In this document: piece after piece, positions 1 through 64,000 of the stretch
Layout of the letters: every line of letters begins with the position of its first letter
Numbering within the stretch: the stretch's first letter is position 1
Assembly: GCA_016887485.1 (NCBI GenBank)
Contig: CP069394.1
Span: forward strand, 992,001-1,056,000
DNA from: Chloroflexota bacterium
GTDB lineage: Bacteria; Chloroflexota; Anaerolineae; Anaerolineales; Anaerolineaceae
Direction of reading: 5' to 3'
Length of the DNA: 64,000 nucleotides
The notes under the pieces: model-generated
The model's database searches: none
What the model was told of the DNA's origin: nothing
What the model saw: the letters and a program-made list of their open reading frames with translations, nothing else
Program-made: the position numbers and the translations under genes

Positions 1-1210
1 TAGACAACCCTTCGGCACCTTCTCTTGTTATTAGGGTATCAATTGCAGGGTTCGGGAGGCTCTTATGAATAAAACATCCAGGGGCATAGTCTACCTGGGT
101 TTGTTCACCAACTCTAATACGAATTCCCTCTAATGGAGAAACTATATAATGTGGCGCGACAGAAGAACTCCCACCGCCAAGAATTTGAGGATAATATGCG
201 TTTTCACCAATCACCGCAATTGAATGGATTCTATTCAGATCAATGGGGAGAACAGAATCATTTTTCAGCAGCACGATCGCTTCCTGTCCTGCCTGCCGGA
301 TTATTTTCCGATGATCCAAGCTATCCACACTTCTCTCAGCATGAACATCTGAATGCGCCAATATTCCTGAACGTTGAGCCAAGCTCAAAATCCTCTTAAC
401 TTTAGAATTGATATGTTCAATATCGATTCGTCCAGCTTCAATTGCAGCTTGAACCTGTTCCGTTTGCATCCAACGTGACGGGCCGGGCATTTCCAAATCA
501 AGCTCGCCATCTATGATCCTCCCAGAATATGTGCCAAACCAATCTGATAGAATCAAACCATCATAACCCCATTCCGTTCTCAAAACTGAATTCAACAGGT
601 AATGGTTTTCAGATGCATGTACACCATTCACCCTGTTATAGGCGGTCATCACTGCCCATGGCGATGCCGCTTTTATCGCCTTACGAAATGGCTCTAAATA
701 GATCTCATGAAGGGTTCGCCGATCAATATTGACGCTGACATTAAACCGATCTGTTTCCTGATCATTACAAACGAAATGTTTAATACAAGCGCCAACGCCC
801 ACACTTTGAATCCCAGTGATATATGCCGCCGCCATCTCGCCACTCAGGAAGGGATCCTCGGAATAACATTCAAAATTACGGCCGGCCAAAGGGGATCTGT
901 GGATATTCACAGTTGGCCCCAGCACAAGCTGGACGTCCTTAGTCTTGGCTTCTTCTCCAAGCAACATACCAATATCACGAGCAAGGTCTGGATTCCATGT
1001 CGCACCAAGAGCAATGCCTACGGGAGTACAGGCAGATGTAGATTCAATATTCCCAAAAGCCCCCCGCACGCCGTTTGGCCCATCTGATACCCGAATAGAC
1101 GATATCGCCAATTGATCTAGGCCAACTGTATGCCATAAATCCTGACCAGCCAAAAAGCTAATTTTCTCTTCAAAACTTAATTGCTCAATAAGTTGTCCAA
1201 TATCCAGCAT
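1..1210 (-). CDS. Beta-glucosidase, glycoside hydrolase family 3 (3' end outside window)
   Basis: Reading leftward from ATG at 1208-1210, an open frame of 403 codons runs off the window edge. The translation is a GH3 N-terminal TIM barrel: DGPNGVRG at residues 43-50, the substrate-binding Lys-His pair at 144-145, and SDW at 222-224, where Asp223 is the expected nucleophile. Around residues 310-330 it enters the second alpha/beta domain (AGQEAIVLLKND). No signal peptide is seen, so it is probably cytosolic. The ATG overlaps the stop of the GH94 gene by one base (TAATG), which suggests translational coupling. As last visible gene of the laminarin operon it would hydrolyse short beta-glucosides left by the phosphorylases. 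GH3 membership is certain; the exact linkage is inferred from the operon. Confidence 0.93.
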   Translation of the reverse strand, partial: MLDIGQLIEQLSFEEKISFLAGQDLWHTVGLDQLAISSIRVSDGPNGVRGAFGNIESTSACTPVGIALGATWNPDLARDIGMLLGEEAKTKDVQLVLGPTVNIHRSPLAGRNFECYSEDPFLSGEMAAAYITGIQSVGVGACIKHFVCNDQETDRFNVSVNIDRRTLHEIYLEPFRKAIKAASPWAVMTAYNRVNGVHASENHYLLNSVLRTEWGYDGLILSDWFGTYSGRIIDGELDLEMPGPSRWMQTEQVQAAIEAGRIDIEHINSKVKRILSLAQRSGILAHSDVHAERSVDSLDHRKIIRQAGQEAIVLLKNDSVLPIDLNRIHSIAVIGENAYYPQILGGGSSSVAPHYIVSPLEGIRIRVGEQTQVDYAPGCFIHKSLPNPAIDTLITREGAEGLS

Positions 1211-3930
1211 TAGTGTTTTTCTGTCAAATAGATTGTAATGTTACTGTGGTCTGATAAATTGTCCAGGTAGTCTCTTTTGAAATGAAAAGCGTTTTCTTCG
1301 CAATTATCACAGAAAGTCTCTCCATTCACATCCACTCTATCCAAGGTATATTGCCCGTATGAAAGACGCTTTGGATTTATATATGTGATTTTGAGTGCCT
1401 TCCCGGCAAAGGATGTTTGAACGCTTACGATCCCAGCCTGATTAAATTGCTCCGCCATTAACTTAGGCTCGATGAGTAAATCGCCAAGAACACCTCTGAC
1501 GCCGTAGCTTTCTGTTAATAAAGTCAACAATAACCAACTTGCTGAACCTGTCAGGTAAGGATACATTCCTCGCCCTCTTGGATTAATATACTCTGGAACC
1601 CCCGGATAGATTTTCGACTTCGAGAAGTCATTACAATAATCATAGACATTCTTCAGGACTTTCCAACCCTCTTCTGCCAAGCCCCGCTTGTAAAGTCCAT
1701 AAGCATACATCATAGCCATATGGCTGAACATGGAACCATTTTCTTTGTGCCCAAATGCAAAACCAGAGACCCGGCCAAACTCCTCAATATTATCAAGAAA
1801 ATCTGTATTCAAGCGATATCCACCAATGGATTCATCAAATAAATATTTATCTGCTGATTGAACGATTTTCTTCATCTGCTCGTTAGTGGCAATACCGCAC
1901 ATTATCATAAACACTTGACCGGTCAACATCATTCGGACTTGACCACCATGCACTCCGTCAAGTCGAATGCCGCTATTGTTATAATAGCTATTAAACCAAC
2001 CTGTGCCATCAGCGTTGTTGATCCATTCATTGTTTCTCAAATGGTTGATCAACCATTCCGCTTTCTTATTTAAATCCTGAGATAAATCTAATGTTGCCAT
2101 CTTCACTTTTTTGCCTGAGACATTATGACCTACCTGGTCAAAATAACTTTGGAGCTTTTCTCTTTTTTGAATAGGTGATTCATAATCAACAGGGTCCATA
2201 AAGGGTTCCACTAACCGTGTCAACTCTTCTGCCAGCTCAACCGATTTGAACCCTTTTTGGCTTAGTGCTTCACATAAATCCCCAAGGATTTTAAGGTTAC
2301 CCGCATAGTATGCAGAAAAAGCAACACTTTCACCCTTCTGATTGGCCATATCAAGGGCATCATTCCAATCTGCATCTTCTAATAAAATACAGTTGTGATC
2401 GCCAACGTGATAAAACGCGGTCAAATGCTGAATCAGGATATGCTCAAGAATTGAGCCATGATAAATTTCCCCATCCCGACTTCTCACAACATTGCCAAGG
2501 TCCTCAGACCATTGATTATCCTTTTGTTTTGCGCGATGGGACAGGCTATCCTTAAAGTACAACTGCTCTCTAAGTAAAAATTCCAGGTTGCCTGTTTGAT
2601 TAATATAGAAATTCACCGTTGATAATGGCCATGAGCCATGATCCATCCAAACCCTGGAAATATTATTGCGATCTGCCGTAAACTCTCCGGAATATGTCCC
2701 AATAATGGTCGCATTCGAACCGTCCATCCGGACGCCAGCAAAATAACCCCATAAAGTTTCTGCCAGTTGTTTCTGCCCCATCAATAACGAAGCATTTACG
2801 TCCTGCCATAAATCCCGCCACCCTCTGCCGCCTCTGCCATAATCATGATAGGGTAAAAATGAATTACCCATTTGTTGTCTGAGAATTGGCTGCAGGGTCA
2901 CCCATCTCAGCCAGTTATCGAATTGGCTATCATTGGTTGAAAAACTCAGAGTCGATATTCTAGCATGCCAATTTTCATTATTACGCTTAAGTGCTTCATC
3001 AAATTTTTCGATTGATCCATATTTATCAGTAAGACGTTGGGTATCGATTTGTTCTGCTTCAATAAACATCAATAAAATATATGAAATCTCTTCTTTTGGC
3101 TGTAATTGAATAGGGCGAAACTGGATTCCGCCAAGTGCTTCATATCCGGAAACTGTTGTACCCGCAGGAACAGGTTTGTGATTGGTTCCAACAATTGCGC
3201 TGGGCCAATCCAGGGCTCCCCCCTCACCAATGAATGACTCAATATCCGGATAAAAACCGATTGGAGACATTCCATCTCCTTCAACGCCTAGGACACCATA
3301 GGAGATTGAGTTCGGTTTATGTCCCCTTTCATCGAAGGTCATCGTTGGCTGAACCACCACCCCATTTTCCACACATTTCACCCTTTGGAGTAAAGAGGTT
3401 ACATGTCGGTGATCTCGTAAATTGTCTGCTGAGCGCCCAAAAATCGGGATAGCTGCTGTTGGCTTGAGTGAAAGTGAGTTTTTACCAATATTAATTAATC
3501 TCACCTTCATCAACTCAACGTTGTCCTCTTTCGCGACAAAATTCGTGATTTCAGCTCGAAGACCTAAACCGGTATTTGATCTCGTAATTCGGTGCCATAA
3601 TATGCCGGCTGTCAAGCTCACTTCATCTTCATCCACTGTAAGCCTGTTGGCCATTTGTTTTGCGCTGTTCCCCGTCACCGACCAAATATCTTGATCATTA
3701 ATTTTTAACCAAAAGTTTCTTGCCGAACGGTTATTATGAAGATCTTCAATTGAAACAGGCACAGTCAAGAAGGAGTTCTGACTTGTTTTAATATCCCCAT
3801 TCAATAAAGGTGAGATTGATGAAACCAAACCTTTCTCATTGAGAAGAGGAAAATACAAATAACTCATGTGCTGAGGGTTTTCAAGAACAAATGTACCCTC
3901 GTGATCTATATAATGCCAACCTTTAATCAT
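1210..3930 (-). CDS. GH94 glycoside phosphorylase, probably laminaribiose phosphorylase
   Basis: A 906-aa cytosolic enzyme of the GH94 (cellobiose phosphorylase) family. The signature EDADWNDALD is present; the DWND tetrad lies at residues 521-524 and carries the general-acid Asp of the family. The C-terminal part has the usual GH94 barrel pattern (VPEYINPRGRGMYPYLTGSA). GH94 enzymes cleave beta-glucosyl disaccharides with phosphate to give glucose 1-phosphate. The length is close to that of known laminaribiose phosphorylases (about 910 aa) and longer than classic cellobiose phosphorylases (about 810). With two laminarinase genes and a glucan phosphorylase upstream, laminaribiose is the best guess; cellobiose or another disaccharide is possible. 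It starts 13 bp after the preceding gene and ends overlapping the GH3 start. Confidence 0.85.
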   Translation of the reverse strand: MIKGWHYIDHEGTFVLENPQHMSYLYFPLLNEKGLVSSISPLLNGDIKTSQNSFLTVPVSIEDLHNNRSARNFWLKINDQDIWSVTGNSAKQMANRLTVDEDEVSLTAGILWHRITRSNTGLGLRAEITNFVAKEDNVELMKVRLINIGKNSLSLKPTAAIPIFGRSADNLRDHRHVTSLLQRVKCVENGVVVQPTMTFDERGHKPNSISYGVLGVEGDGMSPIGFYPDIESFIGEGGALDWPSAIVGTNHKPVPAGTTVSGYEALGGIQFRPIQLQPKEEISYILLMFIEAEQIDTQRLTDKYGSIEKFDEALKRNNENWHARISTLSFSTNDSQFDNWLRWVTLQPILRQQMGNSFLPYHDYGRGGRGWRDLWQDVNASLLMGQKQLAETLWGYFAGVRMDGSNATIIGTYSGEFTADRNNISRVWMDHGSWPLSTVNFYINQTGNLEFLLREQLYFKDSLSHRAKQKDNQWSEDLGNVVRSRDGEIYHGSILEHILIQHLTAFYHVGDHNCILLEDADWNDALDMANQKGESVAFSAYYAGNLKILGDLCEALSQKGFKSVELAEELTRLVEPFMDPVDYESPIQKREKLQSYFDQVGHNVSGKKVKMATLDLSQDLNKKAEWLINHLRNNEWINNADGTGWFNSYYNNSGIRLDGVHGGQVRMMLTGQVFMIMCGIATNEQMKKIVQSADKYLFDESIGGYRLNTDFLDNIEEFGRVSGFAFGHKENGSMFSHMAMMYAYGLYKRGLAEEGWKVLKNVYDYCNDFSKSKIYPGVPEYINPRGRGMYPYLTGSASWLLLTLLTESYGVRGVLGDLLIEPKLMAEQFNQAGIVSVQTSFAGKALKITYINPKRLSYGQYTLDRVDVNGETFCDNCEENAFHFKRDYLDNLSDHSNITIYLTEKH

Positions 3931-3943
3931 AAATCATTCTCTT

Positions 3944-6900
3944 TCAACGAATAAAAACTTTGATCTTATTAATCTCCCCATCCCGAACCATCTTTGAATA
4001 AGGGGCAGGGATAACGCCATCGTCCAATGCAAACTTGAATCCTCCAGGAAGGTAAAGGATGATTTTTTCAATCTGAGTCTCAGAAGAATAAGTGTCTTTC
4101 CGCTTCGGATTAATATATGTGACATCGCATTGTCCCAGGAATTTGAAAGATAGCGTACCTTCTTCATCAAAAAAATCACCTGGGAGTGCAGGTTTAAATG
4201 CCAGGATCAGATCTTTCTGCTCATCAACAATAAAGGGGTTGGGACCAACAAGGAATAAGAGCATCATCGATAAAAATTCGGCTGTTGAACCAGAAAGCCT
4301 CGCCACAAAACCAGCCCCATGGATTGAGGGGTCTGGATGAGCACTTGAGACAAGGAAGGACGAGTTTTCAGTTAGACTCCTGCCATAGATCGAACTATCC
4401 ATATATGGAGGCATATTAGAAAGCATTTCTTTGAAAAACTCATCATAAAGTCCAGCCTTCAATAATTCCAATAGATACTTGAAAGACATATGAAGCCAGA
4501 TGGATTCATTTTCTAACCACCCAGGAGAGAAGGCTTTCGCCCTTCCTATTTCGAAGGTCTCATTGATAAGAGAATCGTTTAATCGATACATTTTCAACTT
4601 ACGATCATACAGCGCACTTTGTCTGACCCGTGAGTAAATTTCTTTCGCCTCAGATTTCTCTTCCAAGAGCTTCATATATCTAACTGGACCTTCCAGATAA
4701 AGTGGAAGCGTATTTTGTTTGAATTCTCTCGGCGAAATGGTCTCATTACCCTGATCATCTTTATTGCCAGTTGGTTCATAATCCACAAGATCATAATAGA
4801 AATATGTCGGGGGTATACCGCCATTTTCCTCAATCGCTTTGTTAATTCCACGAGACAATTTCCGCCTAAACGTTATCAAAATAGCCTGCAGATCAGCCGC
4901 TGAATATTCAAACAAGTTACCAGAAACCCCCATCTGTGTTTTTTTGCGATAAGCTTCACGCGCTGCTGAAACAGCATCCCAATAGCCAAATTCAGTTTTA
5001 TAATCCTGTAACTGGATCAAGATAGCCTGTAACAACTCATCAACTTCGACAGGCAATTCTACCGAATGTGGAAATTTGATTGACGATTGATATACGAAGT
5101 CTATCAAACGAATTAATTCAAACGTCTCGGGAAGTGAAGAGCCAAATATACCTGGCAGTCCATTTAATGCATCGCACCAGCCTGGACGCCCTGCCTCCAT
5201 TTCAATTCCCATCCCATATGGATCAAGAGTTGAAAATTTATTGACCGCCAGTATCACCAACTTGGAGATAAGGGATACTCTAAAAACTTCTCCAGCCCCA
5301 AATTCAGTCCGAGCCCAGTCGCGTTGATCCTCGCGAGCATTAATCTTTGACTGCTTTTCTTCGCTGAATCCAATGGCATGCTGCTGACGCGGCTTGCCAT
5401 TTAACAGAATGTATTTCGAATCTCTTGAATTCACAAAATGTGGATTATCAAAGAAGGGTAAGGGCTCTGAATCGAAAAGCAGTTCCTCTTTTTTATCTGG
5501 AAAGATTGCCAAATAGGATTCGATAAGATCCAAAATATAAGTCCAATGATCGACCCAAAAACCCTCTCCATGTTCGGCCTGGATATGTTGTTCAGCCCGA
5601 GAAATGACCAAGTCAACAAGTTCCTTTGCGCTTATCTCCAGTTCGCACGCTTTGGCAACCCGAATTAGTTCGCCAGGAGAAAAGGCACTGGAAAGTTTTT
5701 TTTCAAACGCTTCATGCTTTTCCACGTGATCTAGAATATTGCGGCGAACGTTAGGCGTTACTGAAAATTTTGTTCCTTTGACGACCAATGGATTGTAACC
5801 ATCTAGTTGGATAAGGCTCATGAATAAACGAATATTGAAATCGCCGGTTAGTGGATTGAAGAAAACTTCGTCTCGTCGATTTTGACAGACATCTCGGAAG
5901 TTGCCATTTCCCTGGGAATAATTCTCAGGAGCGAGATAAAAATAGTTGTAATCCCGCTCGGGGTCGCCATGTTTTCGGGAATATACATGATAAATCGCAT
6001 TATCCCCAACAATCTCAGGCCATCCTCCCCGAAGGATATTGTCAAGAAACGTCTGCTGAGCATAGACATCAAACACTGGATTGCCAGTTTGAACTTTGGC
6101 AGGCTCAGCCAGATCATTGACTAACTCTTGAGCTTCATCCCGTTTTTTCTCAAGGAAACCAACCTTGAGTATTTCAGGACTCATTCTTTCTAATTCACTA
6201 AAATCCTGAGCATAGCCATAAACACTCGCCATGGAAGACTCTGCCTCTGAGCCTATACTCATATCATGGTTGAAAAAACAACAAGGCGTTCTTCCTTCGC
6301 AGACTTGATGAGACAGGTTTAGCTCATTGAAACCATCCTTCCACTGACTTGGAAAAGTAAAATTCGTATCATTTCCAAAAAGAACGACAGGATCAACAAA
6401 GGATGGAAGAAGCCTCCCACCAGAGAAACCTAGTGCAAAATTACCACCCTCAATTGTGTTTATCTCACTCGTATCTTCTGCAGTCATTTTCAGGGTGAAG
6501 AAGGGACTGCGATTTTCAACATTTGATACCCGCATCCAGGCTTCAATTGTTCTGCTGATGGATTTCAGCATATCGTTGTTCACACCATAGGGGATCACTG
6601 CCGGTAAACCGTCCAGCACTTCAACCTGAAGTGGTTGTTTTCCAATATTCCGTATTGTCAGCTTTCTCGCCAATGCGGCGAAACATTCATTAACGATATT
6701 AAAGTACAAAACACTGGTTTCCAACCCCCTGGCTGGATTCCTTTCAATGACTTCCAACTCATTCATACCAATATGCATATCCCGCTGGCAAATATCATTT
6801 ACCCAAGGGGAAAAAGGTTCATAGGTCCACTGATCGGTCCTTAAAAAAGTCCTGAAACCCGTTGAAGCAGTTAGTGCATAAGCCTTATTAGCAGGTTGAA

Positions 6901-7099
6901 ACTCAAGAATAGGATGGTCTTTACTCTCGATCCCAAATGAAGAAATCGCCTGCGCCCGATTATTGTAAAAAGCCCAAATAGGTATTCCAAACAAGCCGCC
7001 TATTCCAGCAAGAAAACTGGAGAAGGGTCGCTTCTGATCATATGCTTGGATGATTACCCTCCCCCGGTCATCAAATAGTGGCTTATTCTGAATACTCAC
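3944..7099 (-). CDS. Large beta-1,3-glucan phosphorylase-like protein (GH161/GH149 type)
   Basis: A 1051-aa protein without signal peptide, related to GH94 but much longer. The N-terminal part carries the pattern GIPIWAFYNNRAQAISSFG followed by PILEFQPANKAYALT, which I associate with the roughly 1100-aa beta-1,3-glucan phosphorylases (GH161/GH149). The (alpha/alpha)6 barrel contains FRDVCQNRRDEVFFNP and, at residues 706-708, YWD where GH94 has its DWND tetrad; Asp708 is a candidate general acid. Such enzymes remove glucose 1-phosphate from beta-1,3-gluco-oligosaccharides longer than two units, complementing a disaccharide phosphorylase. It lies between a cytosolic GH16 gene (25-bp gap) and the GH94 gene (13-bp gap). 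The phosphorylase class is fairly sure; the choice between GH161 and GH149 is from memory. Confidence 0.75.
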   Translation of the reverse strand: MSIQNKPLFDDRGRVIIQAYDQKRPFSSFLAGIGGLFGIPIWAFYNNRAQAISSFGIESKDHPILEFQPANKAYALTASTGFRTFLRTDQWTYEPFSPWVNDICQRDMHIGMNELEVIERNPARGLETSVLYFNIVNECFAALARKLTIRNIGKQPLQVEVLDGLPAVIPYGVNNDMLKSISRTIEAWMRVSNVENRSPFFTLKMTAEDTSEINTIEGGNFALGFSGGRLLPSFVDPVVLFGNDTNFTFPSQWKDGFNELNLSHQVCEGRTPCCFFNHDMSIGSEAESSMASVYGYAQDFSELERMSPEILKVGFLEKKRDEAQELVNDLAEPAKVQTGNPVFDVYAQQTFLDNILRGGWPEIVGDNAIYHVYSRKHGDPERDYNYFYLAPENYSQGNGNFRDVCQNRRDEVFFNPLTGDFNIRLFMSLIQLDGYNPLVVKGTKFSVTPNVRRNILDHVEKHEAFEKKLSSAFSPGELIRVAKACELEISAKELVDLVISRAEQHIQAEHGEGFWVDHWTYILDLIESYLAIFPDKKEELLFDSEPLPFFDNPHFVNSRDSKYILLNGKPRQQHAIGFSEEKQSKINAREDQRDWARTEFGAGEVFRVSLISKLVILAVNKFSTLDPYGMGIEMEAGRPGWCDALNGLPGIFGSSLPETFELIRLIDFVYQSSIKFPHSVELPVEVDELLQAILIQLQDYKTEFGYWDAVSAAREAYRKKTQMGVSGNLFEYSAADLQAILITFRRKLSRGINKAIEENGGIPPTYFYYDLVDYEPTGNKDDQGNETISPREFKQNTLPLYLEGPVRYMKLLEEKSEAKEIYSRVRQSALYDRKLKMYRLNDSLINETFEIGRAKAFSPGWLENESIWLHMSFKYLLELLKAGLYDEFFKEMLSNMPPYMDSSIYGRSLTENSSFLVSSAHPDPSIHGAGFVARLSGSTAEFLSMMLLFLVGPNPFIVDEQKDLILAFKPALPGDFFDEEGTLSFKFLGQCDVTYINPKRKDTYSSETQIEKIILYLPGGFKFALDDGVIPAPYSKMVRDGEINKIKVFIR

Positions 7100-7124
7100 T
7101 CTGATTTCCTCTTCATATGCTGAA

Positions 7125-7943
7125 TCATTGATAGACTTTGATCCAATCCACTAAAACCCTGACACGATCTTTTTTGATCTCATCAACAGTTTTCTGCGGC
7201 AGGCCGAAATACGGCACTTTGTTTCCATTAATCTTAAAGGGGTAATTTCCACCTATGGCAAAATTAATTATGATGTGTTTCCGATTGTCAAAAGCCCAAT
7301 GGCCAAAATAATTTATCATCGGCTTCGTTAATCGGTTGACCAGAATATCGTCAACGAAGAAATCTATCATATTAGGACTCCAGGCCGCCGAATAAACATG
7401 CCAACTTGTCAGATCCTCCAATTCCGATAAATAATAAGAATTAATCAGGCCAGCATCTCCTGAATATCCTGGGCCGTGGACGCCTGAGCTAAACCAGGTA
7501 GGATCACCAACATTCTCCATAATGTCAATTTCACCGCAGTCTGGCCATCGATCGTCGCCCAATAACCAAAAAGCCGGCCACAAACCTTGACCCACGGGAA
7601 GTCTCATCCGGGCAGATATCAAACCATAGGTGAAATCGAACTTCCCAACTGTATCCACCCTACCCGACGTAAAGTCAAACACTTTTCCTTCAGCTGAAGG
7701 ATAGCCGGGCCGATATCTTGGATGGATGGCAAGCGCATGGCCATCAAAATCCAATGCCCCATCCTTCTGAAGAATATAGATCGTCTCATCAGAGTTGATA
7801 TATGTCTGCTCTTCAAAATTCTTCTGTTTTTTGGAGACCTGAATATTCCATCTGGCCCCATCCAGCCTGTCTGAACTGAAGTCATCAGCAAAGGCTATTT
7901 CCGTAAAACCATATATGCTTGCAAGATCTCCGGTCGGCTTCAT
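7125..7943 (-). CDS. GH16 endo-beta-1,3-glucanase (laminarinase) without signal peptide
   Basis: A 272-aa GH16 domain. The catalytic motif is EIDIME: Glu138 (nucleophile), Asp140 and Glu143 (acid/base), preceded by the GLWPAFWLLG strand at 120-129 typical of laminarinases. The N-terminus (MKPTGDLASIYGFTEIAF) is not hydrophobic and has no lipobox, so the enzyme is predicted to be cytosolic, unlike its neighbour. It would shorten imported beta-1,3-gluco-oligosaccharides so that the two phosphorylases encoded downstream can use them. It begins 60 bp after the lipoprotein GH16 gene, from which it may have arisen by duplication. An in-frame secretion signal upstream is excluded unless the assigned start is wrong. 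Confidence 0.9.
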   Translation of the reverse strand: MKPTGDLASIYGFTEIAFADDFSSDRLDGARWNIQVSKKQKNFEEQTYINSDETIYILQKDGALDFDGHALAIHPRYRPGYPSAEGKVFDFTSGRVDTVGKFDFTYGLISARMRLPVGQGLWPAFWLLGDDRWPDCGEIDIMENVGDPTWFSSGVHGPGYSGDAGLINSYYLSELEDLTSWHVYSAAWSPNMIDFFVDDILVNRLTKPMINYFGHWAFDNRKHIIINFAIGGNYPFKINGNKVPYFGLPQKTVDEIKKDRVRVLVDWIKVYQ

Positions 7944-8003
7944 TTAACCTATCATGCCTCGATCCAGAACAAGTACTCTACTAATGGCCAGGCTGGCAGT
8001 TGA

Positions 8004-8936
8004 TTATGGAACCTGCTGGTAAACACGAACATAATCAACATAATAATTCGCTGGGAATTGAGTATCCATGGCTATTGGCCCAGGGAAATTACCTCCAACC
8101 GCGAGGTTCAAAATTAAAAAGAAATCATGATCGAAAACCCATTCACGATCTCCGACATCTTCACGATTTAGGGTGAAGTACGGTTCATCATCGAAGAACC
8201 AAGTTATCCCTTCAAAAGTCCATTCAATGGCATAGGTGTGAAATTCATCTGCAATCAAGAACTCCTGAGGATTCCACTTACCCAGGCCAAGCGCGCCTGA
8301 ATAACCGGGGCCATGAGCTGTGCCCAAGATAAGCTTTGGCTCTCGCCCAATATATTCCATAATGTCAATCTCGCCGCAAAACGGCCAATTGCTCGTGAAT
8401 GTGTTATTCTCGTCAACATGGGGGTCAAAGTCTGCACCAAGCATCCAAAAGGCCGGCCATAGACCTGCTCCAGAAGGCACCTTTGTGCGAGCTTCAATTC
8501 GGCCATATTGAAATTCCTGCAAATCCTTACTCCAAAGTTTCGCAGACGTGTAATAAGAATTTTCAAATTTTTCGAAGCGGGCTTCAATAACCAATAAACC
8601 GTTTTCAACTCGGGCGTTTTCAGGACGGTCGGTGTAATATTGAGCTTCACCATTTCCAAAACCATAGCCACCCATATCAAAGGTCCAGTTGTCACGGTTA
8701 ATTTCATCACCATCAAATTCATCATGCCAGACCAACTCATACCCCTCATATTCGTCTATCCCCATTGGCTCCGGAGGCACAATTGGTGTTGAAGTTGGTA
8801 TAGAAGTCGGGGCAAGCGTCGCCGTTGCTGTCGGCATCAATGTTGGGGTACTGGGGGCAACTGGCTCAGTCGGATTCTGACATCCCGTAAACAATATAAC
8901 CATCAGTAGGAATAACGGAATTAATTTTTTCAACAT
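8004..8936 (-). CDS. Lipoprotein GH16 laminarinase
   Basis: A 310-aa protein with a lipoprotein signal (hydrophobic residues 5-17, lipobox FTGC with Cys19), then a Pro/Thr/Ser linker at about 22-56 and a GH16 domain. The catalytic residues are Glu189, Asp191 and Glu194 in EIDIME; GLWPAFWMLG stands at 158-167. It should sit on the outer face of the cytoplasmic membrane and cut beta-1,3-glucan into oligosaccharides taken up by the ABC importer encoded just upstream in the operon. The minus-strand ribosome site AAAAAGGA lies about 8 bases before the ATG. Laminarin as substrate is inferred from the GH16 subtype and the phosphorylase neighbours. Confidence 0.92.
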   Translation of the reverse strand: MLKKLIPLFLLMVILFTGCQNPTEPVAPSTPTLMPTATATLAPTSIPTSTPIVPPEPMGIDEYEGYELVWHDEFDGDEINRDNWTFDMGGYGFGNGEAQYYTDRPENARVENGLLVIEARFEKFENSYYTSAKLWSKDLQEFQYGRIEARTKVPSGAGLWPAFWMLGADFDPHVDENNTFTSNWPFCGEIDIMEYIGREPKLILGTAHGPGYSGALGLGKWNPQEFLIADEFHTYAIEWTFEGITWFFDDEPYFTLNREDVGDREWVFDHDFFLILNLAVGGNFPGPIAMDTQFPANYYVDYVRVYQQVP

Positions 8937-8969
8937 AACAATTTCCTTTTTCAGGAGTAAATAACCGTA

Positions 8970-8992
8970 AGCATAGAATCCAGTTCTATGCT
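8970..8992 (-). other. Intercistronic stem-loop between permease and GH16 genes
   Basis: Perfect 9-bp inverted repeat AGCATAGAA / TTCTATGCT around a 5-nt loop, inside the 115-bp gap after the second permease gene. There is no T-run after it on the minus strand, so it is more likely an RNA-stability or partial-attenuation element than a full terminator. Confidence 0.55.
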
Positions 8993-9051
8993 GAAGTAGC
9001 CATAGAAATAATCACATACTAATTGAAACCTAGCTAATCGATAGTAATCTA

Positions 9052-9915
9052 TTAACCTTTTACAGCACCCTGGGTTAGGCCAGAGATTATATAACGCTGT
9101 AAAATTAGGAACAAAATAACCATCGGAATTGTCAAAATCAAAACTGCTGCAGCCAATGTTGGCCAGTTATATCCATAAACACCCTGGAACACCACCAGCC
9201 CTCTTGTGATTGGGTAATAGTTTTTATTTGTAAGATAAATCGTTGGCTGGATCAGTTCATTCCATATACCAATTGCATGCAAAACAATCACTGTCGCAAT
9301 AGCAGGTCTAATCAATGGAAGAATTACCTTCACGACAAAGCGGAAATATCCGCATCCGTCCATTGCCGCTGCTTCATCAAGTTCTCTTGGTATGGTTTTA
9401 ATGTAGTTCACAAGAATAACAATCCCGATCGGATTGACGAGGAACAACAAAATATAACCTATCCGAGTATTGTATAATCCCAGCCTTAAGATCAATTGAA
9501 ATTGAGGGATCATAGCGGAAGGCAGGAACAGGGCGATCACAAACAAACTCAGCAGGAATTTTGAACCTTTTACATAACCGCGAGCTAAGGGAAAGGCGAC
9601 AAAAATCGCACTGAGCACAAATATGGTCGTCGCAACACCGGTATAGATTACTGAATTGGTAATATACTTCGGGAAGTTCGCCTTTTCCCAAGCGTCAATA
9701 AAATTCTGAAACACTGGTTCCTTTACAGGAATTGTAGGATCAACCATGAACTGGGGCAGTGTGTTAAATGCCGTATTGACAAGCATTAGAATAGGTCCAA
9801 TATAAACTAATGCAAATGCAATCAGAATAATGTATGAGAGCACTCTTCCCCATTTGATTCGCCTCGAAAAACGCTGTTTAGGTTCGGAAAGGACAGACAC
9901 TCGATTGTTATTCAT
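9052..9915 (-). CDS. Sugar ABC transporter permease (MalG type)
   Basis: A 287-aa inner-membrane protein with six predicted helices and the permease EAA loop EAAAMDGCGYFRFVVKVILP, which docks the ATPase. The fold and length match MalG/CarB-type permeases of carbohydrate uptake family 1. The ATG overlaps the stop of the preceding permease by one base (TAATG). No ATPase gene is in this operon; such systems often share a MsmK/UgpC-type ATPase encoded elsewhere. The expected cargo is beta-1,3-gluco-oligosaccharides, from context. Confidence 0.93.
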   Translation of the reverse strand: MNNNRVSVLSEPKQRFSRRIKWGRVLSYIILIAFALVYIGPILMLVNTAFNTLPQFMVDPTIPVKEPVFQNFIDAWEKANFPKYITNSVIYTGVATTIFVLSAIFVAFPLARGYVKGSKFLLSLFVIALFLPSAMIPQFQLILRLGLYNTRIGYILLFLVNPIGIVILVNYIKTIPRELDEAAAMDGCGYFRFVVKVILPLIRPAIATVIVLHAIGIWNELIQPTIYLTNKNYYPITRGLVVFQGVYGYNWPTLAAAVLILTIPMVILFLILQRYIISGLTQGAVKG

Positions 9916-10850
9916 TAGATTTCACCTCCTAAGATTCGTTTTTCACGCCGATTCAGGAAGTATTGCGTTCCCAAACCAATAATCAAAACCAGGATGAACA
10001 GAACAATGGAGGCTGCAGCTGCGAACCCTTGCCGGAACCCTAAAGTCATGCTTCCTGAAGACTGACCGAAACCTTGGGCGAAAACCAAGTATCCCAAAAC
10101 CTGGGTACCATTTCGATAACCCAATAACAAAAAGAACAATTGCCAGGCCTGTAACGACCCGATAATATTTAATAATAGATTGGTATTAATACTTGGAGTC
10201 AACAAAGGCCAAATTACATTTCGAAAAACTTGCCAGGGATTTGCACCATCCATTTTTGCAGCTTCCAACAATTCACTGGGAATCGTTTGTAAACCTGAAA
10301 GGAAGATAACCATCGTTATCCCCATATTTGCCCAGATCTGAACAAACACAACCCACATGAAAGCCTGATTTGGCAAGCCACCTAATAACTCAGATTGCAT
10401 ACCAAACAAACCCAGGATTTTTGTCATTGGCCCGCCCATTGGGTAGAGGAATAATTTCCAAATCAAACCCTGAATGGTTACACCCAAGATCACTGGATAA
10501 AAGAACAGCGTTCTAAAGAATTTTGTTCCTTTTAGATTCTGATTTAGCAGCAGGGCAATGAACAGTCCAACGGTAAATTGGATTGTTGAGACTAAGAAAC
10601 TGAACTTGAGAGTCCTAAGAAGTGCACTCAAGTTATCTCGGGATGCGGTCCCTAAAAACAGGAATTCTCTGTAATTTTCAAAACCGATCCAATTTACAGG
10701 TATACCCACAATCCCTGTTGCATCTGTGAAAGACCAGTAGCTTGTTGCAATTGAAGGCCCAAGAGAAACTGCAAAATAGAAAAACATTCCTGGAATCAAC
10801 AGCATCACAGGGATCCAAACGGCTTTTCCTCTCCCGAAAACGTATTTCAT
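9915..10850 (-). CDS. Sugar ABC transporter permease (MalF/UgpA type)
   Basis: A 311-aa membrane protein with six predicted helices and the EAA loop EAAKMDGANPWQVFRNVIWP. It pairs with the MalG-type permease whose start overlaps its stop. A strong ribosome site, GGAGGT, precedes the ATG on the minus strand. It follows the binding-protein gene after a 72-bp gap containing a 12-bp stem-loop. The role is to form the membrane channel for the oligosaccharide captured by the upstream lipoprotein. Confidence 0.93.
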   Translation of the reverse strand: MKYVFGRGKAVWIPVMLLIPGMFFYFAVSLGPSIATSYWSFTDATGIVGIPVNWIGFENYREFLFLGTASRDNLSALLRTLKFSFLVSTIQFTVGLFIALLLNQNLKGTKFFRTLFFYPVILGVTIQGLIWKLFLYPMGGPMTKILGLFGMQSELLGGLPNQAFMWVVFVQIWANMGITMVIFLSGLQTIPSELLEAAKMDGANPWQVFRNVIWPLLTPSINTNLLLNIIGSLQAWQLFFLLLGYRNGTQVLGYLVFAQGFGQSSGSMTLGFRQGFAAAASIVLFILVLIIGLGTQYFLNRREKRILGGEI

Positions 10851-10877
10851 TGTTCTGAACCTCCAAGAATAACTTTT

Positions 10878-10905
10878 CGGCTTCCCGCCAAATGGCGGGA
10901 AGCCG
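10878..10905 (-). other. Intercistronic 12-bp stem-loop after the sugar-binding protein gene
   Basis: Perfect inverted repeat CGGCTTCCCGCC / GGCGGGAAGCCG with the 4-nt loop AAAT, 18 bp past the binding-protein stop and just before the ribosome site of the first permease. There is no T-run on the transcribed (minus) side. As in malE-malF type operons, such a hairpin can protect the upstream mRNA so that the binding protein is made in excess over the permeases. Confidence 0.75.
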
Positions 10906-10922
10906 ATTTTTACAATTAGTCG

Positions 10923-12290
10923 TTATTTCCCTACAGCATCCAGCCCAGCCTGCAGATCTGCTTGTGCTTGATCAGCTAAGGCCTGCGGATCGTCCCACTC
11001 GTTGAATGGTTGGAAATAGGACGCCCAAGGATTTGCCCATTGACCGGTACCGGTTGGAGCAATCCAAATCTGTTCATAACCAATTCGGAAATTATCAGCA
11101 TATTTAGCAATTTCCTCACCAATCCGGCTATCGAGAGTCACGCCCACCTGAGTAGGAATGAATTCAACCGTATCAATGAATTCCTGATAATTTTCCGGAT
11201 CCGACAACATGGCCAGGTATGCTAAAGCTTCTTCCGAATTTTCAGAATTCGCTGCAGCAGCCCATCCCATATCATATTTGCCGAACCAATACTGATTATC
11301 CTCTGGGTTATCGCTGCCAGGGAATGGGAAGTAACCCCAATCCATCTCAGGATCAACAGCCTGGATCATTGCGGCATTCCAGGTGCCCATCGGCAACATT
11401 GCAACTGCACCTGAAGCAAAACGTCCAGGAGCGCCGTCATGAGAAAGTCCACTGGCGCCGGTTTCCAGGAAGTCGCGGGCGTAAACTTGCATCTTGGACC
11501 ACATTTCAAGAGCCTTGGCATCATTCCACTTAATTGTGCCATCCCATAGACCTTCAACCAGTGCATATTGATCTGGGAAAATGGAACCAATCAAACCATA
11601 GGCACCCACAAAAATGGGCCATCCATCTGCGCCACCAGATGTCATGCAGGGGATATCGGCAGCAGCAAATGTATCGCAGGCGGTAACCAGTTCATCCCAG
11701 GTCGTTGGGACTTCCACGCCATATTCAGCAAAGAGCGCTTTGTTATAGAAGACACCACTGTAAATCGTGGTGCCAACGGGAATCTGGTATACTTTACCGT
11801 CGAAGGAACCGGTATCAATTGCCGCTTGTTGGTAACTATCAAGGAACGGCTGTCCTGTCAGGTCCATCAATAAACCAGCCTCAATTAAGGTCTGCCAGTT
11901 TGGAGGAACGACATCAACCATGTAAGGTTGGGAAGCATTCGCGAATCCAGCCATATCAATGACGTCAATATCATTGGCAGTTAACCGAGTCTGCGTAACT
12001 GTTGCCAGGTCATTGGCATTAACAACAGACATATCAACGGTAACATAAGGGTAGGCTTCTTCAAACTTTGCGTTGAACGCTTCCATGTATTCAACCAGAG
12101 GTGGGTGCTGGTGGATGAGGACACTGAGAGTAACCGGTTCCTTCTCTTCAACTACAGTTTCCCCACCACCTGTCGTTTCCTGACCAGTCGTGTCGCTGAC
12201 AGTCTGAGGTGTTTGAGCACCACCAGCACAAGCAGCAAGCACCATGCTTAAGGCCAGGACTAATACTAAGGCAAAATAAATCTTTTTCAT
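10923..12290 (-). CDS. Extracellular sugar-binding lipoprotein (ABC transporter)
   Basis: A 455-aa solute-binding protein of the MalE-like family 1. The signal peptide ends in the lipobox LAAC (Cys21), followed by a low-complexity Thr/Gly/Glu linker and a two-lobe binding domain with aromatic-rich stretches (NQYWFGKYDMGWAAAANS). It is expected to be lipid-anchored outside the membrane and to hand beta-gluco-oligosaccharides to the two permeases encoded downstream. The minus-strand ribosome site AGGAG stands 7 bases before the ATG. It is the first structural gene after lacI, separated by 100 bp that hold no promoter I can recognise. Confidence 0.93.
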   Translation of the reverse strand: MKKIYFALVLVLALSMVLAACAGGAQTPQTVSDTTGQETTGGGETVVEEKEPVTLSVLIHQHPPLVEYMEAFNAKFEEAYPYVTVDMSVVNANDLATVTQTRLTANDIDVIDMAGFANASQPYMVDVVPPNWQTLIEAGLLMDLTGQPFLDSYQQAAIDTGSFDGKVYQIPVGTTIYSGVFYNKALFAEYGVEVPTTWDELVTACDTFAAADIPCMTSGGADGWPIFVGAYGLIGSIFPDQYALVEGLWDGTIKWNDAKALEMWSKMQVYARDFLETGASGLSHDGAPGRFASGAVAMLPMGTWNAAMIQAVDPEMDWGYFPFPGSDNPEDNQYWFGKYDMGWAAAANSENSEEALAYLAMLSDPENYQEFIDTVEFIPTQVGVTLDSRIGEEIAKYADNFRIGYEQIWIAPTGTGQWANPWASYFQPFNEWDDPQALADQAQADLQAGLDAVGK

Positions 12291-12390
12291 TCTTATTCTC
12301 CTATATCGAATTTAGAAGTCCGTTCTGAACAATTTGTCCAAAAACGTTATTGAATATAACTATTTGTGTAACCACCTCCTTTCGTGGTTT

Positions 12391-13395
12391 CTACTTTGTT
12401 GCACCACAAGATTCCCGAATAATCAATTCAGTAGAAAAGATTTTGTTCTGGTGATTTGATTTATTATTAATCAAATCCAGCAAAGCATTGACAGCCGCTC
12501 TACCCATCTTCTGACTAGGCTGCCTTACAGTAGTAAGGGGAATTGGACTGGAAATGGCGTTTGGAATATCGTCAAAACCCACAATTGCAATATCATCCGG
12601 CACATTGATCTTCATCTCGCGCATAGCCCTTAGGGTGCCCAGAGCCATCGTGTCATTTGAGACGAATATGGCATCAGGATGATGTTTTATTAACTCCAGC
12701 CCCCCTTCATAACCACTCACCTCTGAAAAATCACCCTCAATTACCAATTCAGAATCAACCGAAAGTCCATTATCTTCAAGGGCTTGCTTGTAACCCTGAA
12801 AACGATCATAACCAGCTATCAAATTCTGGGGCCCCGAAATCGTGGCAATTTTTTTATTCCCCAAAGAGATCAAATGTTTGGTGGCATCATAGCCACCTGT
12901 ATAATTGTCAACATCAACGTGAACAATATCAAGAGTAGGGTGTCGACCAATCAAAACAAACGGCATCTTACTTAAATGGAGTGCTTTTATAATTGGATCG
13001 TTGATTGACATTGATGAAACGATTACACCATCCAGTAGCCCACTGTGCAATATTCTGGTGATCATCTGGCGTTCATATTCCGGCTCTGCCAACCACAGCA
13101 TCACACTATACCCCTTTGAATTGCACGCCATTGAAATACCATTCACAACTTGTGGAAACCATGGATCAGAAAAGATAGCAGCAATGCCAGCAGGTATCAC
13201 CAATCCAATAACGTTCGTTCGACCTGCTGCCAGAGAACGTGCTGCCAGATTTGGTTGGAAATTGACACTCTCAATTACATCTAATACTCTCTGGCGCGTT
13301 TCTTCCCGGACATTCGATTCACCATTTATGACCCGGGAAACAGTAGCACGGGATACGTTACTTAGTTTTGCGATTTCTTCAAGGGTGATTGCCAT
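12391..13395 (-). CDS. LacI-family transcriptional regulator of the laminarin operon
   Basis: A 334-aa LacI/GalR protein. The N-terminal helix-turn-helix (ITLEEIAKLSNVSRATVSRV, residues 3-22) and the hinge helix LAARSLAAGRT are clear. A periplasmic-binding-like effector domain follows (about 60-334). It heads the operon on the same strand as the transporter and glucanase genes. Two copies of the palindrome TGAGAGCGCTCTCA lie between its promoter and its ATG, so autoregulation and regulation of the whole operon by a beta-glucan-derived sugar are likely. The ribosome site AGAGG precedes the ATG. The effector cannot be told from sequence. Confidence 0.93.
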   Translation of the reverse strand: MAITLEEIAKLSNVSRATVSRVINGESNVREETRQRVLDVIESVNFQPNLAARSLAAGRTNVIGLVIPAGIAAIFSDPWFPQVVNGISMACNSKGYSVMLWLAEPEYERQMITRILHSGLLDGVIVSSMSINDPIIKALHLSKMPFVLIGRHPTLDIVHVDVDNYTGGYDATKHLISLGNKKIATISGPQNLIAGYDRFQGYKQALEDNGLSVDSELVIEGDFSEVSGYEGGLELIKHHPDAIFVSNDTMALGTLRAMREMKINVPDDIAIVGFDDIPNAISSPIPLTTVRQPSQKMGRAAVNALLDLINNKSNHQNKIFSTELIIRESCGATK

Positions 13396-13406
13396 CTTTT
13401 CCTCTA

Positions 13407-13420
13407 TGAGAGCGCTCTCA
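13407..13420. promoter_or_regulatory. LacI-family operator O2
   Basis: Perfect 14-bp palindrome TGAGAGCGCTCTCA with the central CG typical of LacI/GalR/CcpA operators, in the 5' leader of lacI 11 bp before the ATG and next to the ribosome site. Its centre is 50 bp from that of O1, nearly five helical turns, so the two could be bridged by a tetramer or act additively. Confidence 0.85.
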
Positions 13421-13453
13421 GGAATAATAAAAAAAATATCCGAAACAATTTAT

Positions 13454-13473
13454 TTATGAGAGCGCTCTCATAA
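13454..13473. promoter_or_regulatory. LacI-family operator O1
   Basis: Twenty-base perfect palindrome TTATGAGAGCGCTCTCATAA, containing the same 14-bp core as O2. It starts 3 bp downstream of the -10 box of the operon promoter and so covers the expected transcription start, a position where bound repressor blocks RNA polymerase. Confidence 0.88.
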
Positions 13474-13476
13474 CCT

Positions 13477-13506
13477 ATTGTAAACTATTTATTAATGATT
13501 TGTCAA
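13477..13506 (-). promoter_or_regulatory. Sigma-70-type promoter of lacI and the laminarin operon
   Basis: On the minus strand TTGACA (13501-13506) and TACAAT (13477-13482) are separated by 18 bp, a near-consensus promoter. O1 lies directly downstream. Confidence 0.8.
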
Positions 13507-13715
13507 TAGGCGATTAATCTAGGATCTACATATTTTTGGTTCTCGGTTAATTACACCAGCGATTTATTCCGACTATCAACATAATTCCGTTGTTTAGCTT
13601 ATTTCATTAAAATAATAGACGTGGAATTGATACCTATCAGAAAACAGATCCCACCAAATTACCACGGATACCCTTTAGCCCCTTGAAGGCCTTTTAGGTT
13701 TGAAATCTCGCCGCA

Positions 13716-14171
13716 GTGCACATTAATATGCCAAACAATTTATGTGCCATATCACGGACGGATCGAGAATACTGCACACTCCAAACTGAACCAACAACTA
13801 TTACGGATAACGATGGGTTCTTTTGCATCACCGAAGTGCCGGCTGGAGAATATTTTCTTATGTATGGTTTCCCAGAAGAATTATCCACTAACCCTAATGA
13901 TTGGGAAAATGTTCGAGTAGGTCCCCTTTCTGTTTTTCTGAATGATAAAGGGGAAGGCGATTGTGGTATCGATCAGATTTTTTGGTCAGATGGTTTTCAT
14001 TCGGCTGGCGAAATGTGGTCATGCGACACCCACCAGAAACTTGCCAATGGTTTTATCGTATCAAATACTTATGGGATATCAGTTATGGTTGAGGATTCAA
14101 AAATCGCTCCCTACGTATCAGTTGTTCCTGATGAGAAAATAGAAATTAATTGGATCGTTCAAAATAGATAA
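13716..14171 (+). pseudogene. Fragment of a carboxypeptidase-regulatory-like domain protein
   Basis: An open frame of at most 151 aa (GTG at 13716, ATG at 13728) whose middle reads as a carboxypeptidase-regulatory-like beta-sandwich (TDNDGFFCITEVPAGEYFLM, then NDKGEGDCGIDQIFW). No ribosome site or signal peptide precedes it, although relatives of this kind are usually secreted lipoproteins. I read it as the 3' part of a gene that has lost its 5' end. A short intact cytosolic protein cannot be excluded. The roughly 200 bp upstream (13507-13715) hold nothing I recognise. Confidence 0.4.
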
Positions 14172-14173
14172 GG

Positions 14174-14388
14174 TTAGAAATTAAGGAATCTACCTAACAT
14201 ATCCTTCTCCGGATACAGTATCACTTCTTCACCGCCAGTCACAATCATATCCGAGGGTGTCTTTAGTACGCGTAATTCTCCTATGCAAGAACTGTTCAGA
14301 TCAAACAAATATGAGCATATAACCAGTCCCAGGCGGGAATAGACTTTCATTGGTATCACGCCAATCATCCAAAGTTAACCTTTTCATC
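14174..14388 (-). pseudogene. Possible decayed gene remnant
   Basis: Two short minus-strand frames join if one frameshift near 14317 is allowed. The first (ATG at 14386-14388) gives a 26-aa peptide with LDDWRDTNESLFPPGTGY. The second continues with CIGELRVLKTPSDMIVTGG and ends at 14174. Amino-acid content looks protein-like in both halves, but I do not recognise the family and there is no ribosome site. The evidence is weak. Confidence 0.2.
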
Positions 14389-14456
14389 ACTACTTCAAAT
14401 CTAGAAATTCAATGTATCCTTAAAGGAGTTGGATTTACACATACAAAGGAGTGAAA

Positions 14457-15434
14457 ATGAAGAAGGTTCTTGGAATCTGCCTATTCTGCCTTATTCTGGT
14501 TGGTTGCACATCTAGTCAACCTACTCCTGATGTCAACCTCACCCCCACCGACCCAATAACCATTTCTCCCAGCCCGGAACCAACCACCGCGCCCACTGAA
14601 CTTCCGCCAACATCTACCCAAGGGATCCTCCCCAACCAGGCCCCCTATTACTATGTTGACTATGTCCTGCCCGGCGCTGACCCCCAGCCTTTTGGCGCTG
14701 AATTCTTCAGCGGTTCCTTCCATTCCGCACCGGTCTTTTCACCCGATATGCAAACCATGTGGTGGGCCGGCTCCTATGGTTCCGCCACAATCTATACCAG
14801 TCATTTTGAGGATGAGACCTGGTCAGAACCTGTCACTGTACAATTCTCGGACACACTCCACCAATACCGAGATCCCTTTATCTCACCGGATGGGCAGCTT
14901 TTCTTCTTCATCTCCCCCGACCCAATTCCCGGCCTCTCAGGCACTGGGAAAGAGAATATCTGGATGATGGTAAAAGACGGTGACGGCTGGAGCGAACCGC
15001 AGCCCCTGCCGCAATCGATCAACGCCCTCTCCTTACACTGGACCATCTCAGTCGACGAAGCATACACGCTTTATTTCTCTGCAGGTGAGCAGGGCAACAT
15101 GGATATCTACGTTTCCCGATACATTGATGGCACTTATGCGGACCCGGTACCCCTGGATCCGACGGTCAACAGTGAAGCGATGGAGATCACGCCCAACATC
15201 GCCCCCGATGGCAGCTATCTGATCTATTCACGCTACACCAGCCAGGATGAAAACGCATTGATGTATATTTCCTACGCTACTGATACAGGCTGGACCGAAC
15301 CTGTCCAGGTCAATAACGTCCCCTACTGCATCAGCCCGATAGTAACGCCCGATGGCGCGTTTGTGATCTATCTCAGCAGCCCATCATCTTTCGGTTGGCG
15401 AGATACGTCCTTTATTGAAGAACTCCGGCCTTAA
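14457..15434 (+). CDS. Lipoprotein with PD40/WD40-like beta-propeller
   Basis: A 325-aa lipoprotein: signal peptide MKKVLGICLFCLILVGC with lipobox LVGC, a Pro/Thr/Ser-rich linker, then a domain with repeated SPDGQ/APDGS-type blades (SPDMQTMWWAGS, SPDGQLFFFISPD, APDGSYLIYSRY, TPDGAFVIYLS) typical of PD40 propellers. I chose ATG 14457 rather than GTG 14451 because AAAGGAG (14445-14451) is at proper distance only from the ATG. The function is unknown; binding of a partner or polymer at the cell surface is a guess. It is transcribed alone and faces the next gene. Confidence 0.8.
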   Translation: MKKVLGICLFCLILVGCTSSQPTPDVNLTPTDPITISPSPEPTTAPTELPPTSTQGILPNQAPYYYVDYVLPGADPQPFGAEFFSGSFHSAPVFSPDMQTMWWAGSYGSATIYTSHFEDETWSEPVTVQFSDTLHQYRDPFISPDGQLFFFISPDPIPGLSGTGKENIWMMVKDGDGWSEPQPLPQSINALSLHWTISVDEAYTLYFSAGEQGNMDIYVSRYIDGTYADPVPLDPTVNSEAMEITPNIAPDGSYLIYSRYTSQDENALMYISYATDTGWTEPVQVNNVPYCISPIVTPDGAFVIYLSSPSSFGWRDTSFIEELRP

Positions 15435-15456
15435 CCACACTATACGAAGGTAATCC

Positions 15457-15942
15457 CTAACTCTCTAACCCCTCACGCATCTGATTAAGCGCCGCCATAA
15501 AATCAGTTTTTGATTCGGTTTCAGAAGCTATTGAGACGATCGCATCACTTTCCAAATCGTTTCTCAATAATTGGGCGTGCGTTTCAGCAATCATCTGGAG
15601 TAGAGACCGATCAGCAGTGTCCAGGTAATTTGGGCCTGCCACCCTCTCGTCATAAACCCACTGGCGAATTTTCACTTGCCCCTCTTCATCCCCAAAAATC
15701 AACACAGGCCAGAACGCATCCTTCCACCACATATCAAACTTCGCGAAGCCGGTCAGCCCGGTTGGTTGTACGGTCTCATGTAAGTGCCGCGCCCAGAGCT
15801 CTACCAGCCCGTTCGCCAGTCCCTGCCCCGAGAGCTCAATCTGCCGGGGGCTGCCCAGTTCAAACCGGTCCTGATACCAAAGATCCCAATTTTCTTGACT
15901 AATGGTCTGGTTCTCCTCAGAATTCAACCTATTACCACACAT
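15457..15942 (-). CDS. Hypothetical protein, 161 aa
   Basis: An acidic, Trp-rich soluble protein (WDLWYQDRFEL near the N-terminus, FAKFDMWWKDAFWPVLIF in the middle) with no signal peptide or membrane segment. I do not recognise the family. The start is uncertain: ATG 15942 has no good ribosome site, while GAGGAG occurs inside the frame about 9 codons later without a standard start after it. It lies 56 bp downstream of the adenosine deaminase gene on the same strand and may be co-transcribed with it. Confidence 0.6.
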   Translation of the reverse strand: MCGNRLNSEENQTISQENWDLWYQDRFELGSPRQIELSGQGLANGLVELWARHLHETVQPTGLTGFAKFDMWWKDAFWPVLIFGDEEGQVKIRQWVYDERVAGPNYLDTADRSLLQMIAETHAQLLRNDLESDAIVSIASETESKTDFMAALNQMREGLES

Positions 15943-15998
15943 ATCCGTCTGAACCTTGGTGCTAATAATGGTCTTATCTGGTTCAGAATTTCTATTAA

Positions 15999-16982
15999 TT
16001 ATTCTTTCTCTGAGCCAAACGCAAAGGCTATTTCAACCGCGTTCTCCTGTGCCTTGCGAGTATCCGCCTCGGTCAGTCCGGCTTTGGGCGCTGCAACCTC
16101 AAATTCTTCCCGCAGCGTCACAGGGCTGATCCCGGGGTCATCAGTGTTCAACGTCGCCAGCAGGTCCAAATCCAACCATCCTTTGAGGGGATGGGCTGCA
16201 TAAGATGGCACGCTGCTGGTATCGACATTACTGGTCAGGTTCGCCTCAATCCCAATCCGCTTCTCCAGCATCATCTCCACCAGTTCAGGGTCCTCCCCAA
16301 TCGTCAGGGCATGACCGATCCGTGACGCGCCCAAATCTTCAATCGCTTGCCATACGGATTGCGGCCCAGCGGATTCACCCGCATGGACAGTGATACCCCA
16401 TCCCGCATCGCGGGCCATTTGGAAATGCTCGATAAACATCTCCGCCGGGAAGCGCACCTCATCCCCCGCCAGGTCCAACCCCACGATGTGATCCTTTTGA
16501 GTCAGCAGCGCTTCCAGTTCCTTCATCCCAGTCTCAGGTCCATAGGTCCGGCTGATGATGCCGAGGAGAACCACCTTGGTTTGGGGCGTCTCAACATTCC
16601 CCTGCCGCACGCCTTCTACCACCGCCTCCACCACACCGGCCGGGTCAAGCTGGTGCGGTTCCGCCATGAACCAGGGGCTGAAGCGCAGTTCGATGTAATC
16701 CAATCCCTCAGCCGCCGCATCCAGCACATTTTCATAAGCCACCCGCCGGCAAGCGTCATAATCCGCCAGCACAGAGATCATCCAGTTGAACCGGGTGAAA
16801 TAGGCCATGATATCCGTTTCAGGTTCACTGACCTGAATATGTGGGCGCAGTTCTTCAAGGGTATCAGCCGGCAGGGGCAGATCATGCTGCCGGGCGAGGT
16901 CAAGGATGGTCGCCAGGCGCACATTGCCATCCAAATGTCGGTGCAGGTCAATCAGGGGGAGGTCGTCATGGATCATGGACAT
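15999..16982 (-). CDS. Adenosine deaminase family protein
   Basis: A 327-aa metal-dependent amidohydrolase of the adenosine/adenine deaminase family. It has the N-terminal metal motif in LIDLHRHLDGNV, the substrate and catalytic motif HAGES, the SRIGHAL strand with the second catalytic His, and the metal-binding NTDDPGIS near residue 285. It converts adenosine to inosine (or adenine to hypoxanthine) in the cytosol for purine salvage. It is divergent from the cupin operon; a TATAAT on its strand (17023-17028) may be its -10 box. The family is clear; nucleoside versus base preference is not decided by sequence alone. Confidence 0.88.
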   Translation of the reverse strand: MSMIHDDLPLIDLHRHLDGNVRLATILDLARQHDLPLPADTLEELRPHIQVSEPETDIMAYFTRFNWMISVLADYDACRRVAYENVLDAAAEGLDYIELRFSPWFMAEPHQLDPAGVVEAVVEGVRQGNVETPQTKVVLLGIISRTYGPETGMKELEALLTQKDHIVGLDLAGDEVRFPAEMFIEHFQMARDAGWGITVHAGESAGPQSVWQAIEDLGASRIGHALTIGEDPELVEMMLEKRIGIEANLTSNVDTSSVPSYAAHPLKGWLDLDLLATLNTDDPGISPVTLREEFEVAAPKAGLTEADTRKAQENAVEIAFAFGSEKE

Positions 16983-17113
16983 GGTGAGGATCCTTTCATT
17001 TCAACCGGATAAAATGTTGGAAAAATTATAGTCTAATTTTGAGTATTCATAAATAAAATGGTTTTCAGAAAGGTTATAATTTAACCGGTCACTCAAATAG
17101 TAAAGGAGTTTCA

Positions 17114-17491
17114 ATGAGCGCAGTTCACCGCTTTACCGGCAACACTCACCAGGACGAATACGCATGGGATGGGATTGATCCCCTCGCCATCAACACTGAA
17201 GAAGTCCATAACGTGATGAAGCATGTCCTTGTTGGACCAAATGACGGCGCACCGAACTTCATCATCCGTTATTTCAATGTCCCTGTTGGCGAAAAGTCCT
17301 TTTATGACCAGCACCCCCATGAACACGGTATTGTGATCCTGAACGGTAAGGCCCGGGTACAGATCAATGACGATTTCTATGAACTGGGGCCTCTGGATTC
17401 GATCTTCATATCCGGTATGGATATCCACCAACTCGTCAACATCGGCGATGAATCACTGGGATTCATCTGTGTGATCAAGCGCCAGGATTAG
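17114..17491 (+). CDS. Cupin domain protein
   Basis: A 125-aa single-domain cupin. The metal-site motif QHPHEHGIVILNGKARV carries the His ligands, and DIHQLVN is the second cupin motif. The ribosome site AAAGGAG precedes the ATG, and TATAAT lies at 17075-17080. It is the first gene of a cluster with a lactonase, an isomerase and a phosphatase, each within 12 bp of the next or overlapping. Small cupins in such settings can be sugar isomerases or sensors. The exact role is unknown. Confidence 0.8.
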   Translation: MSAVHRFTGNTHQDEYAWDGIDPLAINTEEVHNVMKHVLVGPNDGAPNFIIRYFNVPVGEKSFYDQHPHEHGIVILNGKARVQINDDFYELGPLDSIFISGMDIHQLVNIGDESLGFICVIKRQD

Positions 17492-17496
17492 ACCGG

Positions 17497-18381
17497 ATGC
17501 CCTCTTTGCAAACTGAACTACTCTTCGACTCCCGCTGCCGCCTGGGTGAAGGCCCGCTCTGGCACCCCACAGAGCATCGTCTCTACTGGGTTGATATTGA
17601 GAATAATAACCTCTATAAATCCAACTTAGCACTAAATGACTATACGAAGGATAGTTTCCCCACGCCCATCGGTGCTTTTGGCTTCGTCAAAGATGATGGA
17701 CTGATCCTCGCTACCGGTGAAGGATTTGCTACCTGGAATGGCAGCCCCAAGACTTATAAGGCTCTCTGGCATCCATTCTCCGATCAGCCTGACATCCGGA
17801 TGAACGACGGCAAGGTCGATCCGGCCGGCCGCTTCTGGGCTGGTACGCTCGATCCGGCCCACAGCCAGGCTGCCCTCTACCGGCTTGATCCTGATGGCTC
17901 CAGACATACCTTGCTGCGTGAGATCGGTATCTCCAATGGCCTCGGTTGGAGCCCGGACCGCAAGACTATGTACTACACCGATTCACTCCGCTACACGATC
18001 TATGCTTTTGACTACGACCTCGCAACAAGTGAGATTCACAACCAGCGGCCCTTCATCCAGCTCCCCAAAGACGACCGGGCCATTGTCCCGGATGGCCTTT
18101 GCGTAGATGCAGAAGGTTGTGTCTGGTCAGCCCAATGGAACGGTTGGCGGGTCGTGCGCTATTCACCTGCAGGCGAAGTCCTCCAAACCGTCAGCTTACC
18201 CGCTCAACTGGTCACGTCCTGCTGCTTTGGCGGCCCCAATCTGGATCAGCTTTTCATCACCACCGCCTGGACCGACCTTTCCCCTGATGAACATGAAACC
18301 CAACCCCTCGCAGGTGGCGTTTTTACCCTGAAAACCACCACCCAGGGTCAGCCAGCCAATTTCTTCACCCATTTGAAATAA
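17497..18381 (+). CDS. SMP-30/gluconolactonase-type sugar lactonase
   Basis: A 294-aa six-bladed beta-propeller of the SMP-30/gluconolactonase/LRE family. Expected metal and active-site elements are present: the N-terminal LGEGPLWHP (Glu ligand), RMNDGKVDPAGRFWAGT, SNGLGWSPD (Asn ligand) and VPDGLCVDAEG (Asp ligand and base). It hydrolyses aldonolactones in sugar-oxidation pathways. It starts 5 bp after the cupin stop. With an isomerase and a HAD phosphatase downstream, a role in catabolism of an oxidised sugar or sugar acid is likely, but no dehydrogenase lies next to it. Confidence 0.88.
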   Translation: MPSLQTELLFDSRCRLGEGPLWHPTEHRLYWVDIENNNLYKSNLALNDYTKDSFPTPIGAFGFVKDDGLILATGEGFATWNGSPKTYKALWHPFSDQPDIRMNDGKVDPAGRFWAGTLDPAHSQAALYRLDPDGSRHTLLREIGISNGLGWSPDRKTMYYTDSLRYTIYAFDYDLATSEIHNQRPFIQLPKDDRAIVPDGLCVDAEGCVWSAQWNGWRVVRYSPAGEVLQTVSLPAQLVTSCCFGGPNLDQLFITTAWTDLSPDEHETQPLAGGVFTLKTTTQGQPANFFTHLK

Positions 18382-18393
18382 AAGGAGTTTGAT

Positions 18394-19356
18394 ATGCGTA
18401 TCGGCGTCCTCACAGCACTTTTTCAAGACCTGACCTTCACAGAGGTCCTCGACAAAGTCAACCCAATGGGGATCACGGCGGTTGAACTCGGTACCGGCGG
18501 CTATGCCCCCAGCCCGCATATCAACCTTGACCGGATGCTGGAGGATGAAAGTGAACGGGCTTATTACCAACAGGAGCTGGCGGACCGGGACATGATCATC
18601 AGCGCACTGAGCTGCCATGGCAACCCGCTCCATCCCGACCCTCAAGTGGCAAAGAACGCAGATGAGGTGTTCCGCAAGACTGTTCGGGTGGCGGAGATGA
18701 TGGACATCCCGGTGGTCAACACCTTTTCAGGACTACCAGCAGGCCGCAAAGGTGACAGCGCTCCCAACTGGGTCACCTGCCCCTGGCCGCCACATTTCCT
18801 TGAAATCCTCAAATATCAATGGGACGAGGTCGCGATCCCCTATTGGCGAGACGCAGAAACATTTGCCCGTAACCACGGTGTTAAAATTGGTATCGAGATT
18901 CACCCCGGCATGCTGATCTACAACGTCGAATCCATGCTGCGGATGCGGGCCGAGACCGGTCCTGCGATGGGTGCAAATTTTGACCCCAGCCATCTCTTCT
19001 GGAATGGTGTTGATCCGATTGCCGCAATCCGCAAACTAGGTGATGCCATCCACCACGTCCACGGCAAGGACTGCTACGTGGACAACTATAACATCGCAGT
19101 CAATGGCTGCAACGATAACAAACCCTATGACCAGATCGCGGATAGGTCATGGACCTTCCGCACCATCGGTTACGGCCATGACCTAAAATTCTGGAAAGAT
19201 TTCGTAAGCACATTACAGCTCTTCGGGTACAATTACGTGGTTTCAATTGAGCATGAAGATCCAATGATGTCTGTGGAAGAAGGCCTCTCCAAAGCCCTAA
19301 CGATCCTCAATGAAGCCATCATCAAAGAAAACCCAGGAGATATGTATTGGGCGTGA
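18394..19356 (+). CDS. Sugar phosphate isomerase/epimerase family TIM barrel
   Basis: A 320-aa protein of the xylose-isomerase-like TIM-barrel group (IolE/DTE type). Metal-site Glu and Asp/His residues are visible in IGIEIHPGMLIYN, NFDPSHLFW, AIHHVHGKD and VSIEHEDPMM. It would isomerise or epimerise a sugar or inositol derivative in the cytosol. AAAGGAG precedes the ATG. Its stop overlaps the start of the HAD gene, supporting one operon with the lactonase. The substrate is unknown. Confidence 0.88.
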   Translation: MRIGVLTALFQDLTFTEVLDKVNPMGITAVELGTGGYAPSPHINLDRMLEDESERAYYQQELADRDMIISALSCHGNPLHPDPQVAKNADEVFRKTVRVAEMMDIPVVNTFSGLPAGRKGDSAPNWVTCPWPPHFLEILKYQWDEVAIPYWRDAETFARNHGVKIGIEIHPGMLIYNVESMLRMRAETGPAMGANFDPSHLFWNGVDPIAAIRKLGDAIHHVHGKDCYVDNYNIAVNGCNDNKPYDQIADRSWTFRTIGYGHDLKFWKDFVSTLQLFGYNYVVSIEHEDPMMSVEEGLSKALTILNEAIIKENPGDMYWA

Positions 19357-20153
19357 CCTCGTCGAAACTTAAAGCCGTAATCAGCATGGATTTTGATGAC
19401 ACACTGATTGACAACAACAGTCAACTCCATCATCAAGATATAGAATATCTAAACAACATCCCGGAAGGCATTGTCCCGATTATTGCCACTGGCCGCAGCC
19501 TAAATTCGGTCAAGGAAATCCTCCATAACAACAATGTTTTAGTCGAAGAGCCTTTTCCCTTAGGCATTGTGACTTTAAATGGTGCTGTTGGGCAACTTCC
19601 GGGCGAAAAAACAATTATCACGCATTACTTGGATCCTGAGTTGCTGAAAGGATTCATCGAACTGACCAAATCGTTCACCGATGGTCTATTCTACTTTTTT
19701 CAACCTAACAAAATCCTTATCGTCAATTCGACATCAAATAGCCAAATTTACGAGAGAGCTGACAGGTGCTCAGCGGACGAAGTGCCATCTCAGATCAATA
19801 AAGTTATGGTGGTTTTCAATAATTCTGATTCCGTTGAGAAATTACGAGCACAAACTCGTGATTGGCCGGCTGAAATGACCACCTCGATCAGCCGAATATT
19901 AGAAGTCACCGGGCTTGGCATCAATAAGGTCAATACGGTCAGGAAATTACTGGAGAAAATGGGATTGGATCATTTACCCCTGTTTTCCGCCGGTGATGGA
20001 GAGAACGATCTGGTGATGAAATCTCTGGCAAAGCGGTTTTTTGTGCCGGATACTGCAAGAGAAGCGATAAGAAGCCATGCAGATACGGTGATAAACCGGT
20101 CCATGACCGGTATTATCGCCCCTATGGTAGATTACATATACAAATACGAGTGA
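19347..20153 (+). CDS. HAD-superfamily sugar phosphatase (Cof type)
   Basis: A 268-aa Cof/IIB-subfamily HAD hydrolase. Motif I is MDFDDTLIDNN (nucleophile Asp at residue 15, acid Asp two later), a cap domain is inserted, and motif IV is GDGENDLVM. The likely start is TTG 19347, seven bases after AGGAGA and inside the end of the isomerase gene (10-bp overlap); an ATG at 19386 would begin directly on motif I and is less likely. It should dephosphorylate a sugar phosphate, perhaps the product of the cluster. It faces pstB with only 13 bp between the stops and no clear terminator. Confidence 0.85.
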   Translation: MGVTSSKLKAVISMDFDDTLIDNNSQLHHQDIEYLNNIPEGIVPIIATGRSLNSVKEILHNNNVLVEEPFPLGIVTLNGAVGQLPGEKTIITHYLDPELLKGFIELTKSFTDGLFYFFQPNKILIVNSTSNSQIYERADRCSADEVPSQINKVMVVFNNSDSVEKLRAQTRDWPAEMTTSISRILEVTGLGINKVNTVRKLLEKMGLDHLPLFSAGDGENDLVMKSLAKRFFVPDTAREAIRSHADTVINRSMTGIIAPMVDYIYKYE

Positions 20154-20166
20154 TTTGGATCAATAA

Positions 20167-20946
20167 CTACCCGAAACGGCCGGAGATATAATCTTCGGTC
20201 AGTTTCTTTTCCGGGTAGGTGAACACTCTGGCTGTCTCCCCATACTCAACCAGGTATCCCGCTCTGTCCTCATCCATATTGAAAAAAGCAGTGTAATCTG
20301 AGGCACGGGCTGCCTGTTGCATGTTATGGGTGACGATAATGATCGTCAGGTCCTGTTTCAGCTCCTGGATCAGATCCTCAATCCTCAAAGTGGAAATCGG
20401 GTCTAGCGCCGAGGCGGGCTCATCCATCAACAAAACATCCGGATGCACGGCCAAAGCCCGAGCTATACAGAGCCTTTGCTGCTGACCGCCGGATAGGGCC
20501 AGTGCCGATTTATGCAATGTGTCTTTGACCTCATCCCACAACACGGCCTGTCGCAAACTCTTTTCAACAATTTCTTCCAACTGCTGGGTGGACTTCAAGC
20601 CATGTGCCCGCGGGCCATAGGCGATGTTATCAAAAATGGTTTTTGGAAACGGGTTCGGCCGCTGGAAGATCATCCCCACCGATTTGCGCAAGTCAACAAT
20701 GTCAATTGAACGGAGTTGCTGGCCTTCTTTTTGGATATCACCTTTGATGGTGACGTTAGGGATCAAATCATTCATCCGGTTGAAGATCCGCAAGAAAGTC
20801 GACTTCCCGCAGCCGGATGGCCCAATGATTGATGTGATCGCGTTCTCATGGATCGCCAGGGACACGTTCTTGATCGCCCTGAAATCATCATAAAAGACTT
20901 CCAGATTTTCTACGGTGAACTTATCTTTGATGTTGGTTTCAGTCAT
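20167..20946 (-). CDS. pstB: Phosphate ABC transporter ATP-binding protein PstB
   Basis: A 259-aa ABC ATPase with Walker [11 protein letters not shown]-loop region [18 protein letters not shown], signature [15 protein letters not shown] and Walker [14 protein letters not shown]. The FQRPNPFP stretch is characteristic of PstB. It powers high-affinity phosphate uptake through PstC and PstA, whose genes precede it with 3-bp and 1-bp gaps. No phoU follows within this window; the next gene is convergent. Confidence 0.96.
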
Positions 20947-20949
20947 GGA

Positions 20950-21870
20950 TCACTTTTTACCTGTCACCCTTGCTGTCAGGCGGCGGGAGACAATATTGAT
21001 GGCCAGATTTAGTACGATGATGGTGATGATCAAAATGGATGCTGTAGCCATGGCTTTATCAAAAGCACGGGTCTCTGAGGCCAGCATGTAGACATGCAGC
21101 GCCATCGAGCGGCCGGAATTCATAACCGACTTAGGCAGGTTGTAGCTCCCACCCAGGGTCACCCAAAAAACAGCCGTCTCAGCGATGATCCGGCCCACAC
21201 TGAGCACGATCCCGGTCACAATGCCGGGCAGCGCCGATGGCAGCACCACATTGAAGATGGTGTACCACTTGGTTGCGCCAAGTGAAAGGCTGCCTTCCCG
21301 ATAGGAGCGGGGAACCGTCAAAAGCGCTTCTTCGCTCGTTCGGATGATGGTCGGTAACACCAGGGCCGCACCCGAAAGTGAGGCCGAGAGCAGTGAGAAG
21401 CCCAATTTCATATAACTGACAAACATGGCAAAACCAAACAAGCCGAAAATGATTGAAGGCACACCAGCCAGGATTTCGACACCGGTTCGGGCGGCTTTGA
21501 CTAAAAAGGCGATGATCTTACTTTCACGGGAGGCATCCCCGGCATATTCCACCAGGTAAACCGCCGCACCAACGCCCAAAGGGGTTGCTATGGCAATCGT
21601 CAGCACCACCAGATAGAGCGTGGTCACGATTGTGGTGGACATGCCACCCTCACCGGATACGCCGCCAGCCGGTCGTGTGGTCAAAAATTCCAGATTGATG
21701 ATCGGCAGCCCTTGCATGAGAACGTAACCGATGATCCAGAAAACAGCCGCCACAGCTAATAATCCGCAAAGCCATACGACAACATAGCCTATCTTTTGGT
21801 AGACATTCTGCCGTTTTAGATTCCGTTTGTTTTTTGATATGCTGACAATCGATTCAACATCGGTGGTCAT
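20950..21870 (-). CDS. pstA: Phosphate ABC transporter permease PstA
   Basis: A 306-aa inner-membrane permease with six predicted helices; the inner loop SYREGSLSLGATKWYTIFNVVLPSA corresponds to the PstA coupling loop, and an early GGVSGEGGM stretch is typical of PstA. It pairs with PstC. Spacing to both neighbours is 1-3 bp, so the four genes form one operon. Confidence 0.95.
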   Translation of the reverse strand: MTTDVESIVSISKNKRNLKRQNVYQKIGYVVVWLCGLLAVAAVFWIIGYVLMQGLPIINLEFLTTRPAGGVSGEGGMSTTIVTTLYLVVLTIAIATPLGVGAAVYLVEYAGDASRESKIIAFLVKAARTGVEILAGVPSIIFGLFGFAMFVSYMKLGFSLLSASLSGAALVLPTIIRTSEEALLTVPRSYREGSLSLGATKWYTIFNVVLPSALPGIVTGIVLSVGRIIAETAVFWVTLGGSYNLPKSVMNSGRSMALHVYMLASETRAFDKAMATASILIITIIVLNLAINIVSRRLTARVTGKK

Positions 21871-21871
21871 A

Positions 21872-23263
21872 TCAGGACTCCTGTCTGGAACGCAGCATGA
21901 AACGAGCCGTGCTGTTGACCAGCATAATCATGATGAAGAGAAGCACGCCTGTGAAGAACAGCGCAGAGCGGTGAGCCCCGGCAGCGTAGTTGATCTCCAC
22001 GGCGATATTTCCGGTCAGGGTCCGGGCTGTATTGAGGAAGAGGGTCAGGGGATTATCATTCAGCGGGGACGGCATGGCAATTGAGTTGCCAATCACCATG
22101 ATCATCGCCATCGTCTCACCCAGGGCACGGCCAATACCGAGAATGACTGCAGCGATAATCCCTGAACGCGCCGCGGGCAGGATGACTTTCACAATAGTCT
22201 GCCAGTGAGTGCCGCCCAGGGCTAACGAGCCTTCTTTGTATTCACGGGGGACGGCTCGGATTGCGTCCTCTGCGATATTTGTCACAGTTGGAATAATCAT
22301 CACAGCCAGGATGATGGAAGCGTTCAAAAGGCCAAACCCGGTATTGCGAGTCACGTCAATATTACGGATCAATGGGGCCAGAACGACCATCCCAAACAAG
22401 CCATAGACCACCGATGGGATCCCAGCCAGCAATTCTATGGCTGGGCGGACGGTCTCCCGAACCACCTTGGGAGCCACCTCGGCCAACAGAACCGCCGTAC
22501 CGATGGATAAGGGCACACCGATCACGACCGAGCCAAGAGTACTCAAAATCGAGCCCAGGATCATTGGCAGGAGGCCAAATTGAGCGGTGTCATTACCAAT
22601 AATCGAGCCTGGCCGCCAAATCGTGCCGGTAAGCATCGTTCCGATGCCGATCTCCTCAATCGAACCCCAGGCTTCCGTCATGGTGAAAATGAATATCAAG
22701 GCCACAATGATGATGCAGCTCAGTGCCGTTCCCAACAGGATGTACCGGACTGCCTGGTCCACGAAATCCCGTTGTTTGGGACTTTCATCGAAGTACTGCC
22801 CCATTTTCATCAGCCCATAGATCAAACCTGCAGGAACAATGGCGTATAAAAGGAACCAAAACAGTCCTTTTCCAATGACTTTCAGAATGGATGGGATGGG
22901 AACTACTGCTTCACCTGCAAACACGCTGGATGAAATGGCAAAGACAATAATGACAAAGTAATAAATGATAAAGATGATCAAACCGGTCAGAACAAAAGTC
23001 CTGGCCCAGTTCTTATACCGCCAAATTCCCCAAGCCACCAGCCCCACCAATATGCCGGCAATGATAGCACCAACGGAATAATGGATATGGGTTAGCTCCA
23101 GCAGGCTGTCCTCATCTATTGTGATAAAGCCTGGATTGATGAATAAATATACAGCAAAGGCTATCGCTGCAAGAGCGGCAGCGCCAAGGATGATTGCTAA
23201 GGTTTTAGTTATGAAACGGACAAAGAACGGTTTTCGAATGATCTTGAATGACTGATTCGCCAT
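21872..23263 (-). CDS. pstC: Phosphate ABC transporter permease PstC with extra N-terminal membrane domain
   Basis: A 463-aa permease. The last 300 residues match ordinary PstC: six helices, coupling loop EYKEGSLALGGTHWQTIVKVILPAA. The first 165 or so residues are an addition with about four extra hydrophobic helices, making the protein roughly 150 aa longer than the common type. The frame is continuous and nothing suggests a separate gene. Function of the added domain is unknown; it might regulate transport or contact a sensor. Confidence 0.93.
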   Translation of the reverse strand: MANQSFKIIRKPFFVRFITKTLAIILGAAALAAIAFAVYLFINPGFITIDEDSLLELTHIHYSVGAIIAGILVGLVAWGIWRYKNWARTFVLTGLIIFIIYYFVIIVFAISSSVFAGEAVVPIPSILKVIGKGLFWFLLYAIVPAGLIYGLMKMGQYFDESPKQRDFVDQAVRYILLGTALSCIIIVALIFIFTMTEAWGSIEEIGIGTMLTGTIWRPGSIIGNDTAQFGLLPMILGSILSTLGSVVIGVPLSIGTAVLLAEVAPKVVRETVRPAIELLAGIPSVVYGLFGMVVLAPLIRNIDVTRNTGFGLLNASIILAVMIIPTVTNIAEDAIRAVPREYKEGSLALGGTHWQTIVKVILPAARSGIIAAVILGIGRALGETMAMIMVIGNSIAMPSPLNDNPLTLFLNTARTLTGNIAVEINYAAGAHRSALFFTGVLLFIMIMLVNSTARFMLRSRQES

Positions 23264-23332
23264 CTTTATTTCCTAATAAGTGTAGAAGCTCCCCAATTAT
23301 AATGGCACTTCCACTAAATCATTTTTAAGTTC

Positions 23333-23360
23333 TCCGGAGAGGTCTCACGACCTCTCCGGA
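23333..23360 (-). other. Intercistronic 12-bp stem-loop between pstS and pstC
   Basis: Perfect inverted repeat TCCGGAGAGGTC / GACCTCTCCGGA with the 4-nt loop TCAC, 18 bp past the pstS stop. No T-run on the minus strand. Size, loop and position are the same as for the stem-loop after the sugar-binding protein gene, so it probably also raises the level of binding-protein mRNA relative to the permeases. Confidence 0.75.
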
Positions 23361-23378
23361 ATTTTAATTCTAAAGTTC

Positions 23379-24257
23379 TTATTTGACTGTGATGTATTCT
23401 TTGGCCACAATTTCCTGACCGGCATCGCTAAGGATGTAGTCCAGGAAAGCTTGAGCTAACTCACCGGGTTCGCCATTGGTGAGCATGTTCAACGGGCGGA
23501 AAATGATGTAAGTATTATTCTTGACGTTCGCAACAGTTGGAGCCACACCATCAATCGCTACAACATTCACACTTTCATCGAGGAAACCGAAGGACAGGTA
23601 ACCAATAGTGTCCGGGGTTGTCGAAACGGTGGTGCGAATCTGACCGTTGGACTGTTGGAGGATCGCATTCTCAGTGATCACAGCTTCGCTGTCATTAGCT
23701 TCCATGACCAGCTCTTCAAAAGCTGCCCGAGTCCCGGAGCCTTCTTCACGAGAAACAACAACGATCTCCGCATCTGGGCCGCCAACTTCAGAATAGTTAG
23801 TGATTTCGCCCGCGAAGATCGCTTGAACCTGCTCGACCGAGAGTGAAGAAATTTTCAAATCTGGGTTAGTGATAATAGCAATACCATCATAAGCAATGGT
23901 GATGACCTGGAGATCTGCGAAGGTTTCGAATTCCGAGTCTTTGACATTGCGGGAAGCCATGCCAATTTCAACGGTGTTTTCACCAGCGGAGGTCACACCA
24001 ACGCTGGAGCCACCACCCTGCACCTCTATGGTGACATCCGGGTTATCAGCCAAGAAGGCTTCAGCCAGAACTTCAGCCAGAGGCTGAACAGTGGTGGAGC
24101 CGGCGAGCTGCAACTGACCTGAAAGACTGCCGGATACGACTGCTGCCTCAGTGGCAGTAGGTTGTTCTGTCTCCACACTGAGGTCTGGGACACAGGCAGA
24201 GAGCACCATAGATCCAACCATAAATAGAACGGTTAGAATGAACAAATTACGACGCAT
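23379..24257 (-). CDS. pstS: Phosphate-binding lipoprotein PstS
   Basis: A 292-aa binding protein starting at the ATG ending at 24257, which has the ribosome site AGGAG; a longer frame to 24335 lacks one. The signal peptide ends in LSAC (lipobox). Phosphate-binding stretches are present: LAGSTTVQPLAEVLA, QGGGSSVGVTSAGEN, GMASRNVKDSE and SREEGSGTRAAFEELV. It captures phosphate outside the membrane and delivers it to PstCA. It is the promoter-proximal gene of the operon; a Pho-box-like repeat lies about 85 bp upstream. Confidence 0.95.
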   Translation of the reverse strand: MRRNLFILTVLFMVGSMVLSACVPDLSVETEQPTATEAAVVSGSLSGQLQLAGSTTVQPLAEVLAEAFLADNPDVTIEVQGGGSSVGVTSAGENTVEIGMASRNVKDSEFETFADLQVITIAYDGIAIITNPDLKISSLSVEQVQAIFAGEITNYSEVGGPDAEIVVVSREEGSGTRAAFEELVMEANDSEAVITENAILQQSNGQIRTTVSTTPDTIGYLSFGFLDESVNVVAIDGVAPTVANVKNNTYIIFRPLNMLTNGEPGELAQAFLDYILSDAGQEIVAKEYITVK

Positions 24258-24341
24258 TTTTTCTCCTCTATGAGAATGAATTAAGAAATTATCCGACAAT
24301 ACCAATCTTATCAGAATGGATTTAACAGTGCTCAAACCAGC

Positions 24342-24369
24342 AATTAACGCTTTGTGAATTGTATGTTAA
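24342..24369 (-). promoter_or_regulatory. Pho-box-like direct repeats upstream of pstS
   Basis: Read on the minus strand: TTAACA, TTCACA and TTAATT, each separated by exactly 5 bp (11-bp period). This matches the layout of PhoP boxes in Gram-positive bacteria (TTAACA-like repeats spaced 4-6 bp). It suggests induction of pst under phosphate starvation by a PhoPR-like two-component system encoded elsewhere. Confidence 0.55.
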
Positions 24370-24416
24370 TTCCACCTGGAAGGGAATTAGAAAATGTCAA
24401 ATCCACCTGAATCCTC

Positions 24417-24446
24417 TTGAATTATTCATACTAATTGGAGTATAAT
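24417..24446 (+). promoter_or_regulatory. Promoter of the dihydrolipoamide dehydrogenase-like gene
   Basis: TTGAAT (24417-24422) and TATAAT (24441-24446) with 18-bp spacing, about 46 bp before the ATG at 24493. Confidence 0.65.
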
Positions 24447-24492
24447 TGTCTTATATTGTGAAGAAAAACACAAATAATTAAAGGATAAATAA

Positions 24493-25905
24493 ATGAAAAA
24501 ATATGATGCTGTAATCGTTGGCGCAGGCCCCGCAGGACAAACCTGTGCTGTCAGAATTGCGGAATTAGGTGGAAAAGTCGCAGTCGTTGAACGGGATTTC
24601 ATCGGTGGAATCTGCACCAACTGGGGATGTACGCCCAGTAAAGCCATGATTGAATCAGCGAAGGTCGCCCGTGAAGTGGAAACCAGCGCGAAATATGGCG
24701 TGAATATCGATAATTATGAAATCGACTTTCCCCGGGTGGCGGAACGGCGCAATAATGTCATCCTGAACACCCGTGAATCCATTACCGAACTCCTGAAGCA
24801 CCACAAAGCGGATATTTATCAGGGCGAGGCGGAAGTCCTCTCACCCAACAAGGTCAAAGTCCGCTTTGGCAAGTTGAATAACGACACCTTTGAGATGAAT
24901 TTCTCCGGTGCCGAAGAAACCCTGGCAACCGATAACGTTGTCCTGGCAACCGGCTCCAAACCCCTTATCCCTGGCTTCATAGATGAAAGCGATCCCACTA
25001 TTGTCAGCAGTCATGCGCTGATCACCATTTCAGAGCTGCCTGAGACTTTGACGATCGTGGGCGGCGGTGTGATCGGGATGGAATTCGCAACCATATTCTC
25101 CAACCTTGGCAGCCGGGTCACCGTGGTGGAACTTCTCCCCCGCGTGCTGGCTATGATGGATGAGGACATTTCCTCTGAGATCACCCGAATCATGGAAGGT
25201 AACGGCGTCCGCATCCTGACCAATCACAAGGTAACCGGTTTGGCGGATGGCGTTTTGAAAGCTACCAATCAGGATACCGGTGAAGCAGTTGAAATCCGTT
25301 CCGAGATGAACCTGATCTCCATCGGCCGGACAGCCGTGCTGCAGGAATCCCTCTACGATCACCTGGGTCTGGCCTATAGCCGTAAAGGTGTTGAGGTGGA
25401 TGACACCCTCGCCACCTCCGTCCCCGGCGTTTGGGCCGTTGGCGATGCCACCGGCAAGTCCATTCTGGCGCACTGCGGCATCCAGCAAGGGATCATCTGC
25501 GCCGAGAACCTCATGCGCAAGAGCGGCAGCCCTCGGCTGATGGATTACAGCGTAGTGCCCGCCATCGTCTACAGCCTGCCTGAAATCTTCATGATCGGTA
25601 CAGTCCCCAGTGATCTGAGCGATGTTCAGGTCGTCAAGGTGCCATTCAGCGCTAACCTGCGGGCCAACATCGAAGAACATACCGACGGCTTCATCAAGCT
25701 TTGGATGCGGGATAACCGGCTCATTGCCGCCCAGGCTATCGGCTTCATGGTCTCGGAGATCGGTCAGGAACTGGCGAACATGATTGCGCTTGGCACGGAC
25801 GTGACCGAGGTCAGCAAGATCATCCACGCCCACCCCACCTATGCTGAGATCATCCGCTCCGCTTTGGATTATAGTGAGAACAAAGCTGTCGATTTCTTCC
25901 TCTAA
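24493..25905 (+). CDS. Dihydrolipoamide dehydrogenase-like flavoprotein
   Basis: A 470-aa class I pyridine nucleotide-disulfide oxidoreductase. It has the FAD-binding VGAGPAGQTCAV, the redox disulfide in GGICTNWGCTPSKAM (two Cys five apart), the NAD-binding VGGGVIGMEFATIFSNLG, the second FAD motif GVWAVGDATG, and the C-terminal active-site HAHPTYAE of the dimer interface. All catalytic residues of Lpd are kept. No lipoyl-enzyme partner genes are adjacent, so it may serve the glycine cleavage system or a 2-oxoacid complex encoded elsewhere. A mercuric-reductase-like role is unlikely because the C-terminal Cys pair is absent. Confidence 0.88.
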   Translation: MKKYDAVIVGAGPAGQTCAVRIAELGGKVAVVERDFIGGICTNWGCTPSKAMIESAKVAREVETSAKYGVNIDNYEIDFPRVAERRNNVILNTRESITELLKHHKADIYQGEAEVLSPNKVKVRFGKLNNDTFEMNFSGAEETLATDNVVLATGSKPLIPGFIDESDPTIVSSHALITISELPETLTIVGGGVIGMEFATIFSNLGSRVTVVELLPRVLAMMDEDISSEITRIMEGNGVRILTNHKVTGLADGVLKATNQDTGEAVEIRSEMNLISIGRTAVLQESLYDHLGLAYSRKGVEVDDTLATSVPGVWAVGDATGKSILAHCGIQQGIICAENLMRKSGSPRLMDYSVVPAIVYSLPEIFMIGTVPSDLSDVQVVKVPFSANLRANIEEHTDGFIKLWMRDNRLIAAQAIGFMVSEIGQELANMIALGTDVTEVSKIIHAHPTYAEIIRSALDYSENKAVDFFL

Positions 25906-25922
25906 CCATTTCAGAAATTCAA

Positions 25923-25951
25923 AAAACGAGGATCCTTGAGATCCTCGTTTT
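25923..25951 (+). terminator. Rho-independent terminator
   Basis: Stem AAAACGAGGATC / GATCCTCGTTTT with loop CTTGA, 17 bp past the flavoprotein stop and ending in T residues. Its A-rich left flank also allows function for the convergent gnd gene. Confidence 0.85.
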
Positions 25952-25976
25952 CTATATAAGATTTGATTGCTTCCTA

Positions 25977-27389
25977 CTACTCCTGCCACTCCGTATGAAA
26001 CACGCCTTCCCGATCCACCCTGCGGTAAGTATGTGCCCCAAAGTAATCACGCTGGGCCTGGGTCAGGTTGGCCGGCAGCCTTGCGGAGCGGAAAGCATCA
26101 AAATAGGCCAGCGCTGCGCTCATCGCGTAGACCGGGATGCCCAGGCTGACAGCGGTCGAAATTACATGCCGCATCGCGCCCTGGCGCACCACCACCAGCT
26201 CACGGAAATGGTCATCCAGCAGTAAATTGGTCAGGTTCGGGTCACGCTCAAAGGCGCTCATGATATCATCCAGCATATCCGCCCGGATGATGCAGCCCGC
26301 CCGCCAGATCGCAGCAATGGTCTTTAAATTCAGCCCATAACGGTAATCCTCAGAGGCCAGCTGTAACAATCGGAAGCCCTGAGCATATGAAAGAATCTTG
26401 CTGGCATACAACGCTTCCTTGACCGCATTCACCAGTTGGTCACGGTCACCTTTGAAGGTTGGTTCCGGGCCGGTGATCCATTCGCTGGCTTCCACCCGTT
26501 CTTCCTTCATCCCGGAGATGATCCGGCTGGTCACCGCCGCGTTGATCGTATGGATCGGCACCCCAAGGTCCAGTGCGTTCTGACTGGTCCAGCGGCCGGT
26601 ACCTTTCTGCTGAGCTTCATCCAGGATCACATCCACCAGCGGCAGCCCGGTTTCCGAGTCGATCCGCTTGAGGATTTCGCTGGTGATCTCAATCAGATAA
26701 GATGACAGCGCGCCCTGATTCCATTCAGTGAACAGGTCACCAATCTCCAGTGCGCTCAGGCTGGCACCTCGCCGCAGCAGGTCATAGGCTTCAGCGATCA
26801 ATTGCATGTCGCCATATTCAATCCCGTTATGCACCATCTTGACGTAATGCCCCGCGCCTTTAGGCCCAAGATAGGCTACGCAGGGAGCGCCGTCGGGTGC
26901 TTTGGCTGCTGCCGCCTCAAAAATCGGTTGAACAACTTCCCAGGCTGCCAGATCGCCACCGGGCATGATGCTGGGGCCATTAAGCGCCCCTTCTTCACCA
27001 CCAGAAACACCGGTGCCGAGGAATAGCAGTCCCTCAGCGTTCAGTTCGCGGGTCCTGCGGGCGGTATCTTCAAAGTAGGAGTTGCCGCCATCAATCAAAA
27101 TGTCGCCGGGCTCAAGATAAGGCTTAAGATCCGAAATCACGGCATCCACTGCCGGGCCTGCCTTGACCATCAGCATGATCCGGCGCGGGTTTTCGAGCTT
27201 CTCCATCAATTCTGCGTAAGTGTAGGTGCCAATAATCCCAGAGTCCTTTGCCGGGCCTTCCAGAAATTCTATGGTCTTAGTTTCCGTGCGATTGAACACA
27301 GCCACCGGGAACCCCCGGCGCTGAATATTCAAAGCCAGGTTACTGCCCATCACACCCATGCCGACAACGCCAAATTTAGCTTTTTCCAT
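25977..27389 (-). CDS. gnd: 6-phosphogluconate dehydrogenase, decarboxylating
   Basis: A 470-aa enzyme when started at the ATG ending at 27389, which has GGAG nine bases upstream; a longer frame from 27404 has none. It shows the Rossmann motif GVVGMGVMGSNLALN, the loop GTGVSGGEEGALNGPSIMPGG, the active-site helix KMVHNGIEYGDMQLIAEAYDLL and QKGTGRWTSQNALDLGVPIHT. It makes ribulose 5-phosphate, CO2 and NAD(P)H in the oxidative pentose phosphate pathway. Length and motifs fit the dimeric long form. A TACAAT at 27423-27428 and the 10-bp palindrome GGGGTACCCC at 27437-27446 lie upstream. Confidence 0.96.
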   Translation of the reverse strand: MEKAKFGVVGMGVMGSNLALNIQRRGFPVAVFNRTETKTIEFLEGPAKDSGIIGTYTYAELMEKLENPRRIMLMVKAGPAVDAVISDLKPYLEPGDILIDGGNSYFEDTARRTRELNAEGLLFLGTGVSGGEEGALNGPSIMPGGDLAAWEVVQPIFEAAAAKAPDGAPCVAYLGPKGAGHYVKMVHNGIEYGDMQLIAEAYDLLRRGASLSALEIGDLFTEWNQGALSSYLIEITSEILKRIDSETGLPLVDVILDEAQQKGTGRWTSQNALDLGVPIHTINAAVTSRIISGMKEERVEASEWITGPEPTFKGDRDQLVNAVKEALYASKILSYAQGFRLLQLASEDYRYGLNLKTIAAIWRAGCIIRADMLDDIMSAFERDPNLTNLLLDDHFRELVVVRQGAMRHVISTAVSLGIPVYAMSAALAYFDAFRSARLPANLTQAQRDYFGAHTYRRVDREGVFHTEWQE

Positions 27390-27483
27390 TTTTTCGAACT
27401 CCATTATGGACTTTTTGTTTTTTATTGTACTCTATAGGGGTACCCCCTGGCATCTCTCACAAACAAAACTTCTTCATCCCCGG

Positions 27484-28548
27484 TCAGGATAACCCCCTGG
27501 CCTTGGCCCTTTCCGCCAGCCAGGATTGTTCTGACTCAGGCACCACTGGCAGTTCATTCGGTTCTCGGAGGGTCAGAGAAATTGCCTCTTCAGGGCAGTG
27601 ATGGGCACATACCCCACATCCCACACACTTTACCGCATTCACCTCAGAATACTCATTAACCGAGATGGCTGAGAACTGGCAATAATCTTCACAGATGCCG
27701 CAACCCGTGCAGAGATCCTGATCAATCACCGCATAATACGCTGACCGGGCAACGACATTGGCGATATTGGCCTCTGAAATCCCGCGCAGCAGTGAACAAC
27801 CGCAAGTGCAGCAGTTGCAGACATAAGACAGGTCTTCTTTATTGTTGGAAATCGTGTGGACCAGTCCGGCCTCAGCCGCTTCTTCGAGGACAGCCAAAGC
27901 ACCTTCCATATCCAACGCCTCCAACTTGGGCGCATTATCAAACGCACCGGGTGTATCACTGAGCGCCAGGCAGACCTTGATGGGATGTCCACAAGCTTTT
28001 CCCAACATACTCTGTTCTGTCCGGCAAACGCAATCCAGAACCGCCCAGGCCTTTTTGTTGGTAATCAATTTGACGATATCATCCTCCGGGAGGATTTCCA
28101 CATCAGACTTGATCTGAACATTCACAGGGATGACCCGATGAAATTGCGGTGTAACCGAGAGCAGGGAAGAAAAAGCCTCTTTGTAATAGGCTTCATAGAT
28201 ATCTGCGAAACGCTTATCCATTCGGTAGACCTGGTTCTCAAAGAAACCCACGACGAATGGCAGTAAACCAACTTCAATCCCGTTATCACCTCGTCTGATT
28301 TTAATCAGACCCTTATTCCCCATTGTCTTCAGCAATAGTCGGCTGTCACTGGTGGAAACACCGGCTTGTTCGGCAACCTCACTCAATGGCTGCGGTTCCA
28401 GCGATAAGTGACAGGCGAATGCCGCTTCCTCCGGGGTGAACAATAAAGCCAGAAGCTCCAATTCTTTGCCGCTTTGGGTTGGTGGGAATCCCTGGGGGAA
28501 TGAATCCAGTTTCGCAGCTAATTGTTGATATACAGTGTCGCCATCCAT
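27484..28548 (-). CDS. Winged-helix and 4Fe-4S ferredoxin-domain protein
   Basis: A 354-aa cytosolic protein starting at the ATG ending at 28548, preceded by GGAGG. Residues about 30-100 look like a winged helix-turn-helix (SEVAEQAGVSTSDSRLLLKTMGNKGLI). The middle has a Cys-rich segment (VLDCVCRTEQSMLGKACG, then a later Cys) and a second one, VCNCCTCGCSLL. The C-terminus carries two classical 4Fe-4S motifs, CTGCGICEDYC and CVGCGVCAHHCP. It could be a redox-linked regulator or an electron carrier with an unusual N-terminal domain. I know similar ferredoxin-like proteins in strict anaerobes but not a proven function. Confidence 0.75.
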   Translation of the reverse strand: MDGDTVYQQLAAKLDSFPQGFPPTQSGKELELLALLFTPEEAAFACHLSLEPQPLSEVAEQAGVSTSDSRLLLKTMGNKGLIKIRRGDNGIEVGLLPFVVGFFENQVYRMDKRFADIYEAYYKEAFSSLLSVTPQFHRVIPVNVQIKSDVEILPEDDIVKLITNKKAWAVLDCVCRTEQSMLGKACGHPIKVCLALSDTPGAFDNAPKLEALDMEGALAVLEEAAEAGLVHTISNNKEDLSYVCNCCTCGCSLLRGISEANIANVVARSAYYAVIDQDLCTGCGICEDYCQFSAISVNEYSEVNAVKCVGCGVCAHHCPEEAISLTLREPNELPVVPESEQSWLAERAKARGLS

Positions 28549-28635
28549 CGGTACCTCCATTACATACATGACTTGATTATAAAATAGAACCCCTGTCCAT
28601 TGACAAGGGTTCTAATATCATTTCTCAACCGATGT

Positions 28636-28933
28636 TCAAACCTTGACGACTGAGTTTTCCGTTCCCAGGTCATTTGGGACATAGAAATCCGCCTCCCAGT
28701 CATTTTCCCAGCGTTCGCCGTCAAGGCAATAACGATATTGATTCGCCTTGCCGGTATCCAGGGTGAGCGCTGTGTAGAAGGTGCCTTCCTTTTTCTTCTG
28801 CATGGGATTGGCTTTGCAGTCTCAATCGTAAAAAATTACGGACCAGAAAGGCTGTCGCCGCATCAATCTCAGCAAGTAAACAGAACCAAACCCGACATGT
28901 ATCTCCGCCTTTTTAGTAGCTCTTCTTCAACAT
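28636..28933 (-). pseudogene. Decayed CBM48 (isoamylase N-terminal-like) glycogen-binding domain gene
   Basis: From an ATG at 28931-28933 with ribosome site AGAGG, the minus strand reads MLKKSY, then a TAA stop at codon 7, then a frame with AEIDAATAFLV. A one-base insertion in the A-run (T-run on the minus strand) at 28830-28835 and a TGA in place of the conserved Trp of the FNDWD motif follow. After that the frame is intact: KANPMQKKKEGTF, LDGERWENDWEAD, NDLGTENSVVKV and stop. This is the pattern of the small CBM48 proteins of about 100 aa that bind alpha-glucans. Two stops and one frameshift in 298 bp show a dead gene. The flanking gaps 28549-28635 and 28934-29060 hold nothing recognisable. 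Confidence 0.75.
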
Positions 28934-29060
28934 GTTAGCCTCTCTTTCATCTGTTGAGCGAGGGCTCCAACAAATTAAGAATGGCGGAGTAAGGTTGTAG
29001 TGTTTATTTTAATGCTAAAGAACCCACCCGATTAAATGTTACTTGATAACCGCTGCAACC

Positions 29061-30365
29061 TTAATCAATCAAGCCATAAAATAACGGCAGCGGTTCAACC
29101 GTCGCGTGCACTATGGAAACAGCGCTGAGCAGGGCTTTTCTGGCAGGTTCCACATCTTCCGCCTTACGGGCATGGATGATGAACATAGGCTGGCCTTCTT
29201 CAATGGCTTGCCCAACTTTCACCAGTACGGAAATCCCAACCGCCAGGTCAATCGGATCGCCCTTTTTCATCCGGCCAGCACCCAGCACAACGGATGTCTC
29301 GCCCACTATCCGGGCGCGCACTTCGGCAACATTACCTGACCTCGGGGCCTCCACAATCGCTTTGATCGGCGCAACCGGCAGCTTTTCAGGATGATCGATA
29401 TAGCTCACATCGCCACCCTGTGCTTCAATCAACTTGCGCAGGTAATCCAGACCCTCACCCGAAGAAATAGCCTTTTCAGCCATCTCACGAGCTTCCCGCT
29501 TGGTCTCAGCTCGCTTCCCGAGTAAGAGCATCTCACTGGCAACTTCCAGACAATGTTCCACGAAGTCTTCCGGGCCTTCACCTTTCAAAGTCAGGATCGC
29601 TTCCTTCATTTCCAGGGCGTTCCCAACTTCCACACCCAAAGGCTGGTTCATATCCGAAAGCAGTGCTGCCACATTCCGGCCGCTCAACTCACCGATTGAG
29701 ACCATCAGGGTAGCCAGCCGGCGGGCATCTTCCAGCGTTTCCATAAAAGCGCCGTTACCGGTCTTCACATCCAGCACAATCGCCTGAGCACCCGCTGCAA
29801 TCTTCTTGCTCATGATCGAGGATGCAATCAAGGGAATGGATTGCACCGTGCCGGTCACGTCCCGCAGGGCATAAAGTTTGCCATCTGCCGGGGCAAGGTC
29901 CACACTTTGCCCGGTCAGCACCATACCCAGGGATTTCAACTGGGACAGGAATTCATCCTTGGTGAGATCGGTCCGAAAACCGGGGATGGATTCCAGCTTA
30001 TCCAGGGTACCGCCGCTGAAACCCAGACCACGTCCGGACATCTTACCCACTGGCAGCCCGCAAGCCCGCACCATAGGAACCACAGCAATGGAAGTCTTAT
30101 CACCCACACCGCCGGATGAATGTTTATCCACGGCAATCTCAACAACCGAGGACAGGTCCAGCGTATCGCCGGTGGCGGCCATCGCCAGGGTCAGGTTTGT
30201 GGTTTCTTCTGCGGACATACCCTGCAGCAAGACGGCCATCGCCCAGGCCGAAGCCTGATAATCCGCAATCTCGCCACTGGTATACCCATCAACAAAGTAT
30301 TCAATTTCAGCCTTGCTTAATGGCAGGCCATCTCGTTTCTTGATGATGATATTTACTGCTCGCAT
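29061..30365 (-). CDS. pdp: Pyrimidine-nucleoside (thymidine) phosphorylase
   Basis: A 434-aa enzyme when started at the ATG ending at 30365 (GGAGGTGATT just before); the longer frame from 30431 runs into a terminator. It shows the phosphate-binding VDKHSSGGVGDKTS and the family signature SGRGLGFSGGTLDKLESIPGF. It splits pyrimidine nucleosides with phosphate into base and (deoxy)ribose 1-phosphate in the cytosol. Length equals the usual 430-440 aa. No other salvage gene is adjacent. Confidence 0.95.
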   Translation of the reverse strand: MRAVNIIIKKRDGLPLSKAEIEYFVDGYTSGEIADYQASAWAMAVLLQGMSAEETTNLTLAMAATGDTLDLSSVVEIAVDKHSSGGVGDKTSIAVVPMVRACGLPVGKMSGRGLGFSGGTLDKLESIPGFRTDLTKDEFLSQLKSLGMVLTGQSVDLAPADGKLYALRDVTGTVQSIPLIASSIMSKKIAAGAQAIVLDVKTGNGAFMETLEDARRLATLMVSIGELSGRNVAALLSDMNQPLGVEVGNALEMKEAILTLKGEGPEDFVEHCLEVASEMLLLGKRAETKREAREMAEKAISSGEGLDYLRKLIEAQGGDVSYIDHPEKLPVAPIKAIVEAPRSGNVAEVRARIVGETSVVLGAGRMKKGDPIDLAVGISVLVKVGQAIEEGQPMFIIHARKAEDVEPARKALLSAVSIVHATVEPLPLFYGLID

Positions 30366-30401
30366 AATCACCTCCACATTAATTTTACCCGAATAGAAAA
30401 A

Positions 30402-30443
30402 CCGCAAGGAACCAGACGGGGTACCATCCAATTCTCCTTGCGG
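30402..30443 (-). terminator. Rho-independent terminator of the rpmH-jag operon
   Basis: On the minus strand CCGCAAGGA and TCCTTGCGG pair around a 24-nt apical part and are followed by TTTTTCTATT, 25 bp past the jag stop. Confidence 0.75.
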
Positions 30444-30468
30444 ATTTAATTCTCCACTAAATGCCTAT

Positions 30469-31224
30469 TTATGCTTGTTTGGGTTGGACGGTGACCTTTC
30501 GGCGGGGTTCCTCACCAATGCTTTCCGTTTCGACGTTCGGATTATCCCGTAACTCCAGGTGGATGATCCGGCGCTCATTGGGTGGCAGCGGCTCCAAAAC
30601 CTGACGACGTCCCGTGCCGACCACCTGTTCAGCGATCCGGCGGGCCAGTTTACGCAATTCTTCTTCGCGGCGCTGGCGGTAATGCTGAACGTCAATTTGC
30701 AGGGGTACCCAGCGTCCGCATTCGCGATCCACAATCAGACTGGTGATGTACTGCAGAGCATTGATCGTCTCAGCCTTACGGCCGATCAGAAAGCTCAGGT
30801 CATTGCCTTCAATATCGATCAAAACCGGTTGAACTCGATTTTCATCACCAGATCCAAGACGAACTGTCACCTCGGCATTCACTTTCATCTTTTCGAGGAT
30901 AATACCGATCGTCTCACGTGCAATCGCCACTTCTTCAGCCTCATCAGCGGGAATTGCATCATCCGCTGGTTTTGCTTCAGCTTTCTGCGGTTTCACAGAA
31001 GGTTTTTCCACCGGATTAGGGCTCATCTTGGCTGCACGACCATTTTTAATCATCAGCGCAACCCTCGCCTGCCGGGCACTCAGACCCAGAAAACCTTTTT
31101 TGCCTTCATCCAGAACTTCAACATCCACGTCATCTTCGGTGAGGCCAAGATCGTTCAGGCCTTTTTCGATTGCCTCTTCAACAGAAGGGGCAATCACTTC
31201 AAGCTTCGTTCTTTCTTCTGTCAT
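30469..31224 (-). CDS. jag: Jag/KhpB-like RNA-binding protein (KH and R3H domains)
   Basis: A 251-aa protein with the Jag N-terminal domain (SVEEAIEKGLNDLGLTEDDV and GFLGLSARQARV), a variable linker, a KH domain with the loop LIGRKAETINALQYI, and an R3H domain (RIAEQVVGTGRRQVLEPLPP). Jag/KhpB binds RNA and affects cell elongation and division in Firmicutes. It is the last gene of the conserved rpmH-rnpA-yidD-yidC-jag block, 39 bp after yidC. Confidence 0.93.
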   Translation of the reverse strand: MTEERTKLEVIAPSVEEAIEKGLNDLGLTEDDVDVEVLDEGKKGFLGLSARQARVALMIKNGRAAKMSPNPVEKPSVKPQKAEAKPADDAIPADEAEEVAIARETIGIILEKMKVNAEVTVRLGSGDENRVQPVLIDIEGNDLSFLIGRKAETINALQYITSLIVDRECGRWVPLQIDVQHYRQRREEELRKLARRIAEQVVGTGRRQVLEPLPPNERRIIHLELRDNPNVETESIGEEPRRKVTVQPKQA

Positions 31225-31263
31225 AAAACCCTCACATCCATTTCTGGGTAGGAATAATTACAC

Positions 31264-32184
31264 TTATTTTTTCTGCTTCCGGGGTGGCCGTATCTTTTTG
31301 TTGGTGCTTGAACTCGAACCTTTTTTCTTCGCAGCGGGTTTGCTCTTAGACGAATTCGGTTCCGGATCATAGGCCTTTACATCCTCAATGATCGTCGCTT
31401 TAGGCTTGGAGGCCGATGGGGCTTCTTCCTTTTTTAGCCAAGGGAAAATATTGGACCAATTTGCCCGGCCCAAAATTGCATATTGGATGATACCAATCAG
31501 GTTGCTGGCTAGGAAATAGAGCGCAAGTCCGGATGCTAATGTAAAAGCCATGTAGCCCATCAAGAGGGGCATGGTCAAGCTCATGGATTGGTTGATCATC
31601 GCGGATTGATCATTCGCAGAAGTGGTCGGCGGCTGGATCAACTTGGATTGCAGGAAGGTTGTCAACACAACCAACACTGCAAGAACAGGAACAGCGAGAC
31701 CAAAAATGGTCAGGCGCTCCGGCTGACCCAGATCCATCCACAGGAACTGGTTATTCAAGGGCAGCAAAGTCGCAGTATCAATGAATTTGGGATAGACAAT
31801 CTGCTCAAGGTTGAACAACTCCATCGGAGAAGCAGCCATCGCCCGGGTCACACTCTGATATAGACCAATGATGATCGGGAACTGGATCAGTGTGGGCAGA
31901 CAGGAGCCAAAAGGACTGATTCCCAGCTCTTTATAGAGTTTTGCTTGTTCCTGGGCAAATTTTTCCTTGTCATCCTTGTATTTTTCCTGCATCTTCTTAT
32001 AGCGAGGGTCTTCCTGTAAGGATTGCATCGCCCGAGTCGCCTTGAATTGCTGGACCGTCAAAGGATGGGTCAGCAAGCGGATTAAAGCTGTAAAAAGGAT
32101 GATCGAAAGGCCAAAGTTATGGACCAGTGAATTAATTAAGAGCAGTACGTTTGTAAAAGGTTGAATAATTATGGTTTGCCACAT
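31264..32184 (-). CDS. yidC: Membrane protein insertase YidC/Oxa1
   Basis: A 306-aa membrane protein of the short YidC/Oxa1 type, with five predicted helices, the cytoplasmic coiled region MQSLQEDPRYKKMQEKYKDDKE, the LPTLIQFPIIIGLYQSV helix and a very basic C-terminal tail (KPAAKKKGSSSSTNKK) that can contact ribosomes. There is no large periplasmic domain, consistent with a monoderm cell. It inserts and folds inner-membrane proteins. It lies 12 bp after the propeller lipoprotein gene. Confidence 0.95.
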   Translation of the reverse strand: MWQTIIIQPFTNVLLLINSLVHNFGLSIILFTALIRLLTHPLTVQQFKATRAMQSLQEDPRYKKMQEKYKDDKEKFAQEQAKLYKELGISPFGSCLPTLIQFPIIIGLYQSVTRAMAASPMELFNLEQIVYPKFIDTATLLPLNNQFLWMDLGQPERLTIFGLAVPVLAVLVVLTTFLQSKLIQPPTTSANDQSAMINQSMSLTMPLLMGYMAFTLASGLALYFLASNLIGIIQYAILGRANWSNIFPWLKKEEAPSASKPKATIIEDVKAYDPEPNSSKSKPAAKKKGSSSSTNKKIRPPRKQKK

Positions 32185-32196
32185 GGTGGTTTCCTC

Positions 32197-33261
32197 TTAT
32201 TTCTCGGGGGTTGTGGACCAAAGTTGGGTGCCGGTCATTACGTTGTAACCTATGACCATATCATCACCTTTGATCATTCCTGTGACCAGGAAATCACTAT
32301 TGGCTACAGGCGCCTGATAGATTTCGCCATCCACTGAGTCTTGCCACAATGGTGTCCCCTCAAAGTCAAAAGCCTGTAATTGGCCATCCTGGGTGGCAAC
32401 GATGAAACCATCAACAATAGCGGATGCGCCGCCAACGATCTCACCGGAGATCTCGGTGTGCCAAAGACTTTCGCCATTTTCAGCTGAAACGATATAGATG
32501 TTGCCAGCCGTATCGGTGAAAGCTAATTTTCCTTCGGAGACAACAGCAGTTCCCCAGACACTCTGATCGGTCTCTAAAGTCCAGACAACGTCACCCGTGG
32601 CTGTATCCAATGCGACCATCTGATTGCCCAGCGAACCAACAAAGAGCAGAGAACCATCTTCACTCAACAAAGGAGCCCCTGTCGCTGCACCGGCCAATTC
32701 ATGGGACCAAATCTCTTCGCCAGCCAGGGAGATGGCATAGGCGAAATGATCCATCGAGCCGATGAAAATGGTGTCGTTCGCAATTTGGGGTTGGGACCAA
32801 AGATAATGACCGGTTTCAAAGGACCAAAGCAAGGAGCCATTATCCGCATCCAGGGCATAAAGGGCGCCGTCGTTGTTAGGCGCATAAACCACGCCATCAT
32901 AGATGGCAGCCTGACCAAGATAAAAGCCCTGGGAGTCGGTGTAGGACCAAATTTCCTCACCATTTGCCTTATCAAGCTTATGGAAGGTATTCGCCAGGTC
33001 GCCAATGAAAATTGCGTCATCGGTCACCAATGGTGGCGCATAGAAGATAACTGCAGCGCTGCCTTTTTCAGGATAGGACCAGTTCACCGAACCATTTCCA
33101 CCATCGAGGCTGAAGATATAAGTGCTATATGCAACAAAAACGTCTGTATCATCCACAGCCAGGCCTGGCGCGTCAGTGACACGCGGCCCAGTTGCACAGG
33201 CACTCATCAATAGAGTCAGCCCGATAAATAGGGTAATTAGTAATAGATGGGTTTTCTTCAT
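32197..33261 (-). CDS. PQQ-like beta-propeller lipoprotein (BamB-like fold)
   Basis: A 354-aa lipoprotein: signal peptide with lipobox MSAC, then about seven to eight repeats of the PQQ/quinoprotein type, each with a GxxxWxxxLxGxVxxxPxVxxxxVYVG-like core (NGSVNWSYPE, GEEIWSYTDS, NGSLLWSFETG, TGDVVWTLETD, GESLWHTEISG). The fold resembles BamB of the Gram-negative BAM complex, but no other BAM gene is present and the host is probably monoderm. Its place between yidD and yidC suggests a role in folding or quality control of exported proteins; that is inference. Confidence 0.85.
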   Translation of the reverse strand: MKKTHLLLITLFIGLTLLMSACATGPRVTDAPGLAVDDTDVFVAYSTYIFSLDGGNGSVNWSYPEKGSAAVIFYAPPLVTDDAIFIGDLANTFHKLDKANGEEIWSYTDSQGFYLGQAAIYDGVVYAPNNDGALYALDADNGSLLWSFETGHYLWSQPQIANDTIFIGSMDHFAYAISLAGEEIWSHELAGAATGAPLLSEDGSLLFVGSLGNQMVALDTATGDVVWTLETDQSVWGTAVVSEGKLAFTDTAGNIYIVSAENGESLWHTEISGEIVGGASAIVDGFIVATQDGQLQAFDFEGTPLWQDSVDGEIYQAPVANSDFLVTGMIKGDDMVIGYNVMTGTQLWSTTPEK

Positions 33262-33285
33262 TCTTTCTTTCTCTTCTCAAGCGGA

Positions 33286-33579
33286 TCAAGGGACCGGGTC
33301 ATAACCGCCCGGATTGAAAGGATTACAACGCACCACCCTCTTAATAGCCATCCACCCGCCCTTGATTACGCCATATTTATAAATGGCCTGATAACCATAA
33401 TGGGAGCAGGTGGGATAAAATCTGCAGGTGTCTTTGGGTAAAGATGGTGAGATGATTTTCTGATATAAACGGATCAGCGCAAGTAAAATCCAACGAGGCA
33501 ACGTATCCAACCGGACCGGCAGGTCCTTCAATCTTGGATCAAGATTTGAATGAGTAGGATGAGTTGCTAATTCTGTCAA
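33286..33579 (-). CDS. yidD: Membrane protein insertion efficiency factor YidD
   Basis: A 97-aa protein with the DUF37 core [17 protein letters not shown] followed by [15 protein letters not shown] and [14 protein letters not shown], all three Cys kept. The N-terminus is about 25 residues longer than usual. The start is TTG (33577-33579), overlapping the rnpA stop as TTGA; no strong ribosome site is seen, so coupling to rnpA translation is likely. It assists YidC-dependent insertion. Confidence 0.9.
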
Positions 33580-33925
33580 CTGAGATCATCTTTCATCAGC
33601 CCAGCCTGATAAAGAAGCTTTCTGATGGTATCAACCAGTGAACGATAGGGTTGTTCTAAGATCGGTTTTCTCGCAATCAGGACAATATCCTGTTCTGGTT
33701 TTATCTCCTGAAGCATTCCTTGGATTGCGGATCTAATCCGTCGTTTAGCTAAATTACGCTGGACGGCCCCCCCCCCACGGACCGCCCGGCGATCACAGCT
33801 ATTCTGGTGTTTTCAAAACGGTTAGGTAAAAAACCTAATACGATTGATGGGCGGGCAATGGATTTACCTTCTTGCCGCACCCTTTTGATATCTTCATTTC
33901 GGGTTAAGCGTTGATTTCGTTTCAC
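33576..33925 (-). CDS. rnpA: Ribonuclease P protein component, frame broken at a run of ten G
   Basis: Starting at GTG (33923-33925, AGGA upstream) the minus strand encodes [20 protein letters not shown] and, up to GRSVGG, a normal RnpA. Then a homopolymer of ten G (C on plus, 33767-33776) shifts the frame to an early TAG. In another frame the protein resumes with [16 protein letters not shown], which includes the conserved RNA-binding RNxxKRRxR helix, and ends at the TGA overlapping yidD. Eight G would restore the frame. RnpA is essential, so a sequencing or assembly error in the homopolymer is the simplest explanation; slippage in vivo is possible. With the frame restored it is about 115 aa, normal for the family. 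Confidence 0.88.
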
Positions 33926-33988
33926 CCGGCTTCCTGTTCAGCAGAGCCTCAATATAATTTCGCAGGATTTCATCTGCCCTGGTAAAGA

Positions 33989-34159
33989 TTACCAGCGTGT
34001 CTTCTTAACGTGGTTGTTAGCGGTCTTCGCTAATTCATACCGGCCTTTAGTGCGGCGTCGTTTCAAAACCTCACGGCCGCCCTTTGTCTTCATGCGTGCT
34101 CTAAAACCATGCACCCGGACGCGATGGCGTCGCTTGGGTTGATATGTTCGCTTTGGCAT
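33989..34159 (-). CDS. rpmH: Ribosomal protein bL34
   Basis: A 56-aa basic protein: [20 protein letters not shown], then [20 protein letters not shown], the L34 signature, with a C-terminal extension of about 10 residues ending in KKTRW. AAAGGA precedes the ATG by about 10 bases. It is the first gene of the rpmH-rnpA-yidD-yidC-jag operon, read from a strong promoter at 34229-34257. No dnaA gene lies upstream in the usual divergent place; mtaB lies there on the same strand instead. Confidence 0.96.
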
Positions 34160-34228
34160 TATGAATGAGTCCTTTCTCTCTTTAATTTACTTCACGTCTA
34201 AACACTCGCGCATTAAGACTAGCCAACA

Positions 34229-34257
34229 ATTATACCGTATGCCCATTTGACGGTCAA
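34229..34257 (-). promoter_or_regulatory. Promoter of the rpmH operon
   Basis: Minus strand TTGACC (34252-34257) and TATAAT (34229-34234) with 17-bp spacing, 70 bp before the rpmH start. No DnaA box (TTATCCACA-like) was found in the rest of the 179-bp gap 34160-34338. Confidence 0.8.
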
Positions 34258-34338
34258 ACAATAAATGGAGGCCAGCCCATACCGGTATTGATTTTATCAG
34301 AACACCTCAAAACGTCAAGATAAGGGATTCCCCTCTCG

Positions 34339-35625
34339 TCATACTGGGAGGAGTTCACCCTTCAATCCATTCCGTTTCAGATCCAATCCGGTGATTTTTA
34401 CCTCTGAGATCTTATTCCAGCGATCAAGGTCAGATTTCGCAGTCACTCGAAGATAATTGCTGGTCAGCCCTGAAAGCCGCCAGGTGCCATCTTTCACCTG
34501 TTCACTGGATTCCCACAGCACGGAAACTTCCGTCCCATTAAAACATGCACTGTATGCTTCCCCCAGGGCATGGAATACCTGCCGCAGGCTGGCATTTCTC
34601 TCCTTCGCCAGGCTGGGCTCCAGCCGGCCCTTCATCTTATAGGCTGCCGTTCCAGGACGGGGTGAATAGGTGAAGACATGCCCACCGGCAAAGTCCATCT
34701 GCTGGATGAATGCCTTTGTGGCTTCAAATTCTTCCACAGTCTCACCGGGGAATCCAGCAATCACATCCGTGGTCAGGGCAACATCCGGGATGGCAACACG
34801 GATCTTCTCAATCAGGTCGGCATAGCCCGCAGTCGTGATCGGCCGCCCCATGACATGCAGAAGGTGATCGTTGCCTGCCTGCAGCGGGATATGCAGGTGA
34901 TGGCATAAGCGCTCATCTTGCCAGAGCTCAAGGATCCGCGGTTCAAAATCCCAGGGCTCGATGGAAGATAATCTCAATCGTCCGAGGTCCGAATCCTCCA
35001 GCACCCCGGCAATCAGGTCATAAAGCGTCAGGGAAGGTTCGAAATCCCCTCCCCAGGCACCCAGCTCCACACCGGTCAGCACCACTTCCTTGGCGCCTCC
35101 TGCCGATGCTGCAGTAATATCCCGCCGAACTTCGGCCACCGTTCTCGATTGGGATTTGCCCCGCGCTAGACGGGTCAGGCAATATGTGCAGTGGTTATCA
35201 CAACCTTCCTGAACCTTGATAAACGCCCGGGTACGCGCCCGGTCACCCGGCAGCGGTTCACGGATCAGGGATAAAGCAGCAATTTCCTCAGCTCGGAGGC
35301 CAAGAATATCCCCCGCAATCTCATCCTTCTGGTCATTGAGATAAACCTCGCTGACACCTTCCAACGCCAAGGCTTCATCAGGATAAAGCGTCGCCCAACA
35401 ACCCGTAGCGATCACCTTCCCCGCTCCGGCCCGGACAGCATGACGAAGACGCTTGCGGGAATCAGCCGCGGCTTTCACTGTGACCGCGCAGGTATTGATT
35501 ATCGCCAGGTCCGCTTCAGCGGGGTCACCTACGACCTGATGACCTAAGGCTCGAAATGTATTCGCAATGGATTCAATCTCACTTTGGTTGAGTCTGCAAC
35601 CAATCGTGTCCAGAAATAATTTCAT
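34339..35625 (-). CDS. mtaB: tRNA methylthiotransferase MtaB-like (radical SAM)
   Basis: A 428-aa methylthiotransferase: N-terminal UPF0004 domain with iron-sulfur Cys10 and further Cys in NTCAVT and TGCWATL, a radical SAM domain with Cys142, Cys146 and Cys149 in EGCDNHCTYC, and a C-terminal TRAM-like part (SEVKITGLDLKRNGLKGEL). The MKLFLDTIGCRLNQSE start and lack of RimO- or MiaB-type features point to MtaB, which makes ms2t6A37 in tRNAs reading ANN codons. It follows a lipoprotein gene by 8 bp on the same strand and is probably co-transcribed with it. Confidence 0.9.
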   Translation of the reverse strand: MKLFLDTIGCRLNQSEIESIANTFRALGHQVVGDPAEADLAIINTCAVTVKAAADSRKRLRHAVRAGAGKVIATGCWATLYPDEALALEGVSEVYLNDQKDEIAGDILGLRAEEIAALSLIREPLPGDRARTRAFIKVQEGCDNHCTYCLTRLARGKSQSRTVAEVRRDITAASAGGAKEVVLTGVELGAWGGDFEPSLTLYDLIAGVLEDSDLGRLRLSSIEPWDFEPRILELWQDERLCHHLHIPLQAGNDHLLHVMGRPITTAGYADLIEKIRVAIPDVALTTDVIAGFPGETVEEFEATKAFIQQMDFAGGHVFTYSPRPGTAAYKMKGRLEPSLAKERNASLRQVFHALGEAYSACFNGTEVSVLWESSEQVKDGTWRLSGLTSNYLRVTAKSDLDRWNKISEVKITGLDLKRNGLKGELLPV

Positions 35626-35633
35626 CTAAACCC

Positions 35634-36290
35634 TCAGGGTGAAACAACAATAAAATCATCAAATAAAATGTCCACGCCAGGTTCCGTGAAATTGCCAACA
35701 ATAATACCCACATCACCATTGGCAAATGTATCATCCTGCACCTGGATAAGGCGAACATCATTCACCATTAAAGCCAACTGGTCCGCCTGGCAGACCGCCT
35801 GAATAGTATTGGCGGACTCGCCCTGTGCGATTGCGGCACTGAAATCCAAATGGTCCTGGTCGATCAGGGTTTGTGCACCGTCCACCCGTTTATAGATGCC
35901 ATAATAACCGTCTGACCCAATCATCAGGGCATAGAAATTGCCATCATCCTGGTAACGGCAGATGACGCCAAACAGATTATCGTCCGGGCCATCAAGTTTC
36001 GTCGCCCTCACCTGAATCAATGTATCCTGGAAATTGAGCCCCGGCACACTCCAAAACTGAAAATCCGGCATCCGGGACCACAGGCGGTAGCCACTCAGTT
36101 CAAAGCCGGCAAAGCTGAGCGAGTCCTCATGCGTGCCCCAGCCGATATTCTGACCAGAAAAGTCATCTCGGAACAGGATAGGTTCATCTCCTACCCAGGG
36201 CAATTGGTCCGCAGCCAAAAACGCAGGCCTGCAAGCAGACAAACCTATCAAAATAAGGATAATTAGACTCCAGGAGAAACGTTTTTTCAT
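35634..36290 (-). CDS. Lipoprotein with concanavalin/laminin-G-like domain
   Basis: A 218-aa lipoprotein started at the ATG ending at 36290 (GAGGT upstream), with signal peptide and lipobox LSAC. The rest reads as a jelly-roll of the kind seen in family 16/DUF1080-like or laminin-G domains (LFRDDFSGQNIGWG, FWSVPGLNFQDTLIQVRATKLDG, FGVICRYQDDGNFYALMIGSDGYYGIYK). Function is unknown; such modules bind polysaccharides or proteins at the cell surface. It sits upstream of mtaB with an 8-bp gap. Confidence 0.75.
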   Translation of the reverse strand: MKKRFSWSLIILILIGLSACRPAFLAADQLPWVGDEPILFRDDFSGQNIGWGTHEDSLSFAGFELSGYRLWSRMPDFQFWSVPGLNFQDTLIQVRATKLDGPDDNLFGVICRYQDDGNFYALMIGSDGYYGIYKRVDGAQTLIDQDHLDFSAAIAQGESANTIQAVCQADQLALMVNDVRLIQVQDDTFANGDVGIIVGNFTEPGVDILFDDFIVVSP

Positions 36291-36346
36291 CCCGACCTCA
36301 TTTGGTCCAGAAAGATTCACTAAAATCCCATAAGCGGGTTGACCGA

Positions 36347-36376
36347 ATTATAACGTACATCTTAAAAGGAACGCAA
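36347..36376 (-). promoter_or_regulatory. Promoter of the lipoprotein-mtaB pair
   Basis: Minus strand TTGCGT (36371-36376) and TATAAT (36347-36352), 18-bp spacing, about 57 bp before the lipoprotein ATG. Confidence 0.65.
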
Positions 36377-36408
36377 ACACCACAAATGAGGCTTGTGGAC
36401 AAAAGAAA

Positions 36409-36431
36409 GGTCACCCAGGGTTGGGGTGACC
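36409..36431 (-). terminator. Rho-independent terminator on the minus strand
   Basis: GGTCACCC / GGGTGACC with a short loop, followed on the minus strand by TTTCTTTTGT. It would stop transcription coming from the 6S RNA region before it enters the lipoprotein gene. The stretch 36432-36597 between it and the 6S RNA has no gene I recognise. Confidence 0.6.
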
Positions 36432-36597
36432 GAAAAACGAGGGTCAAAGATGCCAAGCCTTCCATATTTCAAACCGTTAACGGACAACTCTAAGCAGATC
36501 TGGCGTCGACCTCTTTTTTTATTTAGGTTAAGAAACCCCTTGAGAAGGATTTCCTTCGTCACAATTTAGATTGATAAATGATGGGATTCAACAAACA

Positions 36598-36763
36598 ACC
36601 CCGCCGTGCCGTGTGCCGCTGAGTTTTGAACCTGCATAAGCAGGTTTGTCATACCCACCAACTTCGCCTTGACTCAGGTCTATCGCGTCGTTTGATGGAG
36701 GTCTGACGATTAGTAAGGGTGTTGGCTCAAAACTGGTTTGCTGCATCACGAACACAGCAGGGT
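36598..36763 (-). ncRNA. ssrS: 6S RNA
   Basis: The two ends form a long closing stem (5' ACCCTGCTGTGTT with 3' GGCACGGCGGGGT, using several G-U pairs). The 5' side of the central region reads CCAGTTTTGAGCC, resembling CCAGTCCCCTGAGCC of E. coli 6S RNA, and the 3' side holds a small hairpin AACCTGC/GCAGGTT as in other 6S RNAs. A promoter ends exactly six bases before the first A of the stem. About 166 nt, near the usual 180. 6S RNA mimics an open promoter and binds the housekeeping RNA polymerase in slow growth. The exact 3' end is not certain. Confidence 0.72.
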
Positions 36764-36769
36764 AATTAA

Positions 36770-36797
36770 CTTATACCATAATTCAGGGGCCTTGCAA
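36770..36797 (-). promoter_or_regulatory. Promoter of 6S RNA
   Basis: Minus strand TTGCAA (36792-36797) and TATAAG (36770-36775) with 16-bp spacing; the start point seven bases on is A at 36763, the first base of the 6S closing stem. Confidence 0.6.
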
Positions 36798-36904
36798 GAC
36801 TCGCCAATGTTAAATTTTATTGAGCCAAACCGACCTTTTTTTCTTCGCACATGCCAGTTATGGTACGCTTAACGCACGTATTTATTGCAGGATGGAGAGA
36901 ATAG

Positions 36905-37483
36905 ATGCCCAGAATTTTCATTGCCATCAGGATGCCGGATGAAGTCATCCAGAAGATCACCCAAATTTCCCAATATTTCCAATCTCAGTTGCCTGAAAAG
37001 GCCTTGAAATGGGTGGAGACAGAAAATCTTCACCTGACGCTCAAGTTTTTAGGTGAAATCCCCGAAGCCTCCATCAGTCAGGTGCAAGAGTTACTGACGC
37101 AAGTGACCGCGGCCCAAAAGAGCTTTGAACTTTCCGTGGAAGGCCTGGGTATGTATCCCCACGCCGAACAGCCGCGCACGATCTGGCTGGGCGTAAAAGG
37201 CGCAAAACCGATGATCTCACTCCACGGAATGCTTGAAAACGCACTGGAAGACATCAAAATCGAGAAGGAAAACCGGCCATTCAACCCCCATCTCACCCTG
37301 GGGCGGGTCCGTGAACGGACGAGCCGTGAAGTGGCGCATCATATCGGTGAAACCCTGGCAGCCTTCAAAGTCGATTCACTAGGCACCTTCCAGGTCTCAC
37401 AAGTTCACCTGATCGAGAGCCTGTTAACACCCCAGGGCCCAATTTATACCACCCGCTTTACCGCACCCCTGAGTGAAGTATAA
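36905..37483 (+). CDS. thpR: RNA 2',3'-cyclic phosphodiesterase (2H family)
   Basis: A 192-aa LigT-like protein with the two His-x-Thr motifs of the 2H phosphoesterases: HLTLKFLG (about residue 42) and HLTLGRVRE (about 130). It opens 2',3'-cyclic phosphate ends on RNA; the family was first described as a 2'-5' RNA ligase. GGAGAG precedes the ATG by about six bases. It begins 107 bp from the 6S promoter region on the other strand and is followed by rsfS. Confidence 0.93.
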   Translation: MPRIFIAIRMPDEVIQKITQISQYFQSQLPEKALKWVETENLHLTLKFLGEIPEASISQVQELLTQVTAAQKSFELSVEGLGMYPHAEQPRTIWLGVKGAKPMISLHGMLENALEDIKIEKENRPFNPHLTLGRVRERTSREVAHHIGETLAAFKVDSLGTFQVSQVHLIESLLTPQGPIYTTRFTAPLSEV

Positions 37484-37521
37484 TCTAGAGAACATCAAAC
37501 CTGAGTAGTGAGAGGTGAAAC

Positions 37522-37866
37522 CTGGAAGCAATCACATTAGCAAGAGATATTGCAAATTTTCTTGAAGAGAAAAAAGGCGAAGATATACTGGTACTCGATA
37601 TCAAGGATATCGCTTCGTTCACGGATTATTTCGTCCTGGTCAATGGCACCAGCAGCCGGATGCTGCAAAGCCTGGCAAATGCCGTCGCCCGGGATGTTAA
37701 GACCAAGTTCCATAAGACAGCCATCCCCGAAGGACAGCCGGATGCCGGCTGGGTTCTGTTGGACTATGGCGATGTCATCGTCCACCTGTTTTCACCCAAT
37801 CAGCGCGATTTCTATCGGCTGGAGGATCTCTGGTCGGAGGGCAATGTCATCCTGAGGGTGATGTAG
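37522..37866 (+). CDS. rsfS: Ribosome silencing factor RsfS, apparently starting at CTG
   Basis: A 114-aa protein that matches RsfS end to end: LARDIANFLEEKKGEDILVL, ASFTDYFVLVNGTSSRML, PDAGWVLLDYGDVIVHLF and FYRLEDLW. There is a TGA in frame at 37516-37518, so translation must begin after it; the first usable codon is CTG 37522, five bases after the ribosome site AGAGGTG. The next ATG (37660) would remove 46 residues of the conserved domain. RsfS binds uL14 and blocks joining of ribosomal subunits when nutrients are short. It lies 38 bp after thpR. Confidence 0.9.
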   Translation: MEAITLARDIANFLEEKKGEDILVLDIKDIASFTDYFVLVNGTSSRMLQSLANAVARDVKTKFHKTAIPEGQPDAGWVLLDYGDVIVHLFSPNQRDFYRLEDLWSEGNVILRVM

Positions 37867-37890
37867 GATTTTGGCACATTTTTAAATTTA

Positions 37891-37918
37891 AAGAAGCTGC
37901 CCATTTGAGCAGCTTCTT
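37891..37918. terminator. Bidirectional terminator between rsfS and bcp
   Basis: AAGAAGCTGC / GCAGCTTCTT around an 8-nt loop, with T after it on the plus strand and A-rich sequence before it, so it can serve both convergent genes. Confidence 0.85.
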
Positions 37919-37933
37919 TTATGTTATCCAATC

Positions 37934-38392
37934 CTATTTGATCGCTTCCAGCACTTCCAGGCTGTGATCGGTGGGTTTGACCTTTTCAAAGACTTTGACA
38001 ATTTTGCCATCCGGGCCAATCACAAATGTCGTCCGGAAGACGCCATCATATTCCCGGCCCATGAATTTCTTCAATCCCCAAACCCCATAAGCCTCACAGG
38101 TCTTGTGGTCAGGGTCCGAAAGTAGGGTAAAAGGTAGTTCATATTTATCAATGAACTTGGTGTGCGAAGTCTCCGAATCGGGACTGATCCCAAACACGGG
38201 GACACCGGCTTTCTCAAACTCAGTGTATGAATCCCTAAATGAGCAAGCTTCCGTGGTGCAGCCCTTGGTGTCATCTTTCGGATAAAAATAAACAACTACG
38301 GTCTTGCCGAGATAGTCCGATAATTTATGGACTTTGCCCTCATTATCTTTTAGTTCAAATTCCGGTGCTTTGGTTCCTTCAGCAACTGGCAT
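37934..38392 (-). CDS. bcp: Thioredoxin-dependent peroxiredoxin (Bcp)
   Basis: A 152-aa peroxiredoxin of the BCP/PrxQ type. VVYFYPKDDTKGCTTEACSFRD holds the peroxidatic Cys and a resolving Cys five residues later; the catalytic Arg region FRTTFVIGPDGKIVKVF is near the end. It reduces hydrogen and organic peroxides in the cytosol using thioredoxin, useful to an anaerobe facing brief oxygen exposure. Confidence 0.95.
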   Translation of the reverse strand: MPVAEGTKAPEFELKDNEGKVHKLSDYLGKTVVVYFYPKDDTKGCTTEACSFRDSYTEFEKAGVPVFGISPDSETSHTKFIDKYELPFTLLSDPDHKTCEAYGVWGLKKFMGREYDGVFRTTFVIGPDGKIVKVFEKVKPTDHSLEVLEAIK

Positions 38393-38452
38393 GTCAAAAC
38401 TCCTTTTTTATTTTTAGTATAGAATGTGGCAAGCCGAATTTCAATGTTCTGT

Positions 38453-39334
38453 TCAATGTATCCAAAAAGCCAGAGTCAATAAATAGGCCGGGAGCAGAAA
38501 AACAGCCCCCATGGCAACCTGCATGATCCGCCAGAGCGGTTTCTGCCCCCGCCGCACCCGCTCCATCAACCAGATTTCCAACAAGCCCAGGGGAGCAGTC
38601 AGGAATGCCGGCCAAACCGTGTTCCAGGGCAAACCCAGAAGCGCTGCCAAGGCCAGCAGCAGATACCCAAACAGGATCAAGGTGTTATGGAGTACCATCG
38701 CAGCCTCCCATCCCATAGCCGTCACCGCAGTGGGGATATCCTTTCGCTGGTCTTCTCCAAACCTAATTAATTGGCGTAGCAGGATGAAAGCCAAATAGAA
38801 TGGAACAAAACCCATCACGACCATTGTCAGGAAGCGGTACATCTGTTGTGTTTGCAGGAAGAAACCAAGAGCAGGCGGGATAATGACTACCAGTATGGAT
38901 TCCAGGAGGGGGAGAAACGGCTGTAATTTTTCAGAAGTTCCCTTGAGGATCAATACAGTCCCAACCATAAATATCACGACCAGCAAAATGATCAGGCCCT
39001 GCCAAAGTAGCCCTTCAAACATCCAGCCGACAATGATGGTAAAGGCCACGGTCAGCATAGTCGCAGCAATTAATGCCAAACCGAGACGGATTTGTTTTAA
39101 CTCAGCTAGAGACATACCTTGCGGTTTAAGTTTCTCATCATTGACCCGCTGCAATGCTTGCATATAGTAAAAGCCAAAAAGCGCACAACTAAGGAAAGCA
39201 GCCCCAGTCCAAAAAACTAACCAGGAACGCATGCCTTCCACGTAGTTTGCCAGGGCCGCGCCCATGACATAGGTCATCAATAGGCCAATCAAGCGGTAGA
39301 TCTTTATCGGTTTGAGAAGCTCTTTTACAGGCAT
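38453..39334 (-). CDS. UbiA-like prenyltransferase-family membrane protein
   Basis: A 293-aa protein with about eight to nine hydrophobic helices. Topology and two loops resemble UbiA prenyltransferases: the first loop (YYMQALQRVNDEKLKPQ) retains only part of the NDxxDxxxD motif, and the second (RFGEDQRKDIPTAVTAMG) still has a DxxxD-like motif. The enzyme may use a polyprenyl donor for quinone or lipid synthesis, but the weak first motif makes catalysis uncertain. It lies upstream of bcp with a 60-bp gap. Confidence 0.6.
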   Translation of the reverse strand: MPVKELLKPIKIYRLIGLLMTYVMGAALANYVEGMRSWLVFWTGAAFLSCALFGFYYMQALQRVNDEKLKPQGMSLAELKQIRLGLALIAATMLTVAFTIIVGWMFEGLLWQGLIILLVVIFMVGTVLILKGTSEKLQPFLPLLESILVVIIPPALGFFLQTQQMYRFLTMVVMGFVPFYLAFILLRQLIRFGEDQRKDIPTAVTAMGWEAAMVLHNTLILFGYLLLALAALLGLPWNTVWPAFLTAPLGLLEIWLMERVRRGQKPLWRIMQVAMGAVFLLPAYLLTLAFWIH

Positions 39335-39430
39335 AAACTCTCCAGAAGCGTCAGATAATAAACTGAATTCAACTCAATAATTGTAGCCGGGATGGTATAA
39401 TGGTTTCAAGTTTCAACCCAAGTATATACT

Positions 39431-42037
39431 ATGCGAAAACATTTCTGGATCGGCACCCTTCTGGCAGTCTTCCTCTCGGCTGTGTTTGTCATCTCTGCCT
39501 TATCAAATACAGATCGAGCTGAAGGCATCATCCTTCTATCCCCAAGCGCTTGCCCCACCAGCGGTTGTGCGGCCGGTCAGCGGTTGAACTTCTCCGTCAG
39601 CTTCCCCCTCTCCCCTGAATCCTATACCCCCAACACCCAGGTCTGCGTCTATGCACCCACTGGCGGCTGGGCGGATTTCAGCACCGGGTGGCTATCAGAT
39701 GAAGGGCTGGACTCAAACCTGGCTTATTCACCTGGTGAAACCGATGGATTATGTACCTCCCTTGCACCGACGAATTATGAGTGGATCACCGGAGCTTACT
39801 CTACCTTAACAGCCGGCTACACCAACGATTCATTGGATTTCGCCCTGAATATCGACCCAAGCACCACAGTATCTGGTGACATTCGAGTTTTGGTATTCGA
39901 AAGAAACGATTTAGGAAATTGGATCGGAACGTCAGACTACACATCAACGACAATCTCAGTGGCACCGCACACCAACACAGTCTATGTCGCCAATAGCGCC
40001 GCAGATTGCAGCAGCAATTCACCCTGTTTCGTCAATTCCGGCGATGATCTGGATGGCGGCCTCGGGACCGGCCTGCGTGATGCCGTGAATGCGGCTTCAG
40101 CCGCTGACATCATCCAAATTCTGGGAGAATACAACATTAAAAGTGAAGCTGTTCTGATTGATAAAGCTGTACTGGTCACAGGCATTGAAGATGCCGCCAT
40201 CAGCTCTGAAAGCACCAGTTGCAACGAATCGCTGCTCTCCATTACAGTCGGCGCGGCAGTTGAAAACCTGACCCTTGATGGTACCTGCGGAACTTCCCAT
40301 CGCACCCTGATTGAGATCAACAGCTCGGGCGCTGTTGCCATCCGGCATAATACGCTGATGAATGGCAATATCGGCATCCGCGTCCGTGACAACAGCGGCA
40401 GCCCCATCATTGCTTTTAATGACATTGCAAATAACAGCAGTTACGCCATTTATAAGGAAAGCGCCAGCGGTGATCTCTCCATTTATACTAATAACATTAT
40501 CGACAATGCCAGCAGCTATCAGGTGATCTGCAACGGTTCAGGAAATGCAGATCATAACTTCTGGGGCGATGACGAGACAGCCTCCGCCAATGCCCTGGAT
40601 TGTTCAGTCTCGAACAGCAAACAATTGGGTGCGGCCATCAAGACGAATGTGGGTATCCCTGGCGTCAATGCTGAACAGGTCACCGTTACCGCTGTCAAAC
40701 AGTATGCTTTTGACGGTGAAATCGCCTACAGTCACAGCGGTGGTTCAAACTATGACCTGGTGATTGTCAACCACGGTCAAGGCTCAGCTGAGAATGTTCC
40801 CTTCTACGGCACTTTAGGAGATTCGATCACACCCTGCTCGAATTACTACGATATCTTCCTGGCCGAGGGAGAATCTCCCAGCAAGCTCAACCTGACCATT
40901 AAATACGACCAAAATGCGACTTGCACCGCTGAAATCGAATCATCAGAATTTTGTGGTTCTGGTAATCCAGCAGACTATCCCCTCTGGTGGCATGACCCGG
41001 CCTATAACGTCACAGAATATTGGGACACCACTGGCCAGACCCCGGATGGCACCGGTGCAGGCAGTGCAACAGGCCAGACCACGACCTGCAATACCACTTT
41101 AAATGAAATTCAGGTGGAGATCGACACTAATGTTGGCAACCGGCCCAACCTGATCAGCGATCTCAATTTCACACCATTCGTCGTCGGTCTTCCGAACGAT
41201 GGTGGCATTGACCTCTCACAGTTCACCGTCACCTTCGATGGCTCGGATAATAAAATCCGCTGGAACACCTCCAGTGAGAGCAACATTTCCGGCTTCCATG
41301 TCCTGCGCAGCGATATTGAAAACGGGACCTATGCGCGGATTTCTCCCCTGATCGAATCAATCGGTGATACCCATATCGGCGGGATCTATTATTACACGGA
41401 TGGGTCGATTCAATTTACCCGGACGTATTACTATAAATTGGAAGTGGTCAACAAACAGGGACAATCAATCGAATTCTACGGCCCGGTCAGCGTCCTGACC
41501 TCCACAGCGACACCCACCTCAACTCTGACCCGCACCCCCACGTTGACCCGGACGCCCTATCCCACCCGGACCTCAACGCCCTACTATTACCGGTCGCCGA
41601 CCTCTTATTATCGACGGGCGACAGCCACGCCGCTTGGCGGGCCGACCCAGGTGCGCACCTATGGTCCGACACCGACCCCCAGCCGGACCAGTGCAACCAA
41701 ACCCACTTACAGTGCTGCAACCGCGAGCGGTTCTTCCGGCTACCCTGCTGAGAACGAACCCGGAGCTACTCAGTACCCTTCCGGCGATTCCGGATATCCA
41801 TCCGAAGGCGGCTACATCATCAGCACAGCGACTCCTTCTCCAGACGAAGAACCGGGAAGCAGCCAGGATGATAACAACACCGACCGGGATTCCGATAATC
41901 AGGGAGGCTCCCAGGGCAACGAACAACCCCAGGCTGGAGATGAAATCCAGTGGCCTTTCCTGGCACTGGGAACCATCAGCGGCTTGGTTTTGGTGGCATG
42001 TATCAGCTTCATTCTGATTAAGACCCGCGTTAAATAA
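39431..42037 (+). CDS. Large surface-anchored protein with parallel beta-helix and Thr/Pro-rich stalk
   Basis: An 868-aa exported protein. Signal peptide at residues 1-30, then two to three beta-sandwich or beta-helix regions; AVLIDKAVLVTGIEDAAI to IIAFNDIANNSSYAIYKES looks like right-handed beta-helix repeats. A fibronectin-like segment follows (FTVTFDGSDNKIRWNTSS), then a long Thr/Pro/Tyr/Ser-rich stalk at about 690-830 (TPTSTLTRTPTLTRTPYPTR), and a C-terminal membrane helix with a basic end (KTRVK). Such stalks are common on Anaerolineae surface proteins. TATAAT is at 39396-39401; no ribosome site precedes the ATG. Function is unknown, perhaps adhesion or polymer binding. Confidence 0.8.
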   Translation: MRKHFWIGTLLAVFLSAVFVISALSNTDRAEGIILLSPSACPTSGCAAGQRLNFSVSFPLSPESYTPNTQVCVYAPTGGWADFSTGWLSDEGLDSNLAYSPGETDGLCTSLAPTNYEWITGAYSTLTAGYTNDSLDFALNIDPSTTVSGDIRVLVFERNDLGNWIGTSDYTSTTISVAPHTNTVYVANSAADCSSNSPCFVNSGDDLDGGLGTGLRDAVNAASAADIIQILGEYNIKSEAVLIDKAVLVTGIEDAAISSESTSCNESLLSITVGAAVENLTLDGTCGTSHRTLIEINSSGAVAIRHNTLMNGNIGIRVRDNSGSPIIAFNDIANNSSYAIYKESASGDLSIYTNNIIDNASSYQVICNGSGNADHNFWGDDETASANALDCSVSNSKQLGAAIKTNVGIPGVNAEQVTVTAVKQYAFDGEIAYSHSGGSNYDLVIVNHGQGSAENVPFYGTLGDSITPCSNYYDIFLAEGESPSKLNLTIKYDQNATCTAEIESSEFCGSGNPADYPLWWHDPAYNVTEYWDTTGQTPDGTGAGSATGQTTTCNTTLNEIQVEIDTNVGNRPNLISDLNFTPFVVGLPNDGGIDLSQFTVTFDGSDNKIRWNTSSESNISGFHVLRSDIENGTYARISPLIESIGDTHIGGIYYYTDGSIQFTRTYYYKLEVVNKQGQSIEFYGPVSVLTSTATPTSTLTRTPTLTRTPYPTRTSTPYYYRSPTSYYRRATATPLGGPTQVRTYGPTPTPSRTSATKPTYSAATASGSSGYPAENEPGATQYPSGDSGYPSEGGYIISTATPSPDEEPGSSQDDNNTDRDSDNQGGSQGNEQPQAGDEIQWPFLALGTISGLVLVACISFILIKTRVK

Positions 42038-42058
42038 CACCCCTAAAACCCTGAATTT

Positions 42059-42087
42059 TTGACTTTTAATTTAATTTGTGCTATTCT
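42059..42087 (+). promoter_or_regulatory. Promoter of the MBL-fold hydrolase gene
   Basis: TTGACT (42059-42064) and TATTCT (42082-42087), 17-bp spacing, 35 bp before the ATG at 42123. Confidence 0.6.
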
Positions 42088-42122
42088 TTGCTGGAATTAA
42101 TTTCTGTCATTAGGATAGGTCT

Positions 42123-42974
42123 ATGCAACGCGAACGCGTCTCTGAAAACGTATATTGGTTCCAAAGTGATACCTACGCCCAGGTCTCCGCTGGCGCCATT
42201 GCCGGCCCGCAATGGGCGGTTGTGATTGATACATTAATGCCCCAGGAAACCCCCGAAATTCGGGATTTCATCGAAAAGAAGCTCAATCTTCCCATACGCT
42301 ACGTCATCAATACCCACCACCACGCTGACCACAGCTGGGGAAATTACTTTTTCCCCAATGCAACGATCATCGGTCATGAAATCTGTCGGCAAAAGATGAT
42401 GAATCGTGCCCCGGCTGCACTCGAAGTTGCCAGCCAGGACATTCCCCTCTACAAAAAAATGAAGATCGTCCCGCCAACCATCACTTTCCGTGAGGGCTCC
42501 TTCAATATGAAGATCGGGAAGAAACATCTTAAGCTCTTCCCCACCCCAGGCCATTCCACCGATGGAATTGCGGCGCTCATTGAAGAGGACCGCATCCTCT
42601 TTACTGGCGACGCTTTCATGCCGGTGCCCTTCATTGTCGAGGGCGACCTGGACCAATACATCGAGACGACCAACACTATAGCCGGTATGGGCCTTGAAAA
42701 CATCATTCAGGGACATGGTGACATCATCCTCAGGGGTGAAATTGAAGAAAAAGCCAAAGAGAACATCACCTACCTGCGTGCGATTAGCAAAGCCGTCCGG
42801 ACGGCAATGCGGCGCAAGAATCCCCTCGAGGTTCTGGACAGTATCGGAATTGAAGCTTGTGGGAAGAGCCGGGTTTTGCTGGGCGGTTTAGCCAGCGAGC
42901 TGCATAAACGCAACCTACGAGCGCTTTATCATCAAACGGTTGAAAAAGAAAAGCTGGAAGCCGAATACAGCTAA
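42123..42974 (+). CDS. Metallo-beta-lactamase-fold hydrolase
   Basis: A 283-aa MBL-fold protein with the zinc-binding motif THHHADHSWGN (HxHxDH), the second ligand region PTPGHSTDG, the Asp ligand in LFTGDAF and the late His in IIQGHGD. It has no signal peptide, so it is cytosolic. The substrate cannot be told; such proteins include hydroxyacylglutathione hydrolase-like and lactonase-like enzymes. Its last 4 bp overlap the end of the convergent membrane-protein gene. Confidence 0.9.
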   Translation: MQRERVSENVYWFQSDTYAQVSAGAIAGPQWAVVIDTLMPQETPEIRDFIEKKLNLPIRYVINTHHHADHSWGNYFFPNATIIGHEICRQKMMNRAPAALEVASQDIPLYKKMKIVPPTITFREGSFNMKIGKKHLKLFPTPGHSTDGIAALIEEDRILFTGDAFMPVPFIVEGDLDQYIETTNTIAGMGLENIIQGHGDIILRGEIEEKAKENITYLRAISKAVRTAMRRKNPLEVLDSIGIEACGKSRVLLGGLASELHKRNLRALYHQTVEKEKLEAEYS

Positions 42975-43792
42975 AGTAAGATCAATCCAACCAAAATCAG
43001 GATACCTAACATCCCGATCGGTTCCGCCCAAAAAGCCCAACCGCTTCGGGATTCTTTTATCCCTGAAACAACCCCCGTTAATGCATACGCCACACCAATG
43101 ATCACCAGGCTGATTTGCAATGGCGCCAGGGGCAGATAGTGAAATCCAACGGCGATCTCAGTCACAACCAGGCTGCTCACCAGCGACCAGAGCATATGCC
43201 AACTGCCTAATCGCAAATAAATTGAACGGCTGATCACCATTACAGCGCCAAGTGCAATCAACGGCAACCGGACGTAGAGCCGCAGATCAGCAGAATAAAT
43301 GGCGATGATCATCAGAAAGTAAAGCGTAAAGGATAGGCCGGTCAACCCCATTGCCGCAATCGGATGGCGAACGCTGTGCACATCCATCACATTATATTCA
43401 GCAATGAATACGGCCAATAACAGCAAGCTGCCAAGGATGAAGGCCACCCACCAAAACACTTCCCCCCTAAAGTTTTCCAAGGTCACGCCAATCACAAATG
43501 TCGTCAACACCGGCACAAGCCAATGGCGAAGATTTGCTAGAGGGTTCTCCTGGACAATATTGGCTGGATGGGATTGTAACAGCCATTCCATCCCTGCCGC
43601 CGCCAGCAGACTGGTCAGCAGGATGGTCAATGAACCGTAATTGAGAGAAAATTCCAGCGCAATCCCCATCAAATTAAGCGATATGGTAGACGCCGGGAAT
43701 GACACCACCAGGGTCAGGGCAAATGCCATCATGATGGCCGCAGTCACAATCGACAAACGATTGATATTGGGCAAAGACTCTCTGAATTGCAT
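42971..43792 (-). CDS. Integral membrane protein of unknown function
   Basis: A 273-aa protein with about eight hydrophobic helices spread over its whole length, short loops and no recognisable motif. The start ATG (43790-43792) is not preceded by a strong ribosome site. It is convergent to and overlaps the MBL gene by 4 bp. I do not recognise the family. Confidence 0.7.
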   Translation of the reverse strand: MQFRESLPNINRLSIVTAAIMMAFALTLVVSFPASTISLNLMGIALEFSLNYGSLTILLTSLLAAAGMEWLLQSHPANIVQENPLANLRHWLVPVLTTFVIGVTLENFRGEVFWWVAFILGSLLLLAVFIAEYNVMDVHSVRHPIAAMGLTGLSFTLYFLMIIAIYSADLRLYVRLPLIALGAVMVISRSIYLRLGSWHMLWSLVSSLVVTEIAVGFHYLPLAPLQISLVIIGVAYALTGVVSGIKESRSGWAFWAEPIGMLGILILVGLILL

Positions 43793-43954
43793 AGCGCCAT
43801 TTTACCATGAGCGCTATGAATAGGATAAGAGGAAACCCCATCATCAGTATTTTTCATTTTCTTTAATTAAATGAAGCGATCACGTCGATAATGCGTAAAT
43901 TCACCCCATTTTAGGTACCCTTTAGGGGCTGAATGTGGTAAAATTCATGGTTGT

Positions 43955-44944
43955 ATGAACACAAGTTCTGATATTAAGATAGAAAAACCAAAAGTCATTC
44001 AGGCATTATTATCCGGCTTTAATATAATTGCCAGCAAACCCTATTTGATCCTTTTGCCGGTTCTATTGGATCTATTTTTGTGGTTTGGTCCTGGATGGCG
44101 CGTCGATGAATACTTTAAACCCCTTATTCAGGGTTTTTCGAACCTTCCCGGGTTGAATACCCCTGAATATGTGGAGACCGTCCAAGCCTTCCAGACCTTC
44201 TGGCAAGACCTCCTAAGTCAATTCAATCTGGCGATCACACTCAGCACCCTGCCGATTGGTGTTCCCAGTCTAATGTCCGGCGAGGGTGCGTTTACCAATC
44301 CCTTGGGAAATCCCGCGGTATTTGAGTTGACCTCCAACTTCCAGATAGTTGCTATCTGGTTGATTTTTATGGCAATTGGTTATTTTCTCGGTAATTTTTA
44401 TTTCCAGAATATATCCAAAGAGGTTCTACCTTCTCCAAAGAAGCGAACTTTTAAGTCATTCCTTTGGTCTTTCCTGCAGGTCATCCTGATGCCGATTTTC
44501 ATGATCATCGTTTTGTTGGTGATGAGCATTCCCATCCTGCTGGTCATCTCCTTAGTGACGGTGCTCAGCCCGGCCATCAGTAACTTTGTCATGTTCATGA
44601 TTGCAATCATCCTGCTATGGATCATCATGCCCCTGGTTTTCACCCCCCACAGCATCTACCTCTATAAGCAGAACCTGATATCGGCGATGATGACCAGCAT
44701 CAGCGTTGTGAAAGTCTCAATGGGACAGACCTCGTGGTTCCTGCTGGCTAGTTATATCCTGATCCGGGGCTTCAATATCCTCTGGAAAGCACCCACGTCA
44801 GACAGTTGGTTCCTGCTGATCGGCATTTTGGGGCATGCATTTATTGTCTCTGCGGTCATTGCAGCATCCTTCTACTATTTTGTCGATGCCACAAAGTTTA
44901 CGCAGACCATCATGAATAAAAATTTGAAATCGTCTCGTCAATGA
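43955..44944 (+). CDS. Membrane protein of unknown function, upstream of gyrB
   Basis: A 329-aa protein with about six hydrophobic helices (for example LILLPVLLDLFLWFG, IWLIFMAIGYFLGNFYF, IFMIIVLLVMSIPILLVISL) and a short charged N-terminus. It resembles YciC/DUF-type multi-pass proteins only in general form. A TAAAAT with upstream TG (extended -10) at 43939-43944 places the expected start about four bases before the ATG and there is no ribosome site, so the mRNA may be almost leaderless. gyrB follows after 32 bp. Confidence 0.7.
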   Translation: MNTSSDIKIEKPKVIQALLSGFNIIASKPYLILLPVLLDLFLWFGPGWRVDEYFKPLIQGFSNLPGLNTPEYVETVQAFQTFWQDLLSQFNLAITLSTLPIGVPSLMSGEGAFTNPLGNPAVFELTSNFQIVAIWLIFMAIGYFLGNFYFQNISKEVLPSPKKRTFKSFLWSFLQVILMPIFMIIVLLVMSIPILLVISLVTVLSPAISNFVMFMIAIILLWIIMPLVFTPHSIYLYKQNLISAMMTSISVVKVSMGQTSWFLLASYILIRGFNILWKAPTSDSWFLLIGILGHAFIVSAVIAASFYYFVDATKFTQTIMNKNLKSSRQ

Positions 44945-44976
44945 AATAAAGAAAAATAACGAACGGAGAAAGTCAA

Positions 44977-46893
44977 TTGGCAACTCAACCAAATTCATAC
45001 AACGCAAATGATATTCAAGTCCTCGAAGGTTTGGAAGCAGTCCGCCGCCGTCCAGGTATGTACGTTGGCGGCACGGATGTCAAGGCGCTGCACCACCTGA
45101 TCTATGAGGTTGTTGATAACTCCATTGATGAGGCCCTGGCTGGCTCCTGTGACAGAATTGATGTCATTATCAATGAAGATGAAAGCGTCACCGTCAAAGA
45201 CAATGGCCGCGGTATCCCCGTGGATCTCCACCCTGAGAAGAAAATCTCAGCCCTTGAGGTTGTTATGACCACCCTGCACGCCGGTGGTAAATTCGGCGGC
45301 AGCAGCTATAAAGTCTCCGGCGGTTTGCATGGCGTCGGTGTTTCAGCGGTCAACGCCCTTTCTGAATGGTGTGAGGTCCGCGTGCATCGCGAAGGCAAGG
45401 AATATTTCCAGCGCTATGAAAAAGGCATTCCCCAAGCTGCTGTCAAAGAAATTGGCAAAGCGCCTAAAAACGAAACTGGCACCATCACGACCTTCCGTTA
45501 TGACACCACCCTCTTCAAGGGCGATTTCACTTATAAATTTGATGTTCTGGCCCAACGTTTCCGCGAGATGGCATTTGTTACCCGCGGCGTGACCATTCAT
45601 CTTGAAGATGTGCGTACTTCGAAAGATATCACCTTCCACTTTGAGGGCGGGATTTCCTCCTTTGTCCGTTACCTCAACCAAAACCGCGACCCACTGCATA
45701 ATGTCGTCTTCCTTGAAAAGGATGTTGAAGATGTCGGCATTGAAGTGGCCGTCCAGTTCTCAGATGCCTACTCCGAATCGGTCTATGCTTTCGCCAACAC
45801 CATCAACACCATTGATGGCGGCACACATCTGACCGGGTTGCGCATCGCCCTGACCCGCTCAATCAATGACTTCGCCCGTAAGAACAGCCTTCTAAAAGAT
45901 GCGGACTCGAACTTCTCGGGTGAGGATACTCGTGAGGGGCTGACAGCGATTGTCAGCATCAAACATCCCGATCCCCAATTTGAGAGCCAGACCAAAGTCA
46001 AATTGATGAACCCCGAGGTTCAGACCTATGTGCAGCAGGTCGTCGCTGATGGTTTCAGCAATTTCCTGGAGCAGAACACCGCCACAGCCAAGAAGATCAT
46101 CCAGAAATGTTTGACCTCCGCCCGCGCCCGGGCAGCCGCCCGCAAGGCCCGCGACCTGGTCATCCGCAAGTCCGCGCTGGAAAGCCTGACCCTCCCTGGC
46201 AAACTGGCTGACTGCTCAGAACGCAACCCGGAACGGACCGAACTCTATATCGTCGAGGGTGAATCGGCTGGCGGCTCCGCCAAACAAGGGCGTGACCGAC
46301 ACTTCCAGGCCATCCTCCCCCTGCGCGGTAAGATCCTCAACACCGAGCGTGCCCGGCTTGATAAGATCCTCAACAATAACGAAGTCAAAGCGCTGATCTC
46401 CGCCCTGGGAACTGGGATTGGTGAGTCCTTCTCGCTCGATGGCTTGCGCTATCATAATGTTGTCATCATGACGGATGCTGACGTTGACGGCGCCCACATC
46501 CGCACCTTGTTGTTGACCTTCTTCTTCCGCTACATGGCCCCATTAATTGAAAGCGGCCACCTGTTCATCGCTCAACCGCCGCTCTATCTGATCACCCACG
46601 GCAAGGAAAAGACCTATGTCTACACCGAAGCAGAAATGGAAAAACTGACCAAGGAAATCACCGCAAGCGGGGGCAAATTCGGTCTCCAGCGCTATAAGGG
46701 TTTGGGTGAAATGAACCCTGAACAGCTTTGGGAAACCACAATGAACCCGGATAACCGCACTTTCCTGCGGGTGAACGTGGAAGACGCCGCAGAAGCAGAT
46801 CGCACCTTCGACATGCTGATGGGATCCAAAGTGCCGCCCCGCCGTCGCTTCATCCAGACCCATGCCAAGGAAGTCCGCAATCTGGATGTGTAG
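44977..46893 (+). CDS. gyrB: DNA gyrase subunit B
   Basis: A 638-aa type II topoisomerase subunit. It has a GHKL ATPase ([39 protein letters not shown]), a transducer domain, TOPRIM ([19 protein letters not shown] and [19 protein letters not shown]) and the C-terminal GyrB tail [21 protein letters not shown]. The start is TTG 44977 with GGAGAAA eight bases before. Length matches the short GyrB of Gram-positive type. It supercoils DNA with GyrA, which is not in this window. Confidence 0.96.
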
Positions 46894-46919
46894 AAAATAA
46901 CCTCAACAAGAAATCTAAG

Positions 46920-46942
46920 GCTGCACCTTTATCAGGTGCAGC
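46920..46942 (+). terminator. Rho-independent terminator of gyrB
   Basis: GCTGCACC / GGTGCAGC with a 7-nt loop, followed by seven T, 27 bp after the gyrB stop. Confidence 0.92.
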
Positions 46943-46953
46943 TTTTTTTATTT

Positions 46954-46981
46954 TTGCCACCATTTCTCCCCATGTTATAAT
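46954..46981 (+). promoter_or_regulatory. Promoter of the ABC-2 transporter operon
   Basis: TTGCCA (46954-46959) and TATAAT (46976-46981) with 16-bp spacing; the -10 is preceded by TGT (extended -10). The first gene starts at 47017. Confidence 0.65.
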
Positions 46982-47016
46982 GGACATTTCACACACGTCA
47001 CAGAGAAAATCGATCC

Positions 47017-47808
47017 ATGACAGCTTTTTTTGCGACTATTCGCACCTCATTCAGGCGCCAGTTGACTTATCGCGCTGCGAACCTCTCGGGTCTAGCAACC
47101 AATTTGATGTTCGCTTTCTTCCGCGCGGCAGTGCTGATTGCGCTTTTCAATGAGAAGAACGTTGTCAATGGCTTAACCATCCAAAGCGCCATCACTTTCG
47201 CCGGGATCACCCAGGCGCTGATTGGTTTCCTGAGCTTCTTCTCCTGGTATGACGTTATGCACGCGATCAATAATGGTGAAATCGGCGCTCACTTGCTCAA
47301 GCCGATGAACTTCTTCACCTACTGGCTGGGCATCGACCTGGGCCGTGCTTTGGGCTCATTCTTCATCCGCAGCCTGCCGCTCTTTCTGATCTTCACCCTC
47401 TTCTACAACATCACCCTGCCGGATTCCCTCCTGCAGTGGTTGGTTTTCTTGCTTTCAATCGTCCTTTCGGAACTGATCAGCTTCGGCTGGCGATTCCTGG
47501 TGAACCTGGCGGCATTCTGGTCCCCCAATGCCATCGGAATTGGGCGGTTCGCTTTTGGCCTGAGCTGGATCTTTTCGGGCTTCTTCATGCCGCTGGATCT
47601 TTTTCCGGATTGGCTGGCAAATTTCTCCCGGCTGACTCCTTTTGGAGCCAGCGTCTACCTCCCTATTGAGATCTTCATCAACAACCTCAAAGGCTTTGAT
47701 CTTCTGCAGGCCGTGTTGATCCAGGTTTCCTGGGTCATTTTCTTCATCTTTTTTGACCAGCTGGTGCTTTCCCGCGGAGTCAGGAAACTGGTCATCCAGG
47801 GGGGCTAG
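47017..47808 (+). CDS. ABC-2 type exporter membrane subunit 1
   Basis: A 263-aa protein with six predicted helices of the ABC-2/DUF990 type (SWYDVMHAINNGEIGAHLLKPMNFFTYWLGIDLGR is the typical cytoplasmic elbow region). It forms a heterodimer with the next gene product, and the third gene supplies the ATPase. The three genes are separated by 3 bp each. The substrate is unknown; relatives export lipids, antibiotics or daunorubicin-like compounds. Confidence 0.88.
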   Translation: MTAFFATIRTSFRRQLTYRAANLSGLATNLMFAFFRAAVLIALFNEKNVVNGLTIQSAITFAGITQALIGFLSFFSWYDVMHAINNGEIGAHLLKPMNFFTYWLGIDLGRALGSFFIRSLPLFLIFTLFYNITLPDSLLQWLVFLLSIVLSELISFGWRFLVNLAAFWSPNAIGIGRFAFGLSWIFSGFFMPLDLFPDWLANFSRLTPFGASVYLPIEIFINNLKGFDLLQAVLIQVSWVIFFIFFDQLVLSRGVRKLVIQGG

Positions 47809-47811
47809 GGC

Positions 47812-48618
47812 ATGAAATCCATCAAACTACTTCTGCACTTTATCCGGCTCCAGATCCGGTCCCAACTCCAATACCCGGTCTCCTTCATCCTTGAAGTGAT
47901 CAGCAGTGTGATCATCATGGGCTTCTACTTTGTGGCCTTCGCGCTGACCTTCACCCGCTTCGATAATATCGGCGGCTGGAACCTGGGCGAGGTTGCATTT
48001 GTCTGGGGTTTAGCAGAGTTCAGCTTCGGCCTCATGGATTTGATCTTCAGCGGTTTCGATTATGACGTTTTTGGCCCGATGATCCGCAAAGGCCAGTTTG
48101 ATCAGCTCCTGCTGCGGCCTGCCAATATCACGCTGCAAGTCTTTGGCTCCCGTTTCGTGCTGCGCAGGCTGGGGAAGATGATCGAAGGACTAATCATCTT
48201 CATCTACAGCCTCACCCTGCTGCAGGTGGAGTGGACGGCCATCAAACTGATCTATCTCCCAATATTGGTTGTCAGCCAGGTCTTTTTCTTCGGCAGCCTT
48301 TTCGTCATCGGCGCAACCACCACTTTTTGGACCATGGAACGGCTGGAAATCCTCAATATTTTCTCCTATGGTGGCAATGAAGTTATGTCCTACCCCATGC
48401 ACATCTTCCCCCGTCCCATCCGCATGCTTTTCACCTATGTCGTCCCGGCCATCCTGCTCAGCTACTATCCAGCCGTCTTCATCCTGGGGAAAACCGATCC
48501 CCTCGGTGCACCGGCCTTTGTCTCCTTCCTGGCACCGGCCGCCGCGGCAGTGATGTTCCTGCTGGCCTTACGATTCTGGCATTTCGGCATTCGTAATTAT
48601 CAGAGTTCTGGAAGTTAA
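47812..48618 (+). CDS. ABC-2 type exporter membrane subunit 2
   Basis: A 268-aa membrane protein with six helices, similar in layout to the preceding subunit (FDYDVFGPMIRKGQFDQLLLRPANITLQVFGSR is the equivalent cytoplasmic stretch). It starts 3 bp after subunit 1 and ends 3 bp before the ATPase gene, so the complex is probably a heterodimer of membrane subunits with an ATPase dimer. Confidence 0.88.
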   Translation: MKSIKLLLHFIRLQIRSQLQYPVSFILEVISSVIIMGFYFVAFALTFTRFDNIGGWNLGEVAFVWGLAEFSFGLMDLIFSGFDYDVFGPMIRKGQFDQLLLRPANITLQVFGSRFVLRRLGKMIEGLIIFIYSLTLLQVEWTAIKLIYLPILVVSQVFFFGSLFVIGATTTFWTMERLEILNIFSYGGNEVMSYPMHIFPRPIRMLFTYVVPAILLSYYPAVFILGKTDPLGAPAFVSFLAPAAAAVMFLLALRFWHFGIRNYQSSGS

Positions 48619-48621
48619 ACC

Positions 48622-49644
48622 ATGAAACCAATAATTAATGTCCAAGACTTATCAAAAGACTTCAAGGTTCACCACAACCACAAAGGCTACCTGGGAGCGG
48701 TCCGCAACCTGTTCGATCACAGCTATGACCTCGTCCATGCGGTGGATGGGGTCAGCTTTGAAGTCAATTCCGGCGAGCTGGTGGGTTATATCGGCCCAAA
48801 TGGCGCTGGCAAATCCACTACACTCAAGATGCTGGCCGGCTTGCTGGTTCCAACCTCCGGCTCCCTTGAGGTCAACGGCTACCTCCCCTGGAAACAGCGC
48901 AAGGATTATGTCCGTGAAATCGGCGTTGTCTTCGGTCAGCGGACGACCCTCTGGTGGGACCTGCCTCTGACGGACTCGATCGAATTGCTCCAGCGGATCT
49001 ATGAAATCCCTCAAGATGTCTTTCAGGCTAATTTCAACCATTTCCGAGAGATACTCGAACTCGATCCCTTCCTCAACACGCCTGTCCGCTCCCTTTCCCT
49101 TGGGCAGCGGATGCGGGCAGACCTCTGCGCCGCGTTCCTGCACAACCCGAGCCTGGTCTTCCTTGATGAACCGACCATCGGGCTGGACGTGGTCGCCAAG
49201 CAGCGCATCCGTGATTTCATCCAATATATCAACCAGGAAAAGGGAACAACCATCCTGCTGACCACGCATGATATCTCAGACGTACAGAAGCTATGTGAAA
49301 GAGTTCTGATTATTGACCACGGCAAGATCCTCTTCGATGGCAAACTAGCCAAATTGCTGGCGGAATTTGGCGGTAAGCGTTTTCTCAGCGTGGAATTTGC
49401 AGAGCACTATCCCGATATTCATCTCCAGGATGCCGAGGTGGTCACAATCGACGGCAATCAGGTAGTTTTCAGCTTCGAGAGGAAAACCATCTCCGCCTCC
49501 AGGCTGATCAACCGGCTCTCTGCAAATTACCGAATCTCCGATCTGGAGGTTCAAAACCAGCCCATCGAGGACACCATCCGCCAGATTTACGAAGGCCAGC
49601 TATTGTATAATCATCCATATGACACGGAAGATCCTGCATCTTGA
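48622..49644 (+). CDS. ABC exporter ATP-binding protein
   Basis: A 340-aa ABC ATPase: Walker A GPNGAGKSTT, signature SLGQRMRADLCAAFLH, Walker B LVFLDEPTIGLDV, H-loop LLTTHDISD. A C-terminal domain of about 90 residues follows (GGKRFLSVEFAEHYP onward), typical of exporters coupled to ABC-2 permeases. The signature begins SLGQR rather than LSGGQ, which is usual in this group. The last 26 bp overlap the start of dinB. Confidence 0.92.
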   Translation: MKPIINVQDLSKDFKVHHNHKGYLGAVRNLFDHSYDLVHAVDGVSFEVNSGELVGYIGPNGAGKSTTLKMLAGLLVPTSGSLEVNGYLPWKQRKDYVREIGVVFGQRTTLWWDLPLTDSIELLQRIYEIPQDVFQANFNHFREILELDPFLNTPVRSLSLGQRMRADLCAAFLHNPSLVFLDEPTIGLDVVAKQRIRDFIQYINQEKGTTILLTTHDISDVQKLCERVLIIDHGKILFDGKLAKLLAEFGGKRFLSVEFAEHYPDIHLQDAEVVTIDGNQVVFSFERKTISASRLINRLSANYRISDLEVQNQPIEDTIRQIYEGQLLYNHPYDTEDPAS

Positions 49645-50824
49645 CCTGGATGCCTTCTTTTGCGCTGTTGAAGAAAACAACGACCCAACGCTAAAAGGCA
49701 AGCCTTTCGCCGTCGGCGGTCAGGCAGACCGGCGCGGCGTTGTTGCCTCCTGCTCCTATGCGGCCCGGATGCACGGTGTCCATTCCGCCATGCCCATGGG
49801 ACAGGCGCTGCGGTTGTGTCCGGAGCTGATCGTGGTTTCCTCCCGGCACGGCCGATATGGCGAAGTCTCCAAACAGGTCATGGCGCTTCTCGAAGTCACC
49901 CCATTTATCGAAAAAATCTCGATTGACGAAGCCTTTGTGGATGTCACGACCCTGCCCGAGTCGATTGAGCAGATCGCCCATATGCTGCAAGACCGGGTCA
50001 ACACCCAACTGCAGCTGCCCATCTCGATTGGCGGTGCGACGAACAAACTGGTCGCCAAAATCGCCAATGACTGGGGAAAAGCCCAGAAAAAAGGCCCCAC
50101 ACCCCCCAACACCATCACCATCATCCCGCCGGGAGAAGAAGCCGCATTCTTAGCACCTCTGCCTACCCAGTCCCTTTGGGGCGTTGGGCCGAAAACCGCC
50201 GAAAAGCTCAAGGCGATTGGCATCATCACGATTGGCGGCCTTGCAGAAGCTCCCTCTTCAACCCTGGAGATGGTCTTTGGCCGCTTCGGGCCGGATTTGC
50301 GCGACCGCGCCCGGGGAATTGATGACCGCCCCATTTCAATGGAACACGAGGTCAAGTCCGTTAGCAACGAGGTCACTTTCGTCAAAGACATCCAGGATGC
50401 CACTCACCTGGAGCAAACCCTCCGGCAGCTCTCCGAATCCGTGGGCCGCCGTTTACGAAAAGACTCCCTGGCTGGCACCACCGTGCAGATCAAATTGCGT
50501 TGGGAGGATTTCACGACCATCACGCGCCAGATCACTCTCTCTTCTGCCACCAATCTCGACCAGGAGATCTTTGAGAACGCCCTGACCCTTTTCAAGCAAA
50601 ACTGGCCATTTGGCAAACCTGTACGGCTGATAGGCGTGGGGGTCAGCAACCTGGGGCCGCCCATGCACCAATTGGAACTCTGGGGGGATGACCACCAAAG
50701 ACAGGCCCGGCTGCTCAATGCCATGGATGAACTCCGGGACCGATTCGGCCGGAATATCATCCAGCGTGCGGGCAGAATACCCTCTCCAAAGGAATCCGAA
50801 CAGAAGCCCCCTGAATCAGAATAA
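49619..50824 (+). CDS. dinB: DNA polymerase IV
   Basis: A 401-aa Y-family polymerase. It has the catalytic HLDLDAFFCAVE, the SIDEAFVDVT motif with the second acidic pair, helix-hairpin-helix (LWGVGPKTAEKLKAIGIITIGGLAEA) and a little-finger domain. It copies damaged DNA with low fidelity. The ATG at 49619 lies 26 bp inside the ABC ATPase gene, so it is translated from the same mRNA. The tail is Pro/Glu-rich and I see no clear beta-clamp motif. Confidence 0.95.
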   Translation: MTRKILHLDLDAFFCAVEENNDPTLKGKPFAVGGQADRRGVVASCSYAARMHGVHSAMPMGQALRLCPELIVVSSRHGRYGEVSKQVMALLEVTPFIEKISIDEAFVDVTTLPESIEQIAHMLQDRVNTQLQLPISIGGATNKLVAKIANDWGKAQKKGPTPPNTITIIPPGEEAAFLAPLPTQSLWGVGPKTAEKLKAIGIITIGGLAEAPSSTLEMVFGRFGPDLRDRARGIDDRPISMEHEVKSVSNEVTFVKDIQDATHLEQTLRQLSESVGRRLRKDSLAGTTVQIKLRWEDFTTITRQITLSSATNLDQEIFENALTLFKQNWPFGKPVRLIGVGVSNLGPPMHQLELWGDDHQRQARLLNAMDELRDRFGRNIIQRAGRIPSPKESEQKPPESE

Positions 50825-50838
50825 TCCTGGTAGGAAAA

Positions 50839-52101
50839 TTAGGTATTGGATTTCAATAATTGTTGGTAAATTTCCGCGATTTGGTCTGTAATGGTCTCCC
50901 AGCGTAATTTCTGGGCATAAGCCACCGCCTGCCTGCCCATCTCTTCCCGCAGGTCATGCGTCATAAAAAGCAGCCGCAGCTTGTCCGCCAGGGCTTCCGG
51001 GTCCTGAGCCGGCACGAAGAACCCCGTCTCGCCATCCTTCACCAGATGCGCCAAACCACCCACACGTGAAGCGATCACCGGCGTCCCGCAGGCCATCGCC
51101 TCCAACGCAACCATTCCAAAACTTTCATAATGAGAAGGCATGACGACTACTTCTGCAGCGGAATAATAATAGGGTAAGGTATCCTGGCCGCGTCTGCCGA
51201 GGAAGAACACAATATCATCCAGCCCCAGAGACCGCGCCAGGATCTGCAGCCGTCCCATTTCACTCTCATCCCGCTCAGGGTGTCCTTCCGGGTCACCGCC
51301 AATGATGACCAGATAATGCGGACAGATATACTGCACGCATTTCTCCTTCAATATCGCCATCGCTCGAATAAGGGTATCCACACCTTTGAGGGGTTCAATC
51401 CGTCCCACAAACAAGGCCATCCGGTCCTTGGGGGAAATTCCGATCGCTTCCTTTGCCTCATCCATCGGAATTGGGTAAAAATGATGCGTGTCCACGCCAG
51501 GGGGCACAATGCTCACCTTGCGGCGGTTCACGCCATAGAGCTGTTCCAACTGCCCCACTTCCGCCTCCGTTGCGGCAATGATCCGATCAGAAGCCTGCAT
51601 TACAGCCAACTCGCCATCTACCCGCTCTTGCCCCTCCCGTTCCTCAGGGGTCCGCCCGATCTGCTGCTTCATCAGCCCTAAAGTGTGGAACATCTGCAGC
51701 ATAGGCACCTGCCAGCGCTCCTTAAGGATCATACCTGCCAAACCGGACATCCAATAATGGCTGTGGATCAGGTCATATTGAATACCCTTTTTCTCAGCGA
51801 ATGCCATGATCCCCTCGGCAAAGGGCTCAATATATTCCCGTAATTGGCCTTTCTGCAGATAAACTTCCGGCCCCGCTGAGACATGCACGACGCGATTGAA
51901 GTTTCCCAAATCATGGGAGACCTGCGGGACATGCTCGTCCATTGAACGGGTGAAGACATCCACATGCACACCGACCTGCCCCAGGAACCGAGTCAGTTCC
52001 CGGACATAGACGTTCATCCCGCCGGTATTCTTGCCGCCCAAAACGGCCAGCGGACAGGTGTGATAGGAAATCATTGCGATGTTCAATATCGTATTCTCCA
52101 T
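50839..52101 (-). CDS. Glycosyltransferase family 4 (sucrose-phosphate synthase/MshA-like)
   Basis: A 420-aa retaining GT-B glycosyltransferase. The N-terminal glycine-rich loop GGKNTGGMNVYVRELTRFL, the middle VFVGRIEPLKGVDTLIRAMA-like stretch and the C-terminal donor-site EAMACGTPVIASRVGGLAHLVKDGE are all present. The N-terminus resembles MshA and sucrose-phosphate synthase-type enzymes. The acceptor is unknown; it could build a sugar-phosphate, glycolipid or thiol sugar. It is convergent with dinB (14 bp between stops). Confidence 0.88.
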   Translation of the reverse strand: MENTILNIAMISYHTCPLAVLGGKNTGGMNVYVRELTRFLGQVGVHVDVFTRSMDEHVPQVSHDLGNFNRVVHVSAGPEVYLQKGQLREYIEPFAEGIMAFAEKKGIQYDLIHSHYWMSGLAGMILKERWQVPMLQMFHTLGLMKQQIGRTPEEREGQERVDGELAVMQASDRIIAATEAEVGQLEQLYGVNRRKVSIVPPGVDTHHFYPIPMDEAKEAIGISPKDRMALFVGRIEPLKGVDTLIRAMAILKEKCVQYICPHYLVIIGGDPEGHPERDESEMGRLQILARSLGLDDIVFFLGRRGQDTLPYYYSAAEVVVMPSHYESFGMVALEAMACGTPVIASRVGGLAHLVKDGETGFFVPAQDPEALADKLRLLFMTHDLREEMGRQAVAYAQKLRWETITDQIAEIYQQLLKSNT

Positions 52102-52109
52102 TAATTATC

Positions 52110-52139
52110 TTGCGCGTTCGTCGGCCTTACTGGTATAAT
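52110..52139 (+). promoter_or_regulatory. Promoter of tRNA-Thr
   Basis: TTGCGC (52110-52115) and TATAAT (52134-52139), 18-bp spacing, ending 9 bp before the tRNA. Confidence 0.6.
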
Positions 52140-52148
52140 CGGGGGCAC

Positions 52149-52221
52149 GCCAACGTAGCTCAGCTGGTAGAGCAGACGCTTCGTAAGCGCCAGGTCGAGG
52201 GTTCGAATCCCTCCGTTGGCT
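52149..52221 (+). tRNA. tRNA-Thr (anticodon CGT)
   Basis: A cloverleaf can be drawn: acceptor stem GCCAACG / CGTTGGC, D arm GCTC / GAGC, anticodon arm with loop TTCGTAA giving anticodon CGT, and T arm GAGGG TTCGAAT CCCTC. The second pair of the anticodon stem is A-C. The mature CCA is not directly encoded. It reads ACG codons. Confidence 0.95.
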
Positions 52222-52229
52222 TCCAACCG

Positions 52230-52248
52230 AACAGCCCGATGGGCTGTT
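52230..52248 (+). terminator. Rho-independent terminator of tRNA-Thr
   Basis: AACAGCCC / GGGCTGTT with a 3-nt loop, followed by TCTATTTT, 9 bp past the tRNA. Confidence 0.85.
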
Positions 52249-52357
52249 TCTATTTTAAGCCCAAGGCCCAGATTAGGCCATTTCGTTGTTATAATAATAT
52301 CCTGAAATTACTTTGGCAGGCACTTTCGCCAACAATTTAATTCTGGAGGATTTCTTT

Positions 52358-53665
52358 ATGGCAAAACTATGCGTGATAGGCACCGGATATGTCGGCCTCG
52401 TCACCGGGACTTGCTTTGCAGACATGGGCCATCGGGTCACCTGTCTGGATATCAATGAAAAACGGATTGATCTGCTCAACAGCGGGATCATGCCGATCTA
52501 TGAACCCGGCCTGAAACAAATCGTCGATCAAAACGTCGATGCTGGCCGCTTGGATTTCACAACCAGTTATCCCGAAGCGTTGAAGGATAGCGAATTTGCT
52601 TTCATCGCCGTGGGGACCCCTTCCAGCGAGGATGGCGAGGCGGACATGCAATATGTCAAGGCCGCTGCCACTTCCATCGCCCGGAACCTCGATCATTCCA
52701 TCATCATCGTTAATAAATCCACTGTGCCCGTAGGCACCGGCGACTGGGTCGCAGAGATCATCAAAGATCTGAATGGTGAGGTCACCACAAAATTCAGCGT
52801 GGTCTCCAACCCGGAATTTCTGCGCGAAGGAAACGCCGTGATGGACTTCACGAAACCTGACCGGGTCGTCCTTGGGTCCACCGATTTAGAAGCGGCTCAT
52901 CAGGTTGCCGAACTTTATCAGGCCCTCCGCTCGGAAATTATGATCACCGACCTACGTACAGCAGAGATGATCAAATATGCCTCCAATGCATTCCTCGCCA
53001 CCCGGATCTCCTTCATCAATGAGATGGCCAATATCTGCGAGACACTCGGCGCGGATGTTCGTGAAGTAGCCCGCGGTATGGGCATGGACAAACGGATCGG
53101 CCCGGCCTTCCTGGACGCCGGCCTCGGTTGGGGCGGTAGCTGCTTCCCCAAGGATGTCAAAGCCCTCGCCCACATGGCCGTCACCCATGACACCCACCCG
53201 CAGCTCCTTCAGGCAGTAATGGATATCAACTTCAACCAGCGCAAACATGCCGTGAAGAAGCTGGAAAAGGCACTTGGCAGTGTCAGCGGTAAGAAAATCG
53301 GCGTCCTTGGGCTCAGTTTTAAGCCCAACACCGACGATATCCGCTATTCCCCATCGCTGGATATCATCAAGATGCTCATTGAAAAAGGTGCTACGGTCCA
53401 AGGTTACGATCCGCAGGCCATGACCCTCAGCAAGAAAGAGGTTCCGGAACTTAACCTCTGCCAGAACCCTTATGATGTCGCTCAGGGTGCTGACGCGCTC
53501 CTGCTGGCAACCGAATGGAATGAATTCAAGTCCCTCGATTTTGACCGCATCAAAGCCAATATGAGCGGCAGCATCATTCTGGATGGCCGCAATATCTGGA
53601 ACGGAGAAGAACTTCAGGAAATGGGCTTCACCTATTTCGGTATGGGTATCCCCGGCTCAAACTAA
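52358..53665 (+). CDS. ugd: UDP-glucose 6-dehydrogenase
   Basis: A 435-aa enzyme starting at ATG 52358 (GGAGG upstream; an earlier frame from 52313 has none). It shows the Rossmann motif [18 protein letters not shown], the catalytic-Lys region [18 protein letters not shown] and the Cys nucleophile motif [12 protein letters not shown]. It oxidises UDP-glucose to UDP-glucuronate for cell-surface polysaccharide. No polysaccharide cluster adjoins; the nearest related gene is the glycosyltransferase on the other side of the tRNA. Confidence 0.95.
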
Positions 53666-53689
53666 TAACAAAATTACGTTAAATAATAA

Positions 53690-53718
53690 ACCCCGGAGAG
53701 CAGTCAGCTTTCCGGGGT
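53690..53718 (+). terminator. Rho-independent terminator of ugd
   Basis: ACCCCGGA / TCCGGGGT around a 13-nt apical part, followed by ATTTTCTTAATT. Confidence 0.75.
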
Positions 53719-53739
53719 ATTTTCTTAATTCTTAGGCGA

Positions 53740-54540
53740 TCAGATTACCGGCAATTCCTCAGAAGGTTCAGCCTTCAGATCAAAGGCTTTCAGATATTTT
53801 AGCAGGTAAAGGTTGCCGGCCATGAGAATGACAGCGACCAGGATCACCCAGCCAGTCTCAAACCCAACCTCGGAAAGGCCTGCGACCAACCCATTTACCA
53901 GTACTTCAATGCCGATTGCAGCAGCCAGGAACCATTTTTTATTTTGTTTGAAGATTTGCAGGATCAACACAGTTACCAACAGATGCATCACCATTGCGCC
54001 GATTCGTTCCATCGCACCGGCCAGCGGAATATAGAACGGCACCTGCCAGAGTTCTTCCAGCTGACTGATGATATCCGGACTCAGCGAGGTCGTTGCTGGA
54101 TCCAGATTGATATTGGTCAGCATTGTCCAAAATGTGCTCACCAGGGGGAGGCCCACCAATTGAATGGTCTCCACGCCGCCATAACCCAGACCTATCGCCC
54201 AGGCCGAAGGGAGATCCTTCAGGTCTTCCTTCATCTTATTCATTCCAATCCAGCGGACAAGTGCGCCAAAGATGGCGCCCAAAAGGATGGACAACCCCAC
54301 CTGAGTGATCCGCAGAGCAGGGTCCTGCAGCGGCAGTGCGCCGTTCTCCACCAGCATCGTGAACCCGATGAAGACTACCGTCGTCAGGGTCTGCATAATG
54401 AAATAGGCAATGGCACCATAGCCAATCTTCCGCCAGGAGATTCCTTTTTTCTTGTTCAGCCAAAATCCCGCAGCGATCGGAAATGCAACGGTTACCAATA
54501 TTTCAATAAAAATACCAATACTTAAGGGCAGCATATACAC
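53740..54540 (-). CDS. YhfC-family intramembrane protease-like protein
   Basis: A 266-aa protein with seven to eight hydrophobic helices. LGYGGVETIQLVG and AMERIGAMVMHLLVTVLIL hold the Glu and His residues at the positions expected for YhfC-type proteins, a branch related to the CAAX/Rce1 glutamic proteases. Its substrate is unknown. It begins 9 bp after the acyl-CoA synthetase stop on the same strand, so the two may share an mRNA, though a functional link is not obvious. Confidence 0.75.
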   Translation of the reverse strand: MYMLPLSIGIFIEILVTVAFPIAAGFWLNKKKGISWRKIGYGAIAYFIMQTLTTVVFIGFTMLVENGALPLQDPALRITQVGLSILLGAIFGALVRWIGMNKMKEDLKDLPSAWAIGLGYGGVETIQLVGLPLVSTFWTMLTNINLDPATTSLSPDIISQLEELWQVPFYIPLAGAMERIGAMVMHLLVTVLILQIFKQNKKWFLAAAIGIEVLVNGLVAGLSEVGFETGWVILVAVILMAGNLYLLKYLKAFDLKAEPSEELPVI

Positions 54541-54549
54541 CTCAATTCA

Positions 54550-56649
54550 CTATTCTGCCAAAATCAGCCGGGCATCCAGGACCTTTGCACCCTGTCCTTC
54601 CGGTAACACCAGCAGGGGATTGATCTCCACTTCGGATATCTGCGGGAAATCCACCGCCAACTGGCTCAACCGACCAATGGCATCCACAACACCGTCCAGA
54701 TCATACACCGGACCGCCCCGGAAGCCTCGCAGCAATCGTCCAGCCTTGGTGGCTTCAATCATATCCTTGGCCCTCTGCTGAGTCAGAGGTGCCACACCGA
54801 AGCCAACATCCTTGAAGAGTTCTACATAAATACCACCTAATCCAAACATCATCAAGGGGCCAAAGGTTGGGTCCCGCCGCATCCCAATGATCACTTCCAG
54901 ACCTTTGGGTGCCATTTTTTCCACCAGGAAGCTGGTTATCTTAACGTCCGGCATTTTTTCAGTAATTTCTGCGGCCATGTTCAGGGCAGCGCTTTCAACT
55001 TCATAGCCCGAGTTCAGGTTAAGGGCAATCCCACCAAAGTCCGACTTATGCAGTACCTGGGGCGAGATCACCTTCACCACAACCGGGAAGCCCAGCTCTT
55101 CAGCAATTTGGGAGGCTTCCAGAGCGTCCTTCGCCAGTGCGCCAGGCACCAGGTCCAGCCCATAAGCTGCCAGGATCGGCCGAGTTTCAGCCTCACCTAG
55201 GGCCTGCCCCGGTTTGACGGATTGAAGCAGCTTCTCCGCTTGATCCACTTTGCGATCCTCAACCGAGAATGGAGCGCCTTCACCCTTTGCCAGCCACTCT
55301 CTATAGCTGCGCATCGCACCCAACACCTGACCGGGCACTTCGGGGAAGATGCTCATCGGAATATTATTTTCATGCAGCACCTGACGGGCTTCCGCCAGGC
55401 TCCGCTCACCGACCATACAAGCCAGCACGGTCTGATCTGTGCCCCGAGTGGCATCCGCAATCGCCCTTGCCACATCACCGGGGTTCACCAATGACTGCGG
55501 CACCAGCATCGGCAATAAAACGTCCACATCCGGGTCGCCATAAAGCGTTTTCAGACAGTGGGCATATTCACCCGGTTCCGCGCCACCCAGCATATCCATT
55601 GGGTTGGCAACCTGCGCACTGGGGTTCAGTTTTTCAGCCAATTTGGCTCGCTGACCCGCTGAAATCTCCGCCAGGGTGAAACCATTGGCGGCCAGGGCAT
55701 CCGATGCCAAGGCTGCCGGGCCACCCGCGTTGGTAAAGATTGCAACCCTATCACCTTTCGGTAAGGGTTGGCAGCTTAGCGCCCAGGCCACGTCAAATAG
55801 CGCGGGCAAATCTGGAACTTCGATCACACCGGCCTGTTCAAATACCGCCTGATAGGCGGAATAGGATCCCGCCAGCGACCCTGTGTGAGATGAGACAGCT
55901 TTTGCGCCTGCTCCGGTTCGCCCAGCTTTCAGCAGGACAATCGGTTTCTTGCGAGAGACTTCGCTGGCAATCCGCAGGAATTTTGCACCGTCCTGAATGC
56001 CCTCCACATAAGCCGCAATCACTTTTACTTTGGGATGATCGCCAAAAAAGGCAATCATATCGGACTCATCCACATCCAGCTCATTACCCAGGCTGGCAAA
56101 GTGTGAAAAACCGATGGACTTATCGGCAATATAATCCACCACGCCGCCGCAAACCGCGCCGGACTGTGACACGAAGCCAATCGATCCCAATGCTGGGACG
56201 CCCTGGATAAAGGTTGTGTTCAGACCGGTGGTCAAATCCAAGGTACCCACGCAGTTTGGGCCGATCAGACGCATATTGTAAGATTCAGCGATCTCACGGC
56301 ACTCTTCTTCCAGCACCTTGCCCTGGCCACCCACTTCCCGGAACCCGCCGGAGATGATAACCACGGCTTTGATCCCCCGTTCCCCGCATGCTCGCAACAC
56401 ATCCGGCGTCATCTGTGCCGGCAGAACGACCACAGCCAGGTCCACCGGATCGGGCACATCGGCCACATCCGCATAGACCTTGAGGCCCAGGACCTCATCT
56501 GCCTTGGGATTAACAGGGTAAATCCCACCCTGAAAACCGTATTCGGTCATATTTTTCACAATACCGTAACTTAGTTTACGCGGGTTGGTAGAAGCCCCAA
56601 TGATGGCTACACCTGTTGGTGAGAAAAAGGGTGCCAAGTCATTCGTCAT
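54550..56649 (-). CDS. Acyl-CoA (acetyl-CoA) synthetase, ADP-forming, fused alpha and beta subunits
   Basis: A 699-aa NDP-forming acyl-CoA synthetase. The N-terminal CoA-binding domain is SPTGVAIIGASTNPRKLSYG; the succinyl-CoA ligase-like second domain carries the phosphorylated His in SSHTGSLAGSYSAYQAVFEQ; an ATP-grasp domain forms the last 220 residues (ARPILAAYGLDLVPGALA, VVVKVISPQVLHKSDFGG). It makes ATP from acetyl-CoA (or other acyl-CoA), ADP and phosphate, a common energy-yielding last step in fermenters. The alpha-beta order is the usual fused form. It is divergent from the repair operon. Confidence 0.93.
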   Translation of the reverse strand: MTNDLAPFFSPTGVAIIGASTNPRKLSYGIVKNMTEYGFQGGIYPVNPKADEVLGLKVYADVADVPDPVDLAVVVLPAQMTPDVLRACGERGIKAVVIISGGFREVGGQGKVLEEECREIAESYNMRLIGPNCVGTLDLTTGLNTTFIQGVPALGSIGFVSQSGAVCGGVVDYIADKSIGFSHFASLGNELDVDESDMIAFFGDHPKVKVIAAYVEGIQDGAKFLRIASEVSRKKPIVLLKAGRTGAGAKAVSSHTGSLAGSYSAYQAVFEQAGVIEVPDLPALFDVAWALSCQPLPKGDRVAIFTNAGGPAALASDALAANGFTLAEISAGQRAKLAEKLNPSAQVANPMDMLGGAEPGEYAHCLKTLYGDPDVDVLLPMLVPQSLVNPGDVARAIADATRGTDQTVLACMVGERSLAEARQVLHENNIPMSIFPEVPGQVLGAMRSYREWLAKGEGAPFSVEDRKVDQAEKLLQSVKPGQALGEAETRPILAAYGLDLVPGALAKDALEASQIAEELGFPVVVKVISPQVLHKSDFGGIALNLNSGYEVESAALNMAAEITEKMPDVKITSFLVEKMAPKGLEVIIGMRRDPTFGPLMMFGLGGIYVELFKDVGFGVAPLTQQRAKDMIEATKAGRLLRGFRGGPVYDLDGVVDAIGRLSQLAVDFPQISEVEINPLLVLPEGQGAKVLDARLILAE

Positions 56650-56725
56650 GGATCAATTATCCTTTCAATACAGGTCAATTTGGATCGTTCGGTTATTATA
56701 CCTGAGATGCCCTTTCGTTTTAGAA

Positions 56726-56731
56726 TATAAT
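56726..56731 (+). promoter_or_regulatory. -10 box placed for a leaderless transcript of the repair operon
   Basis: TATAAT is followed by six bases (ACTCTC) and then the ATG at 56738, so the predicted first transcribed base is the A of the start codon. No ribosome site exists and no clear -35 is seen. Confidence 0.5.
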
Positions 56732-56737
56732 ACTCTC

Positions 56738-58861
56738 ATGGCATTGACGACTGAACAAAACCGCTTATTGGAAAGCCCAATCACTGGCAAAATCGCCCTG
56801 GTCGGGACCGCGGGAACGGGGAAAACCACAGCCGGCACACTTTGGTTAAAAAAGCTGCTCGAATCAGGTTTCCCGCCCCACCAAATCCTCCTGTTTGTGC
56901 CCCAGCGCACCATCGCGAAACCCTATGAGGATATCCTTTGGGACGACCTTGATCTGGCACGCAGCCTGCCCACCACCGTGACCCTGGGCGGTCTGGCGCG
57001 GCGGATGCTGGAACTGTTCTGGCCAACGATCAGCAGCCAGACCGGCGTAGCCAATCCCAATCGGCCGCCGCAATTTCTAACTCTGGAAACCGCTCAATAT
57101 TATATGGCCCATGTCGTCCGGCCTCTGATTGAAGAGAAGAATTTCTTTGACAGCCTGACGATCAACCGAAACCGGATCTTTTCCCAAATTCTGGACAACC
57201 TCAACAAAGCCGCCTTTGTCGGGTTCCCGATTGAGGAAATCGCCCCCCGATTGAAAACCGCTTGGGTTGGCGATGTGGAACAGATGCACATCTACGACGA
57301 CGTCCAGGCCAGCGGCCTGGCATTTCGGGCTTTTTGCCTGGAACATAACCTGCTGGATTTCTCACTGCAGGTCGAACTCTTTATTAAATTACTCTGGCCC
57401 TCGCCGCTCTGCCGAGATTACCTAACGGGTCAATATCGCCATCTGATCGTGGATAATATCGAAGAAGATACCCCTGTGGCGCATGACGTCCTGCAGGAGT
57501 GGCTGCCGGAGTTTGATTCTGCCCTGGTGATCCAAGATCAGGATGCTGGTTACCGGTTCTTCCTTGGTGCGGATACCCAAAGCGCCCAGCGGCTTATTAC
57601 AGGTTGTAACGAAGTCATCTCATTTACAAAGAATTTGGTCAGCTCAAAAGATATCCAAGGTCTGCAGAATGGCGTCCGCAAGGTAGTCGCCAGCCTGATG
57701 GGTGCACCAGCCAGCCAGGCTTCGCTGCCCGCGGCTGACCCCACAAAGGCGATCATAACACCTCCCGACAATCCCCGCTATTTCCCGGCAATGATCAACT
57801 GGGCAGCGGGTGAAATTCGGCGCTTGATCGAACACGGCACACCACCGGGTGAGATCGTGATCCTGGCACCTTTCATGTCGGATGTCCTGCGTTACACCCT
57901 ATCTCGCAAGCTGGATGAATACGGTGTCCCGCACCACTCCCACCGCCCGTCGCGGGCCCTGCGTGACGAGCCTGCTGCACAAACCCTGCTGAACCTCGCA
58001 ACGATTGCATTTCCCGAGTGGCAGCTCAAACCCAAACGCATCAATTTCGCCTTTGCACTGATGCAGGCTATTGACCAGTTTGACCTGATCCGGGCCCAAT
58101 TGCTATCACACTACATTTACGATGAACGCACCGAGGGCTTCCCCTTGAGGCCCTTTGAAGAGGTCCCTGCTGAAGAACGGGACCGGATCACCTACTCCGC
58201 CGGTGAACGCTATGATCAGCTGCGCAGCTGGCTGGCAACCACCCTCCCGGATGACGACCAAACCCTTGATTTCTTCCTCAACCGGCTGTTCGGCGAAGTC
58301 CTCAGCCAGCCAGGCTTTGGCTTCCATGATGATCTTGAGAGCGCCAACACCGTGGCCACTCTGATCGAATCCATCCAGAAATTCCGCTGGGTGATCGGTG
58401 AACAATTAGCTGAGGGCACCCTTTCCACCGGGAAGGAATATGTCCAGATGGTTGCAGATGGCGTCATAGCTGCGCAATACATCCAACCCTGGCAGGATAC
58501 ACCCCAGGATTCAGTTTTCCTGGCGCCTGCCTATACCTTCCTGATGCGCAACCAGCCCGTGGATGTTCAGTTCTGGCTGGATATTGGCAGCCCCTCCTGG
58601 TACCAGCGCCTCGACCAGCCCTTGACCCAGCCCTATGTGCTCTCTCGCAATTGGCCATCCAATAAGGTCTGGACAGCGGAGGATGAGGTCAATGCCGCCA
58701 ATGACACCTTGCAGCGTTTGTCACTGGGGCTACTCAACCGCTGCCGCCAGAAGGTTTATCTCGGGATGAGTGAGATGGATGTCTCCGGTTATGAGAACCG
58801 GGGCCTGCTCCTGCGAATCTTCCAGCAGGTGCTACTTGAGAGCAAACGGGGGGCTAAATGA
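56738..58861 (+). CDS. UvrD-like helicase-fold protein with degenerate motif II (AddB/AdnA-like)
   Basis: A 707-aa protein starting at ATG 56738, the point where homology to helicases begins. Walker A is GTAGTGKTT (residues 23-31). The Walker B region reads LIVDNIEED with Asp239-Asn240 instead of DExQD, so ATP hydrolysis may be impaired. Later elements (EIVILAPFMSDVLRYTLSRKL; PVDVQFWLDIGSPSWY) correspond to motifs IV-VI in altered form. No nuclease domain follows. Together with the next two genes it looks like the AddB/AdnA-type partner of a helicase-nuclease, with its nuclease on a separate polypeptide. It overlaps the helicase gene by 4 bp (ATGA). Confidence 0.78.
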   Translation: MALTTEQNRLLESPITGKIALVGTAGTGKTTAGTLWLKKLLESGFPPHQILLFVPQRTIAKPYEDILWDDLDLARSLPTTVTLGGLARRMLELFWPTISSQTGVANPNRPPQFLTLETAQYYMAHVVRPLIEEKNFFDSLTINRNRIFSQILDNLNKAAFVGFPIEEIAPRLKTAWVGDVEQMHIYDDVQASGLAFRAFCLEHNLLDFSLQVELFIKLLWPSPLCRDYLTGQYRHLIVDNIEEDTPVAHDVLQEWLPEFDSALVIQDQDAGYRFFLGADTQSAQRLITGCNEVISFTKNLVSSKDIQGLQNGVRKVVASLMGAPASQASLPAADPTKAIITPPDNPRYFPAMINWAAGEIRRLIEHGTPPGEIVILAPFMSDVLRYTLSRKLDEYGVPHHSHRPSRALRDEPAAQTLLNLATIAFPEWQLKPKRINFAFALMQAIDQFDLIRAQLLSHYIYDERTEGFPLRPFEEVPAEERDRITYSAGERYDQLRSWLATTLPDDDQTLDFFLNRLFGEVLSQPGFGFHDDLESANTVATLIESIQKFRWVIGEQLAEGTLSTGKEYVQMVADGVIAAQYIQPWQDTPQDSVFLAPAYTFLMRNQPVDVQFWLDIGSPSWYQRLDQPLTQPYVLSRNWPSNKVWTAEDEVNAANDTLQRLSLGLLNRCRQKVYLGMSEMDVSGYENRGLLLRIFQQVLLESKRGAK

Positions 58862-61104
58862 GCGACGCCACCATCAAGCTCCGCCCTGGGCAGCAGCAGA
58901 TCCTGCAATATAAGAACGGGAAGATGGGCGTCAGCGCCGTGCCCGGCAGCGGCAAGACCTGGACGCTTTCCTATCTCGCCGCAGACCTGATCAAATCCGG
59001 CGCGATCAACCCCGACCAGGAAATCCTGATCGTCACGCTGGTCAACGCCGCCGTAGATAACTTCTCCGCCAGAATCTCCACCCAACTGCAGGCCGCCGGG
59101 CTGCTCCCCGGGCTGGGTTATCGCGTACGCACCCTGCATGGCCTGGCTAATGACATCGTCCGGATGCGCCCCGATCTGGCTGGGCTGAGCCACGGTTTCC
59201 AAATCCTCGATGAGGTGGAGGGCACCCGCATAATACGCTCTGTGGCGGATGCCTGGCTCAAAGCTCACCCGGAATTCTTTGATCCCTATCTGGATGTGGA
59301 TGATTCCCAATTGGGCAAGGTCTACACTGAGAGCCGCAACCTGCCTGCCATGGTCGAATCAATTGCCGTGGCTTTCATCAGGTTGGCAAAGGACCGCCAG
59401 CTCACACCGAATAAACTCGAAAAACTCCTGAGCAGCTCTCCCATCCCGCTGCCACTGGTACAGATGGGCGTGGAACTCTACCACGAATATCAGGATGCCC
59501 TCAATTACCGCGGCAGCGTGGACTTTGACGATCTGATCCGGTTGGCCCTGCAATGCTTAGAATCCGATCCCTCTCTGGTCACTCTGTTACAAAAGCGCTG
59601 GCCCTTTATTCTGGAAGATGAAGCCCAGGATTCAAGCCTCCTGCAACAGAAGATCCTCTCCCTGCTGACCGGCAAATCCGGCAACTGGGTGCGCGTTGGC
59701 GATCCAAATCAAGCCATCTATGAAACCTTCACCACAGCCAGTCCTCATTACCTGCTGGACTTCATTCAGCGGCCAGATGTCACTCCCCGATCTCTGCCGG
59801 AAAGCGGCCGCTCCACTCTCAGCATCCTCTCCCTTGCCAATCACCTGATCAACTGGACTCAGGATCATCACCCCAACTGGGATGCCCGCAGCGCGCTTAA
59901 CCCACCGCTTATCCAGCCCACGCCACCCGATGACCCCCAACCCAACCCACCGGACTGCCCCGAGTGTATTCAGTTGATTGAAGATCTCATGACACCGGAT
60001 CAGGAAGTGCGGTTTGTGGTCGATTCAATCGAAGCCTGGCTTGCGGAACATCCTGACAAGACCGTTGCGATCCTCTCACCGAGAAACGCCCGCGGTTTCA
60101 AGTTCGCTGATGAATGCCAGGACCGGGGTATCCCGGTGGTGGACAGCCTGCTGCGTTCCACTTCCTCCACCCGGCTTTCCACCAGCGCGATCTACCACAT
60201 CCTGAATTACCTTTGTGACCCGCGTGACAGCGGCAAACTCTCCACGGCTTACCGGGTGTGGCGGCGCAAGGAACGCGAAGATGAACAGCGCTGGCCCTTC
60301 TTCAAAGCCATCGCAGACCAAATCAAATCCCTGGAACGTGTGGAAGATTACCTCTGGCCGCAGATGGACCATTCATGGCTCGATACGCTTATCGCGGATT
60401 CCGCTGAGGCCGCCATGCTGGATGAACTCGAGACCTTCCGGGACGTGATCCAGCGCTGGCAGAACTCCGTTTTCCTGCCCATAGACCAACTCGTCCTGAC
60501 TCTTTCACAGGACCTGTTCCTCGAGCCCGCCGAACTGGCCCTGGCCCATAAACTCTCCGTGCTCCTCCGCCAGCTTGCCAACGCCCACCCGGATTGGCGC
60601 TTGCCGGAGTTCACGGAAGAGATGAAGCAGATCGCCAATAACCAGCGCCGCTTCCTGGGCTTTTCGGATGAAGACTCAGCCTTTGATCCCGACCTCTATC
60701 CCGGCCAGGTGGTCATTGCCACCATGCACAAGGCCAAAGGTCTGGAGTGGGACGCCGTTTACCTGACCGCGGTCAATAATTACAATTTCCCCTCGGGCGA
60801 GGATTATGATCAATATCAGTCCGAGAAATGGTTCGTACGGGATCACCTCAATCTGGAAGCCGAGACCCTGGCCCAACTCACTGCTCTGACTGCCAAACGC
60901 GGCCTCAACTGGTATCAGGAAGGTGCGGCCTCATTGGAAGCCCGTCAGGAATTCATCCGTGAAAGGCTGCGGCTTTTCTTCGTAGGTGTTACCCGGGCCA
61001 GAAGCTGGCTGACGGTGACGGCCAATTCCGGCCGAATATCCGCTAAGAATGTCATCGCCCGGGCTTTCCTTGAATTGATCAATGACTGGGAGAAACGCCA
61101 ATGA
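58858..61104 (+). CDS. UvrD/Rep-type superfamily 1 DNA helicase
   Basis: A 748-aa SF1A helicase with all motifs: Walker A AVPGSGKT (27-34), motif Ia VTLVNAAVDNF, motif II LEDEAQD (Asp254-Glu255), motif III VRVGDPNQAIYETF, motif IV-like region TVAILSPRN, motif V ATMHKAKGLEWDAVYL and motif VI RLRLFFVGVTRARSWL. There is no C-terminal nuclease domain, unlike AddA or RecB. It should translocate 3' to 5' on DNA. It overlaps both neighbours by 4 bp (ATGA), so the three proteins are probably made in fixed ratio and may form one complex. Confidence 0.93.
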   Translation: MSDATIKLRPGQQQILQYKNGKMGVSAVPGSGKTWTLSYLAADLIKSGAINPDQEILIVTLVNAAVDNFSARISTQLQAAGLLPGLGYRVRTLHGLANDIVRMRPDLAGLSHGFQILDEVEGTRIIRSVADAWLKAHPEFFDPYLDVDDSQLGKVYTESRNLPAMVESIAVAFIRLAKDRQLTPNKLEKLLSSSPIPLPLVQMGVELYHEYQDALNYRGSVDFDDLIRLALQCLESDPSLVTLLQKRWPFILEDEAQDSSLLQQKILSLLTGKSGNWVRVGDPNQAIYETFTTASPHYLLDFIQRPDVTPRSLPESGRSTLSILSLANHLINWTQDHHPNWDARSALNPPLIQPTPPDDPQPNPPDCPECIQLIEDLMTPDQEVRFVVDSIEAWLAEHPDKTVAILSPRNARGFKFADECQDRGIPVVDSLLRSTSSTRLSTSAIYHILNYLCDPRDSGKLSTAYRVWRRKEREDEQRWPFFKAIADQIKSLERVEDYLWPQMDHSWLDTLIADSAEAAMLDELETFRDVIQRWQNSVFLPIDQLVLTLSQDLFLEPAELALAHKLSVLLRQLANAHPDWRLPEFTEEMKQIANNQRRFLGFSDEDSAFDPDLYPGQVVIATMHKAKGLEWDAVYLTAVNNYNFPSGEDYDQYQSEKWFVRDHLNLEAETLAQLTALTAKRGLNWYQEGAASLEARQEFIRERLRLFFVGVTRARSWLTVTANSGRISAKNVIARAFLELINDWEKRQ

Positions 61105-61940
61105 ACATGCCAGAAACCTTTGATTTCACCCAGAGCAACCTGCAGGATTACATTGACTGCCCCTATCGCTTCAACCTGCGCTATATCCAGCATGCCAAAT
61201 GGCCGGCTCTGATAGTGGACGATGCCCTCGAATTCGAACAGCGCGGCCAGACCGGAGGCCGTTTTCACCGGCTGATCCAGCAATACCTGTTGGGCATTCC
61301 CGAGGAGCGCCTAACCGACCAGGTGGCTGCGGATCCCAGCCCTGAGATGATGTTTTGGTGGGAGGACTTCCTGCAATTTGTACCGCCCCTGTTGGAAGGG
61401 ACTCGCTATGTCGAGACCATCCTCAGCACCGGTCTGGCAGGTCACAGAGTGGTGGCAAAGTTCGACCTCGTTCTGGTGCAATCCTCAGGCAAGCTGGTGA
61501 TATTCGACTGGAAAACGAGCCGCAGACAGCCCAAACAAAAATGGCTGGAAGAACGGATTCAAACCCGTCTCTACCGGTTCCTTTTGGCGCAATCCGGCTG
61601 CGTGCTAAATGGCGGTGAGGAGACTCCACCTGAGCAAATCGAAATGAACTACTGGTTCACGTCCCAACCGGAACTGCCCATCAGCCTGCCCTATTCCCAA
61701 GGGCAATATGAGCAGGACCTGGCCTTTTTCACCAATCTGATCCGTGAGATTGCAGAACTGCCCGATAACGGCTTCCTCCGCACAGCAGACCTTACCAAAT
61801 GTCGCTACTGTGTCTACCGTTCACATTGTGACCGGGGGACCGTGGCGGGTAATTTGGATGAGTTTGAGGATTTCGAGCTGACTACTGTGGAAAATGATGA
61901 CGAACTGGATTTTGACCAGATTGAAGAGATCGCATTCTGA
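61101..61940 (+). CDS. Stand-alone PD-(D/E)XK nuclease with iron-sulfur cysteines (RecB/Cas4-like)
   Basis: A 279-aa nuclease of the PDDEXK_1 (RecB C-terminal) family. Predicted catalytic residues are His56 (GGRFHRLIQQ), Asp122 (AKFDLVLV) and Asp136-x-Lys138 (FDWKTSRR). Cys20 in DCPYRFNLRY and Cys234, Cys237, Cys243 near the end form the four-Cys pattern that holds a 4Fe-4S cluster in AddB, AdnB and Cas4. It is a separate protein, not fused to a helicase. No cas genes or repeats are nearby. It overlaps the helicase gene by 4 bp and recJ by 1 bp (TGATG). Confidence 0.88.
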   Translation: MNMPETFDFTQSNLQDYIDCPYRFNLRYIQHAKWPALIVDDALEFEQRGQTGGRFHRLIQQYLLGIPEERLTDQVAADPSPEMMFWWEDFLQFVPPLLEGTRYVETILSTGLAGHRVVAKFDLVLVQSSGKLVIFDWKTSRRQPKQKWLEERIQTRLYRFLLAQSGCVLNGGEETPPEQIEMNYWFTSQPELPISLPYSQGQYEQDLAFFTNLIREIAELPDNGFLRTADLTKCRYCVYRSHCDRGTVAGNLDEFEDFELTTVENDDELDFDQIEEIAF

Positions 61941-64000
61941 TGCTTGAAGAGGTCCGCTGGATTGAGCCTGAACCAATCACAATCCCGGAGGATTTCCGCC
62001 GGACGATTGGCGGCCACCCTCTCGTCGCTGAGACGCTTTGGCGGCGCGGTTTCCGCACGGTCGAAGCCGCTCAGGCCTTCATGGACCCGGACGCTTACCA
62101 CCCGACCTCCGCGGATGAACTCCCTGATGCGCACATCGCCTACGAACTAATCACCAAAGCGGTCAACAATCAGGAGCACATCCTGATCTGGGGTGATTTC
62201 GATGTGGACGGTCAGACCTCCACCACGATTCTTTTTGAAGGATTGCGCGGCCTGGGCGCGGATGTGCGCTATCATATCCCCATTCGGGCAAAAGAATCGC
62301 ACGGCATCACAGCCGATGTATTGCAGGAATATCTGGATGAGGGCTTTGACCTGCTGATCACCTGCGACACCGGGATCACGGAATATGACAACATCCAGAC
62401 GGTCAAAGACGCTGGCATTCCTGTGGTGCTGACCGACCATCACACCTTGGGGGCAACCCTGCCGCCTGCGGATGCCGTGGTCAATCCCCAGCGGCTGCCG
62501 GAGGATCACACCCTGCGCACTCTGCCGGGTGTGGGTGTGGTCTGCAAGCTGATGGAGGGGCTCTATAGCTATTTAGATGAACCTTTTGACAGCGGCCCTT
62601 TCTATGAGCTGGCTGCTTTGGGCATTGTGGCGGATGTTGCCCTCTTGCATGGCGATACCCGCTGGCTCCTGCAAAAGGGGCTGACCCATCTGCGCCATAC
62701 CGAACGCCTGGGACTGCAAACCCTTTTCACCAACGCCAAAATCAATCCCCAACAGCTCACCGAGACCCACATCGGTTTCCAGATCGCACCACGCTTGAAC
62801 GCGGTGGGCCGGCTGAGTGATGCGAATTCGATTGTTGAATTTCTGACCACAACTGATCCCGGCCGTGCCAGGGTGATCGGCTCCACAATTGAAGCCCTCA
62901 ATGCCCAGCGCCAGATGATCACCCGCCAGGTGGCCCAAGCCGCCGAGAAGATCCTTCAGGATTCACCGGATGACCGCCACGCCCCAGCCATCGTCCTCCA
63001 CTATCCGGAATGGCCGGGTGGTGTGGTCGGTATTGTCGCCAACCGGCTGGTCGAGCATTTTCATAAACCCGCCATCCTGCTCACTGGTTCCGATCCATTC
63101 CACGGGTCTGCCAGGTCGGTTGAGGGCATCAATATCACCCAGGCGATTGGCTCCCAATCAGACCTCCTCCTGGGCTATGGCGGCCATCCGATGGCAGCGG
63201 GTATGGCTCTCTCGCCTGAGAATTACGCCAAATTCAAACGCGGCCTGTTCCAGGCTGTTGAAGAACAAGCCAAAACAGCTGAACACATCGCTGAAATTGA
63301 GATCAACCAGACAATCACCCTCTCAGAGATCAATTTCGACGTGATCGCAGAGATCGAACGCCTGGCGCCGTTTGGCGCGGGAAATCCCCCGCTAAATTTC
63401 CTGATCCGGGATCTTGAATACGTCTCAGCTACGGAAATTGGCCAAACCGGTGACCATCGAAAATTGATTGCCAGAGACCAGGTGGGCGATCAGCATCAGT
63501 TCATCTGGTGGAATGGTGCCAGTGAACCTCTCCCTCCGAACGAATTTGACCTGCTTTGCCAACTCTCACAAAGTGACTATCGGGGAACTGCCCAGATCAA
63601 CGCGGAATGGATGCACTCCCGCCCTGTGGCAACGGATAAAGCCAAAAAGCCAAAACATGCGTTGGAATGGGTGGATATGCGGATGAAGCCCGTCCCGATT
63701 TCTCTCTTGAAGGACATCCTAGAAATAGAAAAAGATGTTCAGGTTTGGGCTGAATCCAATCCACCAGAAGGCGTGCCCACCATCACCCGTATGGGATTGA
63801 CCGAGAGCGAGGCGTTGGTCATCTGGACCACGCCGCCCTCCCAGAGGATACTGTCTGAGGTCATCCGGCAGGTCAAGCCCCAAAAAGTCATCGTGTTCGG
63901 CATAGATCCGAGCCTGGAGGATTGGAAAACTTTTATCAAAGTGGTTGCGGGGCTGGCGAAATACACCCTTTCCAAACAAGCAGGCGAAACCACCTTACCA
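61940..64000 (+). CDS. recJ: Single-stranded-DNA-specific exonuclease RecJ (3' end outside window)
   Basis: 687 codons are visible and the frame is open at the window end. DHH-family motifs: DFDVDG (86-91), TCDTGI (Asp143), TDHH (165-168) and, later, the DHHA1 motif GYGGHPMAAG after GGVVGIVANRLVEHF. An OB-fold follows, and the last visible 100 residues are a C-terminal addition seen in longer RecJ proteins. RecJ degrades single strands 5' to 3' in recombination and mismatch repair. Its ATG overlaps the nuclease stop by one base, tying it to the helicase-nuclease genes. Confidence 0.93.
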   Translation, partial: MLEEVRWIEPEPITIPEDFRRTIGGHPLVAETLWRRGFRTVEAAQAFMDPDAYHPTSADELPDAHIAYELITKAVNNQEHILIWGDFDVDGQTSTTILFEGLRGLGADVRYHIPIRAKESHGITADVLQEYLDEGFDLLITCDTGITEYDNIQTVKDAGIPVVLTDHHTLGATLPPADAVVNPQRLPEDHTLRTLPGVGVVCKLMEGLYSYLDEPFDSGPFYELAALGIVADVALLHGDTRWLLQKGLTHLRHTERLGLQTLFTNAKINPQQLTETHIGFQIAPRLNAVGRLSDANSIVEFLTTTDPGRARVIGSTIEALNAQRQMITRQVAQAAEKILQDSPDDRHAPAIVLHYPEWPGGVVGIVANRLVEHFHKPAILLTGSDPFHGSARSVEGINITQAIGSQSDLLLGYGGHPMAAGMALSPENYAKFKRGLFQAVEEQAKTAEHIAEIEINQTITLSEINFDVIAEIERLAPFGAGNPPLNFLIRDLEYVSATEIGQTGDHRKLIARDQVGDQHQFIWWNGASEPLPPNEFDLLCQLSQSDYRGTAQINAEWMHSRPVATDKAKKPKHALEWVDMRMKPVPISLLKDILEIEKDVQVWAESNPPEGVPTITRMGLTESEALVIWTTPPSQRILSEVIRQVKPQKVIVFGIDPSLEDWKTFIKVVAGLAKYTLSKQAGETTLP

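Follow-up and report, generated by a model that had tools for sequence, protein, structure and literature searches.

Bacterial break resection is classically attributed to RecBCD, AddAB, AdnAB or RecQ-RecJ. AddAB carries nuclease domains fused into both chains, and both chains of AdnAB are motor-nuclease fusions. AddAB of the Bacillus subtilis type (chains of 1232 aa and about 1150 aa) combines an active UvrD-like motor, a helicase-like partner and an Fe-S-type PD-(D/E)XK nuclease; the AdnAB chains of the Mycobacterium type are 1045 and 1095 aa long. A related architecture is found in UvrD-Cas4 fusions, in which a UvrD-like helicase is linked to a pfam12705 nuclease and for which a part in defence systems has been suggested (PMC5704561). 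The same account describes a Clostridiales pair of UvrD and a Cas4-like protein that are not fused, read as possibly serving DNA repair, a precedent for an unfused operon; its passages on these proteins name neither a pseudo-helicase nor recJ (PMC5704561).

The window, i.e. the whole stretch of DNA that was analysed, covers 64,000 nt of a Chloroflexota bacterium (Anaerolineae; Anaerolineaceae; GCA_016887485.1, CP069394.1, positions 992,001-1,056,000 of the forward strand). It holds the following features:

56738..58861, + strand: P1, UvrD/AddB/AdnA-type pseudo-helicase by predicted structure, 707 aa (ORF call, Pfam, alignments, predicted structure)
58858..61104, + strand: P2, complete SF1A (UvrD-like) helicase without a nuclease domain, 748 aa (ORF call, Pfam)
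61101..61940, + strand: P3, PDDEXK_1 nuclease on a chain of its own, AdnA/AddB/Cas4-like, 279 aa with four cluster-type Cys (Pfam, alignment, model)
61887..61937, + strand: acidic C-terminal tail of P3, of low confidence, ending in LDFDQIEEIAF, SSB-tip-like
61940..>64000, + strand: P4, RecJ of the long type, which extends C-terminally past the OB domain (Pfam, NCBIfam)

The ORF coordinates agree with the first-pass annotation, which had described four genes overlapping by 4 bp (ATGA, P1/P2), 4 bp (ATGA, P2/P3) and 1 bp (P3/P4). It had also named recJ as the fourth gene, which is correct as to identity, but the window holds this gene incomplete: P4 is open at the window end and recJ continues beyond it (the complete copy, L043:9941-12256, encodes 771 aa). 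The arrangement is not due to chance, because further families of the class show the order P1-P2-P3-RecJ as well. We consider it fairly probable (about 0.6) that P1, P2 and P3 form a three-subunit DNA-end helicase-nuclease resembling AddAB and AdnAB, each part being a polypeptide of its own; we infer complex formation, polarity and a role in repair.

P1 scores 20.7 bits against the Pfam UvrD-helicase model, under the cut-off of 23, and has no NCBIfam family match at E 0.1, AddB included. Its best matches among PDB sequences have E-values of 0.47 and 0.5 when it is searched alone, and a P1 profile finds HelD best (2.4e-5), over a short stretch. The predicted structure has a full UvrD-type SF1A fold, which can be superimposed on UvrD (Z 29.0, 451 residues, rmsd 3.3), on the chain B motor of AdnAB (Z 24.6, 623 of the 707 residues, rmsd 4.6) and on AddB (Z 21.8, 605 residues, rmsd 5.8). 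Judging from this model, P1 belongs to the SF1A (UvrD-like) proteins by its fold, but its motifs II, III and IV depart, in the alignments, from those of an SF1A catalyst. Walker A is kept, motif II reads VDNIEED (DN-x-EE, DE being changed to DN), and the motif III Gln and the motif IV Arg are both replaced. The Asn of motif II (N240) shows no variation in either of two alignments (57 of 57 and 24 of 24 rows); together with the UvrD fold, this confirms the earlier description of a UvrD-like protein with DN in place of DE. The kinship of P1 to SF1A helicases was brought out by the fold search, the sequence searches being weak.

P2 matches the Pfam UvrD-helicase (156.6 bits) and UvrD_C models and has no nuclease domain, as expected from the first reading of this gene as a complete SF1 helicase without nuclease. 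It is not the helicase-nuclease fusion that defines AddA, since its 748 aa hold UvrD-type domains alone, and it scores only 68.7 bits against TIGR02785 (AddA; curated cut-off 707.65). Its score against the RecB-type TIGR00609, 94.8 bits for a curated cut-off of 696.05, sets it apart from RecBCD.

P3 matches PDDEXK_1 with 92.3 bits and, like P1, gives no hit to NCBIfam AddB at E 0.1. In a 42-row alignment His56, Asp122, Lys138 and Cys20, Cys234, Cys237 and Cys243 are invariant, and Asp136 is conserved in at least 90% of the rows, so that the first-pass view of a 279-aa PD-(D/E)XK protein with these four residues and four cluster-type Cys holds. P3 probably carries an Fe-S cluster. Its model fits best the nuclease of AdnAB chain A (9np6; Z 18.5, 224 residues, rmsd 2.7), followed by AddB (Z 15.3, 239 residues, rmsd 3.5), and the predicted fold is AdnA-like. 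P4 has DHH, DHHA1 and OB domains and scores 466.5 bits against TIGR00644 (recJ), above the cut-off, which makes it a RecJ by its sequence. The genome has a second RecJ.

The locus thus has the parts of AddAB and AdnAB in another distribution. P1 and P3 are separate genes, whereas the helicase-like body and the Fe-S nuclease share one chain in AddB; the trio has a single nuclease, on its own chain, and its three chains differ from the two fusions of AdnAB, on which P3 (chain A nuclease) and P1 (chain B motor) superimpose. Similarly, P2 and P3 are separate genes, unlike the single chain of a UvrD-Cas4 fusion. A search of the genome for PDDEXK_1 and UvrD open frames revealed no AddAB, AdnAB or RecBCD, an absence that the first-pass annotation had proposed to check: the largest UvrD-matching frame has 766 aa, and PDDEXK_1 matches only P3 and one small Cas4-like protein. 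The trio was also considered as a general replacement of AddAB. This was rejected because the trio coexists with an AddAB-like pair in two genomes of the class (G055 and G027); such pairs of relatives also fall under the NCBIfam AddA and AddB curated cut-offs. Open frames of at least 750 aa with PDDEXK_1 occur in at least 27 of the 81 genomes that have P1 or P2, compared to at least 13 of the remaining 69 (Fisher 0.063).

A recent split of AddAB or AdnAB, by which a fused pair was broken into separate genes, would explain the shared domain set and the structural similarity of the P1 and P3 models to AddB and AdnAB chains. It is nevertheless unlikely, given the coexistence of the trio with AddAB-like pairs and the local trees, in which each of P1, P2 and P3 makes up a single clade on a long stem, apart from local AddB and AddA (the trees have local sampling and long branches and do not include actinobacterial AdnAB). 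Since P1 and P3 fall outside AddB and P2 outside AddA, the earlier term "split AddAB/AdnAB-type" is apt for the architecture and not for recent descent. An ancient fission would be compatible with the nuclease tree, also built without actinobacterial AdnAB, where P3, with modest support (87/88), shares a side with AddB and two divergent pairs. Profiles made here point elsewhere: P1, P2 and P3 score highest against local UvrD-Cas4-type fusions, which were classed by domain make-up and not by membership in the clade of PMC5704561, and the nearest kin of P3 are these fusions (137.6, compared to 80.6 for AddB), in disagreement with its tree.

The distribution of the genes was examined in 150 genomes of the class Anaerolineae, with 51 family labels. 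P1 is found in 80 genomes, P2 in 76 and P3 in 73; all three are present in 69 and at least one in 82 (counts without kinship correction). P1 and P2 occur together in 75 genomes, P1 only in 5, P2 only in 1, and neither in 69. The genomes with all three genes represent 30 of the 51 family labels. P1, P2 and P3 are separate genes in a conserved operon, with strong co-occurrence (69/82). Scattering in relatives, which the first-pass annotation had seen as a possible objection, does exist in part of the class and weakens its interpretation.

The four genes could also be a mere cluster of repair genes without a stable complex, in which P2, as a stand-alone helicase, and P3, as a stand-alone Cas4-like nuclease, act sequentially (with RecJ), P1 being a relative with a regulatory role. 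Indeed, P1 lacks P2 within 300 bp at 37 of 80 loci (4 of them at contig ends), P2 is out of line in 14 of 40 chosen neighbourhoods, RecJ adjacency is partial, and the unfused Clostridiales pair has been read as possible repair (PMC5704561). Moreover, six genomes have P1 and P2 and no detected P3 (G041, G073, G083, G112, whose contig stops inside P2, G119 and G138), which suggests that P3 may be dispensable or replaceable. At L070, in a genome where no P3 was detected, no substitute nuclease was found, the next two genes after P2 being a nucleotidyl transferase and an acyl-CoA dehydrogenase. Against this account, which we find rather doubtful, of the 82 genomes that have at least one of the three genes, 69 have the full set, including some where the genes lie apart (G027, G111 and G067, among others), and P1, seemingly poor at ATP hydrolysis, would have no obvious role on its own. 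An anti-phage defence module is far less probable still. The proposal for UvrD-Cas4 fusions (PMC5704561) would favor it, as would the match of P2 to the PADLOC GajB models (best 144.6 bits), but AddA-like proteins score about as well (141.7 bits for L163), so the GajB matches reflect helicase similarity in general. A single strong P2 place is seen per genome, in 76 genomes from many families, and recJ is often within the operon. A defence system is therefore disfavoured.

The end of P3 bears on the link with RecJ. A hydrophobic-x-aromatic tip ([ILVM]x[FYW] at the terminus) is found in 61 of 76 P3, with DFEQIAEIEF as tail consensus, compared to 18 of 1336 other mechanical ORFs above 250 aa and none of 122 P1, 98 P2 and 55 RecJ, these controls including ORFs regardless of whether their C-terminal ends were complete. 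All 23 fused relatives checked are devoid of the tip; the 7 local UvrD-Cas4-type fusions lack the tail. Two SSB proteins of the genome end in EDFPF and DEIPF. In Deinococcus, the C-terminal domain of RecJ binds the SSB tip (PMC4846377), which the acidic tail of P3 resembles in sequence. The partner of the tail would then be a protein with an SSB-tip pocket, and RecJ is the leading candidate, because recJ is often the next gene (it follows P3 in 52 of 76 cases) and because of this Deinococcus precedent. It may not be the partner, since the tip is kept without nearby RecJ, the last residue is Tyr in 22 of 76 tails, the tails of L103 and L104 have residues beyond the aromatic, and two more SSB-family ORFs of the genome have no tip of this kind. 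The strict tip is present in 44 of the 52 P3 with RecJ and 17 of the 24 without RecJ within 2.5 kb; comparing tail loss with RecJ adjacency gives Fisher 0.007, a weak result, as the motif was picked after the tails had been viewed and kinship was ignored. The P4 profile aligns with the long RecJ of PDB 8y30 up to model position 686 of 767, and its alignment with Deinococcus RecJ ends at residue 535, ahead of the SSB-tip pocket residues given in PMC4846377.

The tail might instead be a beta-clamp-binding motif or dock P3 on P1 or P2, which we regard as a serious possibility, if somewhat less probable than its opposite. DFEQIAEIEF has Gln, Ile and Phe in an order similar to that of clamp motifs, and such a role would fit the retention of the tip where recJ does not adjoin and the tolerance of Tyr and extra residues. 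However, the spacing departs from the clamp consensus by one residue, Gln is sometimes missing (e.g., LESIAPIPF), and the acidic, extreme C-terminal I-x-F is like the SSB tip and the two SSB tails of the genome.

In the proposed three-subunit enzyme, P2 would be the ATP-driven 3'-5' motor that unwinds the DNA end. P1 probably binds ATP and hydrolyses it poorly; it would grip and guide the DNA, as a substitute for AddB's helicase-like body. P3, the sole PD-(D/E)XK nuclease, probably Fe-S, would cut one unwound strand, and its SSB-like acidic tip may tether it to a protein whose pocket accepts the SSB tip, RecJ being the first candidate. If P2 unwinds the end while RecJ digests the 5' strand, RecA would be provided with a 3' overhang. 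The earlier idea of a distinct end-resection complex with RecJ is partly supported, by the separate parts, the conserved operon and the co-occurrence; its RecJ component is weakened by the incomplete adjacency and the second RecJ. It is tempting, though speculative, to propose a further class of resection machine, made of a P1-P2 pseudo-motor/motor core and a detachable Fe-S nuclease whose SSB-mimicking tip recruits a dedicated long RecJ or other SSB-tip readers; duplex unwinding and two strand-specific nucleases would then be coupled through a borrowed SSB docking code.

The genome has a conserved AddAB/AdnAB-like three-gene set in the place where one expects RecBCD, AddAB or AdnAB. With the nuclease on a separate chain, helicase and nuclease could be tested and regulated independently, unlike in the fused enzymes, and an SSB-like docking tip on the nuclease would link the AddAB-like and RecJ routes directly. 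No description of the trio was found in the open-licence PMC literature, at title and abstract level. The trio is a widespread variant of the AddAB/AdnAB kind in Anaerolineae. Among 400 genomes of the phylum (completeness of 85% or more), the P1 profile finds a match at E 1e-8 in 63, of which 48 belong to the same class; the 15 outside it have partial matches, none above 62.2 bits, in frames of 376-1432 aa. In a broader contig scan with the P1 profile, the best 80 matches all have Chloroflexota-type titles.

The window, G000:C1:992001-1056000, ends with four overlapping genes, all on the + strand:

56738-58861, + strand, ORF call: P1, a UvrD-fold pseudo-helicase (707 aa)
58858-61104, + strand, ORF call: P2, a complete SF1A helicase (748 aa)
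61101-61940, + strand, ORF call: P3, a free nuclease (279 aa)
from 61940, open at the window end, + strand: P4, a RecJ whose full 771-aa sequence is found in locus L043

The analysis confirmed the gene calls, overlaps and residues of the first-pass annotation, which had proposed a split AddAB/AdnAB-type end-resection machine with RecJ added in one operon. The best-supported reading is that P1, P2 and P3 (the trio) would form a three-subunit, AddAB/AdnAB-like DNA-end processing enzyme, in which P2 would be the motor subunit, P1 a pseudo-motor and P3 the nuclease; RecJ would be a frequent partner, perhaps recruited through the P3 tail. The analysis establishes the architecture, the motifs, the predicted folds, the co-occurrence and the P3 tail; we infer the complex itself, its polarity and its biological role. 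The divergent neighbour (54550-56649) resembles an ADP-forming acyl-CoA synthetase, with CoA-binding, ligase and ATP-grasp domains on one chain.

P2 consists of UvrD-helicase (156.6 bits) and UvrD_C domains, and a domain search of P2 returned no nuclease domain. The helicase residues of its motifs GxGKT, DEAQD, GDPNQ, HxAKGLEWD and TRA are invariant in a 16-row alignment. P1 is barely recognized by Pfam (20.7 bits), but AlphaFold, run with 57 sequences, predicts a full UvrD-type fold for it (mean pLDDT 87.9). In a fold search this predicted structure aligns over 451 residues with UvrD (Z 29.0), over 623 with AdnAB chain B (Z 24.6) and over 605 with AddB (Z 21.8), but such model-based matches do not have the power to pick its nearest kin. 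The Walker A Lys29 of P1 is invariant (57/57 rows), Asn240 replaces the motif II Glu of active helicases (57/57 and 24/24 rows in two alignments), and the Gln of motif III and the Arg of motif IV are substituted, as seen in a profile alignment against local UvrD-Cas4 fusions (UvrD and Cas4-like PDDEXK domains in one chain). These features suggest that P1 probably still binds ATP and hydrolyzes it poorly.

P3 belongs to the PDDEXK_1 nucleases (92.3 bits), and its His56, Asp122, Lys138 and four cysteines are invariant (42/42 rows); because of these cysteines, it may bind an Fe-S cluster. Its predicted model (pLDDT 87.4) best matches the nuclease of AdnAB chain A (Z 18.5), followed by AddB (15.3), the Cas4-family protein ACE1 (14.9), RecE (13.6), Cas4 (11.0) and RecB (10.3). 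Chains A and B of the AdnAB structure are presumably AdnA and AdnB, which is consistent with the chain lengths.

A search with P1, P3 and P2 against 150 genomes of the class, taken to be Anaerolineae (completeness 70% or more), shows that the three proteins belong together as a set: P1 is present in 80 genomes, P2 in 76 (E ≤1e-120) and P3 in 73, the complete trio in 69 and at least one member in 82. Weak matches to P1 (G032, G086, G116) and P3 (G065, G074, G104, G119, G135, G139, G147) were excluded, and one P3 fragment (G092) was kept. Fisher tests of co-occurrence are extreme, kinship being ignored. P3 was not detected in six of the searched genomes which hold P1 and P2; in one of the six, G112, the contig stops inside P2. 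The four-gene order recurs. Among 40 neighbourhoods, picked for long contigs from the 80 P1 genomes, 14 have P1-P2-P3-P4, four P1-P2-P3, eight P1-P2, and 14 P1 without P2 in line. In the best 80 named loci by closeness to the query, runs counted from P1 with gaps <300 bp give 23 P1-P2-P3-P4, 10 P1-P2-P3, 10 starting P1-P2 without P3 and 37 P1 alone; a contig end terminates 16 of the 80. The genes lie far apart in G027, G111 and G067, among others.

The PDDEXK_1 matches of the source genome (2.9 Mb, 2 contigs, 95.5% complete) are limited to P3 and a small Cas4-like protein, and its UvrD-helicase matches to frames of at most 766 aa; therefore no AddAB, AdnAB or RecBCD was detected in this genome by these searches. 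G055 and G027 carry P1, P2 and P3 together with adjacent proteins of 1010–1096 and 1111–1186 aa (L163, L164) that match the AddB and AddA models best, although they stay under the strict cut-offs of these models. AddAB and AdnAB have a fused architecture, whereas the trio is unfused and is not classed as a member, even if it may work in their manner. In local trees of AddA, AddB, UvrD-Cas4 fusions and UvrD, which contain several long branches, P1, P2 and P3 each form one clade apart from all of these. Among the profiles built here, their best scores are against the fusions (138.4, 467.8 and 137.6, respectively); contrary to this comparison, the nuclease tree leans P3 toward AddB. In PMC5704561, UvrD/Cas4-type fusions are proposed defence components with a possible overlap with RecB function, and the unfused UvrD and Cas4-like pair of Clostridiales described there is the nearest published precedent found; searches of the open-licence PMC literature, covering listings and abstracts, yielded no description of the trio.

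UvrD plus PDDEXK fusions of 930–1026 aa occur in Chloroflexota (L170, L171, L172, L183-L186), some in trio-bearing genomes. Outside the class, L188:518-6540 and L190:78-6307 hold adjacent pairs of helicase-nuclease-like proteins (~1000 aa each); these pairs branch far from local AddAB in both trees and could be AdnAB-like. L005:874-2982 encodes a 702-aa UvrD-like protein with, by eye, a seemingly RelE-like N-terminal part.

The idea that RecJ is an added part of the operon holds in part: a same-strand RecJ lies ≤2.5 kb downstream of 52 of the 76 distinct complete P3 genes (five of the 52 have no P2 immediately upstream), but RecJ is a frequent companion of the trio, not a fixed component. RecJ ORFs around these loci span 759–868 aa, except in L145, where RecJ is in two pieces. 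The source genome has a second RecJ (G000:C1:2003420-2005033, L203; 580-aa frame, 532 bits).

The last residues of P3 are modelled with low confidence. The family's tails are acidic (mean net 7.8 over the last 22 residues); 67 of 76 distinct tails end in Phe, Tyr or Trp, and 61 in [ILVM]-x-[FYW]. Without complete ends being required of the controls, this terminus is found in 18/1336 other mechanical ORFs >250 aa of the same loci, 0/122 P1, 0/98 P2 and 0/55 RecJ tails; none of the 23 fused relatives listed has it. The P3 tail of the window ends LDFDQIEEIAF, and those of some relatives IAPIPF. The source genome has four SSB-family matches: two terminate in EDFPF and DEIPF, and the other two, in L207, have no such ending. 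The simplest reading of these sequences is that the P3 tail is a candidate SSB-like docking tip. According to PMC4846377, Deinococcus RecJ docks the SSB tip through its C-terminal domain, where a deep pocket takes up the last Phe of the tip. The alignment of P4 to Deinococcus RecJ reaches residue 535, short of the pocket residues. Several observations speak against RecJ being the sole partner of the P3 tail: the strict tip is kept in 17 of 24 P3 genes without a nearby RecJ, versus 44 of 52 with one, 22 of the 76 tails end in Tyr, and two continue past the aromatic residue. Elsewhere in the source genome (L206:1495-3125 and L002:1456-1974, about G000:C1 2075572-2077717), an SSB paralogue with the tail DDEIPF lies upstream of a Cas4-like nuclease which has membrane-like segments and, by eye, seems divided between two ORFs.
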